Notes under the pieces: generated by a model
Database searches by the model: none
Told to the model about the DNA's origin: nothing
The model's input: only the letters and a program-made list of their open reading frames with translations
Program-made: the position numbers and the translations under genes
Origin: an uncultured Fretibacterium sp.
Lineage (GTDB): Bacteria > Synergistota > Synergistia > Synergistales > Aminobacteriaceae
Assembly: GCA_946186205.1 (NCBI GenBank)
Contig: CAMHMH010000011.1
Coordinates: 1-46,406 of the forward strand
Direction of reading: 5' to 3'
DNA: 46,406 nt
Shown here: positions 1-46,406 of the stretch, one piece after another
Numbering within the stretch: position 1 is the stretch's first letter
How the letters are laid out: each line of letters starts with the position of its first letter

Positions 1-403
1 CGAGCCATTGAGCCTCAGTGCCTGTGAACCCGTGCAGCTTTGCGATCTCGTAAGCTGAACGCCCCGTTATCCTGTCCATGTCAGTATCTATATACTTCCG
101 GAAATCTCCTAACAATTCTGCCGTCTGCGCTGCTATTTTGCTCGGCATCGTCGCTGTGAAATTCCTCACTATCGCATATGCCGCTCCTGTTACTGTGTTA
201 CCCTGATACGCATTCGCCAACGTTATTGACGTATCACTGTTGATTGACGCTATCTCTAGCAATACCCCGTTGTTGTTCACTTCTAGCATATCTCCGGGAT
301 TTAAACCTGCGCTTTTCCAGTACGTTCCGCTTCCTGTTACTGCCGTGCTTCCGTTCGTCGCGCCTAACGTACCGTCCCTGTACCATCTTGTATAGTTGCT
401 CAT
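1..403 (-). CDS. Tail fibre, N-terminal part (runs off left edge)
   Basis: Start ATG at 401-403 follows AGGAG. The 134 visible residues begin MSNYTRWYRDGTLGATNGST and hold a beta-rich virion-attachment-like region, then a short helix and the linker GFTGTEAQWL, which in many phage fibres precedes a collagen-like or receptor-binding part (family knowledge). There is no stop before base 1. If base 1 is joined to base 46406 the frame continues into the reading frame at 45865-46406, 945 bases in total, giving a 314-residue fibre. Codons here end mostly in A or G, unlike the C-terminal part. It lies last in the fibre block, as expected for a distal receptor-binding protein. Confidence 0.75.
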   Translation of the reverse strand, partial: MSNYTRWYRDGTLGATNGSTAVTGSGTYWKSAGLNPGDMLEVNNNGVLLEIASINSDTSITLANAYQGNTVTGAAYAIVRNFTATMPSKIAAQTAELLGDFRKYIDTDMDRITGRSAYEIAKLHGFTGTEAQWL

Positions 404-412
404 AGGTCTTTA

Positions 413-583
413 TCACTCCTTCTTTATATTCGTTATTACTGAATTGGTTATATCCAGCAATGAACTTGCTAATTCTTCCAGCCATAACAGACGCTGTTCA
501 TGATTGTCCGTTATCGCTTTCAATCTGGAGACTGGATTTTTTACATCTTTCAGCCTCGCTTTTTTCTGCGCGTTGTAGGACAT
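413..583 (-). CDS. Small tail-region protein, 56 aa
   Basis: ATG at 581-583 is preceded by GGAGG at a good distance; the stop TGA is at 413-415, just upstream of the fibre gene. The protein begins MSYNAQKKARLKDV and then forms two predicted amphipathic helices (KAITDNHEQRLLWLEELASS). Its first 14 residues resemble those of the next upstream gene (MSYNLEQKAKLKHV), so the two may attach to the same virion partner. I recognise no family. Its place between fibre genes suggests a tail chaperone or fibre connector (inference). Confidence 0.7.
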   Translation of the reverse strand: MSYNAQKKARLKDVKNPVSRLKAITDNHEQRLLWLEELASSLLDITNSVITNIKKE

Positions 584-662
584 TTTCAGCCTCCATAAAA
601 TTAACAGGCTTCAAGCTATTACGCCCGAAACCTGTTACACGTTATGCCGTTTCGCTTACAGT

Positions 663-1265
663 CTAGGAGGCCGCTCCGAATATCTCATCAATCATTTCGG
701 TGGCTTCCGCGTCCGTCGCAACGTCGTCTGTTGTCAGTATATTGGCCGCTATTACTCCGCTGTCTGCCAAATTCCCGTTCGCGTCAAGACTGGCTACATG
801 CCCCGCTGTCGCATTCGCTACCTTGTCGGCCTTACCGCTTATGTTCACCTTCAGGCCGTTCGCTGTTACCTCTATCGCGTTGTCATTCGACGGGTCAATT
901 TTGACTTCTATCTCATATCCAGCGATATTAAGTATCTTCGCGCTGTCGCCTGCTTTCGCCGTATACGTGTCAACAAGCGTCTCCATATTCAGGAATGAAT
1001 ACGTTACCGTCTCGGCGTTGTTGTTGTTGTGGTCGCGTGCCTTCAGCGCAAGCACTAATACGGGCTTCCCGTTCAGATTGGGATCTGTGCCGCCGGGGTA
1101 AGTCTCCTGCGTGAACGCGAAGCTCTGCACGAACCTTGTCTTAGCCTGGTCAAGGAACATCTCTACGGGCAACGCCGCTATTGCCGCCTCGATTGCCGCT
1201 TTCGCCCTCTGCCCTACATACTGCACATGCTTCAGTTTCGCTTTCTGCTCTAAGTTGTAACTCAT
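663..1265 (-). CDS. Tail fibre-like protein, 200 aa
   Basis: ATG follows GGAGG (ATGGAGGTATAAG). The N-terminus MSYNLEQKAKLKHV matches the small downstream protein; the middle is beta-rich; residues about 140-175 (KADKVANATAGHVASLD, then NGNLADSG) are the repeat style seen in trimeric tail fibres of Firmicute phages. The C-terminus ends EMIDEIFGAAS, a tail shared with the upstream coiled-coil protein (EMIDEIFGVNP). Probably a structural fibre or fibre-base protein. Exact role is not known. Confidence 0.7.
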   Translation of the reverse strand: MSYNLEQKAKLKHVQYVGQRAKAAIEAAIAALPVEMFLDQAKTRFVQSFAFTQETYPGGTDPNLNGKPVLVLALKARDHNNNNAETVTYSFLNMETLVDTYTAKAGDSAKILNIAGYEIEVKIDPSNDNAIEVTANGLKVNISGKADKVANATAGHVASLDANGNLADSGVIAANILTTDDVATDAEATEMIDEIFGAAS

Positions 1266-1310
1266 AATGCTTATACCTCCATAATGTTTTATGTTTCACC
1301 GTACCTGCAG

Positions 1311-3779
1311 TTACGGATTGACACCAAATATCTCATCTATCATTTCTTCAAATTCTGGCTCGACTTCTATTGCTGTTTCTGTCGTGAATGCATCCTCTAT
1401 TGCCTCGTCGGCCTCGTCATCTGTCGCCGTCCCGTCAGGGTCAATTTCGCTCATTACTGCGTCAATTTCACTTTCCATTACTGACAGCCTGCCGTCTAAT
1501 TCTTCTTGGGCTTTGAGGTCTGACAGTTTCATATATGCAAGCTCGTTGATTTGTTCCTGAAGGGAGCTTATCCAGTCATAAAATTTCCTGCTGATCTTTG
1601 CGCTTTCGGTTTGCCTTAGTGTTTCCGCCTCTTTCAGCTTCTCCGCATTACTCTTTACTTTAAGTAATAACGTCAATATTGCCGAGGCGTTCTCCCTTGT
1701 CGCTTCTTGTATTCGCGCTGTCCGTTCACTGTTCACCGAAAAATCATGACGGCGGCTTTCAGCTTCTACCTTCAGCATTATTCCTGTCTGCATTATTCCC
1801 GCTGACAGGTCGCTTAATTCCTCTGTCAGTCTTTGTTCAGCCTGCGTATGTTTCTTCTCCCAGTGCGCTATTCTCTCTTTGAGTTTCTCATGCCCGCGTG
1901 ATACTTCCTGCGAGAGGCTCAACAATCCCGATGCTGTGTCAGATATTTCTTCTTCCGTTCGGCTGTGCATTTCTGCCATTCTTGCCGCTAATCTTCTGCG
2001 CTCTTGTCCTTCTTCGTATATGCTCCGCGCATTTTCGATTAATCCATGTGTGAAGTTTTCACTGTCGTGGCCTCGCTGGGCTGTTTCTCGTTCCACGCGC
2101 ACTTTTTCCCGCTGGTAACTTTCTTTTCGCGCATGTGCCTCTGTCAGTATTGCCGCGGCTAATTCATCGGCCTGCTCTTGTATGTGTTCATCGCTTCCTG
2201 CACGCTGTCTTTCTTCATGCGTTATGCGGCGGGATGTCCGTTCGTTGTCTTCATGCCTCGAGATGATTTCTTGCAGTAATCCGCTGGATATTTCATCAGC
2301 CTGTTCCTGTATATGCTCGTCCCGGCTTATTCTCTGCTTTTCCTCATGTGCTAGATTTCTCGCATTCTCCGCTTGGTCGGCTTCTCGCTCAAACGTCTTA
2401 CGCAGGATTTCTCCCGATAACGCATCCGCTTCCTCGCGCAACTCCTCATACAATGAATGCGTTTCTTCCCGGCTTGTGCTTATGTCCGAGCGTAATTCGT
2501 CATCAGCTTTCTTCCGCGTTGCGTACTCCTCGTACATATCATCATTCAATGCTTGGTCAGATAACAACCGTTCGCGCGCTTCCTCTGCTATTTCCCCCGT
2601 CAGGTATCGCGTATCATTCTTGCGCCTCTCCGTCTCATCTTTCAGCCCTTCTTCCAGTCCGTATATCTTTGCGCTGTTCTCGAGTACCGCTCCGGCAAGG
2701 TCATCGGCTTGTTCCTCTAAAAATTCCTTGCTGGATATGGTAAGGTCTCGGCTTTTGAGTATACCCAGCCGCAAATCCTCTTTATCGTGCTCATTACTCG
2801 ATATATCTTCCTCGCGCTGTAACGTGAGCCGCAAGATTTCTCCAGCCAATGCGCCAGCTTGTTCCTGCAAATACTCCCCGCGATATACCGTCTCTTTTCG
2901 CGCATTGCTGATTTCTTCACGCAGTTGTTCATCTGCTTTTCGCCCTTCTTCCGTTTCTCTTTCTCGCTTTTCGGTCTCGTCTCTTATTAGCTCATGCGCA
3001 CTTTCTAGACTGCCTTCCGCTGTTGATAGTCTCTTTTCTTGCGTGTCGATTTTAAGCGTATGACTCAGAACTTCTACGGCTAATTCGTCGGCTTGTTCCT
3101 GCAAATGTTCATGGATTGCTTCATCTCGTTCATGTGATACTCCGTCGGAAGCATTCACTCTCCTGTGAAGGCTTCTGATATTCGCGCCCAAGTTCACATG
3201 ACGTACATCTTCTGCGTCAACACGCGCATCTATTACCTCGCTGTCCTCCGTTACTCCCTCTATCGCCTCGTCAAATCTCGCGCTGATATTCGCCTGACTT
3301 CCCTCTATAACTTCCTGCCTTGCGCTTATCTGTGAGACCTGATAACCCATCTGTGATTTCGCCGTGTCTATATCCATGCTCAGATTTTGGATTTCACGGT
3401 TCTTTTCGCTCCGTAATTCCCTCACTGCGTCCTCACTGTCGGTTCGTAACTGCCTGATTGCTTGATTGGTATCGTTTCGGAGTGTCGTTACTGCGTTGTC
3501 TGTGTCGCTTCGAAGTTCCGTTATTGCTGTGCTGCTGTCTTTTACTGCCTTGTCGATTTGTCCTTGATAGCCCGTGAACTTGCTTACTTGGTCATTCGTC
3601 AGGTGATAACGTCCGCTGAAGTCACCGCCTAATAGTCCGTCTAATTTCTCGTGGTCTATCTCTTCGGGCTTTATCTTCCTGTCGGGGTCGAGGCCGCTGA
3701 AACCTACTATATAATCCTCAATTACTGGCTGTTCGTAGTCTTCATAAAAACTTCTCGTTAGGTCTTCATATTTTCCCAT
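1311..3779 (-). CDS. Long coiled-coil tail fibre/shaft protein, 822 aa
   Basis: The N-terminal 60 residues look globular (a likely virion anchor). Almost all the rest is charged heptad coiled coil: first short repeats of the type LRNDTNQAIRQLRTD, then at least six copies of a block around IQEQADELAAAIL or LQEQAGALAGEIL spaced by charged linkers. The end is acidic and closes with EMIDEIFG, shared with the neighbouring 200-aa protein. Such regular coiled coil suggests an extended trimeric shaft. The start is taken as the ATG at 3777-3779, with a weak GGCGGTG before it. No enzymatic domain is visible. Confidence 0.75.
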   Translation of the reverse strand: MGKYEDLTRSFYEDYEQPVIEDYIVGFSGLDPDRKIKPEEIDHEKLDGLLGGDFSGRYHLTNDQVSKFTGYQGQIDKAVKDSSTAITELRSDTDNAVTTLRNDTNQAIRQLRTDSEDAVRELRSEKNREIQNLSMDIDTAKSQMGYQVSQISARQEVIEGSQANISARFDEAIEGVTEDSEVIDARVDAEDVRHVNLGANIRSLHRRVNASDGVSHERDEAIHEHLQEQADELAVEVLSHTLKIDTQEKRLSTAEGSLESAHELIRDETEKRERETEEGRKADEQLREEISNARKETVYRGEYLQEQAGALAGEILRLTLQREEDISSNEHDKEDLRLGILKSRDLTISSKEFLEEQADDLAGAVLENSAKIYGLEEGLKDETERRKNDTRYLTGEIAEEARERLLSDQALNDDMYEEYATRKKADDELRSDISTSREETHSLYEELREEADALSGEILRKTFEREADQAENARNLAHEEKQRISRDEHIQEQADEISSGLLQEIISRHEDNERTSRRITHEERQRAGSDEHIQEQADELAAAILTEAHARKESYQREKVRVERETAQRGHDSENFTHGLIENARSIYEEGQERRRLAARMAEMHSRTEEEISDTASGLLSLSQEVSRGHEKLKERIAHWEKKHTQAEQRLTEELSDLSAGIMQTGIMLKVEAESRRHDFSVNSERTARIQEATRENASAILTLLLKVKSNAEKLKEAETLRQTESAKISRKFYDWISSLQEQINELAYMKLSDLKAQEELDGRLSVMESEIDAVMSEIDPDGTATDDEADEAIEDAFTTETAIEVEPEFEEMIDEIFGVNP

Positions 3780-3793
3780 TTACACCGCCGCTC

Positions 3794-4144
3794 TCATAAA
3801 TACGCTTTCATCTTGTCAAATTCTCGCTCAAGATTCCTCTGTTCCTCTTCATCGCGGGCTATCATTGCTATCAAGTATTCATCTTTCATGCTCCGTAATC
3901 TTCTCCGGCATTGTTCCCCGTGTTCGCGCCTTATTCGTTCGCGCTCTAATTTCTCTTGGTTCGTCTCGCCTACCTTCACCAAACTTCCGCCACGTATCGC
4001 GTACTGCGTTATGTCTAGCTCTTCATTGCGTCCGATCTCATAATATCCGCGCCCGTCTTCAGGCTCAGGGTCAACAGAACTCGTTATTTCACTCAATATT
4101 CGCCCAGTCTTTATGTCATATTCTAAAAACTTCACAACATTCAC
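3794..4144 (-). CDS. Tail-associated protein, 116 aa
   Basis: ATG at 4144 after GGAGTGA; its first bases overlap the stop of the upstream gene, so translation is probably coupled. The first 60 residues (VVKFLEYDIKTGRILSEI, then YYEIGRNEELDITQYAI) resemble small beta-rich proteins encoded beside fibre genes. The second half is a basic and acidic helix ending EREFDKMKAYL. Likely a fibre-assembly or baseplate accessory protein, judged from place and shape only. Confidence 0.6.
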   Translation of the reverse strand: MNVVKFLEYDIKTGRILSEITSSVDPEPEDGRGYYEIGRNEELDITQYAIRGGSLVKVGETNQEKLERERIRREHGEQCRRRLRSMKDEYLIAMIARDEEEQRNLEREFDKMKAYL

Positions 4145-4566
4145 TCCTTCAGCATTGCTTGTACTGTTGCGCTTATTCCTTCATCCTCTGACACTATTCG
4201 GATATAAGGCGCATTCGGCCAGTCAAGCACTTCACTGTAGCCCGTCGTTATTACACGCCCTTTCGTTGACGCCCCTAAATACAGTCTCAGCTTCCCTTCC
4301 ATCGGCATTATTTCAAGCAAATATTTCTTGCAGGGCTCGATCTCAAATCGCCGTTCCATTCCCCGCCCAAACTTGAATACATCACTTATTAATACGCTGT
4401 CAGGCACAGGCGGGTAACTTTCACTCACCAGCGTCAGCCCTAGACGCTTATACGGTATCCAGTGTACTAACTGCACATTTTTGTTCGGGTCAAATATTAT
4501 TATGTTTTTCCCGTCAGGCTCGGTATATATTACCGCCCGTTCTCCGTCATTCCTGAATGTTGGCAT
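4141..4566 (-). CDS. Tail-region protein, 141 aa, beta-rich
   Basis: Reads from ATG after AAAGGAA. The protein (MPTFRNDGERAVIY..., VFKFGRGMERRFEIEPCKKY, GRVITTGYSEVLDW) is beta-rich with no membrane segment and no motif I recognise. It overlaps the following gene by four bases and lies two genes after the tail hub, so it is probably a virion tail component. Function unknown. Confidence 0.6.
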   Translation of the reverse strand: MPTFRNDGERAVIYTEPDGKNIIIFDPNKNVQLVHWIPYKRLGLTLVSESYPPVPDSVLISDVFKFGRGMERRFEIEPCKKYLLEIMPMEGKLRLYLGASTKGRVITTGYSEVLDWPNAPYIRIVSEDEGISATVQAMLKE

Positions 4567-4572
4567 TTCCTT

Positions 4573-5199
4573 TCACACTCCTATCGCTATATAGTATGTA
4601 GAATTAGTATATACATCTGTATCGTGTGTAAATACTTCAAATCCTGTCAGTGTCGGTATGCCTTCAATAATTCCGCCTGAAGGTATTACTGCTAAACAAT
4701 TTGAAGTAAACGGGGTTGGGAATGTTACTGAAGCTCTATATGTGCCAGTTTTATTTATCAGTGAAATTACACCCCATTGGAGCATGAAGCCGTTGTTATA
4801 CTTCACATATCCGTTTTTCGACAGACTGCTGGACGTTATTCCGTCTCCTTTGTCTGAACTGCTTCCATTCGGCAGAAGTCCTTTCACAAATGCTTCCAGC
4901 CCGGTTACTTTCCCGCTTGCTATTGTCGCGTTCGTCAATGCTCCGCTTACCTGCGAGCCCGCTATATTCCCTATTACGTGCGAACCGTCTACATTCCCCG
5001 CTATCGTTCCCATTACACGGCTTCCGTATATCGTTCCATTCTTCAGCGTATTAAGCTCAGAGGCCGTCAGGTCATTCTCTTTCAGCTCATTCAGTATTCC
5101 GTATATCCGAGTGATTTCTGATATGTGCTTGCTGAATGCCTCGCTTACCGTATCGCCGCCCGAGCGGAAATCTACTTTGTACCCTACGTCATATGCCAT
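4573..5199 (-). CDS. Tail fibre with gp53-like C-terminal domain
   Basis: Start chosen as ATG at 5197-5199, seven bases after GGAGG; a GTG two codons earlier is also possible. The first half has a helix and then a repetitive run (GTIYGSRVMGTIAGNVDGSH) typical of beta-helical fibre stalks. From about residue 130, NGYVKYNNGFMLQWG matches the signature of the gp53-like C-terminal tail-fibre domain (family pattern NGYIK...GLIIQWG). It is likely a receptor-contacting fibre. It follows the tail-hub gene directly with a two-base gap. Confidence 0.75.
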   Translation of the reverse strand: MAYDVGYKVDFRSGGDTVSEAFSKHISEITRIYGILNELKENDLTASELNTLKNGTIYGSRVMGTIAGNVDGSHVIGNIAGSQVSGALTNATIASGKVTGLEAFVKGLLPNGSSSDKGDGITSSSLSKNGYVKYNNGFMLQWGVISLINKTGTYRASVTFPTPFTSNCLAVIPSGGIIEGIPTLTGFEVFTHDTDVYTNSTYYIAIGV

Positions 5200-5201
5200 C
5201 T

Positions 5202-6698
5202 TCACACCTCCGAAAGCTCAAATCCCATCGTCGACAGTGCGCATCCTCCCCCGGTCATCTCCACTTTTGGCGTTAATGACCAGCCACGAACTATGCACAT
5301 TCGACGCGAGGTTACTGTCTTTTCTGTGTCTATCAGCTTGTCTTCACTCTCGCTTGCATACGTTTCATCTCCGTAGATATATCTGCGCTCTGTATCATGG
5401 CTGAATTGCATTCGGAAGCCTCCCACTTTCAGCTCAGCTCCGCATTCGGGCTGTATTCCGAACGAGACAAAGCACCGACGGATTAACGCCTGATTTCCCG
5501 TCAGCAATGTCCCCATTCGCATTTTCCCTTTTATCTCTAACTCTCGCGTGCGCGTTTCATTCGTATCTGTTACTTTTCCGTCTATTAACTCATATATGCT
5601 CGTTCCGATTATCAGATACAACGCATCACTTGAGCCGTCCGCATATTTCACTTCTCCCGGAAATTCATACGTCGTCCATATTCCAGCCCGATAATCGTAT
5701 ACCCAGATTTCTCTTGTCCCTTTGTGCGCTTTCAGCCATAGCTGTTGTTTCACTGGGATATTCCACAATTCCGCGTCCGCGCTCAGTATTCGGGTCAAGG
5801 CCGCGCTTACCTTCCTGTCTGGCCATTGCGCTTGGATTTCTCCGTAGCTCGTTACTGCTGACAAACTCGCAAGCCCCGATACCGTCGCAAAGTAAACATC
5901 ATTCCCTACCGCCTGTACGCTTTTACGGCTGAATGTTCCTATGTTGTGCGCAACTTCTATCACTGTCCAGTCGGGATGATCCCCCGTTATTCGGAATATT
6001 GTCCCTTTGTCCGGCTCATTGCTTGGCGACTTAAACACTATCAAATCCCGCGACAACGGCACTACTGCGTCAATATTCATTCCGTCCTTGTACCCGACTT
6101 CTAGATACTGCGCTGTGCTATCATCATTCGGATCATTCGTCCATTGCTCACAGTCTCCTACTCCTGAAAATATTATTGTGTTTCCGTCCGTTACTACTCC
6201 TGCTCGGCCTGACTTCACAAATACTTCACGGCATATTGACGGCGAACTCTCTATCGTTTCCAGCGTCAGACTATCGCGCGTTTTCAGCTTTTGCAGTTTC
6301 CCTCCTGACGCTACTAAATATTCTCCGTCCCATTCCGCTATCGATATTTCACTGTTCACTGTCAGTGTTCCGTTCACTTCTTCAAGCCTATTCCACGTGA
6401 ATATCTTCTCTAACTCTTTCCACGTTCCTGCAGAATTCTTATAAAATCCTCGAAGCAGAAATCCCCTTTTGCCCGGTAGTGCCGCTACTCCTTCTACAAC
6501 TGTTCCCGTCTGGCAGTGATGGAATAATCCTCCGCGTACTGTCATCGCTCCTGTACTCGCTGACAGTTCTACGTTCACTGCCTCTTTCAGTTCATTCCGC
6601 GCTAGGCTCTCTGACGGCACTGACAAATTCAGCCCGCCGTCAAATGATGGGTAGAATATTCTTTGCTCCGTAGGGTTACTCTTGAGACGCTGGCTCAT
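5202..6698 (-). CDS. Tail hub / nozzle protein (P22 gp10- or T7 gp12-like)
   Basis: 498 residues, rich in short beta-strands with repeating aromatic and glycine motifs (TRGTREIWVYDYRAG-like strand blocks), consistent with a beta-propeller. It begins MSQRLKSNPTEQRIFYPSFDGGLNLSVP; the phrase F-GGLNLSVP with a following N...ELKEAVNVEL is typical of phage stabilisation/nozzle proteins that recruit to the adaptor ring. ATG at 6698 follows GGAGTGA and lies inside the end of the upstream adaptor gene (23-base overlap). In podoviruses this protein closes the portal channel beneath the adaptor. The exact subfamily needs structure prediction. Confidence 0.7.
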   Translation of the reverse strand: MSQRLKSNPTEQRIFYPSFDGGLNLSVPSESLARNELKEAVNVELSASTGAMTVRGGLFHHCQTGTVVEGVAALPGKRGFLLRGFYKNSAGTWKELEKIFTWNRLEEVNGTLTVNSEISIAEWDGEYLVASGGKLQKLKTRDSLTLETIESSPSICREVFVKSGRAGVVTDGNTIIFSGVGDCEQWTNDPNDDSTAQYLEVGYKDGMNIDAVVPLSRDLIVFKSPSNEPDKGTIFRITGDHPDWTVIEVAHNIGTFSRKSVQAVGNDVYFATVSGLASLSAVTSYGEIQAQWPDRKVSAALTRILSADAELWNIPVKQQLWLKAHKGTREIWVYDYRAGIWTTYEFPGEVKYADGSSDALYLIIGTSIYELIDGKVTDTNETRTRELEIKGKMRMGTLLTGNQALIRRCFVSFGIQPECGAELKVGGFRMQFSHDTERRYIYGDETYASESEDKLIDTEKTVTSRRMCIVRGWSLTPKVEMTGGGCALSTMGFELSEV

Positions 6699-7176
6699 TC
6701 ACTCCATACCCCATTAACATTAAGTGCTGCGAGATCGGAAGCTCTTGCTTGTTCAGCGCGTAGATTGCAGCCAATGCACTTATCGCTATTTGCTGGTCGG
6801 TCTCGTATGGCAGTGTGTCATTCTCTCCGTAGTCCGTTACATAATCCAGCCTCGAAAGATACCTTATCGCCATCGGGCTTGTGCTTGGTACATAAAACTT
6901 TACTTTCTTCACGATTACCTTTACAGGCATTGCACCGCAGAACCTCAAATAATCTTCTGGCAAATTCCCGCCGTCTGATATTTCCGCTTCCTTCATCAAG
7001 CGTATATCTCCGTTTTCTGCCTGTCGTTTCGAGTATTCATCTACTGCTCTGTTCAGGTAGTTTTCTAGCTCCTGCGTTCCTTCGGGCTGTTCGAGATTTC
7101 CGCCCTCCGTGTAGCCTGTTGCCTGTTCATCGGCTATCAGTTTTCGCACCATCGCTATTATCTGCTTGCGTGTCAT
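6676..7176 (-). CDS. Second head-tail adaptor-like protein, 166 aa
   Basis: Helical N-terminus (MTRKQIIAMVRKLIADEQ), a middle with VDEYSKRQAENGD and NLPEDYLRFCGAMPVKVI, and a short beta-region. The order helix bundle, then LPEDYLR..., then beta strands is that of podovirus adaptors (P22 gp4 / T7 gp11 type). The preceding gene has the same plan (ELPSDFVRVHQV), so the two may be diverged paralogs or an adaptor plus a connector. Translation is likely coupled with the hub gene downstream. Confidence 0.65.
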   Translation of the reverse strand: MTRKQIIAMVRKLIADEQATGYTEGGNLEQPEGTQELENYLNRAVDEYSKRQAENGDIRLMKEAEISDGGNLPEDYLRFCGAMPVKVIVKKVKFYVPSTSPMAIRYLSRLDYVTDYGENDTLPYETDQQIAISALAAIYALNKQELPISQHLMLMGYGVNEPASQE

Positions 7177-7179
7177 GCC

Positions 7180-7743
7180 TTACGTCCTCCCACCTAGCAC
7201 CTGCGCAGGGCCGGTATTCTCAAAGTGTGAGATTTCGCGCCCGGCTAATGTCGCTTCCGCCTGCTCAATTATGTAGTCCGCCTGCTGTATATTCTTCTGG
7301 TACAGGTTCAACGCTATCTGCTCTATGTAGCTCCTCATGCTTTCTGGCGCGTCTACGTTGTCTTCTAGCCTATGTACCCTCGCGGGTATGTAGTAATACT
7401 CTAAACTGTATGCTCCTTCTTTCGCGTACAGCGTGTTTCCTACTATCCTGTATGAACGTCTCGCGGGCGGGTTCGTACTCGTCGGAATCATAAGACCGTC
7501 TTCATCACTCACTACCTGATGCACCCTCACAAAGTCCGACGGCAATTCATACATATTCGTGTTCCCTATGTCTATTGCTTTCTTCTTCAGCACCGCATGT
7601 ACATATCGCTGGCTCAAATATCCGTACAGCCTCGATACTGCCTGATTTATTGGCTCTAAAAGCTGATAGTCTGACACGTTCAGACCCTGCATATCTCCTA
7701 ACGCATAACGTAATGACATCGCTAACTCTACTACTGGTATCAT
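7180..7743 (-). CDS. Head-tail adaptor (gp4/gp11-like), 187 aa
   Basis: ATG at 7743 follows GAGGGGGG. Residues 1-45 form helices (ELAMSLRYALGDMQGLNVSD, then EPINQAVSRLYGYLSQ), followed by NMYELPSDFVRVHQV and a strand region with SLEYYYIPARV, then a C-terminal helix. This matches the phage head-tail adaptor fold of podoviruses, which binds below the portal. Location immediately after head genes and before the tail hub supports it. Confidence 0.7.
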   Translation of the reverse strand: MIPVVELAMSLRYALGDMQGLNVSDYQLLEPINQAVSRLYGYLSQRYVHAVLKKKAIDIGNTNMYELPSDFVRVHQVVSDEDGLMIPTSTNPPARRSYRIVGNTLYAKEGAYSLEYYYIPARVHRLEDNVDAPESMRSYIEQIALNLYQKNIQQADYIIEQAEATLAGREISHFENTGPAQVLGGRT

Positions 7744-8046
7744 CTATATTCCCCCCTCACAACATCTCCAATGCGGAAATCTCTCCAACAGCCGCCGGAA
7801 TGCCTTCTTGTCCCCGTTGCGCGTAAAGCTCAGATAATCCAAGTCTTTCATTGTCTCTAACATCGCCGCTTCCTCTATTGGGATATTTGCTATATGCCGT
7901 CCGGCTACATGGCCGTGTTCGTCCCGGATAAATCCCTTGCCCTGTTGTACCTGTTGCCAGTTCTCACGCTCGGCATCGTCCGTATTTATATGATTAAGGA
8001 GCCGGATTTCTTCTCCGCGCTCCTCTATTTCTTGACCTGCTATCAT
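7744..8046 (-). CDS. Small head-region protein, 100 aa
   Basis: ATG at 8046 after GGGGAA. Acidic, mostly helical, with no membrane segment; residues 40-52 (DEHGHVAGRHIAN) contain three histidines. Its stop codon directly abuts the adaptor gene. In related genomes a small gene between capsid and adaptor may encode a head-completion or decoration protein; nothing in the sequence settles which. Function unknown. Confidence 0.55.
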   Translation of the reverse strand: MIAGQEIEERGEEIRLLNHINTDDAERENWQQVQQGKGFIRDEHGHVAGRHIANIPIEEAAMLETMKDLDYLSFTRNGDKKAFRRLLERFPHWRCCEGGI

Positions 8047-8061
8047 TTCCCCAACTCACCT

Positions 8062-8949
8062 TTACGGCGTTACGGGGATTGCTCCGTCTAACCCGCTGAT
8101 TTTGAAATGTGCCTTTTCCGCTCGCATTTCTAGCGTCCATTCTCCTTTGACATATTTTCGGTGCATGTCGCTCACTTCGGGCAAATCTCCTTGTCTGAAC
8201 GGACGTAAAAATGCCTTCTTCATATACTCGGGACTTAATCCGTATATCGTGTCATCTGGCATAAATCTGTCTACTAAGCACTGCAATGTCCCGAAGTCTG
8301 TCTCCAGTACGCTTATCATCTGCGTCAGTCGGTGCGTCTTGTTCCCTTCCATGTATTTCGTGTTGCCCGCTGTGAATGTCGATATTATTCTCTTGCTTCG
8401 AGGAGACACTAAAAGCACACTCGGCTTGCCTCCGACATTCCACGTCTGCTCAAGCGCGTTATTTATCTCGTCAAATGTCAGCTTTGAAGCCGTAAAATTA
8501 TTCGTTACTACCCAATACGGAAGACCTCCGAACTGCCTCGCCTCGTCCATACTACCAAGCATTTTAGTGTCCTGCTGAATTAGTGCCTGTTCACAGTCAA
8601 ACGCCAATTCTTTTAACGTCTTCTGCATTTGGTACGCTGTTTCACTTCTCAGACCGTATTTCAATACTACTTCCTGCGTCTGCGTTACGTGAATGCCCCG
8701 GTGCATTATCTGCGTGTAGTTCTGCAGCCTCACTCGCGGCGTTACTGCCTCCGTCGTGTACGTATATCCTTCTGGCTGTTTATTCACTCGCGGTTCTCCG
8801 AGACTGTCTTCAAGCCATTCATGCGTTACTGCCGTCGCTCTCGTCCTACTTATTCGTGAGAACAGCGGCGTATTTTCCGGTGAAATATTTGTGATTATGT
8901 CCGACATGTCCAGCTTGTTACCGACTGCCTCATATGTATTGCTTGCCAT
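8062..8949 (-). CDS. Major capsid protein (SU10-like, DUF5309 family)
   Basis: 295 residues. The N-terminal phrase ISPENTPLFSRISRTRATAV followed by HEWLEDSLGEPRVN and EG is diagnostic of the SU10-type major head protein family (DUF5309), as are VLLVSPRSKRIISTF and the late TLEMRAEKAHFKISGLDG. It has the HK97-like fold by family. It follows the scaffold gene, with GGAGTGG before the start. Length is normal for the family. Confidence 0.88.
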   Translation of the reverse strand: MASNTYEAVGNKLDMSDIITNISPENTPLFSRISRTRATAVTHEWLEDSLGEPRVNKQPEGYTYTTEAVTPRVRLQNYTQIMHRGIHVTQTQEVVLKYGLRSETAYQMQKTLKELAFDCEQALIQQDTKMLGSMDEARQFGGLPYWVVTNNFTASKLTFDEINNALEQTWNVGGKPSVLLVSPRSKRIISTFTAGNTKYMEGNKTHRLTQMISVLETDFGTLQCLVDRFMPDDTIYGLSPEYMKKAFLRPFRQGDLPEVSDMHRKYVKGEWTLEMRAEKAHFKISGLDGAIPVTP

Positions 8950-10020
8950 TTATACCACTCCCATGTTCATTAATGCTTGTGCTTGTTCGTCTGCTGTCAT
9001 TCCGGCAAAATCTTCCGCTCGGATTGACGCTCGTCCTCCGTAATTATTTCCCCTCGTGCTTTCAAGTACTGGCGGCTTGGGTACTCTACTCATTCGCGGC
9101 GCGTTCATCGCTCCTCCTCCTGCATCATATCGCGGGTATCGGCTTGTCTGCGCGTCATATCGCGGGTATTTTCCTATTGGCTTAGGCGTTCCTTTCTGCG
9201 CCAGGAATGTCTGATACCACCCTTCTACTGTCTGCTGTACTAATCCGAAATTATTCCCGTTCTGCTTCACCGCCTCGTTCAGTGCCGCTTCTACCTGTTC
9301 GGGCGTATACCCGGCTCGCTGGCATTCTTTCACATACCACTGCTGAAACTCCGGGAAATCTGCCCTCTGCGTCAATTCTGCCTGATAACGGTTATTCGCT
9401 TTCCATGACTGCAATACATTCTTATAACCGCTCATTTCTGCGTTACGCCTCTGGATTAATTCATTCGCCGCTAACTCATACGCCGCTTTGTGTTCATTCT
9501 CGTAGCTGTCAAAGTCTTCTACATCTTCTATCCCTAACTTTTCACACGCTAACTTCAACGCCGCTTCATTCAGCTCTTTCGGCGTATATGCTTTCGGCTC
9601 CGTTATTCCTGATGGCAACGGCCGGTTCTCCCACGTCTGAGACTGCCTGTATGCCTGCGCACGCTGTAACTGGCTCTGCACTATCGGCACATAATGAGAT
9701 ACGGGTATATTTCCGTTCAGCCGCGATAAGTCCCACTGCTGAAACGGTATCTGCGATAATTCATCGTCCGTGTAATACTGCGGGGCTTTCGGCTCTTCCT
9801 CCGCGCTGTCGGGCATATCTCCGAAAAATTCAGATCCGAACTCTATATTTCCGTCCTCATTCAGCCTCACTCCGTCAGGAGCTAATTCCTCTTCACCTTC
9901 AGCATTGGCTGGTTCTTCCGGCACGGCCTGTAATGGCTCTTCCTCATAACCTGTATTTGCTAATCCATCCGCTGATACGTCATAGCTACTCGCCTGTGCT
10001 GCTGTCATCTGTTCGTCCAT
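8950..10020 (-). CDS. Scaffolding protein
   Basis: 356 residues: an acidic, low-complexity N-terminal third (EEEPLQAVPEEPANAEGEEE), a helical middle with many Q, E and K (QAELTQRADFPEFQQWYVKE, EQVEAALNEAVKQ) and a G/R-rich tail with the duplicated element YPRYDA. This composition and the place directly before the capsid gene identify a head scaffold. The end DFAGMTADEQAQALMNMG could be the capsid-binding helix. Start is the ATG nine bases after AGGAGG, inside the end of the upstream gene. Confidence 0.78.
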   Translation of the reverse strand: MDEQMTAAQASSYDVSADGLANTGYEEEPLQAVPEEPANAEGEEELAPDGVRLNEDGNIEFGSEFFGDMPDSAEEEPKAPQYYTDDELSQIPFQQWDLSRLNGNIPVSHYVPIVQSQLQRAQAYRQSQTWENRPLPSGITEPKAYTPKELNEAALKLACEKLGIEDVEDFDSYENEHKAAYELAANELIQRRNAEMSGYKNVLQSWKANNRYQAELTQRADFPEFQQWYVKECQRAGYTPEQVEAALNEAVKQNGNNFGLVQQTVEGWYQTFLAQKGTPKPIGKYPRYDAQTSRYPRYDAGGGAMNAPRMSRVPKPPVLESTRGNNYGGRASIRAEDFAGMTADEQAQALMNMGVV

Positions 10021-10195
10021 TCATTAATGCCTCCTCTTTCAGTCTCGCGCTTATGTTGTCCCAGTACTCTTTCCGCTTCCGTCGGTACTGGTGTATGTCC
10101 TGTATTGACGGCAAATATTTCTCGTACTCGCTGAACTCTTCATCTATCAGCGTACGTACTCTCTCGTCCAGTTCTAACGCTTTCTTACTCGCCAT
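9986..10195 (-). CDS. Small helical protein, 69 aa
   Basis: ATG follows GGAGG. Highly charged and helical (ALELDERVRTLIDEEFSEYEKYL..., YRRKRKEYWDNISARLKEEALM). It overlaps the scaffold gene by 35 bases and the upstream gene by 11, so expression is coupled to head genes. No family recognised; a small head-assembly factor is possible. Confidence 0.6.
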   Translation of the reverse strand: MASKKALELDERVRTLIDEEFSEYEKYLPSIQDIHQYRRKRKEYWDNISARLKEEALMNGRTDDSSTGE

Positions 10196-10445
10196 TCCTT
10201 AATTCCTCCTCTGCTATTTCTCCACGCTGTTTCAGGTATTCGCAATGTCCGCGAAAACTTTTCATCACTCGCAGTTCTGCTAATTTGTCTGCAAGCTCGA
10301 TATTGTCAGTCGTGAATATGTCATTCTCTAAACACTGGATTATGTTTTCTCGCCTGTCGTCAAGAAATTCACTCAGCACTTCAGCCGCTATTCGTGTCCT
10401 GCGTCCCTTCTCCGCGTCTTTCCTCAATTCATCGTTCATTTCCAT
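10185..10445 (-). CDS. Small helical protein, 86 aa
   Basis: Charged, helical throughout (DELRKDAEKGRRTRIAAEVL, ELADKLAELRVMKSFRGH). A dimeric coiled coil is likely. Overlaps both neighbours by about ten bases, as is common for compact head operons. No recognised domain. Confidence 0.6.
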   Translation of the reverse strand: MEMNDELRKDAEKGRRTRIAAEVLSEFLDDRRENIIQCLENDIFTTDNIELADKLAELRVMKSFRGHCEYLKQRGEIAEEELRNGE

Positions 10446-10561
10446 ATCGTTTTTCGCTCCAATCGATTTAGTCTCTCTTCAAGCTCCGTTATTCGCCTGT
10501 CTTGGTTGTAACTGCTCCACGCAACTGCTATCGTTAGGATTGCCGCTAATATCTCAGTCAT
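10436..10561 (-). CDS. 41-aa single-pass membrane peptide
   Basis: Start is the ATG at 10559-10561, overlapping the TGA of the preceding gene. Residues 3-15 (EILAAILTIAVAW) form a membrane segment, followed by a charged helix (DRRITELEERLNRLERK). The layout resembles other short TM plus coiled-coil peptides of this genome but with the order reversed. Function unknown. Confidence 0.55.
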   Translation of the reverse strand: MTEILAAILTIAVAWSSYNQDRRITELEERLNRLERKTIWK

Positions 10562-10841
10562 TCGTTGCCTCCGTAAAATCCGGAAATACTTTTCGCAACG
10601 CCACTTCAAATAATGGTATACAAAACTGATAGAACTTCTGAAATGCAAGTTTCTGCGAGGCTACTTTCACCGCTTCTTCATCTGCGTCATCAGGCAACCT
10701 TTCTCCTATGAAAACAACCCTCCGCCCGGAATACTTACGGCTTGTCATTATGTCGCTGATATGCTCTTTCGGCATTCCGGCCTTTACGTCTGTCAACAGC
10801 TTTTTTATTTCAGCTTCCGTGAATGTGTATAGTATTTCCAT
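10554..10841 (-). CDS. Hypothetical protein, 95 aa
   Basis: Starts MEILYTFTEAEIKKLLTDVK and contains RRVVFIGERLPDDADEEAVK, a compact alpha/beta arrangement with no motif I recognise. Two bases separate it from the upstream gene; four bases overlap the downstream membrane peptide. Confidence 0.6.
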   Translation of the reverse strand: MEILYTFTEAEIKKLLTDVKAGMPKEHISDIMTSRKYSGRRVVFIGERLPDDADEEAVKVASQKLAFQKFYQFCIPLFEVALRKVFPDFTEATND

Positions 10842-10842
10842 G

Positions 10843-11028
10843 TCATTCGTTGCCTCCGTCTTCGTTAAAGAATATCGAACTCCTCACAGTATTATTCTTC
10901 GTACTGTCAAAAAAGCGTATGGCTTCCATAAGTAGCTGGTTCTTCAAATATTCTTTCACATCATCAATGCTTTGTATCGCATCTATTTTCCTGCGCTCTT
11001 CCCTGACATCTATTGTTATTTCCATCAT
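10843..11028 (-). CDS. Hypothetical protein, 61 aa
   Basis: Start set at the double ATG at 11023-11028, ten bases after AGGAGGACG; an upstream in-frame ATG lies inside the previous gene and lacks a site. Sequence MMEITIDVREERRKIDAIQ..., helical with a strand at each end. Unknown function. Confidence 0.55.
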   Translation of the reverse strand: MMEITIDVREERRKIDAIQSIDDVKEYLKNQLLMEAIRFFDSTKNNTVRSSIFFNEDGGNE

Positions 11029-11041
11029 TGCGTCCGTCCTC

Positions 11042-11311
11042 CTATATTTCGAGTTCCGCAATTGTCTCGAATACTTCTTCACATGTCTTGATTACTCCGT
11101 ATGATTTCCCGCACGTAGGGCATGTATATATCTCCTGCACACCTTCAGGGAGAAAATGCCAAGCGCAAAGCTCTACATGGCTATGAACGGGACATACTTC
11201 ACACCTCTTGTGTTCATTGCACGTAGGCACTATTTCTGCATTATGGTATCCGTCCACATAAAGCCTTTTTTCCTTGTACTGCTCGTTGTATTTCCTCACG
11301 CTTGTTTTCAT
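11042..11311 (-). CDS. Cysteine-rich zinc-binding protein, 89 aa
   Basis: Two metal-binding clusters: CNEHKRCEVC with following histidines (VHSHVELCAWH) and a CPTCGK knuckle near residue 66. Likely binds one or two zinc ions. The start overlaps the stop of the portal gene by four bases (ATGA). No family was recognised; it could be a nucleic-acid-binding or regulatory protein made with the head. Confidence 0.6.
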   Translation of the reverse strand: MKTSVRKYNEQYKEKRLYVDGYHNAEIVPTCNEHKRCEVCPVHSHVELCAWHFLPEGVQEIYTCPTCGKSYGVIKTCEEVFETIAELEI

Positions 11312-13233
11312 TGCTGGCCTCCCGTTATCGCTTTCTGTATCATCTGCATTGCCGCCTGTGCATCCTCGCGTCCCTCTGCATGTCCCTGTTCTGCCGATTG
11401 CTGTAACTGCGCTTGCTCCTGCTGTAATGCTTGCTGTTGCGCCATCATCATCATTTGCTGACGGATTATTTCAGGGTCAAGAACATAGCTTTGCGGGTCT
11501 CGTATTCCGCTCTCCTCTAACAGCTTTTGCGCCGCTCTCGCCCATTCTGACGGCGTTACCGCTCCTATCTGCATTCCGTCGGGTGCTATGGCCGTCAAGT
11601 AATACTGCAAATTCTGTATCGTCTGCTGACGCTTCCCGATACCTGCCTCGGTGTTCACGTCTATGTCGTACTCTCCGCGCAAATCATCAGGCGTTACCTG
11701 CAACACCTGATTTTTTAGTCGTATCACTGTCGGCTGATCTATATATCTCTGGTTCAGCTCCACCACAAAACGCAGTGCCTCGCTTACTCCCGTTTCTGCA
11801 AACACCCTCACTATGTAGTCGATACGCTGTTCGCTTGCCTGCTGAAGTAAGCTGATACCCGTCGCGGTCTTGTTCAGGCTCTCCGCGTCCGTCCCCTGAT
11901 TGTACCTAGTACGCCCGGTCGTTTGCTCTAATGCTCCTTCTAGGCTCTCTAGCATGTCCATTGTCCACGGAGCTATCGTGTTTTGCGGGAAGGGAAATAC
12001 TACCGTACGGGGGTCTCGCCCGCGCACCTTGATGTACTGCTTGTTTTCCTGTATGTCTTTCAGGTCTACTCCGTCCCCGTCGATAAACCATCGCTGAAAA
12101 TTCGTATTCACCGTGTTGATTAACATCTGACGGATTAACCCGGTCTTTATCGTCTGGATTTCCCCGACTATCTCCGCTAGCGACAAATTAGACAGCACTT
12201 TGAACGGATCACGCACTGGCGACAGCGTGAATATTGGCACGCGACCGTACGGATTTTCCGTTACTCTCAGCAGCTCTTCTCCTACTACCGAGACTAGCGC
12301 GTCTTCTAGCATTCCGTCTCCGTTTATATCCAGCTTGATATAGCACTCGTAAAGCTCATACAACGCCCGTGCGCCTTCTTCATCATTCGGCCTCTGGTCG
12401 GTTTCGTCATTCAGTTCTACTTCAAACTGTCCGTATATCACTTTTCCGCTTCCGGCATTCTCGATTGCTCGTTCTACCGCTTGAAGGTCATATACTCCAG
12501 AACGCGCCTGCTTGCGTAAATGGTCGGCCGTTACCATCTGCCTGTGCGCTACAAAATTCGCGTCTTTCAGGCTCTTGGCTTCTGGCGACCAGCGCAAGTC
12601 CGTTACTCTTACAGGCTCGATTATTGGCTTGTTACTCTTCAGCCGTCCTATCCTGTACGCTACCTGACACTGCCCGTACATGTCCGGCGGGCTCGCGTAA
12701 AGTATCTCGCACCATTGGTCGGCCTGTAGCATCATTAATCGTGATATATCGCAGTACTCGATTTTTGCCTCGTCCCAATCCTCTATGCGTTCCCACCAGA
12801 TTTTTACCGCTCCGAGATTGTACTGAAATGCGTCCGTGAACCAGTCCCACAGCACTAGAAATCCTTTATTCTGCGTCATTAACTGAAACGAGATTAACGC
12901 TTTGAGCAATTCTGCCCTCTGCACGTCCTCTTCATTACGCCCGACTATTACTACAGCTTCATCGCTTCCACCGAAAAACGAGTTCATTATTACTGGGATT
13001 GCCCATTGAACCACGCTCCAGAAGTCATATGACACAAAATCGCTTTGATCCTTCGTCTGCGAAAATCTCTTGTCGTAATATGCCAGGTCGGCTTCATATA
13101 TCTGGTGTCTTGTCCGCAACACCGGCTCAACTTTCGACGTGAAGAAGCTGTTTGACCGTTCTATGTCCCTAAGTACTGACTTCCTTATTCCCGGTATCAC
13201 TCCGGCTACATTTTCCCTGCTATCGGGTTCCAA
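11308..13233 (-). CDS. Portal protein, 641 aa
   Basis: Length and order of elements fit a podovirus portal: helical N-terminus, FVSYDFWSVVQWAIPVIMNS, the wing with beta strands, and the conserved RYNQGTDAESLNKTATGI followed by a long helix. The last 70 residues are a glutamine-rich helix (QQMMMMAQQQALQQEQAQ), like the barrel of P22-type portals. It forms the twelve-subunit DNA gate. The start lies 28 bases inside the terminase gene. Confidence 0.88.
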   Translation of the reverse strand: MEPDSRENVAGVIPGIRKSVLRDIERSNSFFTSKVEPVLRTRHQIYEADLAYYDKRFSQTKDQSDFVSYDFWSVVQWAIPVIMNSFFGGSDEAVVIVGRNEEDVQRAELLKALISFQLMTQNKGFLVLWDWFTDAFQYNLGAVKIWWERIEDWDEAKIEYCDISRLMMLQADQWCEILYASPPDMYGQCQVAYRIGRLKSNKPIIEPVRVTDLRWSPEAKSLKDANFVAHRQMVTADHLRKQARSGVYDLQAVERAIENAGSGKVIYGQFEVELNDETDQRPNDEEGARALYELYECYIKLDINGDGMLEDALVSVVGEELLRVTENPYGRVPIFTLSPVRDPFKVLSNLSLAEIVGEIQTIKTGLIRQMLINTVNTNFQRWFIDGDGVDLKDIQENKQYIKVRGRDPRTVVFPFPQNTIAPWTMDMLESLEGALEQTTGRTRYNQGTDAESLNKTATGISLLQQASEQRIDYIVRVFAETGVSEALRFVVELNQRYIDQPTVIRLKNQVLQVTPDDLRGEYDIDVNTEAGIGKRQQTIQNLQYYLTAIAPDGMQIGAVTPSEWARAAQKLLEESGIRDPQSYVLDPEIIRQQMMMMAQQQALQQEQAQLQQSAEQGHAEGREDAQAAMQMIQKAITGGQQ

Positions 13234-14645
13234 TCGTCATTCCACCTCTCACTGTTACGGCTCTGGTACGGCGTTGCGCTCATCTGCTCGATATACGCTA
13301 GCGCGTCGATTACGTCATCATGCACTCCATGAGGGTACGCAAGCAATTCTGCTTCAAGTTCAGGCAGCCACACCGCACGCTCCTTAAACCACACTGTACC
13401 TACCGTAAATCGCGGCTGTAGCGTGTCTATTCTCAGGTTTTTCGCGTCCTTCACATTTCCCGCCTTGAGCGGCGTTATCCTGAAGAATATCCCTCGTGCG
13501 GGCATCTCCTTTTCCAGAAAGTGAACTAGCGAACGCTGATACGCTGTCTGCTCAATACCTACTGCTAACGGCCTCCACTTCTGAACCGCTGAGAACACCG
13601 CGTCCATCGTCGTGCTTGGGTCATATCTCCCGTACTCCACATCCAGCACGAACCAATGACCCGCCGGGTTTACTCCTACCGTAACTATTGCTGAAAAGTC
13701 TGCGTTCGGTTTCTCGCTGATTGCTAGGTCTACTGCCGTGTAGATGTTCATTTCGTGCAAGTTCGGGAGTATCTCGTAGTACTTGAAGTATTCTCTCTTG
13801 AATTTCTGACTGTCAGGGCTGATACATTCGCACATCTTGTTCCTGTACCATATATCTGTCTTGCCTTCCAGCGCGTATGTGTTGCGGTCTCGTTCAATTT
13901 CTTTCAGCGGCCATTTTTCCGGCCATGCTGAACGCCCTTCCGCTGTCAGTATTGGAATCTTCTTCGCTGTGAATTTCAGCCGTGATGCTCCCCGTATTAT
14001 GCATTCCATAATACAGCGTTCGCCGAGATTGTTCCCGATGATGAATATCCTTGTCGACTGACCGAGAAAATACACGTCAGACAAAAACCAGTCCCAGTCA
14101 CTTGCTGTTACAGTTTCGCTTCGTGCGTCTTCCTCGTCTTGCGGGTCATCAATAATCACCAAGTCAGGCCGCTTTGCTCCCCACGACAAACCACGAACCG
14201 CCGCTCCCTTGCCATATGCCTCAATTCTGACTGATTGCCCGGTCTGATACTCGACTTCAAGCGCAAGCCCGGAATTTTCTCGCACTGCTGTCATCATCCG
14301 GCTCATGTCGGGATTGCTCAGAAATTCACGCGAGACTTCTACAAGTTTTTTGCTCGCCGTTCTCTGTGTCGCGCATATCACTACCAAATAGCTCCGCTTC
14401 TCGTTCGGGTATGTCAGCGCGTGAAGCAAATTCGCCCGGATAACTATCTGCGTTTTCGCGCTCTCTCGGAACGCCTCTACCGCAAAATGCCCGGTCCCGT
14501 TCAGTAGTATATTGCTCCATTCTTCATGAAACGCCGCCGGTGATACATCATCTTTCGACGGGATGAATTTCTCCCGGAACGACAGAAGGCTATTCATTGC
14601 GCGTTTTTCCGCATCAAGGTGCTGTGCTATCTCGCTGTCTGTCAT
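13206..14645 (-). CDS. terL: Terminase large subunit
   Basis: 479 residues. ATPase half: degenerate Walker A FRESAKT near residue 60, Walker B PDLVIIDDP near 160, and coupling motif FIIGNN. Nuclease half (RNase H-like, Terminase_6C type): AVDLAISE, GIEQTAYQ and HDDVIDALAY supply the acidic residues. It packages DNA into the head with the portal. The Walker A lacks the usual glycines, a known variation among large terminases. Start follows GGAGCAG and overlaps the small subunit gene. Confidence 0.92.
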   Translation of the reverse strand: MTDSEIAQHLDAEKRAMNSLLSFREKFIPSKDDVSPAAFHEEWSNILLNGTGHFAVEAFRESAKTQIVIRANLLHALTYPNEKRSYLVVICATQRTASKKLVEVSREFLSNPDMSRMMTAVRENSGLALEVEYQTGQSVRIEAYGKGAAVRGLSWGAKRPDLVIIDDPQDEEDARSETVTASDWDWFLSDVYFLGQSTRIFIIGNNLGERCIMECIIRGASRLKFTAKKIPILTAEGRSAWPEKWPLKEIERDRNTYALEGKTDIWYRNKMCECISPDSQKFKREYFKYYEILPNLHEMNIYTAVDLAISEKPNADFSAIVTVGVNPAGHWFVLDVEYGRYDPSTTMDAVFSAVQKWRPLAVGIEQTAYQRSLVHFLEKEMPARGIFFRITPLKAGNVKDAKNLRIDTLQPRFTVGTVWFKERAVWLPELEAELLAYPHGVHDDVIDALAYIEQMSATPYQSRNSERWNDDWNPIAGKM

Positions 14646-14949
14646 TCATCTGCTCCATTGCTACGCGCCGAATTTGCGTCAGTACGTCGGCTGTATTGTT
14701 CACGTCAAACGATATGTCCTGCGATTGCGCCGGCTTGCCGTATGCCCTATCCAGTATCGTTTTGGCTGCTTCTAGTCGGTACGCTGTCTTCTCTCGTGGG
14801 TTCTGCATTATCTCGACCAACAGCGCAACAGCTTCAGGGCTTGCCGCTCGTAGGGCTTCTTTCACATCATCGGGGATTTTCGGACGGCCATCACTCAGTA
14901 TCTTATGACCGGGCAAAAATCTTCCGGCTTTATCTCTTTGTGCCGCCAT
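14614..14949 (-). CDS. Terminase small subunit
   Basis: 111 residues: basic start with AGRFLPGHKILSDGRPKIP, then helices (EALRAASPEAVALLVEIMQ, RLEAAKTILDRAYGKP). The pattern GRF-PG ... peal-L-eim ... R--AA--ildRayGKP is that of small phage proteins next to terL that recognise DNA for packaging. AGGAGG lies eight bases before ATG. A rho-independent terminator sits about 70 bases upstream, so the packaging genes need read-through or their own promoter. Confidence 0.78.
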   Translation of the reverse strand: MAAQRDKAGRFLPGHKILSDGRPKIPDDVKEALRAASPEAVALLVEIMQNPREKTAYRLEAAKTILDRAYGKPAQSQDISFDVNNTADVLTQIRRVAMEQMNDRQRDSTAP

Positions 14950-15015
14950 TCGTCTACCCTCCTATAACACAAACGGCACATGCCCGAAGACACATGCCGC
15001 TTTTATTTCTGCACA

Positions 15016-15048
15016 TAAAAATACCCCGCTGATTTTCTCAGGGGGTAT
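15016..15048 (-). terminator. Rho-independent terminator before terminase genes
   Basis: On the minus strand ATACCCC-CTGA, loop GAAAA, TCAG-CGGGGTAT, then TTTTT. It lies between the small membrane-protein cassette and terS. It should stop leftward transcripts from the cassette promoter, so late transcription of head genes probably depends on antitermination or a separate start. Confidence 0.8.
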
Positions 15049-15148
15049 CAGTTATTTCTTTTTGCCAAAAGATGAACTAGAAGATTCACGGGATTATTGT
15101 ATGAACCTTCAGGCTCATAATATTGCCCGTTTCTAGATATAAGGAATT

Positions 15149-15403
15149 TTACCCGAAATCGTTCTTTTTGTCCAGTGAGTTATCTCTCACTTCACCAGCG
15201 CGAGCACTCCCAGTACTATCTGAACTCCTCCGTACTATCTGAACTCCTCCAACTACTAACGCTACTATTATTCCGCATATCGTCAGCCGGTCAGAATTTC
15301 CCCGCTCTATTCGGCGGTCTAAATCATCATACGCCATATTCAACTGTTCTTGAAGGTCTGCGCATTTCCTCTCAAGCTCCGCTATTCTCTCGTCTGTCGT
15401 CAT
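15149..15403 (-). CDS. Coiled-coil plus membrane protein, frameshifted by a 19-bp duplication
   Basis: 84 residues as it stands: a heptad coiled coil (ERIAELERKCADLQEQLN), then a membrane segment (LTICGIIVALVVGGVQIV) that ends abruptly in a charged tail RRSSDSTGSARAGEV. The membrane segment is cut at a perfect tandem repeat of 19 bases. Removing one copy restores GVQIVLGVLALVK and a stop at once (TGA at 15187-15189), a 65-residue product like XhlA-type or other coiled-coil/TM lysis or exclusion proteins. So the present reading frame looks like a mutated allele. It is last of three small membrane genes. Confidence 0.7.
   Translation of the reverse strand: MTTDERIAELERKCADLQEQLNMAYDDLDRRIERGNSDRLTICGIIVALVVGGVQIVRRSSDSTGSARAGEVRDNSLDKKNDFG
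15213..15250. repeat. Perfect 19-bp tandem duplication
   Basis: GTACTATCTGAACTCCTCC occurs twice with no gap (15213-15231 and 15232-15250). The unit is not a multiple of three and shifts the frame of the overlapping gene. Confidence 0.97.
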
Positions 15404-15405
15404 CT

Positions 15406-15558
15406 TTACCCCTTCAACGCAAACAGCATTAACGCTATCACCGTTCCGATCGCATACCCCGCAAAGATTATCACGGCCATACGCAACAATGCTCGGTTAA
15501 TCCCCCCGCCGTTCCGCTCCTCTGCTTTTCGCGACGCTATCTTCTCTCGTATGTCCAT
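15406..15558 (-). CDS. 50-aa membrane protein
   Basis: ATG at 15556-15558 after GGAGTGAAG; stop TAA two bases before the next gene. MDIREKIASRKAEERNGGG is a charged start and NRALLRMAVIIFAGYAIG followed by TVIALMLFAL is one membrane segment, perhaps a hairpin. It sits in the middle of three small membrane genes. Holin, antiholin or exclusion factor are all possible. Codons fit the neighbours. Confidence 0.65.
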   Translation of the reverse strand: MDIREKIASRKAEERNGGGINRALLRMAVIIFAGYAIGTVIALMLFALKG

Positions 15559-15607
15559 TCACTCTTCACTCCTTGTCATTTCCGCATTTCCCCCGCTTTG
15601 TATGGCC

Positions 15608-15946
15608 TCACGCAGTCCCTTTCAGCCTCGCTAGTTCCTCTCGAACAATCCCCCGTATACCTTCCTCGCGTTTCTCCCGGCGTTTGTCCCGGAACATGTC
15701 CACAATTGCAGGCGCAACGCCCAATATCAGAACCGAAAATCCTATCACCGCTCCGATCACCGTAAACCCGATTGTCTGAAAGTGCTGCAACATGTCAATC
15801 TTCGTCGCGTTCATTTCGATTTTATGCTCAATCACACCAAGCCGCTTTTCAGTCTCTATCAATCGCCCATCAATATATATCTTCAGGCCGTCAATACCGC
15901 TCCGAAACTCTGAGGCCGTCAATGTCTCTCTGTCGTTGCTAGTCAT
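15608..15946 (-). CDS. 112-aa coiled-coil membrane protein
   Basis: A soluble helical half (GLKIYIDGRLIETEKRLGVI, with EHKIEMNATKIDMLQHF), one membrane segment (TIGFTVIGAVIGFSVLILGV) and a basic/acidic cytoplasmic-type tail (MFRDKRREKREEG). Same plan as two plus-strand proteins near 31-32 kb. The start overlaps the HTH gene by eight bases, so the two are coupled. Function unknown; membrane-linked exclusion or lysis control are candidates. Confidence 0.65.
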   Translation of the reverse strand: MTSNDRETLTASEFRSGIDGLKIYIDGRLIETEKRLGVIEHKIEMNATKIDMLQHFQTIGFTVIGAVIGFSVLILGVAPAIVDMFRDKRREKREEGIRGIVREELARLKGTA

Positions 15947-16196
15947 TCCGCATTTCCCCTTTCAACCGCTCAAGCATCGCTTTGTCCTCTTCGTGCTGCT
16001 GCTTCAGGTTCTTACTTCCTCCCGGCGGTAATCTCTTGAAGTTCTCTACCGACGAACGAGGAATTGCCCAACTACTGCCAATTTTCTCCGCTCCGTCAAA
16101 TCTGCCCTGACGACATAACACTAGCACACGGCTTCTATCTACATTGAGCATTAATGCCACATCAACCGCTGACATATATTCTTCCTTTATTGGCAT
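15939..16196 (-). CDS. Small HTH regulator (HTH_17/excisionase type)
   Basis: 85 residues. Residues 7-55 (YMSAVDVALMLNVDRSRVLV, then GAEKIGSSWAIPRSSVENF) match the MerR-like/excisionase helix-turn-helix in which a wing ends W-IPRS-VE. ATG at 16196 is preceded by AGGAGATGACATA, whose AGGA is part of the first palindromic operator, so the protein may repress itself. It leads the three membrane genes and faces the 917-aa gene across 166 bases. No recombinase is nearby, so it is more likely a regulator than an excisionase. Confidence 0.75.
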   Translation of the reverse strand: MPIKEEYMSAVDVALMLNVDRSRVLVLCRQGRFDGAEKIGSSWAIPRSSVENFKRLPPGGSKNLKQQHEEDKAMLERLKGEMRND

Positions 16197-16205
16197 TATG
16201 TCATC

Positions 16206-16293
16206 TCCTATTCTTAGGATAGATTATATCTTTGTCCTATTTTTAGGATAATACGTAATATTACTGAATGCACTATCCTATTACTAGGATATA
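16206..16293. promoter_or_regulatory. Three palindromic operators between divergent genes
   Basis: TCCTATTCTTAGGATA at 16206-16221, TCCTATTTTTAGGATA at 16235-16250 and TCCTATTACTAGGATA at 16276-16291 share the dyad TCCTA-N4-TAGGA. The first overlaps the ribosome binding site of the HTH gene. The third runs into TATACT, a possible -10 for the plus-strand gene. The likely binder is the adjacent HTH protein (inference). Confidence 0.85.
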
Positions 16294-16313
16294 CTATGCA
16301 CCGTCAACAGGAA

Positions 16314-16325
16314 ATCAGGCCTGAT
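16314..16325. repeat. Perfect 12-bp palindrome ATCAGGCCTGAT
   Basis: Lies in the 5' leader of the 917-aa gene, 37 bases before its start. It may be a separate protein site or a small RNA hairpin. Confidence 0.6.
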
Positions 16326-16362
16326 ACCTTAGATAATCCATATTTGAAAGGAAGTTTACAGA

Positions 16363-19116
16363 ATGGCAATTTTTGAAGTCGGAAAAAGCTACACGCACAC
16401 TGTTCTCGTAAGAGACAGCAACGGCAACAAATCAACACGCACTGAGATTTATACCATCACAAAACGCACTCCCTGCTATGTTACTTTCTACCACATTGCT
16501 TGGAGCGGAAGCAAGATGCCTCACGGCAGATGCAAGATATTAACGGCTGAACCCTTCGGGGAATATATACATCTCGGTGTGCTTTCAGGGTATTTATATG
16601 CTGAGAATATCGTCAATGACGATTCACAGCCCGAAGCCGCTGAAATGCCCGCAACTGCCGAAATCACTCCCGCTACCGACAATGATAACGCATTGGCCTC
16701 ACAGCCCGCGAGCGTCGCAAGCTCTCAGAGTGAGACGAATGATGACGCAAAATCGCTCCTCGATGCTGATTACTTCAAAGGAAAATCCATTGACGAAATC
16801 AAACGCGCTTTTTCCCCCGCTTCTCTCAAACAGCTTAAAGGATTCGCGCTCTGCTATACTATCCCTTACTTCAACCGCATGAACAAAAAACAGCTCATTG
16901 ACGCGATCGCAAGCAAAATTTCTCTCATCCTCGAAGAACGCAAAGGCTATATGACGGCAGAGAATGTTACCGGCGATAACGGCTACGCACAGCAGGATGA
17001 TATTATCATCACCGCTACTAAGCCTCGCACCATTCCTGAACCTGTCAGAGTCAAATTCATTCCCGGCACTGTCTACGCTGGCAACGACTCCGGCAATCAT
17101 TTCCCAGTCAAAATTACCGCAAGAAACGCTGACTTTCTTACTACCGATTTCATTGGCGCATACATCAAAAACGCTAAAATTCAGACCATCGCGGGCGTTG
17201 AGCATGCTGTCTTCCCGATGCAGTACCGCAATATTGAGATTTGGGCCGATAAGCCTGAACTGCCCGAACCCGTTCAGAGTAAGACAAGTACACAGCACGA
17301 AATCACACAGCCCGATAATCTATACGATGACGGCTCATTCTCCGATGCTCCCGGCGATAACTCCGAATGTGCAAGAAATCAGGATTTCCCCGTTGACATT
17401 CCCGAACGCCGCGAACCAGACTCAATACCCGCTGACAATCCCGGCTTTACCGTCGTTCCTCATGACAGAATGCACATCACCCGCCCAGATTACACAGTCT
17501 ACCCGGACGCTATCCATGACAATATTCCATGCGTAAACGTTCCGGCTTGCGAGACTCTGACTCTCGCTTCCGACGCCGTCAATCCGCTTTTCTCCCTCAA
17601 TTTCTTCTTCGCTCACTGTCTCTTCCTCTTCAGACTCTTCTGCGCGTCTTTGCATTCAAACTTGATTCCCTATATGTTGCGTGATTCGTTTACCGAATTT
17701 TACCCCTCACACGTCAAAGATTTCTACGCAGACAAAAATCATTTTCCCGCTCCTTTTCTCCTCCCTTGCCCTCGATGCGGCTCCCTTGAAAAACCTGTCT
17801 TCGCTCATCGCTTCTATTTCGACAACGTTACAAATAACCTCGTCGAAATGCTCATAGTGAACTGTCCTCATTGCGGGTATACAGAAAACTCTACAATCTT
17901 CTCTGCAAAACAAGATCATTCTTATTCTTGTTACTGGGGAAATGACACAAAAGCCGCCATTACTCTCGCTGAAAATTGGAATTCATGCGGCTTGCGTAAA
18001 CAACACAAAAAACTAGAAGCAATTCACATCTGCCCGCCTCGCAGCAAATACTTCAACCATGCTCGCAAGCTAAACAAAATGAAACTTGACGCTTGCTCCG
18101 ATTTTCAATCGCTGTTCAGTCTCATTCTCACACTTCGGGCTGAGAAAATTCTGAGTCAGGCTACATACATGCGATTCAAATTAACTTCATCTGATAACGC
18201 TGAAGCTTTAGCTAGAGAATTGGCTCATGCCATCATTCAGCGCAGAGAAAAATCTACGCCCGTTCACGCTGAAATCAACGACATCACGCCCGTAAAAGAT
18301 TGGGACAAAATCATTGCTGACAATACCAACTCCATCATCAATTTTGACTATGACGACTTCAAACACGTCAAACACGCAGGCAAAATACACGACAGAATCA
18401 ACAGCCACAATTACGCTCTCGTTAACGCTTGCGAGTCTCTTGACGATATACGTATGCTCCTCGCCGGAGTCAGTAAACCCGCTTTAATCGGCATCATGCG
18501 ACTCACCGCTGATTATTTCGGCACTTGCGGAGACTACCACGAAAAGGAGATGGACAATATTCCCCACATGATTGATTCACTCATCGAACGCATTGACTAT
18601 TGCAGAAAGGATAAAGCATACTGGACTCAGCTCAAACAGGAAAAATCACAAACAGAGCAAGCACAGCCAAAAACGCGCAAGCCTAATCCCGCTCCGGCTT
18701 CTGACATCGAACACAAACTCATCGAGACAAAGGACTTGCACTTCTCCGAAAAACGCGACGCTCTCGACCATAACGCCGCTGTCATTTCCTCGTGCATGTT
18801 CCACGAAGCTATTGTATCCATGCTCTTGAAGATTTCTCCCGCCGCTATCTTTCAGCTCGGCATGCACATGGGCTTGTTCATCGCAAAACCCAAAGGCAAA
18901 AAGATTGTCATTGCTGAGGCATTCGCAAAAAGGCTCATCGAACACAGAGAATTACACGCTGTGAAGTTCGCTAGTGTTCATACTCACACTGCACAGCACA
19001 CTTCAAATAATACCGCTGGCATTCCTCATAACGTCAAATTCTTTGAGACTAAGCACGGGCAATTGACATTCATCGAACCTAAAGACAGGCAGTTATACTT
19101 CGTGTTCACTGACTAA
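16363..19116 (+). CDS. 917-aa protein of unknown function with SAP-like and Lar-like zinc-ribbon regions
   Basis: ATG follows AAAGGAAG. Visible parts: a beta-rich N-terminus to about residue 85; a low-complexity linker; residues 131-186 (LLDADYFKGKSIDEIKRAF and LKQLKGFALCYTIPYFNRM then KKQLIDAI), a helix-extended-helix of the SAP/Rho-N kind that usually binds DNA or RNA; a long linker; a hydrophobic stretch near 407-440; a zinc ribbon from 468 (LPCPRCG, then NCPHCGY near 500) ending AENWNSCG, the layout of Lar-type anti-restriction proteins; and helical C-terminal regions. It is opposite to the late genes, has its own operators and is the only large plus-strand gene. Possible accessory or defence factor (inference). 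Confidence 0.8.
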   Translation: MAIFEVGKSYTHTVLVRDSNGNKSTRTEIYTITKRTPCYVTFYHIAWSGSKMPHGRCKILTAEPFGEYIHLGVLSGYLYAENIVNDDSQPEAAEMPATAEITPATDNDNALASQPASVASSQSETNDDAKSLLDADYFKGKSIDEIKRAFSPASLKQLKGFALCYTIPYFNRMNKKQLIDAIASKISLILEERKGYMTAENVTGDNGYAQQDDIIITATKPRTIPEPVRVKFIPGTVYAGNDSGNHFPVKITARNADFLTTDFIGAYIKNAKIQTIAGVEHAVFPMQYRNIEIWADKPELPEPVQSKTSTQHEITQPDNLYDDGSFSDAPGDNSECARNQDFPVDIPERREPDSIPADNPGFTVVPHDRMHITRPDYTVYPDAIHDNIPCVNVPACETLTLASDAVNPLFSLNFFFAHCLFLFRLFCASLHSNLIPYMLRDSFTEFYPSHVKDFYADKNHFPAPFLLPCPRCGSLEKPVFAHRFYFDNVTNNLVEMLIVNCPHCGYTENSTIFSAKQDHSYSCYWGNDTKAAITLAENWNSCGLRKQHKKLEAIHICPPRSKYFNHARKLNKMKLDACSDFQSLFSLILTLRAEKILSQATYMRFKLTSSDNAEALARELAHAIIQRREKSTPVHAEINDITPVKDWDKIIADNTNSIINFDYDDFKHVKHAGKIHDRINSHNYALVNACESLDDIRMLLAGVSKPALIGIMRLTADYFGTCGDYHEKEMDNIPHMIDSLIERIDYCRKDKAYWTQLKQEKSQTEQAQPKTRKPNPAPASDIEHKLIETKDLHFSEKRDALDHNAAVISSCMFHEAIVSMLLKISPAAIFQLGMHMGLFIAKPKGKKIVIAEAFAKRLIEHRELHAVKFASVHTHTAQHTSNNTAGIPHNVKFFETKHGQLTFIEPKDRQLYFVFTD

Positions 19117-19128
19117 CCATTCTTCACA

Positions 19129-19159
19129 GGGAGAATATCACGCGCGCAGGTATTCTCCC
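19129..19159. terminator. Convergent stem-loop
   Basis: GGGAGAATA pairs exactly with TATTCTCCC around a 13-base GC-rich loop, just after the stop of the 917-aa gene and overlapping the end of the ArpU-like gene. No U-run follows, so it may be a weak or rho-assisted terminator. Confidence 0.5.
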
Positions 19160-19581
19160 GCTATCATCACTAACTCTCGCCGGCGGGCATAAAATGTACT
19201 CCGTACCCAGCTCGTTATCCTCAAAAATTCGCTTACAGTTAGACCGTCTATATAGTGCTCCGTTAATATCCTCAGCAAGTTTCGTGAACTCGTTACTGTG
19301 ATTATTTCTCCGTTCCGTAAATCCTCTCTCAATCTCTCGACCGCACAAACTCGCCGCTTTATTCGTTTCAGTTTCGATTCCAGTCCTTCCGCCCTCATCA
19401 CATACGACAGCACAGGATCTCCGCTCCCGGATGAATACCCTTCCGCATATCTCATTCCGGCCATGTCTCCGCATTCCCTCAGTATGTCTAATTCTTCCTG
19501 CACTCTTAACGCTGACTCTACGTTCCGTCGATAGCTGCGCAATACTTTCTCCGTGTACTTGTACCATTCCTCATTTGTCAT
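19138..19581 (-). CDS. ArpU/sigma-like late transcription regulator
   Basis: 147 residues, helical. The N-terminal half has long helices (YKYTEKVLRSYRRNVESA..., ESKLKRIKRRVCAVERL); the C-terminal half (ILTEHYIDGLTVSEFLRITS, VRSTFYARRRELV) reads as a sigma region 4-like helix-turn-helix: LxxxY-dgls--eia---- followed by S--t-YR/FYRRR. This is the plan of ArpU/RinA-family phage late activators. It stands at the end of the RusA-methylase group and upstream of packaging genes, the usual place. GGAGG precedes ATG. Confidence 0.7.
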   Translation of the reverse strand: MTNEEWYKYTEKVLRSYRRNVESALRVQEELDILRECGDMAGMRYAEGYSSGSGDPVLSYVMRAEGLESKLKRIKRRVCAVERLREDLRNGEIITVTSSRNLLRILTEHYIDGLTVSEFLRITSWVRSTFYARRRELVMIAGEYLRA

Positions 19582-20275
19582 TCGTTACCTCCAGCGGCAA
19601 TTTACCGTCCGTCAGTTTCTTGTAACGTTCCCGAATAATATCGCAGTACTCGGAGCTGATCTCCATCATCAGACATTTCCGCCCGGTCATTTCGCACGCT
19701 ATCAGTGTCGTGCCCGAACCGCCGAAGCAATCAAGTATCACGTCATCAGGCTGTGTGAAGTCTTCTAGTATTCTCATGTGAAGCTCTACGGGCTTTTGAT
19801 TAGGGTGTATCTTCTCATTCAGGGATTTATCCCCTTCTCGCAAAAATCCGTTCCATTTCTGCACATATTTCCGTATCCTCGTGCTGACATTTGACCACGC
19901 TAATTCACCGTCTCCAAATGATATTTTTTCGCTGTTCTTGTCTTTGTCCCAATACAGCCAACCGCATGTCGCCGGTAATATGTCCGTGAAATTCTGTCCT
20001 CCCCAAATTATTTGATACGGAGCTATCGTTCGGATTATTCGCCAATTCTCTTTAAACATGTCCGTGCTTGTGTCTCCTATTACCGCCGAATAATCTCTTG
20101 TGCCTCCTCCCAATGTTCGCGATTTCGCTTTTACGCTCCTAATTCCGTACGGCGGATCCGTCAGCACTAAATCAACCTTCACTCCGTCTACGAGACTCAT
20201 AACATCTTCACGACTCGTAGCATCTCCGCACATCAGCTTGTGCCGCCCTAACTCTATTATTTCTCCATACTTCAT
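19571..20275 (-). CDS. DNA methyltransferase, beta class (probably N6-adenine)
   Basis: 234 residues. DPPY (motif IV) near residue 40 precedes the SAM-binding motif FGGSGTT near 190, the order of beta-class amino-methyltransferases; NQKPVELHMRIL and the LMMEISSEYCDII strand complete the fold. DPPY usually goes with N6-adenine methylation. No restriction enzyme is adjacent, so it is an orphan phage methylase that may protect DNA or regulate. It overlaps the ArpU-like gene by 11 bases. Confidence 0.88.
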   Translation of the reverse strand: MKYGEIIELGRHKLMCGDATSREDVMSLVDGVKVDLVLTDPPYGIRSVKAKSRTLGGGTRDYSAVIGDTSTDMFKENWRIIRTIAPYQIIWGGQNFTDILPATCGWLYWDKDKNSEKISFGDGELAWSNVSTRIRKYVQKWNGFLREGDKSLNEKIHPNQKPVELHMRILEDFTQPDDVILDCFGGSGTTLIACEMTGRKCLMMEISSEYCDIIRERYKKLTDGKLPLEVTNDK

Positions 20276-20284
20276 GGCTACGTA

Positions 20285-20680
20285 TTACCCTCCATTCACT
20301 AACATTTCACACGGTCTTGTATATTCGCTTATCGTCATTTCTACACAGTCCCTTATTCCCTCTTCCTTGTGCGCTACCATTCCCCATATCTGACTGTCAT
20401 CACGGATTATTCCGGCCTTCTCTATGCAATCCAGAAGCGATTTCAGCCGATTGTCTATGTCCCATCGCCGTTTGCCTCTGAACCTGAATACTATTCTCAC
20501 TTCAACATGCCCGGTATACGGATCGCCTTCCCACGAACTGCGCATCATCCCGGCTGTCTCTTCCTGCCAGTCTCTTACCTCCGGGCGTTTGTACCTCGTT
20601 CCGTATTTCCCCGTTCGGTACATCTCGTTTACTGTCGGCGGCAATCCTGCTAATTCTATCCTCAGCAACTCGCTAATCAT
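20285..20680 (-). CDS. rusA: RusA-type Holliday junction resolvase
   Basis: 131 residues from the ATG at 20678-20680 (a GTG two codons earlier is possible). It carries PPTVNEMYR near the start, then WDIDNRLKSLLDCIEKAGII followed by RDDSQI, the RusA signature with catalytic aspartates. It resolves branched DNA before packaging. First gene after the leftward promoter and the origin. Confidence 0.92.
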   Translation of the reverse strand: MISELLRIELAGLPPTVNEMYRTGKYGTRYKRPEVRDWQEETAGMMRSSWEGDPYTGHVEVRIVFRFRGKRRWDIDNRLKSLLDCIEKAGIIRDDSQIWGMVAHKEEGIRDCVEMTISEYTRPCEMLVNGG

Positions 20681-20713
20681 AATCACTTCTTTTCTTTTCT
20701 CTCGGTATCACCT

Positions 20714-20719
20714 ATTATA
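20714..20719 (-). promoter_or_regulatory. Possible second -10 box (TATAAT)
   Basis: A perfect TATAAT on the minus strand 34 bases before rusA. No good -35 is seen at the right distance, so it may need an activator or be chance in an AT-rich leader. Confidence 0.35.
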
Positions 20720-20831
20720 CATGGATAATGCTATAATATTCATGCTCTCTTTCTTAATTTTCGCGCTTCATCAAATAAAAACCTCTGGACATCCACATTC
20801 GGAGGGTCTCCTTTCGTCTTTTTCTCATTCC

Positions 20832-20859
20832 GTTATAGCATATTTCCTCTATTGGTCAA
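20832..20859 (-). promoter_or_regulatory. Leftward promoter before rusA
   Basis: Minus strand TTGACC, 16 bases, TATAAC. It would transcribe RusA, methylase and ArpU-like genes. The leader of about 150 bases up to rusA holds only very short reading frames. Confidence 0.6.
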
Positions 20860-20897
20860 AAATAAGCCCCTTTGGTTAATGCTTTTCTATACATATT

Positions 20898-21174
20898 TTG
20901 TCGTACTTGTCGTACTTACTCGTAAACCCTTGATACAACTAGCTTTACAGATTTCGACACTTGTCGGACTTGTGTCGTACTTTGTCGGACTTTGTCGGTC
21001 TTCTGTCAGCATCTAGGTTTTCAGTCATGCCCTATGTTTATAGACTTCTTGTCGTAATTGTCGTACTCGTCATAAATCCAGTCAGCAACAGTACTACGAC
21101 AAACTACGACAAAAAGTACGACAAAAATAAACTCATAAACATTGATGAATACAGTACTACGACAAGAACGACAA
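20898..21174. other. Iteron array, probable origin of replication
   Basis: Copies of TTGTCGTACT or close variants: 20898, 20907, 20961 (TTGTCGGACT), about 20972 (GTGTCGTACT), 20982, 20992 (TTGTCGGTCT), 21049 (TTGTCGTAAT), 21058. Inverted copies: ACTACGACAA at 21093, 21103 and 21156, AGTACGACAA at 21115, AGAACGACAA at 21165. The left half is all direct and the right half all inverted, making a large dyad, followed by an AT-rich stretch (21174-21200). It fills most of a 570-base gene-free gap beside the primase-helicase, and strand composition flips here. Confidence 0.8.
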
Positions 21175-21208
21175 ATATATATATTTTAGGAAGTATAAAA
21201 CTCAAAAG

Positions 21209-21245
21209 AAAAAAAAATCCATAAGAGAAATTTCTCCTATGGATT
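21209..21245 (-). terminator. Terminator of the primase-helicase gene
   Basis: AATCCATA-A-GAGAAATTTCTC-C-TATGGATT is a near-perfect inverted repeat; on the minus strand it is followed by nine T. It ends transcription just before the iteron array. Confidence 0.88.
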
Positions 21246-21260
21246 GCTTTCTTTTGTCTT

Positions 21261-23201
21261 TTATTCTTCGGGCAGTCCGTAAGTCCCGTAGCCTGTCTTG
21301 AGGATCTGCCCTTCCTTTGCGAGCCTCTGCAAATTCTTCTGAGCTGTTTTTGCATCAAGGCCGTAGAAGTCTGCGAGCTGCATGGGAGTAACGGAAATAT
21401 TCTCTTTGAGGAAGTCTAGTATCTGCTTTTTCCATTCGGGGATGAAGTCATCTGCGTCGCCCTGAAGCACCCATCCGAAGCCGTCTAGCTTCATGATGAA
21501 GTCTTTTTCCTCAACGTCGCGGCCTGTACGTCTGAGAGTGCCCATGACGGAGTTCCGTTCGCGCTTAAGGCTGAAAATGGTATCAGCGGCGCCCGCGATG
21601 CCCTGAGAGCCAGAGATCTCGCTTAACCAGTCTCCCTCCATGCCCTTTTTGAGGTGGTGAAGGAGGACGACAGCGACATGATGATTATCAGCGATGGATT
21701 TAATGTTGCTGACGGTCTCGTAGTCTTCAGAGTACATACTGCCTTTGCCGGACAATTGCTTTCTGAACATCTGGAGTGTGTCGATGATGACGAGCCGCGC
21801 ATCCTTGTGAGCTGACAGCCAGAAGTTAATCAAGTCAGTGCCGCCGACGTGCTGTCGAGCAGTCTGAGTAATGAGAGTGAGGTTAGAAAGATCATCATCA
21901 CAATCACCGAACGCGCCGTTATTGATACGATCCTGAAGTCTGCGTAAAGTATCTTCGAGAGCGAGATAAAGCACCCTTCCTTTCTGGACAGGAATTTTGC
22001 CTAGTACGCATCCGCCGATGGCCACGCCGACAGCTAGATGCAACGCGAGAATGGACTTGCCTACTTTGGGACCGCCCGCGAGAATGGACAGGCCTTCAGG
22101 AAGGAAGCCGTCGACCGCCCACTTGATAGGAGGGAAGACGGTAGAGCGCAAATCCTGAGCATTAACGATGACGGATTTTTGAATGATGGATTTGATGTTG
22201 TCCGGGACGAGGGCGAACGAGATTTTGTCATTGATGAAGTTGCGAGCGTAATTGTCGCCGTGAAGGATGGCAAAATCATCCCAGTCAGTGCCGTCATCTG
22301 GGCTGTTGAAAGTGGGGAAAATGAAATCAGCGACGAGGCCAGAATTTTTGCAGAGAGTAGCGGCATCAATACCGGGGTTAAAACCTCTGTTAATTTCAGT
22401 AGCCTTATCATTATCAGCGGTAATAACAATTTTGCACAGCGGGAACGTATCGTGCAAGATTTGAGCAATCTCCGGTAGCTTATGACAGGTGATAGAAGCG
22501 ACGGAAGGTTTACCCGTGAGCTCATAAACTTTAGCCATAGTAGCGAAGCCCTCGCCGAGAAGAATAACGGCCTGCGAATCCTTTTTGAGAGTATCGAGAC
22601 CGACGGACCAGAAGAGCCCGTCTAAAGGAGCTTCAGGGAAGAACCTTTTATCGCCGTTCTGAAAGATGCGCTGAACGGACTGAACGATGCCGTTAATATC
22701 TCTGAGAGGAATGGTGAGAATACGCTCCTGACCGTTATCAAAGAGTCTAGTACCGTAAGGGAAGACCTGTTTTAGCTGAAGGTAGGGGAAATCTTCAGGA
22801 GCTGGGGTGCAGTTGTCGAACTGAGCGCGGGCCTTAGCGGAAGCCTCAGCCTGTTTGTGTTTAAGTTCGAGTTCTTTTTTCTTTCTGACATCATCGAGAT
22901 GAGCCTTGAAAGCAGGATCGTCAAATTCCTTTTTCTGTTCAGGATTAAGGCCGTCGGAAGGGAAATGCCAATTGATTTTATTTCTAGTGTGCCAGTCCAT
23001 AGCCCAGCCGATAGGCCATTTGTCAGTGTAGACGCAATAAGCGCCGGAAGTTTGACCGTTCTTGTCATCGTTGAGCTGGTAACGGTGAATGCGACCGTCA
23101 ATTTTGATGATGATGGATTTGACTGGAGCGAGATTATTTTTATCGAGGAAGTCGAGAAAGAGTCTCTGGATCTCCGCGTCGTCAGGTAAAAGAATAGCCA
23201 T
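21261..23201 (-). CDS. Toprim primase / RepA-like helicase, 646 aa
   Basis: Start chosen as ATG at 23199-23201, 11 bases after AGGAGG; an upstream in-frame extension to 23378 is hydrophobic and lacks a site. N-terminus (DGRIHRYQLNDDKNG, SGAYCVYTDKWPIGWAMDW) resembles TraC-type primase starts. Toprim region near residues 250-340: LLGEGFATM and KIVITADND. RecA/RepA-type ATPase from about 410: GGPKVGKS, LVIIDT, LLHHLKKG. The last 60 residues form a winged helix (VTPMQLADFYGLDAKTAQKN), which could bind DNA. It primes and unwinds DNA. Beside the iterons this recalls P4 alpha, which unites primase, helicase and origin binding. Confidence 0.88.
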   Translation of the reverse strand: MAILLPDDAEIQRLFLDFLDKNNLAPVKSIIIKIDGRIHRYQLNDDKNGQTSGAYCVYTDKWPIGWAMDWHTRNKINWHFPSDGLNPEQKKEFDDPAFKAHLDDVRKKKELELKHKQAEASAKARAQFDNCTPAPEDFPYLQLKQVFPYGTRLFDNGQERILTIPLRDINGIVQSVQRIFQNGDKRFFPEAPLDGLFWSVGLDTLKKDSQAVILLGEGFATMAKVYELTGKPSVASITCHKLPEIAQILHDTFPLCKIVITADNDKATEINRGFNPGIDAATLCKNSGLVADFIFPTFNSPDDGTDWDDFAILHGDNYARNFINDKISFALVPDNIKSIIQKSVIVNAQDLRSTVFPPIKWAVDGFLPEGLSILAGGPKVGKSILALHLAVGVAIGGCVLGKIPVQKGRVLYLALEDTLRRLQDRINNGAFGDCDDDLSNLTLITQTARQHVGGTDLINFWLSAHKDARLVIIDTLQMFRKQLSGKGSMYSEDYETVSNIKSIADNHHVAVVLLHHLKKGMEGDWLSEISGSQGIAGAADTIFSLKRERNSVMGTLRRTGRDVEEKDFIMKLDGFGWVLQGDADDFIPEWKKQILDFLKENISVTPMQLADFYGLDAKTAQKNLQRLAKEGQILKTGYGTYGLPEE

Positions 23202-23344
23202 GAAGAGAATGCGCCTCCTTGTAGTAATGGAGAGCTGATACTCTAGAAAGTGTTGATTGTGGTAGAATGGACATACCAAAACGATCAAACTAAACAAAAA
23301 TATCAGCTCGCCCCATGTCCGAAACCCGCAAAGTCTAAGGATAT

Positions 23345-23366
23345 GGGGAAAAATTTTATGTTCCCC
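23345..23366. repeat. Inverted repeat GGGGAA/TTCCCC
   Basis: Six-base arms around a ten-base AT-rich loop, in the 190-base leader of the primase-helicase gene. It could be an operator or an attenuator. The rest of the leader (23202-23384) shows no clear promoter. Confidence 0.4.
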
Positions 23367-23384
23367 AAATGATAACATGCGGGT

Positions 23385-23418
23385 AAAAAAAACCGCCCGC
23401 CCATGAGAGAGCGAGCGG
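23385..23418 (-). terminator. Terminator after the early operon
   Basis: Minus strand CCGCTCGC pairs with GCGGGCGG (one U-G pair), followed by a run of eight T. It separates the early operon from the primase-helicase gene, which then needs its own promoter or read-through. Confidence 0.88.
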
Positions 23419-23424
23419 CGAAAG

Positions 23425-23598
23425 TTATTTGATGGTGTAACGTCTGTTCCAGAGTTTGCGAGCTTTTTTCGGGTTGTCCACGAAGGGAGTACTGTTGCCG
23501 CAGAAAGTGCAAGCGGCGAAAAATTTAACCTCGCAGAAAGTGGAGAATATTTTTGCTGATCCGCCGCAGAAGGGGCAGCGTTTAAGCGTCTGTGTCAT
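23425..23598 (-). CDS. Lar-like zinc-ribbon protein, 57 aa
   Basis: Begins MTQTLKRCPFCGGSAKIF; a second knuckle CTFCGN near residue 30; ends KKARKLWNRR. The order CPFCG ... C--CG ... A---WN-R is that of the Lar restriction-alleviation family. A second copy lies directly upstream, overlapping by 17 bases. Lar proteins reduce type I restriction of incoming or newly made phage DNA; that role here is inferred from family likeness. Confidence 0.75.
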   Translation of the reverse strand: MTQTLKRCPFCGGSAKIFSTFCEVKFFAACTFCGNSTPFVDNPKKARKLWNRRYTIK

Positions 23599-23848
23599 GT
23601 GCGTGATCCTCTGAGCCGTCAATGCGTTTGTTCCAGATTTTTCTAGCTCCGTCCAGAGTGATGTATTTGCCCGCTCTGCGAAAAGGAGTAGCAATGAGGC
23701 AGTGTCTGCACTGAACGTATCCGTAAATGTTTCCCGGTACTCTTTTTTTTGAGTTAATCCAGTGGGTTGTATCGACGAATGTAGCTTTGTGTCCACAAAA
23801 AGGACATGGTAAAAGCGTATCGTTGATAGCCAGTTTGTTATTAGTCAT
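23582..23848 (-). CDS. Lar-like zinc-ribbon protein, 88 aa
   Basis: DTLLPCPFCGHKATFVDTTH near residue 10, second knuckle QCRHCLIATPF, then ARKIWNKRID. Same family signs as the next gene. The start codon overlaps the stop of the ATPase gene (ATGA). Probably tandem-duplicated anti-restriction genes. Confidence 0.75.
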   Translation of the reverse strand: MTNNKLAINDTLLPCPFCGHKATFVDTTHWINSKKRVPGNIYGYVQCRHCLIATPFRRAGKYITLDGARKIWNKRIDGSEDHAHDTDA

Positions 23849-24543
23849 GAAGAAGTCTCACCCCCTTTCTTAGTGTCAGCATTGAGCCAATCAAGCAAGC
23901 GTTCGCCGATGTTGGGAGTAATCTGGAAGGGAGTATCGGGGAACAGTCCAGTGCGATCCTTGCTGACGGTGGCCATGTGATTCTGAGCGATGTCGAGTAC
24001 TGTAGTGAACTCGTAGTCAGTGCCCTCGCGCTGAACTGGAGCGAGACCGACCTTCTGAACCTGCCTGTTGTCGTTGATGATGGTGTCAGTTTTGCTTCTC
24101 ATGGTAGCGATGATGTGGCAGGGAGACGCGAGAATGGCCTGAATTAAAGAGTCATGCAAGGGAGTAACATCTCTCCATGCGGCCCATGTGTTGCCTTTGT
24201 ATTTAGTGTTTGCGATTTTGTTCTGCAAATCGAGACTACCGCCTTCAGCGATCCATTCATGCGAGAGGCTGTCAATGATGATGACGCTGTAGCCAGCATT
24301 TTCAGCCTCGTGAATGAGCTGTACATACCTGCGTGGGTCAAAAGGGGGAGTGAGGTTGCAGACGTCGAAATCGACCAAGTGAGAGTAGAGGCTTGCGGAA
24401 CCGCATTCGGTATCGATGACTGCGATTTTACCCTCAAGCCCCTTTGCGATGAGGAGCGCGCCGTAAGTTTTGCCGCTCCCCGCCGTGCCAGTGATGGCGA
24501 GTCTGAGCTTAGCGTTAGTTCTCTTTGCTTTCGTGAACGCCAT
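23845..24543 (-). CDS. RecA-like phage ATPase (AAA_24, Sak4-like)
   Basis: 232 residues from the ATG at 24541-24543, which has AGAAAGGA before it; an earlier ATG lacks a site. Walker A ITGTAGSGKTYG near residue 15, Walker B SVIIIDSLSHEW near 95, then IATMRSKTDTI and a QKVGLAPVQREGTDYEFTTV block typical of phage nucleotide-binding proteins of the RecA/Sak4 group. These assist recombination and annealing during replication. Lies in the early operon. Confidence 0.85.
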   Translation of the reverse strand: MAFTKAKRTNAKLRLAITGTAGSGKTYGALLIAKGLEGKIAVIDTECGSASLYSHLVDFDVCNLTPPFDPRRYVQLIHEAENAGYSVIIIDSLSHEWIAEGGSLDLQNKIANTKYKGNTWAAWRDVTPLHDSLIQAILASPCHIIATMRSKTDTIINDNRQVQKVGLAPVQREGTDYEFTTVLDIAQNHMATVSKDRTGLFPDTPFQITPNIGERLLDWLNADTKKGGETSS

Positions 24544-24658
24544 TGTTATTGTTGTCCTTTCTGTCATTGTTGTTGTTGCCGAAAAGTGTGGCGAGAATGA
24601 CGGCTTCTTTTATGATGTTTTTGAAGTCTTCCTCGCAGATGAAAATGAAGTTGTTCAT
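24515..24658 (-). CDS. 47-aa early protein
   Basis: ATG at 24656-24658 after GGAGGCTAC. One helix (FICEEDFKNIIKEAVILATLF) followed by an asparagine-rich tail. It overlaps the ATPase gene by 29 bases. No family recognised. Confidence 0.5.
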   Translation of the reverse strand: MNNFIFICEEDFKNIIKEAVILATLFGNNNNDRKDNNNNGVHESKEN

Positions 24659-24719
24659 GTAGCCTCCTGAAAAAACTCTTGCTCCCCATCTGACAGAGAG
24701 AGACGCACGGGAGGAGGAT

Positions 24720-24854
24720 TCAATCAACTCCAATCTCGATGGATTTATCCTCTAATCCCTCAATCAGTAAAAGGCGGGCAAGTAAAGATAGAACGGCGAA
24801 AGGATCAGCCGTTAAGATTGCATTTGTCGTATCCGCAAGCTGGGCAGTGTTCAC
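24720..24854 (-). CDS. Possible 44-aa overlapping protein
   Basis: From GTG at 24852-24854, out of frame with the end of the zinc-ribbon gene, the frame encodes MNTAQLADTTNAILTADPFA and then a smooth helix VLSLLARLLLIEGLEDKSI. Amino-acid make-up looks real, but the ribosome binding site (GAAGGC) is weak. It would fill an otherwise empty gap. Low confidence. Confidence 0.35.
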   Translation of the reverse strand: MNTAQLADTTNAILTADPFAVLSLLARLLLIEGLEDKSIEIGVD

Positions 24855-25005
24855 AGCCTTCAGTGTGAAGGAGAGTGAGCTGACCGCAATGCGGGCAAAT
24901 ATCTCCGTGTTCGTAGTGATTGTTGTGTGGAGGTTTGCTGCCGTCGAGGGACTGAATAACGCCTCTTGAGTAAGCCTCCATGTCGATAAGTCTGCATTTG
25001 CTCAA
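24805..25005 (-). CDS. Zinc-ribbon protein, 66 aa (TSCPD/RNR-tail-like)
   Basis: Starts with TTG after AGAAGATG. Two knuckles, ICPHCGQLTLLHTEGCEHC and then PACGYDKC, resemble the isolated C-terminal zinc ribbon of B12-dependent ribonucleotide reductases and related small phage proteins. No reductase is encoded here, so it may be a stand-alone metal-binding adaptor. Confidence 0.6.
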   Translation of the reverse strand: MSKCRLIDMEAYSRGVIQSLDGSKPPHNNHYEHGDICPHCGQLTLLHTEGCEHCPACGYDKCNLNG

Positions 25006-25020
25006 GGTATCATCTTCTTT

Positions 25021-25347
25021 CTAAATGCCCCAGTCGTCCATGTTGTGATAACCGATTTCGTCCTCGTCGTCGTCATCATCGTTTGATAAGCCGAAGGACT
25101 CGTTAATAATGTCCTCAAGGCAGAAACCTTTGATGATTTCGGAGTTGTAATCCCAATCGTGAACGGTGTTATTGTCAGTATGGAGTACGAGCCATTGTCT
25201 GACGTTTTCAGGGTGAATGAATGGTGTAGGCTCATTATCGGGAACGTAGAACTCACATCCGCCGATGTCGTAAGACCCGCAAGAGCCCGACTTAATGCGC
25301 TTGGAGAATCTGCAAACGTCTCTGTGAATACAGTTGTTCACGGGCAT
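25021..25347 (-). CDS. Early protein, 108 aa, acidic C-terminus
   Basis: Cysteine-containing N-terminus (NNCIHRDVCRFSKRIKSGSC, then YDIGGCEFY) that may bind metal, followed by a helical part and a run of aspartates (NDDDDDEDE). Start ATG at 25347 after GAAGGTGAGG. Highly acidic tails occur in DNA-mimic proteins, but there is too little here to say so. Confidence 0.55.
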   Translation of the reverse strand: MPVNNCIHRDVCRFSKRIKSGSCGSYDIGGCEFYVPDNEPTPFIHPENVRQWLVLHTDNNTVHDWDYNSEIIKGFCLEDIINESFGLSNDDDDDEDEIGYHNMDDWGI

Positions 25348-25380
25348 AAAGCCCTCACCTTCTTTCAGAAAGCGTAAAAA

Positions 25381-25785
25381 TTATCGAACGACTTCGCAGA
25401 GGATTTTGCCGTTGTTGTGAAGCTGGAAGATATGACCGTCAATGATGTGCAAAACGCCGTTAGGGACATCGTAGAGACTGACGAAGTGTCTTTTGCCGTC
25501 GTGAATGTCGTAGTAGGAAGTTTCACCGATCCAGTTATTCGGGTAACGGCTTCTGTCAAAATCCTGATCGTCTATGTAGATGTCCGGCATGGAGAAAGCG
25601 TCCTCATCTCTGGGAGCGAACCCCCCGAAGAGATTCTCGCGAACGATAGTTGAGTCATCCTCGAACTGGTGATCAGTGCCGATAGCGTAGGAGCGGATGA
25701 ATTCCTGCTGAGCGTAGGAGGGTTCATCTGTGCCGTCGTGGTGATTGTAGAGAGCGCGGTTGAAGGATTCCGTGAGAGAAGCCAA
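25381..25785 (-). CDS. Early protein, 134 aa
   Basis: Soluble, acidic and tyrosine-rich (EDAFSMPDIYIDDQDFDRS, GETSYYDIHDGKRHFVSLY). The C-terminal half is a small beta-sheet (GVLHIIDGHIFQLHNNGKIL). No recognised family. Two bases from the next gene in the same operon. Confidence 0.55.
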   Translation of the reverse strand: MASLTESFNRALYNHHDGTDEPSYAQQEFIRSYAIGTDHQFEDDSTIVRENLFGGFAPRDEDAFSMPDIYIDDQDFDRSRYPNNWIGETSYYDIHDGKRHFVSLYDVPNGVLHIIDGHIFQLHNNGKILCEVVR

Positions 25786-25787
25786 TG

Positions 25788-26141
25788 TTAGCCCGCCTTT
25801 CTGTTGAGTAACTCGTTCTTTTTTTTCTGGAACTCGACTTCGATGTCATCGAGGAAGTGTCTTATTTCTTCGCGAGCATCGGGAGTGAGTATCCCTGCGA
25901 AATCTTTAGCGATGCGTTCGAGAGTGAGCAAGGTGTAGTGAGATTTTTCAGCTTCCGCCTTGCAGAACTGAGCCCTGTAGAAGTTTTCGCCGTCAGAGTT
26001 ATCCCCGCCGTAGTTATTGAAAGCGCGGATAGCTTCCTGAGCGGCCTCAGCCTCAACGGTGATGGCGGAGTGGAGAATGAGAGCGATGTCGACGATGTTT
26101 TTCCCCTCTTTGAAGGGATTGAGAATAACCTTGTTGTCCAT
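25788..26141 (-). CDS. Early helical protein, 117 aa
   Basis: Starts MDNKVILNPFKEGKNIVDIA after AGGAGG; nearly all helix (SAITVEAEAAQEAIRAFNNY, REEIRHFLDDIEVEFQKKKN). A stem-loop lies just before its ribosome binding site. Possibly a DNA-replication accessory or anti-host factor; unknown. Confidence 0.55.
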   Translation of the reverse strand: MDNKVILNPFKEGKNIVDIALILHSAITVEAEAAQEAIRAFNNYGGDNSDGENFYRAQFCKAEAEKSHYTLLTLERIAKDFAGILTPDAREEIRHFLDDIEVEFQKKKNELLNRKAG

Positions 26142-26170
26142 AGTATAATAACCTCCTTATGGATAATAAT

Positions 26171-26213
26171 TCCCGCCCTGAGTGAAATTAGGGAAGTCCC
26201 TATCAGGACGGGA
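26171..26213. promoter_or_regulatory. Strong nested stem-loop before the 117-aa gene
   Basis: TCCCGCCCTGA (26171-26181) pairs with TCAGGACGGGA (26203-26213) with a single mismatch; inside it AGGGA-AG-TCCCT forms a second hairpin. It lies 17-60 bases upstream of the AGGAGG of the next gene, with no T-run. A leader attenuator, RNA processing site or protein-binding hairpin is possible. Confidence 0.6.
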
Positions 26214-26219
26214 GGAAAC

Positions 26220-26297
26220 CTAGCACCATCTACCGATGATGTAACCGATAGCAAACGCGAAGACCTGAATGAGCAGGAGAGCGAAGAAGTTACTCAT
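26220..26297 (-). CDS. 25-aa membrane peptide
   Basis: ATG at 26295-26297 overlaps the stop of the BRO gene (ATGA). Sequence MSNFFALLLIQVFAFAIGYI then IGRWC: one hydrophobic helix with a charged tail. Coupled translation and clean composition support a real peptide; function unknown. Confidence 0.5.
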   Translation of the reverse strand: MSNFFALLLIQVFAFAIGYIIGRWC

Positions 26298-27067
26298 TCG
26301 TCTGTAAAGTGTTCCTCAAAGGTAGGTTCAGGCAGAATGAGTCTCTCATCGTTGAAAGCGACGTTGTAGTGAGTGAACCAGTCAATTCTGAGCCAGTTGT
26401 CTTCCTCAGCGATATTGCCCTTAGTGTTCTGTTCGATGGATATTCCCGCGGCCTCAAGAGCGGAGTAGCCTGTGCGTTTCTTGAAGGCAATATCGAGAGC
26501 GATAACCTTCAGGCATTCCTTGTCGGTCTCATCGTTCATGCCGTTCTTTTTGATGAGGTAGAAAGCGTCAACAGCCCTGTTGATGATTTTTTCCTGTGCG
26601 CTGAAATTTGCCTTTGAGAGGTAAATCTTGATGTCTCTGGGAATGGCAACGGGCTTAGGCTTCTCCTCTCTAGCCTGTTTGACAGCTGGGTGAACGTATT
26701 CGCCCGTGTGCATGATGGAGGGAACGACTTCCCCCGCGAGCCACATCTGAAAGTCGAGCGCGCCGGGTTTGTCCGATCTTGCGAGGAAGAAGTACGCGCC
26801 GTTCTCGGTAACGCAGAGCATTTCACGTATCTGTTCAACGCCATTCTCTGACCTGACCGGAATCGGTTTCCGGCCCTTCCATACTTCCGGCACATTCCCG
26901 AAAAGTTTACCGGGTGTTGCGATTGATTCTTCCGAGTAGCCGAGCTTCTGTGCTATGTCTTTAGCGACGAACCAGATTTTGCCGTCATTGTCTTTAACGT
27001 GCCTGATGGTGAATCCGTTGTAGTTGAGGTTGAAGACGGCGGGCAAGTTGCTTGTGTTGCTGTTCAC
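26294..27067 (-). CDS. BRO-N domain protein, 257 aa
   Basis: Starts with GTG after AGGAG, overlapping the preceding stop. Residues 10-115 match the BRO-N domain: NYNGFTIRHVKDNDGKIWFV, AKDIAQKLGY, VRSENGVEQIREMLCVTENG, FFLARSDKPGALDFQMWLAG, EVVPSIMHTG. BRO-N is a DNA-binding domain of phage antirepressors and related regulators. The C-terminal half, with a KKRTGYSALEAAGISIEQN block, is of unknown type. Second gene of the early leftward operon. Confidence 0.85.
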   Translation of the reverse strand: MNSNTSNLPAVFNLNYNGFTIRHVKDNDGKIWFVAKDIAQKLGYSEESIATPGKLFGNVPEVWKGRKPIPVRSENGVEQIREMLCVTENGAYFFLARSDKPGALDFQMWLAGEVVPSIMHTGEYVHPAVKQAREEKPKPVAIPRDIKIYLSKANFSAQEKIINRAVDAFYLIKKNGMNDETDKECLKVIALDIAFKKRTGYSALEAAGISIEQNTKGNIAEEDNWLRIDWFTHYNVAFNDERLILPEPTFEEHFTDE

Positions 27068-27297
27068 AGTGATGACTCCTTTCTTAATTCGTTAAAAATG
27101 CGTTCAGCCGGGCAAGACCTGTAGCATTCATCCGGCCAAAGCTGCCTCATGGATTTGTTTATCTGCGACCATGAGTAACCTTTTTCCCTGGCCTGTTTGA
27201 TTTCGCTGAAGTGTTCTCTGATGATTTCGCGCAGGCCGTCAAGCATACGTTTTCTGTGAAACGGTTTCTCCTCGCTCAAAAGTTCAAGCAGTGTCAT
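27064..27297 (-). CDS. Small putative DNA-binding protein, 77 aa
   Basis: First gene of the early leftward operon, ATG eight bases after AGGAG. REIIREHFSEIKQAREKGYS followed by WSQINKSMRQLWP resembles the helix-turn-helix of small plasmid and conjugation proteins (REKGYSW-qI---l). It may act on early expression or replication. Likeness is short, so moderate confidence. Confidence 0.6.
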   Translation of the reverse strand: MTLLELLSEEKPFHRKRMLDGLREIIREHFSEIKQAREKGYSWSQINKSMRQLWPDECYRSCPAERIFNELRKESSL

Positions 27298-27354
27298 GAA
27301 TCGCGCTCCTTTGTTTTATCGCATATTAAGTTGTCAATACACTATGCTATATAA

Positions 27355-27432
27355 ATCTAAAAGCATCTAATAGCATCTAATCAAAACGGAGGGAATAATA
27401 CCATAACCCCGAATTTTGTCAAATCTAATAGC
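27355..27432. promoter_or_regulatory. Four ATCTAATAGC direct repeats at the early promoter
   Basis: ATCTAAAAGC at 27355, ATCTAATAGC at 27365, ATCTAATCAA at 27375, ATCTAATAGC at 27423. The first three follow each other every ten bases, one helix turn, downstream of the -10; the fourth adjoins the -35. Direct repeats at such spacing are typical sites of ribbon-helix-helix repressors, and one is encoded 58 bases to the right. Confidence 0.75.
27395..27422 (-). promoter_or_regulatory. Early leftward promoter
   Basis: Minus strand TTGACA, 16 bases, TATTAT. It would drive the early operon from 27297 to the terminator at 23.4 kb. Operator-like repeats lie on both sides. Confidence 0.75.
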
Positions 27433-27489
27433 CTCTCTAAGAATAGAAAATGTGTTATCATTACAATTAAGAGAGGGGATGACTTATGA

Positions 27490-27663
27490 ATGAATAAAAC
27501 AAGTGCATTAACTGTAAGATTTACGCCGGATATGCGTCAGACACTGGAACAGATAGCAGATCGAGAACACCGCCCTGTAGCAAATCAGGTAGTACATTTT
27601 GTAGCCGCAGGGATCAGAGCATATGAGGAGGAGAATGGATTACGGGATATTGTCAACTCGTAA
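27490..27663 (+). CDS. Ribbon-helix-helix regulator, 57 aa
   Basis: ATG at 27490 with GAGGGG before it. SALTVRFTPDMRQTLEQIAD then PVANQVVHFVAAGIRAYEEE is the Arc/CopG/MetJ fold: one strand (TVRF) and two helices. Divergent from the early operon and beside four direct repeats, so probably its repressor, and perhaps a copy-control or partition factor in a plasmid-like phage (inference). It converges with a second RHH gene and overlaps it by 11 bases. Confidence 0.75.
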   Translation: MNKTSALTVRFTPDMRQTLEQIADREHRPVANQVVHFVAAGIRAYEEENGLRDIVNS

Positions 27664-27817
27664 CCGAATTGCTGTTATGCTCGACAGTGTTAATGTACTG
27701 TAAAACGATCCAAGTGATGAAGTTAGCCGGGGGTCTCGTGTCTTTTTCGGCGAGTTCCTTGATGCGTTCCATGTCCTCCGGCTTGAATCGTACTGTAATC
27801 TGCTGTAACTTAGGCAA
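27653..27817 (-). CDS. Second ribbon-helix-helix protein, 54 aa
   Basis: TTG start at 27815-27817, seven bases after GGAGGTGAG. MPKLQQITVRFKPEDMERIK then PANFITWIVLQYINTVEH is again an RHH fold and resembles the convergent 57-aa protein (TVRF-P ... I---A ... RP-AN ... I). Too short to be obvious, but site, fold and codons agree. It ends the antirepressor-HTH operon. Confidence 0.7.
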   Translation of the reverse strand: MPKLQQITVRFKPEDMERIKELAEKDTRPPANFITWIVLQYINTVEHNSNSVTS

Positions 27818-27823
27818 AGCGTC

Positions 27824-28303
27824 TCACCTCCTTTTCTTGTTGTTTTCATCGGGTAAAACCCCTCTTGCTCTGCCCTGCTGAAGAACGCCGTCGCGCAATT
27901 TCTTGAGTTCCTTAACGATAGAGGCAAAGCCTTCATTGCTGGCCCACAAGTCATAGTTACCGCCTAAAGCGATATACGCGCCTGTGTTTGCAGTAACGAC
28001 AGTGCTGATTTCTGGAATAGGTTTAGCCAAGTCGATCACCTCCTCTTTAAGTTCCTGCCTTACGGTAATGGATAAGACCCACCGCCCGGAGTTGTCCGGT
28101 GGTGAGTCATTGAGCAAATCATCAATCGAGACGTGCAAAACAGTAGCAAGATTTTGTAGAATGTAGCTTTCGGGAGTAGCTTTATCATTAATCCACCGCC
28201 AAACGGTATTGCGTGAAATGTCTAAAGCATCTGCTAAGTCCTGCTGAGTAAGTCCCTGTTTTTTGATGAGCTTACGCAGTCTTTCACCGAAGTGTTCACT
28301 CAT
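27824..28303 (-). CDS. HTH_3 regulator, 159 aa (Cro/CI-like)
   Basis: Start is ATG at 28301-28303, overlapping the antirepressor stop. Residues 1-65 are a lambda-repressor type helix-turn-helix: FGERLRKLIKKQGLTQQDLA, then DISRNTVWRWINDKATPESY. The C-terminal half (WVLSITVRQELKEEVIDLAK and on) has no protease-like S/K pair. Its recognition helix RNTVWRW is identical to that of the opposing repressor at 29729, so they probably share operators, like CI and Cro. Confidence 0.82.
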   Translation of the reverse strand: MSEHFGERLRKLIKKQGLTQQDLADALDISRNTVWRWINDKATPESYILQNLATVLHVSIDDLLNDSPPDNSGRWVLSITVRQELKEEVIDLAKPIPEISTVVTANTGAYIALGGNYDLWASNEGFASIVKELKKLRDGVLQQGRARGVLPDENNKKRR

Positions 28304-29126
28304 TGAGAGCCTCGCAATCAGCGATGAGCTTAAGGAGAGGTAACTGTTCCATAGCCAGCTCATTAGCAAAGAACTGCATGCCCTTCATGGTGAGGTATGG
28401 AGTTCCTTTTGATCCAACGGGAACGACCATAACGATATAGCCCTTATCGATGGCTTTCTGAGTGGGCTGATTGTGCTGTCTTCCCTTGCGCTTTGCGAGT
28501 AATTCTTTCTCTCTAGCCTTTTTGACGAGTCTGTTCTGCCCCGTTTTGATACCGTTCTGAGCGAATAACTTTGCGCCCTCACCGAAAGAGAAAATGCCCT
28601 TGGCGGGAGTAATGGACTGACCGAGAAGGGTAAAGGAGCTGTTATCCTCAATATATTTCTTGAGGCCTTTGTTCTGAGCCTGAAGCAAATCGACCTGCTG
28701 ACGGAGCAAGGAATTTTCCTGCCTCATAGCGTCGAGCTGAGATTTGACGGCGGGGATAGCGTAATAGCCAGTCTGCGAAATCTCGTATGCAATATCCCAG
28801 AGAATATCGATTACTTTGTTAGCGTTAGGCTGATTGCTGAACCTGCAAATCTCAAGAAGCCCCCTGAAGCTGTAAACCGTTGTCATCCTCATTCCGGCTT
28901 CGGTCCTCAAATTGAGGGCGGAAGAAAACTTGTTGAGTCGTTCCTTGTTGCGGTCGTGAATGTTGCCGATTGCCTTGCGCGGGTTCTCATATCCTAAGAA
29001 GCGTCCGATCTGTTCACGAGTAGCCCAGAACTCCCATTTTTCCTGCGGGGTGTCGGGTTTTTCTTCGATGTAGCAGGCCAGCTCGTTGCCGTTGAAATTG
29101 CGTGTAGTGGCTAATTTGAGTTCCAT
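28296..29126 (-). CDS. Phage antirepressor (KilAC-type C-terminus), 276 aa
   Basis: ATG at 29124-29126 after GAAGG. N-terminal domain (MELKLATTRNFNGNELACYI, WATREQIGRFLGYENPRKAI, NKFSSALNLRTEAGMRMTTV, YSFRGLLEICRFSNQPNANK) matches phage Rha/BRO-like antirepressors; a coiled-coil linker (LDAMRQENSLLRQQVDLLQ) joins a KilAC-like domain ending in PYLTMKGMQFFANEL. Such proteins lift repression during induction. Coupled with the HTH gene downstream. Confidence 0.85.
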   Translation of the reverse strand: MELKLATTRNFNGNELACYIEEKPDTPQEKWEFWATREQIGRFLGYENPRKAIGNIHDRNKERLNKFSSALNLRTEAGMRMTTVYSFRGLLEICRFSNQPNANKVIDILWDIAYEISQTGYYAIPAVKSQLDAMRQENSLLRQQVDLLQAQNKGLKKYIEDNSSFTLLGQSITPAKGIFSFGEGAKLFAQNGIKTGQNRLVKKAREKELLAKRKGRQHNQPTQKAIDKGYIVMVVPVGSKGTPYLTMKGMQFFANELAMEQLPLLKLIADCEALNE

Positions 29127-29145
29127 AAAACAACCTTCTTTCTTA

Positions 29146-29331
29146 CTAGTTGGTGTTGTGAATGATATTGAGCATACGCTCACAGATTTTGATAAGACTG
29201 TAAGCGAAATTAGAATCATCATTAGGATAAGAAGTTGCATGATACATAACGTTATGAGCTTCACTCAAAGTACTCAAAATGTCGTCAACAATCTTCTTTT
29301 TCATAGCTCTGAGAGAAGATTTATCAGCCAT
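29146..29331 (-). CDS. Hypothetical protein, 61 aa
   Basis: ATG at 29329-29331 after AGGAGG. Helical (ADKSSLRAMKKKIVDDILST, then NFAYSLIKICERMLNIIHN). First gene of the leftward immunity operon. Unknown; not a clear DNA-binding fold. Confidence 0.65.
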   Translation of the reverse strand: MADKSSLRAMKKKIVDDILSTLSEAHNVMYHATSYPNDDSNFAYSLIKICERMLNIIHNTN

Positions 29332-29538
29332 AAGCGCACCTCCTTTCGTAATGGAGTGAACGAAAAGCACCTTCTTTCTGTGAATACGACCCGTGATTAA
29401 CGGGAAGCCTCTTCATTGAAGCCATGTATATGTCAGTCTATGGATAAAGTAGCCAGTAATGAGCCTGTCTAGATCCGCTGATACTTTTTCAACAGTCCGA
29501 AACTTGGTCGGACGTTCTCCCAAATGAAGGGCTAATGT

Positions 29539-29714
29539 GTTGCTGTTGTGTTGCGTTTCGTGAATGTTGCTTTATTTCTCGAATGCAACAGAATTGTAGC
29601 CTAAATCATGTAGCTTGTCAAATAATAAAGTGAAAAAAGTAACTAAGCTGTAGCAAAAAAGCAACGTAAGCGGTGATGAATGCTAAAAAAAATTATGCTA
29701 CACTAAAGCAACAT
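29539..29714. promoter_or_regulatory. Operator region of the immunity switch
   Basis: GTTGC cores at 29539, 29550 and 29566 and GCAAC cores at 29585, 29661 and 29708. ATGTTGCTTTA (29564-29574) and TAAAGCAACAT (29704-29714) are exact reverse complements; TGTTGC/GCAACA also form a dyad at 29565-29590. The sites lie beside the leftward promoter and next to the ribosome binding site of the plus-strand repressor. The 357-base gap (29372-29728) holds no gene I can support. Confidence 0.75.
29593..29621 (-). promoter_or_regulatory. Strong leftward promoter in the immunity region
   Basis: Minus strand TTGACA, 17 bases, TACAAT. The GCAACA dyad begins three bases downstream of the -10, so a repressor bound there would block it. 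It drives the 61-aa, antirepressor, HTH and RHH genes. Confidence 0.82.
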
Positions 29715-29728
29715 AGGAGGTGAACAAA

Positions 29729-30127
29729 ATGGAAATGGGGGAGAAAGTGAAAGAACTGCGAGAAACGGCAGGATTGACGCAGGAAGAGTTAGCGTATCGA
29801 ATGGGAGTACAGCGTAATACGGTATGGCGTTGGGAGAACAACAAGGCGAATCTGAGGGCAGAAAATATACAGCGGTTATCCTCAGTGTTAAATGTAGATA
29901 CTTCCGAACTAATGCCCCCTGAAACAGATCAAGTGATACAAGTAGCACCGAAGGTAGAACCTAAGCGTGGAGAATTGCCGGGTTTGGCATATTGGGGAGG
30001 AGTAGCAGATAACGCAAGGACGGCGGCGTTACGCGGGGACAGCGAATATATAGCGGATGTATCGCAGTTATTACGGCGTGCGCTTGCCTCGTTGGGTAAT
30101 GGGACAGCGCGAGCGGCGACGGCCTAG
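29729..30127 (+). CDS. CI-like HTH repressor, 132 aa
   Basis: Start set at ATG 29729, eight bases after AGGAGG; a GTG at 29720 overlaps that site. Residues 3-63 are HTH_3: EKVKELRETAGLTQEELAYR, then GVQRNTVWRWENNKANLRAE, NIQRLSSVLNVDTSEL. The C-terminal half is an alanine-rich helix without a peptidase domain, so it is not LexA-like. Opposes the antirepressor operon across the operator region, as a prophage repressor should. Confidence 0.82.
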   Translation: MEMGEKVKELRETAGLTQEELAYRMGVQRNTVWRWENNKANLRAENIQRLSSVLNVDTSELMPPETDQVIQVAPKVEPKRGELPGLAYWGGVADNARTAALRGDSEYIADVSQLLRRALASLGNGTARAATA

Positions 30128-30136
30128 AGAGGAGAA

Positions 30137-30835
30137 ATGACGATGAAGGCCAGAGAACACGCAATAGCTTGTCTTTGTGAATATATGAGACGTAATTTTT
30201 CAGGGTATAACGGACGTGCCAATCGTGCATCATTTCTCCGCAGTGTAGGACTGACAGACACCGAGCTAGAGAATCTATTATCGGGAGAAATGTTGCTAGA
30301 TGAGCCTCGTTTCTATAAGTTGCTTAAAGTGTGCTGTGAATACGATTATTCAGGAATGAGGGATAAATATCCCGACTGGTACATAGAAACGCCCGACTGG
30401 GAATTAATAGGTTTTGTAGAACGGACACTAACGTTAGAGAGATTGTCCGGCGAAGAGATTTCCGGCATACAGGGTATAGTCAAGAACAACACAGTGATAA
30501 TTGATGACCCTGAATTGAGTATCGAGGAAGGGGACACATTATTACACGAATACGGAGCAGGATCAGTAGAGCGTCTGACAATCGATGAGGTGAACAGTTA
30601 CAGATACCAAACTGGAAAACCTGCATATGTACTGAAAGTAAGGAGGTGTAATGCGGTGAAAGAAGGAAAAATTCAGCACAACAACGTTAATATTTATGGA
30701 ATTGGCAATAACGCGGTTGTGCAAAGTGATTCATCGATAACTACTGAAAAAAGTGTAGATATAGAGGCTATTATAAATTTGGTAATTGCATTAGTAAAGA
30801 CTCCGTTCACGTGGATAAAAAGAATGTTCAGCTGA
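30137..30835 (+). CDS. Unknown plus-strand protein, 232 aa
   Basis: Ten bases after the repressor stop, with GAGAGGAG before ATG, so co-transcribed. Helical N-terminus (REHAIACLCEYMRRNFSGYN, RASFLRSVGLTDTELENLLS), middle with ERLSGEEISGIQGIVKNNTV, and a C-terminal part with a hydrophobic segment IEAIINLVIALVKTPFTWIK. An internal AGGAGG at 30641 stands ten bases before an in-frame GTG at 30656, so a second 60-residue product may be made. Function unknown; lysogenic accessory gene. Confidence 0.6.
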   Translation: MTMKAREHAIACLCEYMRRNFSGYNGRANRASFLRSVGLTDTELENLLSGEMLLDEPRFYKLLKVCCEYDYSGMRDKYPDWYIETPDWELIGFVERTLTLERLSGEEISGIQGIVKNNTVIIDDPELSIEEGDTLLHEYGAGSVERLTIDEVNSYRYQTGKPAYVLKVRRCNAVKEGKIQHNNVNIYGIGNNAVVQSDSSITTEKSVDIEAIINLVIALVKTPFTWIKRMFS

Positions 30836-30843
30836 AAGTAGTA

Positions 30844-30996
30844 TTAGAAGTATTGAGCCAGAGCTACGACAGCCGGAATGAAATTAGTAATATGTTCCGG
30901 CTTGTTGAACTCACCCGACGCGACGGAGTGAATGAAGGAAAGCAGGTCAGCTTTAACGGTTGCTTCTTCTTGTTCAGTAAGTTTATTATCAGCCAT
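30844..30996 (-). CDS. 50-aa protein in the immunity region
   Basis: ATG at 30994-30996 with GGAGG before it. MADNKLTEQEEATVKADLLS followed by FIHSVASGEFNKPEHITNFI and PAVVALAQYF. Third codon positions follow the other minus-strand genes of this side. It lies tail-to-tail with the 232-aa gene. Unknown function. Confidence 0.55.
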   Translation of the reverse strand: MADNKLTEQEEATVKADLLSFIHSVASGEFNKPEHITNFIPAVVALAQYF

Positions 30997-31055
30997 AAGA
31001 GAGCCTCCAATCGTAATAAGCTATATGGATAAATTATACAGGAAGTGAGAGAAAA

Positions 31056-31463
31056 ATGCGGTATGAGAATGAACAGTTGACGATAGACCACGAGTCAATG
31101 ACTCCGCAGGGCGTGTACCCATTGTTACGGAGCATAGATTCAAGCGTACGAGAAATGAAAGACAGCCTGTACGATCATGAGAGGGTGTCAGGAATGCGGC
31201 TGGGGAAACTGGAAGAAGAATCCGCAAGCGTTCGGAAGGAAATCAGCGACATGAAGGTAACGCTTGGAGTGATGGAACACCGACAGAGTGATACGTCGAA
31301 TGCGTTAAACGGGCTTGTAGAGACGGTGCGAGAAATGAAAGCTGACATGAAAGCCCTGAATGCGAAAGTAGACACGCTGCAGTCCAAGCTAGGGCTGTAT
31401 ATCTCGTTGCTAGGAATTGGTTTAAGCGTAGTGCTGGTGATATTCCAGATGTTGATGAAGTGA
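31056..31463 (+). CDS. Coiled-coil protein with C-terminal membrane anchor, 135 aa
   Basis: Long heptad coiled coil (SIDSSVREMKDSLYDHERVS to ALNAKVDTLQSKL) and one membrane segment at the end (LYISLLGIGLSVVLVIFQML). Same plan as the next gene and as the 112-aa protein at 15.6 kb. Such proteins occur as holin-associated (XhlA-type) or superinfection-exclusion proteins. Being expressed with the repressor side favours exclusion (inference). Confidence 0.65.
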   Translation: MRYENEQLTIDHESMTPQGVYPLLRSIDSSVREMKDSLYDHERVSGMRLGKLEEESASVRKEISDMKVTLGVMEHRQSDTSNALNGLVETVREMKADMKALNAKVDTLQSKLGLYISLLGIGLSVVLVIFQMLMK

Positions 31464-31475
31464 GGGAGTGAGAGA

Positions 31476-31928
31476 ATGAAGAAGATTATCACGTTGATGT
31501 TGTTGCTGATAATGGCAGTACCAAGTGAAGGAGCGTTATCGGTGGACATGTCCGAGTATGTACGCAAGGACGTGTACAAAGTGCAAATGCAGAACCTGAA
31601 CGGGAACATGGAGAGGATACTTCAGAAGTTAGACAGCATAGAGTCAAAAGTGAATGATATGTCGGACAGAATAACCGGGTTGACAGCGCGAGTAGACGGA
31701 CTAGACGCACGACTGACGGAGACGAATCAGAATCTCGGATCTCGTATCGACGACATGAAGCAGTATATATATTTGGTGCTGGTACTGTTAGGAATAGTGA
31801 TAGTGCTACCGTCGGTGCAGAAATTTCTAGACTGGCGAGACAGCCGGAAGCCATTAATCACACTGGAAGACGTGAAGCGGTTAATAGAGGAGAACAACGC
31901 GGAGTTATTGAAGAGTTTGAAGTCATAA
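31476..31928 (+). CDS. Exported coiled-coil membrane protein, 150 aa
   Basis: Signal peptide KKIITLMLLLIMAVPSEGAL at the N-terminus, a coiled coil (NGNMERILQKLDSIESKVND, DRITGLTARVDGLDARLTE), a membrane segment (YIYLVLVLLGIVIVLPSV) and a short charged tail. An outside coiled coil anchored in the membrane fits an exclusion or envelope protein. Ends at a strong terminator. Confidence 0.65.
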   Translation: MKKIITLMLLLIMAVPSEGALSVDMSEYVRKDVYKVQMQNLNGNMERILQKLDSIESKVNDMSDRITGLTARVDGLDARLTETNQNLGSRIDDMKQYIYLVLVLLGIVIVLPSVQKFLDWRDSRKPLITLEDVKRLIEENNAELLKSLKS

Positions 31929-31960
31929 AAAAAGCCCCCGGAGTGAAAACCGGGGGTTTT
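31928..31960. terminator. Bidirectional terminator between convergent operons
   Basis: CCCCCGG (31935-31941) and CCGGGGG (31950-31956) form a GC stem, with AAAAA on the left and TTTT on the right. It ends both the plus-strand lysogeny genes and the long minus-strand late operon. Confidence 0.92.
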
Positions 31961-31963
31961 GTA

Positions 31964-34900
31964 TTAGCGTATAAACCTGTCAGCGAGCTGATGAAAATAT
32001 CTCTCAGCCTTGCGCAAATATTTTCTGTCGTCTGCGCTGATCCACTTCAAGAATTGAGCCTTTTCTTTCTCGTTAAGACCGTGCAGAGGGTTCATAGCGT
32101 TCATGCTTTGTTTAAGTCCCTGTTTAGAGCCGTCAGCTTGAGAGTATTCGCGCAAAAATCTTCTTAGAGCTTTCCTGTCGTTGTATCTGAGAGCCTTCTT
32201 GATGTTAGCGAGAATGCGCCCGCGTCTAGTAGAGGCAAAACCGTCAAAATGCTTGTCTAGGACTTCATTCTGAAACTGTCTTACGCGGTCTAAAGTTTGC
32301 CAGTAAGCGGCCTCGTCGGTATCCTGCGAGTAGATGAACATTTTCGATGCTTCCTGAGCGTTGCTGTGAGGAATGCCCCTAGCAGCTTTATACGGCCACG
32401 CGAGACCGAACGACCTTGCGACATACTCGGCTGGGTCTCTGATGGTGGAGGGGTTAAAGGCATTCGGGAACATGGAACGTCCCATAGCTAACTCAATGGG
32501 CATTTTGATAGCTGGATTAAGTCCGTTGATGACCTTGCTGAAAGGAGCTTGAACGATTTGCTTCAGCCACGAGCCTATAGACTTTTGACCGTTTGCAAAG
32601 TCTTTAGCGTCAAGCCACGCGGAGTCGAGACCAAACCAGTCTACAGCGTCCTGAAACGCGCCGGGTCTATCAAAGTAATAGACTCTGCCGTTGATTTCTC
32701 CGGCGGTAATATGCGGGCGGTATTTTACGTCATTAGGCAAATCGTCGTCAGCGTCAGGGAAGACAAAGCGGTTGAACATCTGCATAGCGATAGTAAGAGC
32801 CATGAGCTTGGCAACAGACTGTCCAGCTGAAAGAGCGTAAAGAGGCATGGCCGCGAGTTTGCCAACACCGAGATTTTTGACCTGCTGCGCGCCGTAACCG
32901 TACTTGAAGCCGTTTTTGAGTAATCTATATGTACGTCTCATGTTGACTTCCATCCACGAATAGAAGGGTATCAGCATATCGCGCAACTGTTTTCCGACTT
33001 CTGAGACCTGATCATACGCGCCGAGTAATTCATTGCTCATCTTGAAAGCGCGTTCCTTAATATCAGAAATGCTCATAACTTCTTCTTCAATGGACGCGCC
33101 CCAGTTGTTTGGCCTTCCGTCTTTGTTTGTCTCCATCTGCTGCTTGTAGTCAAGATAAGCGGCGAAACGGAGTAGATGTTCACGCCATTCAGTGAAGGAG
33201 TGTTCAGCGTTGAACAAAGCGCGGATAGGTTTCAATCCCTTGTTCCATATAGATTTGATTTTGCCAGTGTCTTTTTCAGTTTCCATTCCGTCAAGAAAAG
33301 ACACGATAGCCTGAGCATCTTTAGCAGATAAATTGAGGGACTGAATACCAAGATTGCCTGACAGCCTGATATAGTCCTGCAAGTCCTGCGAAGCCTCGTA
33401 GCCTTCCTTGCCGTGATGAGTGTACCATCCCGTAAGCTCCCTGACCGCCCGCCCGAAATGCCTTAGTGCTTTAGGGTTGCCAGCGATGAGAGCGTCAAGG
33501 TCTCCCGTGAAGTTTCTGATGTTATACAGCAAGTTACGTGTAGGCGTGAACAATACAGAACGTTTCCACCAAGTAGTGAAGTCTTTTGCGGCTTGTCCGA
33601 GCATGCCGCGGTGTCTTGACTTAGCCATTTTGCGCAGGGTGTTGGCAATCTCCGTAGGAATGACCATGAGATTATTATCATTTTGGATGCCTAATCTTTC
33701 GAGAAGCTCATCAACTGGGAAACCGTGCTGTTCGGCAATGTCATTAGCAACCATGTGCATAAGGTTTTCGGGCGCGGATTGAGCGGTTTCAATGAGTCTG
33801 GTAGCGGTAGGGTCAAAAGCCTCGTAGCCTTCCGGGATAACATCATGAATAGTTTTCTGTTCTTCATCACCGCTCTGGCTAAAAGTCTGCGAACCGTCGT
33901 AATCAATCTCTAACTGCTGAGACTTAATGCCGTACTGTTTGCGCAAGCGTGGGGCGATGTCATGATTTTTCGTTATGTATTCGAGAGTCTTCATAGTCTC
34001 AATGTCTTGCGCGAGTTGCGCGCGTACTTCAGCATTGGCCTGAACGTAATCTGTAACGTAATCTTGCAGAGTGCCTTTTCTTTTCTTGAAGAAAGAATGC
34101 CCCATAATAGCGTTGATTTCTCCGTCATACCTGTTCTGAATATCGAGATTGCCTTGTGCTGACGGAGTACGTTTGCCGCTTCTAGCCGCGTCGAGGTACT
34201 GAATGACTCTGCGCCTGAAGTAATTGGGGTAGTGGAACAAGTCGTCCATATTGAGACCTAAAGCGTGAGCGTGTTTTTTGAACTCCTCAACCTGAGCATT
34301 TCTAGTATCGTCAAGCTGTTTAACCGCGTCCCTGACCTGTTCGTCCCGGTCAACCATGCGAGCGAGTTCAGCATTCATTTTTCTAGCGTCCTGCTGAGAC
34401 AGTCCGAACGACAGCGGAGAATTAGGCATTTCTTCAATCTGATCGATAACGTCGCGAATAACGGTGTAAGTGTTGAGCAGTTCGCGCTGTTTCTGGTTAA
34501 GCGGGCTGATGATGTCGGTCATGACGGAAACGGCTTTGTCAGCGGCGGCGACTTTAGCGCGCCCCAAGTTTCTGAAAGCCTGTAACGCCTCGTTGAGGTG
34601 TAAATTCGGGTCATTCTTGCGAGGCGATAGAGTGATGTCTGAATAATCGCCTCCCTTGACGGATTGAGCAATATCCCTGACGGCCTGTCTCATTCTGCCA
34701 ATCATGCCGAGTCTCGGAGGTGTTTTCATGGCCTCCATGAATCTACCCTGAATTTCCTGCGTAGGGAACGGGAGACTGCGCCAGTCAGTAGCATGTTTAG
34801 GAAGTCCGACTCTGGCGACGCTGTGGAAGAGATTGCCCGCCCAATTCTTAGCCTTGCCGAACCATCGCGAGAACCATCCCTGCGGGTCAAGCCCAGACTG

Positions 34901-37900
34901 CCTGAACTCCTGAAAGCCCTGCGGGTCAGAGTAAGAAGAGAGCTTCTGCCCTTGTTCGTTGGATTGATTGAGGTTGAAATTTTTCCCGCCCGTAAAGATG
35001 TGGTCAAAGACCTTGCGCATAGGTTCAGACACATAAGGCTGGCTGATACGTCTTCCATTAGCGTTAGTGTAGAAAATATCCCTAGCTTTTCTGTAAAGAT
35101 TTCCGAGCCAGTTTTTGAAGTTATTGAAGACCTGCCGCAACTTAGCAGAGATGCCTTGAGGAGCTTTGCCCTGTCTAAGATACTGTTCGAACATGGCGGC
35201 GTTTTTCTCCTGCGAATTTCGCCATTTAGCATTATCTTGAGGGGATAATTTTTGCGAGAAATCGACACCGAGCATCCCCGCTTCGCTTCTGATGGTCTGC
35301 CAGTCGTCAAAGAGTTTAGAACCTTTTTTGATGAGTCCAGCATTTGCGAGTCGTTTAATTTTTTCCTCGTAAATGTGCCAGAACTCATGAGGGACAGTAG
35401 ATACGTCAGATTTCTTGAAGAGGGACAAGATAGTTTGAGCTTCAAAGATAGGATTGCCGTCAATGCCCATTTCCGGAATGATTTTAGTGCTTCCTCTGTC
35501 GCCGTTATCGCCCTGCTTATTGACTTTGTTGATGATGAGATTATCAGCCATAACCATATCAAGGAGAGACACGCCCGACTGTGAAGCAAAATATTTGTTC
35601 ATAGCCATGTAAATTTGCGAATCAGCGTCGGCAACGGTATCAACTTCTCCGGCATTAATAGCCTTCATCATGACGAGTCTGCGCAATATCTCTTCAGTAG
35701 GATTTTTGCTGAAGTCAATATCCATATCGCTGTCATTGTCATAAGTGAAAGCGAGTCTGAAATCTTTTTCGAGACGTAGAGCGGAATAATTTTTGACTAA
35801 TGGATTATCTTCACTGCCCTCGTTGATAAAGAACTGGTTATTCTGCAAGTCGTAAGTAGCAAAGAAATTGCCGTTTTGGTCAGTAATGCCGACATAGTGC
35901 CGCCCGTCCTGCGTACCAAAGAAAGCGTGAAGAGGAACGGAATTATCGCCTGCGGCAATCTGAATGTCGCCTAAGTAGCCGTTATAGCCCGTAAGTTTAG
36001 CGTCGTAAGAATATTTTTCTGGATTATTGTTGCTTGGCGCGGAGGTATCGCGCTCGCCGTGCCTGGCGAAAATATATCGTGTAGCGGATTTTCCAGTTCT
36101 TGCGGCATTCTTTATTTGCTCCTGCTCCGAAGGGATGAAAGACCTCTGAACCCTTGCGCCCCTAGCGGTAATGTCTCCTTCTTTTGTTCTGATGGTTTCG
36201 GGAGGCAAATAGTCATCAGTTTTTGAGCGTTCCTGCTGGTTGTTAATATAGTCGAAATTCTGAGCTGAATTGTCCTGTGGTTTAGGTAATTGCTGCTGGT
36301 TGCTGTCCTGTTGATTAGCGGAATTATTAAGTTGCTGTAGTAACTGTTTGAGCCTTTTCGGATCAGGAACGACGTAACTCGGTAAACGTTGAGTCTCTGG
36401 ATTGGTCTGCCAATCATTAATAACATATGCTTTAGTTAATCCCTGCTTATGTATATATTCAGCGACTTGATTGTTTAAGTCCTGCGGAAGAGAGCCCATA
36501 TAAGCCCAAAGAGATTCGACGGAATATTTATCGTGAGGATTTTTATCAAACTCATCATTGATAACTTGCAAAGCCCCTCTTAAAGCCTCATCAAAAGGCG
36601 AAAGTTTTTGCTGATTATCATTCTGAGTTCTGTTGAGAGCTTCAGCGGTGTGAGTGTCCTCATTATTATTCTGTTCGGACTGGATTAATCCAGAAATATC
36701 AGCGTATTGAGGGACGGCAAAAGAATTATCTTGCGAGTTGTCCTGCTCTGCGGTGATTTGTCCTTGCGCCCTCTGGTTATTGAGGTTGTTAGCAGTAGAA
36801 ATGTTATCTTGATTGCCTTGCGCGGAGGAATTTTGCAGTTGTCCCCTCTGGTTAGTGACTTGGCTTCTGTTGCCGATGTAACTGCCTAAGTTGCCGTGCC
36901 CCTGATTATCGTTGAGATTAGGTGAATTGCCCTGTGTTTTTTCGGTCAGCTGTTCGTTGCCATACTGTTGCTGAAGAGCGGAAATGTCAGCGTTATTCTG
37001 AGCTGTTGAAATATGTTCTTGCTGATTTCCGTTAAGACCGATAGTGTCCCAAGAGTTATAAGCCTCTCTGTTTTGCGGAGTAGGGTAAAGCCTCAAGTCG
37101 CCAGTGTTAGAGCTTTCGGAGTAATCCGGGGCAGATTTGCTTTGCTGAATTTCCTCGTCGTAAGAATTAATCTGCCTGTTATGTACGAGATTAGCACCCT
37201 GTTGAGAGTTGTCGAACAAGCTGGCAGTAGTATTCCCTTCAGCGAAGTCGAAAGCCTCCTGCAAAATCTGCATTTTAGTTTTCTGCTTCTGATTGTTGAA
37301 AGTGAGTTGCCCGGTGTCAAGCCTAGCGGCGGCTTCGTCAGCGTAGTAATTGAAAGCGGTAGTGATACGTTTAGCACTTCTGATGTATCTTTCGCAGAAT
37401 TTAGCAATGGCTTCAGCTTCTTTAGATGTGTAAGAAACGATATTGCCCTGCGACACGACAGCTTCCACGTTAGTATGATTTAGTTTAGCCTCAGTGAGAA
37501 TTTCAAAAGCGCGTTTAATGTCGTCTCTGAGGGACAAAGAATTGTTTGCGCGAATGGTATCTTGATTGTCGGTTCTATTGTTAGCGGCTTCAAGCTGAGC
37601 TTGGAAAATGGCAATTTTCGGAGCGGCTTTGATGATGGCATTGCTGAAATTTTTTACCGGGTCTTCACTGCTTAATACTTCATTAATGCGCTGAAGGATG
37701 TCAGTATCGCCGTAAGCCTTAGCAAACAGAGTATTTTGAATGCGCTCCAAGCCCGATTTAGAAATTTTAACATCACCGCTGTAAGAATTAGCCTGAATGA
37801 AGTCAGGAAGCTCAGATTTGTCAACGATAGCACTGGCATAAGCGCGAATGAAATCCTGCTGAGATTCAATATCTTTGTCAGGATTGAAAGTTATCAAAAT

Positions 37901-40426
37901 CTCTGGCGTGAGTTTATCAACGTCATCGAGAGCGCGTTCAGTTTTAGAGAAAGTAGCCTGAGAGCTTTTATTAGCCTCTCGAGTGAAAGCTTTTCTGTCA
38001 GCCTGCGACCATCTTTCACGGACAAGTATGGGACGTTCAATAGCGTCTACATCTTGAGGGTTAAGTCCGAACTCGTGAGCGTGTTTAATGAGATACCTGC
38101 GGTAATGCTCAGCCATAGAAGAGCCATCTGGATTATGAGACATATAAGCCTTTAGCAAGGCCAAAGTTCTGCCGTTGCCGCTTTCAACTTGACCGTCCGA
38201 GCCTATAATGGGTGCGCCGTCTGACGCAAAGGGGTTAGCAGTGAGCAAAGAGGGGTCAATATCTTGAGCCATGTTATCGACGGCGATTCTTGAAGCAATA
38301 TTTTCCCTCTGCCTGTTCTGCAAAGACTGGTCATAGTGAGGATTTTTGCCGCCGTTAAGTTTATGGGAAGTGATGAGCTTGCGAACGTCAATGACTCTGT
38401 ATCTAACGGCGTAATGCTTGTTTCCAGCCTTTACGATAGCGTTACTCCCCATAGGTGAATTATCGACATCATGATTATGAGAAGTCAGATTGTCCAGCTT
38501 GAATTGAGAAAAATCCTCATTGTCAGAGATTTTATTCTGCGGAACAGTCTGCTGATTGTTTTCAGATTTACCCTGCTGTTGTTCTTGATTTTGAGTCTGC
38601 CTTTCGTTTGGCACATGTCCTTCAGGAATATCCTGCTCCTGCGGAGAAATCTGTGCGTCCCTGTTGACAGGGAAGTAGTCCGAATAGTAGTCATCATCAT
38701 AATACGCTTCATTACTGCCCAAAGCCATAATGCGCGGAGATTTAGTTGTCTGCTGAGTGAGGTTATTATTTTGCGTAGGCAAGAGAGCCTGCAAATCGAT
38801 TGCATCACGTATTACCGCTGGCCTAGAGTTATCCGGCCTGATGTGTTCAGTATTAGGAGCTGTAATGTCAGGCAGAATCTGAACAGTATTAGCAGGAGCG
38901 ATATTTGGTGTAATATGCTCAACTTCAGGTACAAGATTATTTTTGCTTGTTTGAGCAATGGCTCTGAGAACGCTTTGATAGTCGAAATCTTGATTAGCCT
39001 GAGCGTTTTTGAACTCATGGAAGGAGAGAGGAGAGCTGTAAGGCTGATTTTGCCCTGATATGTATTGAGCATAACTTTCGGGAATATCCTGCTCAGGGTT
39101 AGAATTATCGTTGCCGAAGTCAGAATAATCAAGGTCATCAAGGAATGCTTCATTAGTTCCTAAATCCATAATTGTTGGATTTTGTTGTGTTTCGTTAGGC
39201 TGAGTCGCGTACTGCAAAGGCTGAGGCTGTAGAAGTCCCTGCAATCGTTCAATTTCTGAATCAGCGCGTTGAATTTTCTTGTTGATGTCATCAACGAGTG
39301 CCTGATTATACCACGGGGTTTTAGTTTCCGCCTGTAATTTGCTCTGCAAAGTTTGCCTATTGCTGATTTCGCGTTGAAGTTGAGCAATAGTGCTTTCTCT
39401 GTCAACGTTTCTGTTTCTGTATTCAGCCATGACATTAGAGCGTATTTTAGGATTTGCCATAGCCGCGCCGCCGGTAAGGAGAGACGTAAGGAGGGAAGAA
39501 CCTGCGACGGACGGAGCGAGCTGAACGAAATCATTGCCCCAGTCGCCTGCGCGCTGAGTTAAAGCGGTTAAGAAATTGCCGCCGTTGTTGAGAGAGTCCT
39601 GAGTAGCTTTCTCGATGGTCTGCTGTGAAGGCTCTTGCAGTAACTCATTACCGATTTGGCCGAGAGTGTTGACGGCAAATTTAGTGAATGGATTTCTGAT
39701 GTTCCTCGTGAGAGGGGAGAAATGTCCGCCGACATAGTTTAATCCTGCATTAAGGAGAGCATTAGCAGCAAAAGATTTATTAGCGGCGGCGAGACCACCG
39801 TCGTCATATTTGCCCTGCCTGTAAGCATCACCGAGAGTCCCGCCAGACTCAGAAAGGGCTTCAGTAGCCCCAGCGGCTATTAATCCTGCGAGAACGACCC
39901 CTACCGGTCCCAGCCCTGCGAGACTTGCCAAAGCACTCGCGCCATAACCCGCGCCCATGAAGCCGAGAGAAGATCCAGTACCTTCGGCGACCTGCGTACC
40001 GTAAGAGGTATTATCGCCGACGACTTCATTGCGTAACTCTGTGAGATTATCATCGATATAGTTCTGAGCTTCTAGAAGCCCTTTTGTGCCGGAAGTGAGC
40101 CAAGAGTCTTGGTCAGGGTAAAGCTGCTTAGCGACCTCGAGAGGAACGCCCAAAGCGGTGAGATTTCTGCGTTCATCAGCTTGAGAGCCGCTCCACGGAG
40201 AAATATGTTCTACGCCCGCGCCGATAGAGCCTAAAATCTGAGCGATGCCGCCTGTGATGGTATTGTTGAGCATTCTGCCCGCGCCAATGCCGGCCGCGCC
40301 GAGCCAAGTGCCTAACCCCTGTTCGTTATCATCCTGCGGGACGACATTCTGCAAGTTAGGAGCAACATAGTTCGGGTCAGAATGTTTCTTTTTGAGCTGT
40401 AGAATTTGTTCGTCTATGAAGTTCAA
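31964..40426 (-). CDS. Giant polyvalent ejection protein, 2820 aa
   Basis: Probably enters the cell with phage DNA. N-terminus to about 330 has glycine- and alanine-rich hydrophobic stretches (LGAAGIGAGRMLNNTITGGI; LAGLGPVGVVLAGLIAAGAT), fit for a membrane channel. Residues 420 and 567 begin a duplicated element (IMDLGTNEAFLDD; IMALGSNEAYYDD), each followed by QDIPE. About 650-850 is a DdrB-like ParB-fold domain (IGSDGQVESGNGRTLALLKA). Q/N-rich linkers follow. HEFWH at 1680-1684 is a zincin site. The end from about 2270 (WWKRSVLFTPTRNLLYNIRN ... FYSWMEVNMRRTYRLLKNGF) resembles LPD38. This is the polyvalent-protein plan, thought to shield incoming DNA and process host factors. Confidence 0.82.
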   Translation of the reverse strand: MNFIDEQILQLKKKHSDPNYVAPNLQNVVPQDDNEQGLGTWLGAAGIGAGRMLNNTITGGIAQILGSIGAGVEHISPWSGSQADERRNLTALGVPLEVAKQLYPDQDSWLTSGTKGLLEAQNYIDDNLTELRNEVVGDNTSYGTQVAEGTGSSLGFMGAGYGASALASLAGLGPVGVVLAGLIAAGATEALSESGGTLGDAYRQGKYDDGGLAAANKSFAANALLNAGLNYVGGHFSPLTRNIRNPFTKFAVNTLGQIGNELLQEPSQQTIEKATQDSLNNGGNFLTALTQRAGDWGNDFVQLAPSVAGSSLLTSLLTGGAAMANPKIRSNVMAEYRNRNVDRESTIAQLQREISNRQTLQSKLQAETKTPWYNQALVDDINKKIQRADSEIERLQGLLQPQPLQYATQPNETQQNPTIMDLGTNEAFLDDLDYSDFGNDNSNPEQDIPESYAQYISGQNQPYSSPLSFHEFKNAQANQDFDYQSVLRAIAQTSKNNLVPEVEHITPNIAPANTVQILPDITAPNTEHIRPDNSRPAVIRDAIDLQALLPTQNNNLTQQTTKSPRIMALGSNEAYYDDDYYSDYFPVNRDAQISPQEQDIPEGHVPNERQTQNQEQQQGKSENNQQTVPQNKISDNEDFSQFKLDNLTSHNHDVDNSPMGSNAIVKAGNKHYAVRYRVIDVRKLITSHKLNGGKNPHYDQSLQNRQRENIASRIAVDNMAQDIDPSLLTANPFASDGAPIIGSDGQVESGNGRTLALLKAYMSHNPDGSSMAEHYRRYLIKHAHEFGLNPQDVDAIERPILVRERWSQADRKAFTREANKSSQATFSKTERALDDVDKLTPEILITFNPDKDIESQQDFIRAYASAIVDKSELPDFIQANSYSGDVKISKSGLERIQNTLFAKAYGDTDILQRINEVLSSEDPVKNFSNAIIKAAPKIAIFQAQLEAANNRTDNQDTIRANNSLSLRDDIKRAFEILTEAKLNHTNVEAVVSQGNIVSYTSKEAEAIAKFCERYIRSAKRITTAFNYYADEAAARLDTGQLTFNNQKQKTKMQILQEAFDFAEGNTTASLFDNSQQGANLVHNRQINSYDEEIQQSKSAPDYSESSNTGDLRLYPTPQNREAYNSWDTIGLNGNQQEHISTAQNNADISALQQQYGNEQLTEKTQGNSPNLNDNQGHGNLGSYIGNRSQVTNQRGQLQNSSAQGNQDNISTANNLNNQRAQGQITAEQDNSQDNSFAVPQYADISGLIQSEQNNNEDTHTAEALNRTQNDNQQKLSPFDEALRGALQVINDEFDKNPHDKYSVESLWAYMGSLPQDLNNQVAEYIHKQGLTKAYVINDWQTNPETQRLPSYVVPDPKRLKQLLQQLNNSANQQDSNQQQLPKPQDNSAQNFDYINNQQERSKTDDYLPPETIRTKEGDITARGARVQRSFIPSEQEQIKNAARTGKSATRYIFARHGERDTSAPSNNNPEKYSYDAKLTGYNGYLGDIQIAAGDNSVPLHAFFGTQDGRHYVGITDQNGNFFATYDLQNNQFFINEGSEDNPLVKNYSALRLEKDFRLAFTYDNDSDMDIDFSKNPTEEILRRLVMMKAINAGEVDTVADADSQIYMAMNKYFASQSGVSLLDMVMADNLIINKVNKQGDNGDRGSTKIIPEMGIDGNPIFEAQTILSLFKKSDVSTVPHEFWHIYEEKIKRLANAGLIKKGSKLFDDWQTIRSEAGMLGVDFSQKLSPQDNAKWRNSQEKNAAMFEQYLRQGKAPQGISAKLRQVFNNFKNWLGNLYRKARDIFYTNANGRRISQPYVSEPMRKVFDHIFTGGKNFNLNQSNEQGQKLSSYSDPQGFQEFRQSGLDPQGWFSRWFGKAKNWAGNLFHSVARVGLPKHATDWRSLPFPTQEIQGRFMEAMKTPPRLGMIGRMRQAVRDIAQSVKGGDYSDITLSPRKNDPNLHLNEALQAFRNLGRAKVAAADKAVSVMTDIISPLNQKQRELLNTYTVIRDVIDQIEEMPNSPLSFGLSQQDARKMNAELARMVDRDEQVRDAVKQLDDTRNAQVEEFKKHAHALGLNMDDLFHYPNYFRRRVIQYLDAARSGKRTPSAQGNLDIQNRYDGEINAIMGHSFFKKRKGTLQDYVTDYVQANAEVRAQLAQDIETMKTLEYITKNHDIAPRLRKQYGIKSQQLEIDYDGSQTFSQSGDEEQKTIHDVIPEGYEAFDPTATRLIETAQSAPENLMHMVANDIAEQHGFPVDELLERLGIQNDNNLMVIPTEIANTLRKMAKSRHRGMLGQAAKDFTTWWKRSVLFTPTRNLLYNIRNFTGDLDALIAGNPKALRHFGRAVRELTGWYTHHGKEGYEASQDLQDYIRLSGNLGIQSLNLSAKDAQAIVSFLDGMETEKDTGKIKSIWNKGLKPIRALFNAEHSFTEWREHLLRFAAYLDYKQQMETNKDGRPNNWGASIEEEVMSISDIKERAFKMSNELLGAYDQVSEVGKQLRDMLIPFYSWMEVNMRRTYRLLKNGFKYGYGAQQVKNLGVGKLAAMPLYALSAGQSVAKLMALTIAMQMFNRFVFPDADDDLPNDVKYRPHITAGEINGRVYYFDRPGAFQDAVDWFGLDSAWLDAKDFANGQKSIGSWLKQIVQAPFSKVINGLNPAIKMPIELAMGRSMFPNAFNPSTIRDPAEYVARSFGLAWPYKAARGIPHSNAQEASKMFIYSQDTDEAAYWQTLDRVRQFQNEVLDKHFDGFASTRRGRILANIKKALRYNDRKALRRFLREYSQADGSKQGLKQSMNAMNPLHGLNEKEKAQFLKWISADDRKYLRKAERYFHQLADRFIR

Positions 40427-40444
40427 AATGTTACCTCCAGCAAA

Positions 40445-43234
40445 TTAATATCTTTTAATATATGGATATTTATCAGCCGTAACGCCTAAAGAGTTAAGGA
40501 GAAAATTGAGCTGATAAGCGTCATCACTGAGAGGCCCTCCATACCAGTAAGGTAATTCGCCGTTCAGTGCAGTTAATTGCGTGTCTAAAAACTGATATTC
40601 GCCGTCAATTTTTTCTCTGTCATAAGCATTTTCAGGTAACAATCCTCCAGCCATGTTGCCAGAGTAGTAACGGAGAGATTTATTGCTAGGATTTTGAGCA
40701 TAACTGAGAGCAGACAAAGGCGGCCTGAAAGAAATTTCGTTGTTAGCATAACGGTTAAACCAGTCAGCAAAACTCCACGGCCTAGTCTCAACGCCCCCGC
40801 GATAATATCCAGTTGGAATATCAGGAATGAAGTTGCGCCTGTTCTTGTCGCTGAAATTATTCGGGAACTCGCCGGGCTGAGGATTATATGCATTTCCGGC
40901 CGGAAGTCCTTGAGGGAACGAAACGTGAGGATTATAACGCGGGTCATTAGGAATAGGGTTATCGGTATACTGAAAGAAGCCTTTTTCGTGCATAGAGGGA
41001 ATGACAGCGTTCTCATCGCCTGACGTGAGATTTAATCCCTGCAAGAAATCAGACACGGCATTGATAGCCTTGCCTGAGAATAGAGGGGACAATCTGCTGT
41101 CGTTTGAGACAGTTTGCTGTTGGGGCAAGGGCTGTTGTCTCTGACCGCCTAAAATGGGCTGATGGATGTCGAAACTGCTCCAAGCCGGAGAAGTATTTTG
41201 CTGAACGTAGCTCCACGGGTTAGCATCTGCGCTGACGGGGTGAACAGGAGCGGGGTTAAGCGGCTCGTGCCAGTCTTGTACATTAGGACGAGAGAAGGGG
41301 TTTTCATGGCTTCCCGTGTCATTAAGAGCAGTAACGGTTGAACTCGGAGCAGAGCTGTCAGGTTTCACAGGCTGGACATCAGGAAGAGGGGCTGAAGTGA
41401 GAGCCTGTCCTTGTGGAATGCCCCCCATATAAGACGGCGACCAGTTGAGAGCAGGCGCGACAGATGTAACGTTTCTCTTTTCAGGAATATACTCAAAGCC
41501 TTTTCTCCTTAATCCATGTATTACACCATTCGGCTCTAGTCCTTGTTTTGCTCCCTCTCTGATCATCTCGTCCAGTTCCGACTGGTAAATGACAGTGCCG
41601 TCCTTGTCTCGCATAACTTCTCTGTCAGGCTGACTCTGCGTCGTAGGCTGTTGCTGAGTCTGCGGTTGTTGCTGTGTAGCTGTGGTTTGCGGCGTGTTAT
41701 CTAGCGGGAACTGCTGAAAGAAAGTCTGCGGGTCAACGAGATGGCCATCAACCATAACTTCAAGATGAATATGCGGCCCTGTAGAACGTCCAGTACTGCC
41801 AACCTTGCCGATGATGTCCCCTGCTTTGATAGTTTGTCCGGGCTTGAGATTAAGCGAGCCATCCTGCATATGAGCGATACGGAATTTAAGAGATTTCCCG
41901 TTAATTTTTCTGTCTGATTCAATGACGATATTATTGCCGTAAGAGTTGCTTTTGTAAGCCTGTCTGACAATGAATGAGCTGCCCATTTCCGGCATTGGCC
42001 TAATATCAGTGCCTTCAGAAACGCCTGTAATATCAATACCGCCGTGCTTGTGGTCTCCTCTGTCATAGCCGAAAGTGCCGTGAGGGTGAATAGAAATGCC
42101 TTTAGGACTGCCGACCAAGCCGAACCAGACATCATTAGACTTAGCTGGATTTTGAGGTGTTTGCGTACCTGTTGTACCCTGCGTAGCCTGACTGCCGCCG
42201 AAGCCCAAGCCCCTGCGGTAATTCTCCTGCAAAGCGTCTCTTTCAGCGGTGAGTTTTGCCTTTTGCTGTTCGAGTGGAGCAATATACCGAACTCTGTATG
42301 CTTCTCTTGCGTTCTCGTTCTCAATGCCTTCAAGCGCGGACAAATGAGCCGCAATGCTGTCATTAATGCTTTTTAGTTGATTGTCGAAATCAGTCATAGT
42401 TTGCTGGTATTCCCTGAACGCTAATTCCTGTCTAGCAGTATCAGCGGCGAGATTAGAGCCGTACATATGAGCATTCGCCGAGCGGTCAGCAGAGTAGTTA
42501 GACGCACGGGCGGACGAATCAGCGACATATTTATTAGTTGGATTGACACCGACATTAACCGCCGCGCCTTGCCTCATAGAGCCGTCAGCAGGGTCGTAAT
42601 CCACAGCAAAAATTTTATCTTCCGCTTTAATTTCTTGATACTGATGATGAGGGGTGCTGTGAGCCGCCCATTGAGAGAAAGGAGCAATAGCTTTGTCACC
42701 GAAGCCGTGAAGATTGGCCAAGATTAAAGCGCGCATTTGCTCAGCCGGTGTTTTAGCATTTCTGAACATGTCTGCAAAATTATTCTGCAACTCCCGCAGT
42801 CTTTGAGTTTCAGCCTGCTGTATCATGCTGTTTTTCACGCCCTGAACAAGTTCAGGACTGAGCATAGAAAATCTCTTGCTTGCCGCTAAACTGTCCGCCC
42901 CCTGAACTATATCCTGAATGGACGGAGATTTGCCGACCGTTGATGTGCCAATGTCGAACGCAGTAAGCGGCGTGTAATTCTGGTGCAGAGCATTAGCCCA
43001 AGGGTTAGAGTTATACCCCTGCGGAGCTTCTTTCGGCATGAGAGATATTTCGGGCTGTGCGTTATTCTGCAAATTCTGCTGTAACTGCCCCCTGAAAGCG
43101 TTTGCCTTCCTGTTTTGCTCATTCTGCCTGTGCGACTGCCACAAATCACTGAGTATATTCCCCGCTACATTACCCAGTGCCGTAAGTGCTAGTTGTTCCT
43201 TCCACGGGTTATAGGGCTGTACGATCGTAGCCAT
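40445..43234 (-). CDS. Ejection protein with M23 peptidase domain, 929 aa
   Basis: Q- and N-rich throughout. A LytM/M23 domain lies at about 390-500: HKHGGID (H397, D401), RIAHMQDGSLNLKPGQ with the catalytic-type H, and GPHIHLEV (H488, H490), so all metal ligands are present. It probably cuts peptidoglycan locally for the ejection channel, as gp16-type proteins do with transglycosylases. N-terminus NPWKEQLALTALGNVAGNIL resembles the next small protein. Proline-rich C-terminal half. Last but one gene of the late operon. Confidence 0.85.
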   Translation of the reverse strand: MATIVQPYNPWKEQLALTALGNVAGNILSDLWQSHRQNEQNRKANAFRGQLQQNLQNNAQPEISLMPKEAPQGYNSNPWANALHQNYTPLTAFDIGTSTVGKSPSIQDIVQGADSLAASKRFSMLSPELVQGVKNSMIQQAETQRLRELQNNFADMFRNAKTPAEQMRALILANLHGFGDKAIAPFSQWAAHSTPHHQYQEIKAEDKIFAVDYDPADGSMRQGAAVNVGVNPTNKYVADSSARASNYSADRSANAHMYGSNLAADTARQELAFREYQQTMTDFDNQLKSINDSIAAHLSALEGIENENAREAYRVRYIAPLEQQKAKLTAERDALQENYRRGLGFGGSQATQGTTGTQTPQNPAKSNDVWFGLVGSPKGISIHPHGTFGYDRGDHKHGGIDITGVSEGTDIRPMPEMGSSFIVRQAYKSNSYGNNIVIESDRKINGKSLKFRIAHMQDGSLNLKPGQTIKAGDIIGKVGSTGRSTGPHIHLEVMVDGHLVDPQTFFQQFPLDNTPQTTATQQQPQTQQQPTTQSQPDREVMRDKDGTVIYQSELDEMIREGAKQGLEPNGVIHGLRRKGFEYIPEKRNVTSVAPALNWSPSYMGGIPQGQALTSAPLPDVQPVKPDSSAPSSTVTALNDTGSHENPFSRPNVQDWHEPLNPAPVHPVSADANPWSYVQQNTSPAWSSFDIHQPILGGQRQQPLPQQQTVSNDSRLSPLFSGKAINAVSDFLQGLNLTSGDENAVIPSMHEKGFFQYTDNPIPNDPRYNPHVSFPQGLPAGNAYNPQPGEFPNNFSDKNRRNFIPDIPTGYYRGGVETRPWSFADWFNRYANNEISFRPPLSALSYAQNPSNKSLRYYSGNMAGGLLPENAYDREKIDGEYQFLDTQLTALNGELPYWYGGPLSDDAYQLNFLLNSLGVTADKYPYIKRY

Positions 43235-43239
43235 GATGA

Positions 43240-43500
43240 TTATTTCCCCCTTGCTGTTTTTTGGTCTGGATTGCTTGCTATGTTTCCTGATGTGATGCCG
43301 CCGAGCCAGCCTAGCGGGTTATTGTTCTGGTTTATCCATCCGGGCGTTTGATACCCTCCGCCGCCGCTTAACTGCCCGTAAGCGTTCATTCCCGCACCTA
43401 AAGCAGTAAGCCACGGAACACCCATAGCAGTCCCCGCCAATCCTGCGACATTCCCCAATGCGCCCAGCGGGTTAGAGCCTTCTACGTATTTCACCGACAT
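43240..43500 (-). CDS. Small ejection/internal virion protein, 86 aa
   Basis: Glycine-rich with hydrophobic patches (LGALGNVAGLAGTAMGVPWL, TALGAGMNAYGQLSGGGGY). Short, alanine/glycine-rich proteins before large internal proteins are common in podoviruses. It shares ALGNVAG with the 929-aa protein. The switch in codon ending lies between these two genes. Confidence 0.6.
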   Translation of the reverse strand: MSVKYVEGSNPLGALGNVAGLAGTAMGVPWLTALGAGMNAYGQLSGGGGYQTPGWINQNNNPLGWLGGITSGNIASNPDQKTARGK

Positions 43501-43504
43501 CTCA

Positions 43505-44164
43505 TCACTTCCCCTGCTGGACTACTGTGTCATAGTCTTCCCGCATGTCGTAGCTTGACTGCATAGCCTTCCACAGGTTGAACGCCGGAGTAAGCCCCGC
43601 GCCCGCTCCTTCATACGCCTGATTTGGTATCGCTCCCAGCCCTGCAACGCCCTGCATCAATGCTCCCGTATTCGCCTGTTGTCCCTGCAATGCCGTACCC
43701 AAGCCGTTTATTGTCGCGTTATATGCGTTTAAGTAGTTGCGGTTGTATGCGTCCGCCGCGCTCTGTGAGAGATTGTTTATCCCCTGACCTGTGATTGAGC
43801 TGTTGATTACCCCTCGCGAGGAGAGATTATTCAGCATACTTCCCATACTGGATTTCAGCCCTTGATTTACGCTCGCGTTTAGATTATCCGTTACTGCTGA
43901 AGGTATATTGCCCGTTCTTGCGATCTGCGCTATTTCATCTGTTATTCCGTTTGACCTGTTCAATGCTCCCGGCAATTGAGACATTAATTCTTTCTGCTGA
44001 TTTAGTGCTTGATTTGCCGTATTCTGCGCATTCGTCCAGTTGTCCGCGCTGAAACTCTGCAACCCCGGCATTACCGCGTTGTACAGCCCTGTGCGTATGT
44101 TCGTTAATTGCGCTGGCTCAGGGTCTCGCTTCTGTATTCTTGTTGTGCTTCCTCCGCTGCCCAT
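43505..44164 (-). CDS. Internal virion/ejection protein, 219 aa
   Basis: Begins MGSGGSTTRIQKRDPEPAQL and is rich in A, N, Q and G with long helices (AQNTANQALNQQKELMSQLP; SSRGVINSSITGQGINNLSQ; SAADAYNRNYLNAYNATING). This style, including SSRGV-NSS-TGQ-...LSQ-AADAY, is shared by P22- or T7-like first ejection proteins. Placement before the other ejection genes agrees. Confidence 0.75.
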   Translation of the reverse strand: MGSGGSTTRIQKRDPEPAQLTNIRTGLYNAVMPGLQSFSADNWTNAQNTANQALNQQKELMSQLPGALNRSNGITDEIAQIARTGNIPSAVTDNLNASVNQGLKSSMGSMLNNLSSRGVINSSITGQGINNLSQSAADAYNRNYLNAYNATINGLGTALQGQQANTGALMQGVAGLGAIPNQAYEGAGAGLTPAFNLWKAMQSSYDMREDYDTVVQQGK

Positions 44165-44485
44165 CTATTTTTTCATCTCCTCTAGTGAAGCCTCCATGTA
44201 GTAGCCTCTGATATGCCCTCCGTATTTCCTCATCCATGCTTTTGGATTGCGCCGGGTAAAAGCACGCAGAGTGTGAAGCCCGTTGTCTTTCATGATTTGG
44301 ACTATCACATTCTGCCAAGCCTTACCGTTTCCGCACATATGGTGAAGCTCTAAAATATCATCATGGATAAAGAACGTTATGAAACCGTAATCAGGGTGAA
44401 AAAATACTTGCTCATCTGACGACAATTCAAGGTCTTTGCACCCTGTTTTCTCACGATAATAATTCAGCCATTCTTCACGCGTCAT
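44165..44485 (-). CDS. T7 gp13-like protein (GNAT-like), 106 aa
   Basis: Reads DYGFITFFIHDDILELHHMC, VIVQIMKDNGLHTLRAFTRR, NPKAWMRKYGGHIRGYYMEA. The pattern strand-strand, helix, LRAFTRRNPKAWMRKYGG, strand is that of small GNAT-fold proteins such as T7 gp13/internal virion protein A that are needed for head assembly. It follows the holin gene with an 11-base overlap. Enzyme activity is not expected. Confidence 0.65.
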   Translation of the reverse strand: MTREEWLNYYREKTGCKDLELSSDEQVFFHPDYGFITFFIHDDILELHHMCGNGKAWQNVIVQIMKDNGLHTLRAFTRRNPKAWMRKYGGHIRGYYMEASLEEMKK

Positions 44486-44936
44486 TTTGCTTGTTCACCT
44501 TCTTGATTTCTTTCTTCCCGCTGAATTTCTTGATGTTGTCGAGCCTGTCGCGAATGAATGCGGGAACAGGTATGCCGAGCCTTTCAGCGTTCTCAAATAT
44601 TGATATTCCCTCATTGGCTATGTAGAACATGCACACTCCGCTCCGTATCGCCTCAGCGTTACCGATAGCTGTATTCTTGAAGATATACGTATCCATGAGA
44701 TGAGCCATGCCGACAAAACCGAGTATTACGCACTTCTTCAGCAATCCTTTGAACCCTGTATCACTGGATAATTTATGCTCAACCCAGCCAGCCGCAAGCC
44801 CCGAAAACTGGTCTATCACCATGAACGCGAGCAAGACCATCAAGAACCCGTCCTTGCCTCCGAAAAACCATGCCATTATTCCGACTGAACCGCCTAAAAT
44901 AAAATCAACCGCACACTCTGTCAGACCGTCAATCAT
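44475..44936 (-). CDS. Holin (phage_holin_4_1 type), 153 aa
   Basis: Start is ATG at 44934-44936 with GGGAGG before it, overlapping the endolysin stop (ATGA). Three membrane segments (FILGGSVGIMAWFFGG; FLMVLLAFMVIDQFSGLAAG; GLLKKCVILGFVGMAHLMDT), then VCMFYIANEGISIFENAERL, the signature of the Bacillus-type toxin-secretion/holin family 4. It opens the membrane for the M15 peptidase. Confidence 0.88.
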   Translation of the reverse strand: MIDGLTECAVDFILGGSVGIMAWFFGGKDGFLMVLLAFMVIDQFSGLAAGWVEHKLSSDTGFKGLLKKCVILGFVGMAHLMDTYIFKNTAIGNAEAIRSGVCMFYIANEGISIFENAERLGIPVPAFIRDRLDNIKKFSGKKEIKKVNKQNDA

Positions 44937-45310
44937 GTACGCACCTCCCACAAACTTTTACGCTTGCCGCCGCAGTCAATGTGAATGAATGTCCTGTACT
45001 TAATGCAGTAATCCAGAGCGGGCAATTTCCCCTCAGCGTGAAGTTTCTTGACGGTCTCAAACATTTTTGCGCTTCCGAGACTGCACGACAGATCCGCCGC
45101 AAGTCCTTTCGTGTGCTTTGAGCCTTTCACGCCTCCGACCTTTGCGTTATGCTTCTCGCACCTGCACCCCGAATTGACGCGCACAGGAACTCCAAGCGCA
45201 ACACGTATCGTTTCGGCCATGTCCATAACTCGCTGGTCTATATCCTGTTTTCCGCACCCACATTTGCACGCAAACTCGCTCACTTTGAAATGTTCCGTAT
45301 CTTTTACCAT
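44933..45310 (-). CDS. Endolysin, M15 peptidase
   Basis: ATG at 45308-45310 after GGAGGTAAG gives 125 residues. HFKVSEFACKCGCGKQDID at the start, RVNSGCRCEKHNAKVGG, SKHTKGLAADLSC with metal-binding H and D, and FIHIDCGGKR with HxD at the end: the Peptidase_M15_3 arrangement. Cuts peptidoglycan cross-links (D-Ala-D-Ala or L-Ala-D-Glu type). Without a signal sequence, so the adjoining holin is needed. Confidence 0.92.
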   Translation of the reverse strand: MVKDTEHFKVSEFACKCGCGKQDIDQRVMDMAETIRVALGVPVRVNSGCRCEKHNAKVGGVKGSKHTKGLAADLSCSLGSAKMFETVKKLHAEGKLPALDYCIKYRTFIHIDCGGKRKSLWEVRT

Positions 45311-45334
45311 ATTCTTACCTCCATAAAAATAAAT

Positions 45335-45361
45335 CGGGGAAGCTCTTTTACTGCCTCCCCG
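45335..45361. terminator. Hairpin between xkdX-like gene and endolysin
   Basis: CGGGGA and TCCCCG arms, with ATTTATTTTT following on the minus strand and TTTCTTT on the plus strand. Possible partial terminator that lowers expression of the lysis genes. Confidence 0.65.
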
Positions 45362-45369
45362 TTTCTTTC

Positions 45370-45504
45370 CTAGTCGCCTAAAAGACCTTTGCCTGTGATT
45401 TCCTTGAACTGTTCCGGCGTTATGAAGCCTTTTGCGACAGCCTCGCGGACTCTCTGTTCGTCCCAAAGTCCGCTCTCGTAGTACTTCTTGATTTTCTCGT
45501 ACAT
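45370..45504 (-). CDS. XkdX-family small tail protein, 44 aa
   Basis: MYEKIKKYYESGLWDEQRVR then EAVAKGFITPEQFKEITGKG closely fits the XkdX family, small proteins found between tail-fibre and lysis genes. ATG at 45502-45504 with AGGAGG-like GGAGGGATAAATCC before it. Role in the virion or cell unclear. Confidence 0.85.
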   Translation of the reverse strand: MYEKIKKYYESGLWDEQRVREAVAKGFITPEQFKEITGKGLLGD

Positions 45505-45517
45505 GGATTTATCCCTC

Positions 45518-45844
45518 CTAAAAATTAGTGCCAGCTAACATGAGAGCAAAATCGACATCAGCGCGCAGTTTATCGCGCTCCCATGTCTCATTGTCGATGT
45601 CAGAGAGTGCGAGTGCGTAACCTTCATCAGTCTGTTTGATGTAGCACACCTGCATATGCTCATGTGTCCCGATGAGCTTGCCGAAGTCCTCGTCATCATT
45701 CTCACTCTTCGTCCCGGTTATTGTTACGGGGGATAACTTCCCGCTGAGCATGGCCGGTGTGATTTCTTCCTTTCGAACTAGGCAGTTGTTCTTCAGCGTG
45801 AAACCGTCTATCTTCGTCCCGTTTGATAGTGTTATTGTGTACAT
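45518..45844 (-). CDS. Tail-region protein, 108 aa
   Basis: ATG at 45842-45844 after GGAGGAGAAATC. MYTITLSNGTKIDGFTLKNN, then EEITPAMLSGKLSPVTITG is a common small beta-rich phage protein that lies between fibres and xkdX in Firmicute phages. Function unknown. Confidence 0.75.
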   Translation of the reverse strand: MYTITLSNGTKIDGFTLKNNCLVRKEEITPAMLSGKLSPVTITGTKSENDDEDFGKLIGTHEHMQVCYIKQTDEGYALALSDIDNETWERDKLRADVDFALMLAGTNF

Positions 45845-45864
45845 GATTTCTCCTCCTTCCTGAA

Positions 45865-46406
45865 TTACCCTATGTAACAATACGGCCACACCGTACGAAC
45901 AATGCTCGCACCGATATAACTTGCTTCGGTCACCCTAATGTCGAGGGAGGCATTCCAATGCATTGCGGTGGCTGGCGCGTCCATCCAGATGAATGCGTCC
46001 GGATAAGATTTGTTGAAGAGGGAATACGGCCACATAATTTGATTCGGCCCGTCATAAGCGGAGTTGTCGCTAGCTGTCGGACAAAGCCCTGCATACTTCA
46101 AGGCTAAGTTGTGCCTTGATGGGAGGAATAGCTTCATTTTGTCGATAACGAGGTGGTTGCGTATGCCGCTAGCGTTGATGCTGTCGGCGATGAACTGAGT
46201 AGACTCCCGCAGGCAGCCAGAAGGGAGAACGGCTTCGAGCTTAGCGACAATAGCGGGGAAAGTTTCATTGTAGAGCTTCGAGCCTTTGAGATGCCCCGCG
46301 CAAGCGTCAGTGTCATTGATAGGGAACTTCCATGAGTTATTTTTGAGCCACACGCACAGTGTGTTATTCGGCAAGTTGATCTGCCCTTCCGCCGAATAAG
46401 TGTAGC
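45865..46406 (-). CDS. Tail fibre, C-terminal part (runs off right edge)
   Basis: Open from base 46406, with YTYSAEGQINLPNNTLCVWL onwards, to the stop after IVRTVWPYCYIG. It has no own ribosome binding site; a TTG at 46374 is only an internal codon. Joined to 1-403 it completes a 314-residue fibre. Contains tryptophan- and aromatic-rich stretches (NQIMWPYSLFNKSYPDAFIW) fit for receptor binding. Codons end in C or T here, unlike the N-terminal part, which suggests that the tip was exchanged. Confidence 0.7.
   Translation of the reverse strand, partial: YTYSAEGQINLPNNTLCVWLKNNSWKFPINDTDACAGHLKGSKLYNETFPAIVAKLEAVLPSGCLRESTQFIADSINASGIRNHLVIDKMKLFLPSRHNLALKYAGLCPTASDNSAYDGPNQIMWPYSLFNKSYPDAFIWMDAPATAMHWNASLDIRVTEASYIGASIVRTVWPYCYIG

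Follow-up and report, generated by a model that had tools for sequence, protein, structure and literature searches.

In RSF1010, the helicase, the primase and the iteron-binding initiator are three separate proteins (RepA, RepB' and RepC, respectively), and gp4 of phage T7 is, to our knowledge, without a winged helix and without an iteron origin. Origins of the PICI/SaPI Pri-Rep-ori type are located directly 3' of the initiator-helicase gene and comprise two iteron sets and an AT-rich region (PMC6092414), and the C-terminal domain of the SaPI Rep helicase reads the iterons, as was shown for Cch2 (PMC7581432). In the RepA_N/ori modules of PLE, the DNA-binding domain and the origin covary, and the origin-directed nuclease Odn of ICP1 may select for diversification (PMC8263062).

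Here, we describe an iteron array in a tailed phage and conclude, with a probability of roughly 0.87, that it represents the bidirectional theta origin of this circularising phage and that the adjacent Toprim-helicase-winged-helix protein is the phage's own initiator; no binding or autonomous replication data are available. The window, i.e., the whole stretch of DNA analysed (46,406 b), is the entire contig C11 and corresponds to a complete-looking tailed phage, with genes for terminase, portal, major head protein, tail/M23 protein, holin, M15 endolysin and antirepressors. To the left and to the right of 21 kb alike, almost all of its genes are encoded by the - strand. The contig ends (1 and 46406) join into one open frame of 316 aa with tail-fibre-like text, and the phage genome is therefore probably circular or circularly permuted. 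No close DNA relatives of the window were found among phage records, nor was any RNA family or tRNA found within it. The replication module is flanked by genes for a Lar-like restriction-alleviation protein (23425-23796) and a DNA methyltransferase (19571-20275), while elsewhere an ORF of 2820 aa (31964-40426) matches only PHROGs of unknown function (5143, 2299 and 14693).

The iteron array and its surroundings

The initial annotation of this DNA reported thirteen copies of a ten-base motif within 277 b, eight in one orientation followed by five in the other, a count that proved exact, with independent motif refinement arriving at the same 13 sites (8 + 5) (Table 1). A motif scan of the whole window identified 20898-21174 as the sole cluster: with at most one mismatch, 17 matches occur in the 46.4 kb, twelve of them within the 277 b, where 0.03 would be expected from the outside rate (Poisson P ~1e-27). 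The best 8-mer cluster likewise numbers 13 in the array, compared to 6 in shuffles, and none of 60 further 450-b segments that were examined exceeds 5. The paired iteron motif has no other occurrence in the host assembly, and a search of viral contigs with the exact iteron pair of the window returned one match, a chance one inside a coding gene, so that no satellite carrying these iterons was found. Furthermore, neither a second array nor an iteron cluster at the primase promoter was found in the window, which therefore lacks a pair of repeat regions like the ori and crr of P4 and gives no indication that the iterons serve autorepression.

Table 1. Coordinates of the features discussed in the text
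Feature	Position	Strand	Remarks
Primase-helicase-initiator (putative)	21261..23378	-	705 aa as called; Toprim, RecA-type AAA_25/DnaB_C, C-terminal winged helix; recognition helix LDAKTAQKNLQRL
RusA-like Holliday-junction resolvase	20285..20686	-	RusA-like gene after array in several relatives too
Iteron block A	20898..21067	+	eight TTGTCGTACTT-type iterons: 20898, 20907; 20961, 20972, 20982, 20992; 21049, 21058
Iteron block B	21093..21174	-	five inverted iterons: 21093, 21103, 21115; 21156, 21165
AT-rich stretch (TATATATATTTTAGG...)	21175..21235	.	candidate unwinding element; least stable 60 b of window; between gene and array
Intrinsic terminator-like hairpin of primase-helicase gene	21216..21245	-	between gene and array
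Shared spacer element TGTATTCATCAATGTTTATG	21134..21153	-	found with matrix from other phages' spacers
Second spacer element AGTTGTATCAAGGGTTTACG	20921..20940	-	contains full match to IHF consensus WATCAANNNNTTR at 20923
Third, weaker spacer element AGTCATGCCCTATGTTTATA	21023..21042	+	gap between quartet and next pair
Return of skew, probable terminus	43235..43505	.	near 43.3 kb; roughly opposite origin on circular map

The iterons are arranged in groups. In block A they are spaced by 9-11 b inside the groups and by 54-57 b from group to group, while block B consists of a triple, 41 b and a pair; read in the orientation of the gene, the array thus runs pair (9 b), 41 b, triple (12, 10), 39 b, pair (9), 57 b, quartet (10, 10, 11), 54 b, pair (9). 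The AT-rich stretch that had been noted after the array is indeed, over 60 bases centred at 21202, less stable than any other part of the window.

The spacers of different phages have an element in common (consensus AGTATTCATCAATGTTTATG). A matrix for this element was built from spacers of other phages, aligned by eye, leaving out both the window and its relative G010. On the window, its best match scores 27.4 bits, followed by one of 14.4, and corresponds to the shared spacer element of Table 1, while on the 45 kb of G010 the top four matches all fall inside the array. The element bears, by its letters, no more than a loose likeness to IHF/HU sites. As only one of six strict IHF consensus matches in the window falls in the array, this consensus is not array-specific, and a role for IHF or HU is merely a suggestion; one HU/IHF-family gene was detected in the host by the search made.

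Strand skew at the array

The GC/AT skew at fourfold-degenerate sites flips its sign between the two same-strand genes that border the array, being -0.53 in 20285-20686 as opposed to +0.64 in 21261-23378. A change-point fit placed the switch at 21318 (support 21276-21372, log-likelihood gain 598), where the purine fraction changes from 0.24 to 0.75. Skew driven by transcription was rejected, since same-strand neighbour genes show opposite skew. In a relative with a different iteron (G010:C16, 45,156 b, 61% identical), the skew switch is located at 18300, beside the array, and genes of both strands are in agreement. In both phages the change point falls not at the array centre but within the primase gene, close to its 3' end, i.e., 15-110 nt into the gene in the window and about 90-160 nt in G010. 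Because the intergenic region offers no fourfold sites, the resolution of the fit is poor, and all that is read from it is that the switch lies at the array or adjoins it. The return of the skew near 43.3 kb, together with the joined ends, yields a circular map with two replichores of similar length. As a separate observation, a 917-aa ORF (16363-19116), which lies on the strand opposite to its neighbours and has no significant Pfam or PHROG match, has a composition that tracks its replichore and not its own strand.

The skew flip and the least stable 60 b adjoining the array indicate that this is very probably an origin of bidirectional replication, and we consider it very likely that the array itself is that origin, which the initial annotation had proposed as an inference and which the switch between adjacent same-strand genes, seen again in G010:C16, supports. 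The array could instead constitute an operator or promoter, with the winged helix acting as an autorepressor or as a switch for the RusA-methyltransferase operon starting at 20686, and its position would suit such a function, as the primase gene ends on one side of it and the RusA gene starts on the other; in several relatives, too, the array is followed by RusA. This would, however, leave the strand-skew switch unexplained, and thirteen sites across 277 b would be large for an operator; moreover, no sigma-70-like promoter was found (other promoter types were not covered), and the gene downstream of the array varies among relatives (L024, L032, L142 and L084-L087) while the array stays beside the primase gene. 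We thus regard an operator as improbable; a regulatory side role of the array may nevertheless exist. Some plasmids use iteron-like arrays as centromeres, a precedent for a partition site, and a packaging site may be envisaged as well. However, no ParA/ParB-like match was obtained among the nearby genes tested, the terminase genes are 6-7 kb from the array, and both the switch in skew and the AT-rich edge speak for an origin, so that partition or packaging is the most doubtful of the readings considered.

The putative initiator and its changing iterons

The gene beside the array had been described as encoding a Toprim and RepA-type helicase protein with a C-terminal winged helix, and domain searches indeed recovered Toprim_3, AAA_25/DnaB_C and a winged helix. 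Alignment with homologues suggests that the called start is too early and that the true start is the ATG at 23201, which would give a predicted protein of 646 aa. The AlphaFold model (mean pLDDT 85.9) matches T7 gp4, DnaB and RSF1010 RepA as a whole, the top match being the T7 gp4-type combination of Toprim primase and RecA-type helicase, while the nearest solved chain to the helicase domain by sequence is RSF1010 RepA (1g8y). The helicase is therefore of the RSF1010 RepA-type RecA fold by both sequence and fold, in the absence of hexamer data, and no match to the D5/SF3 helicase Pfam domains (D5_N, DUF5906, Pox_D5) was obtained in the protein. Taken by themselves, the C-terminal 73 residues adopt a winged-helix fold resembling Zalpha and MarR-type domains (TM about 0.7, with E values of only 0.004-0.03).

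About 60 homologous loci were collected from genomes, IMG/VR contigs and phage records; a search of viral contigs with the single protein returned no relatives, whereas an alignment used as query found them. From its named relatives, the window phage is assigned to Synergistaceae (Fretibacterium-like and rumen lineages), bacteria of gut or rumen type, and homologues with an array in the same place were observed in Synergistota, in viral contigs and in cultured phages. A profile score of at least 180 bits was attained by the homologue at 41 loci, and at 29 of these no other segment of the locus is as repetitive as the 450 b that directly follow the 3' end of the gene. The cultured phages with an array beside the homologue (about 25-33% protein identity) are Alteromonas phage XX1924 (TGAACCAG), Idiomarinaceae phage 1N2-2 (TGTACCG), Moraxella phage Mcat1 (CCCTGCACA) and the Streptococcus (S. 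suis) phage phi-SsuZKB4 (GTGACAGC). In L143-L148, the 3' end of the coding frame itself contains the array, which follows the codons of the winged helix and is translated as a low-complexity tail (e.g., SVTPVTPVTPVT). None of seven loci encoding Toprim-only proteins (L091-L097) possesses an array, and no convincing array was found at L141 or at L025 and L026, the latter two encoding close homologues whose C-terminus carries a long extension; the distant Toprim-helicase phages FoX1 and ep3 showed none in the piece read. One contig (G019:C212, locus L039) bears the primase gene and array twice, in identical form and approximately 7.7 kb apart, reflecting either a tandem duplication or a misassembly.

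The sequence of the iteron differs in almost every lineage, and the anatomy of the array recurs: the pair-41-triple and mirrored triple-54-pair arrangement is found with iterons as different as TTTGTCGTACTT, TTTTGCAGGTCTT, TTTTTGAAGGTTTT, TTTGCAACTCTT and TTGTCAGCTT, and close relatives retain both the spacings (9, 41-42, 10-12 ... 53-54, 8-9) and the inversion while their iterons change. The clearest case is provided by L145 (G127), L146 (G093) and L147 (G128), whose proteins show 85-89% identity in the part upstream of the winged helix and hardly differ in the flanks of the recognition helix. Within this helix, L145 shares only one of ten residues with L146 and L147, while the latter two share nine of ten. 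L145 possesses 11 iterons centred on CGTTGCA (one copy being CGTTACA and one CGTTGCG), and L146 and L147 each possess 12 centred on CGTAACA, so that recognition helix and iterons have changed together, all 11-12 iterons differing in the same way. Across 22 loci, similarity of the iteron motif correlates with that of the winged helix (Mantel r=0.45, P=0.0002), but much of this is explained by helicase similarity and the simple Mantel result is not proof of co-evolution. When motif and recognition helix are compared with correction for helicase relatedness, the partial correlation is weak (r=0.17, P=0.04), and the co-change therefore rests mainly on one clean event.

The earlier suggestion that the helicase may be the initiator gains support from these comparisons, as arrays accompany homologues with a winged helix, are absent beside Toprim-only proteins and change with the recognition helix. 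Direct binding remains an inference in the absence of binding data, and we judge it likely that the winged helix reads the iterons. The array might also be an origin whose iterons are read by another phage or host protein that merely recruits the primase-helicase, in keeping with the RSF1010-type plasmids, in which the helicase and the iteron-binding initiator are separate proteins and whose RepA is, among solved proteins, the closest in sequence. The iterons, however, adjoin the winged-helix-bearing gene in very diverse elements with different neighbours, and they change together with the recognition helix, and a separate reader accordingly has only a slim chance of being correct.

Assuming that the primase-helicase is the initiator of the phage, a plausible model of loading and bending, both inferred, can be proposed. 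The C-terminal winged helix would engage one iteron per monomer, and iterons placed one helical turn apart (9-11 b) on the same face, in pairs and in triples or quartets, would nucleate oligomers of the RecA-type helicase, while the shared spacer element, a candidate HU/IHF-type bend site, would fold the outer pair back to the inner group. Since the two iteron groups are inverted, two rings would assemble facing away from each other, and these outward-facing rings may strain the AT-rich edge until it melts. Each ring would then be loaded on one strand, with the fused primase priming its own fork, giving two outgoing forks. A winged-helix/iteron pairing private to each phage would keep an initiator from firing on other replicons in the same cell. 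As a separate observation, the host assembly contains a second homologue (G000:C14:13942-16029; L031:5856-8120) with a 21-copy array of AAATCTCT, on a co-resident element near transposases and another helicase/primase gene; two homologous, predicted initiators with non-overlapping codes coexist in this one assembly.

On balance, we favour a broader interpretation, i.e., that these loci represent a widespread phage replication module of fixed architecture, with mirror-image half-origins round a shared bend element, in which the recognition helix and every iteron change together to give each phage a private origin code. If true, nature would have supplied in them a series of mutually orthogonal initiator-origin pairs, with incompatibility, satellites or origin-directed nucleases as the driving force, although the part of any of these in the diversity seen here is inference only. 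An origin and an initiator can be predicted for a large phage group with none assigned, and several dozen natural winged-helix/iteron pairs, one of them with essentially the recognition helix alone changed, render the DNA-recognition code testable. The question is also raised how a joint change of one helix and twelve iterons leaves replication intact.

Comparison with described replication modules

No report of the family-wide arrangement was found in the literature searched, which did not cover most subscription journals. The initial annotation had likened the protein to P4 alpha, a comparison that holds in part: the Toprim domain is shared (29% identity, E 1e-11), as is the layout of gene, terminator and repeats, given that the P4 crr is located 3' of alpha beyond a terminator and consists of 8-mer repeats in both orientations, with a 9-b pair followed by a 43-b gap. 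P4 alpha, however, combines an SF3/D5 helicase with an N-terminal Zn ribbon, whereas the helicase of the window protein is RecA-type (RSF1010 RepA/T7 gp4-like), and P4 possesses two separated repeat regions (ori and crr) in contrast to the single array of the window. The Toprim primase and RecA-type helicase are shared with T7 gp4, and the helicase domain resembles RSF1010 RepA, its nearest solved chain by sequence, although the three proteins of RSF1010 are here replaced by one polypeptide.

The origin of the window resembles those of PICI/SaPI in being located directly 3' of the putative initiator gene and in possessing two inverted iteron sets. It differs in that AT content peaks at the outer edge and not centrally, in that a RecA-type helicase is fused to a Toprim primase, and in that the window represents an autonomous tailed phage with its own terminase, portal, capsid, tail and lysis genes, and not a satellite or cassette; an arrangement of the origin that had been described as a peculiarity of phage satellites is thus now seen in autonomous phages. 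Judging from the absence of SF3/D5 matches, the helicase class probably differs from the PICI type, no PICI Rep having been compared directly. Compared to PLE, where a few variants of one satellite are known, the initiator is different and several dozen phage lineages are involved. The layout is one already known from PICI/SaPI origins and P4 crr, combined here with a helicase class other than that of P4 and probably also other than that of PICI.
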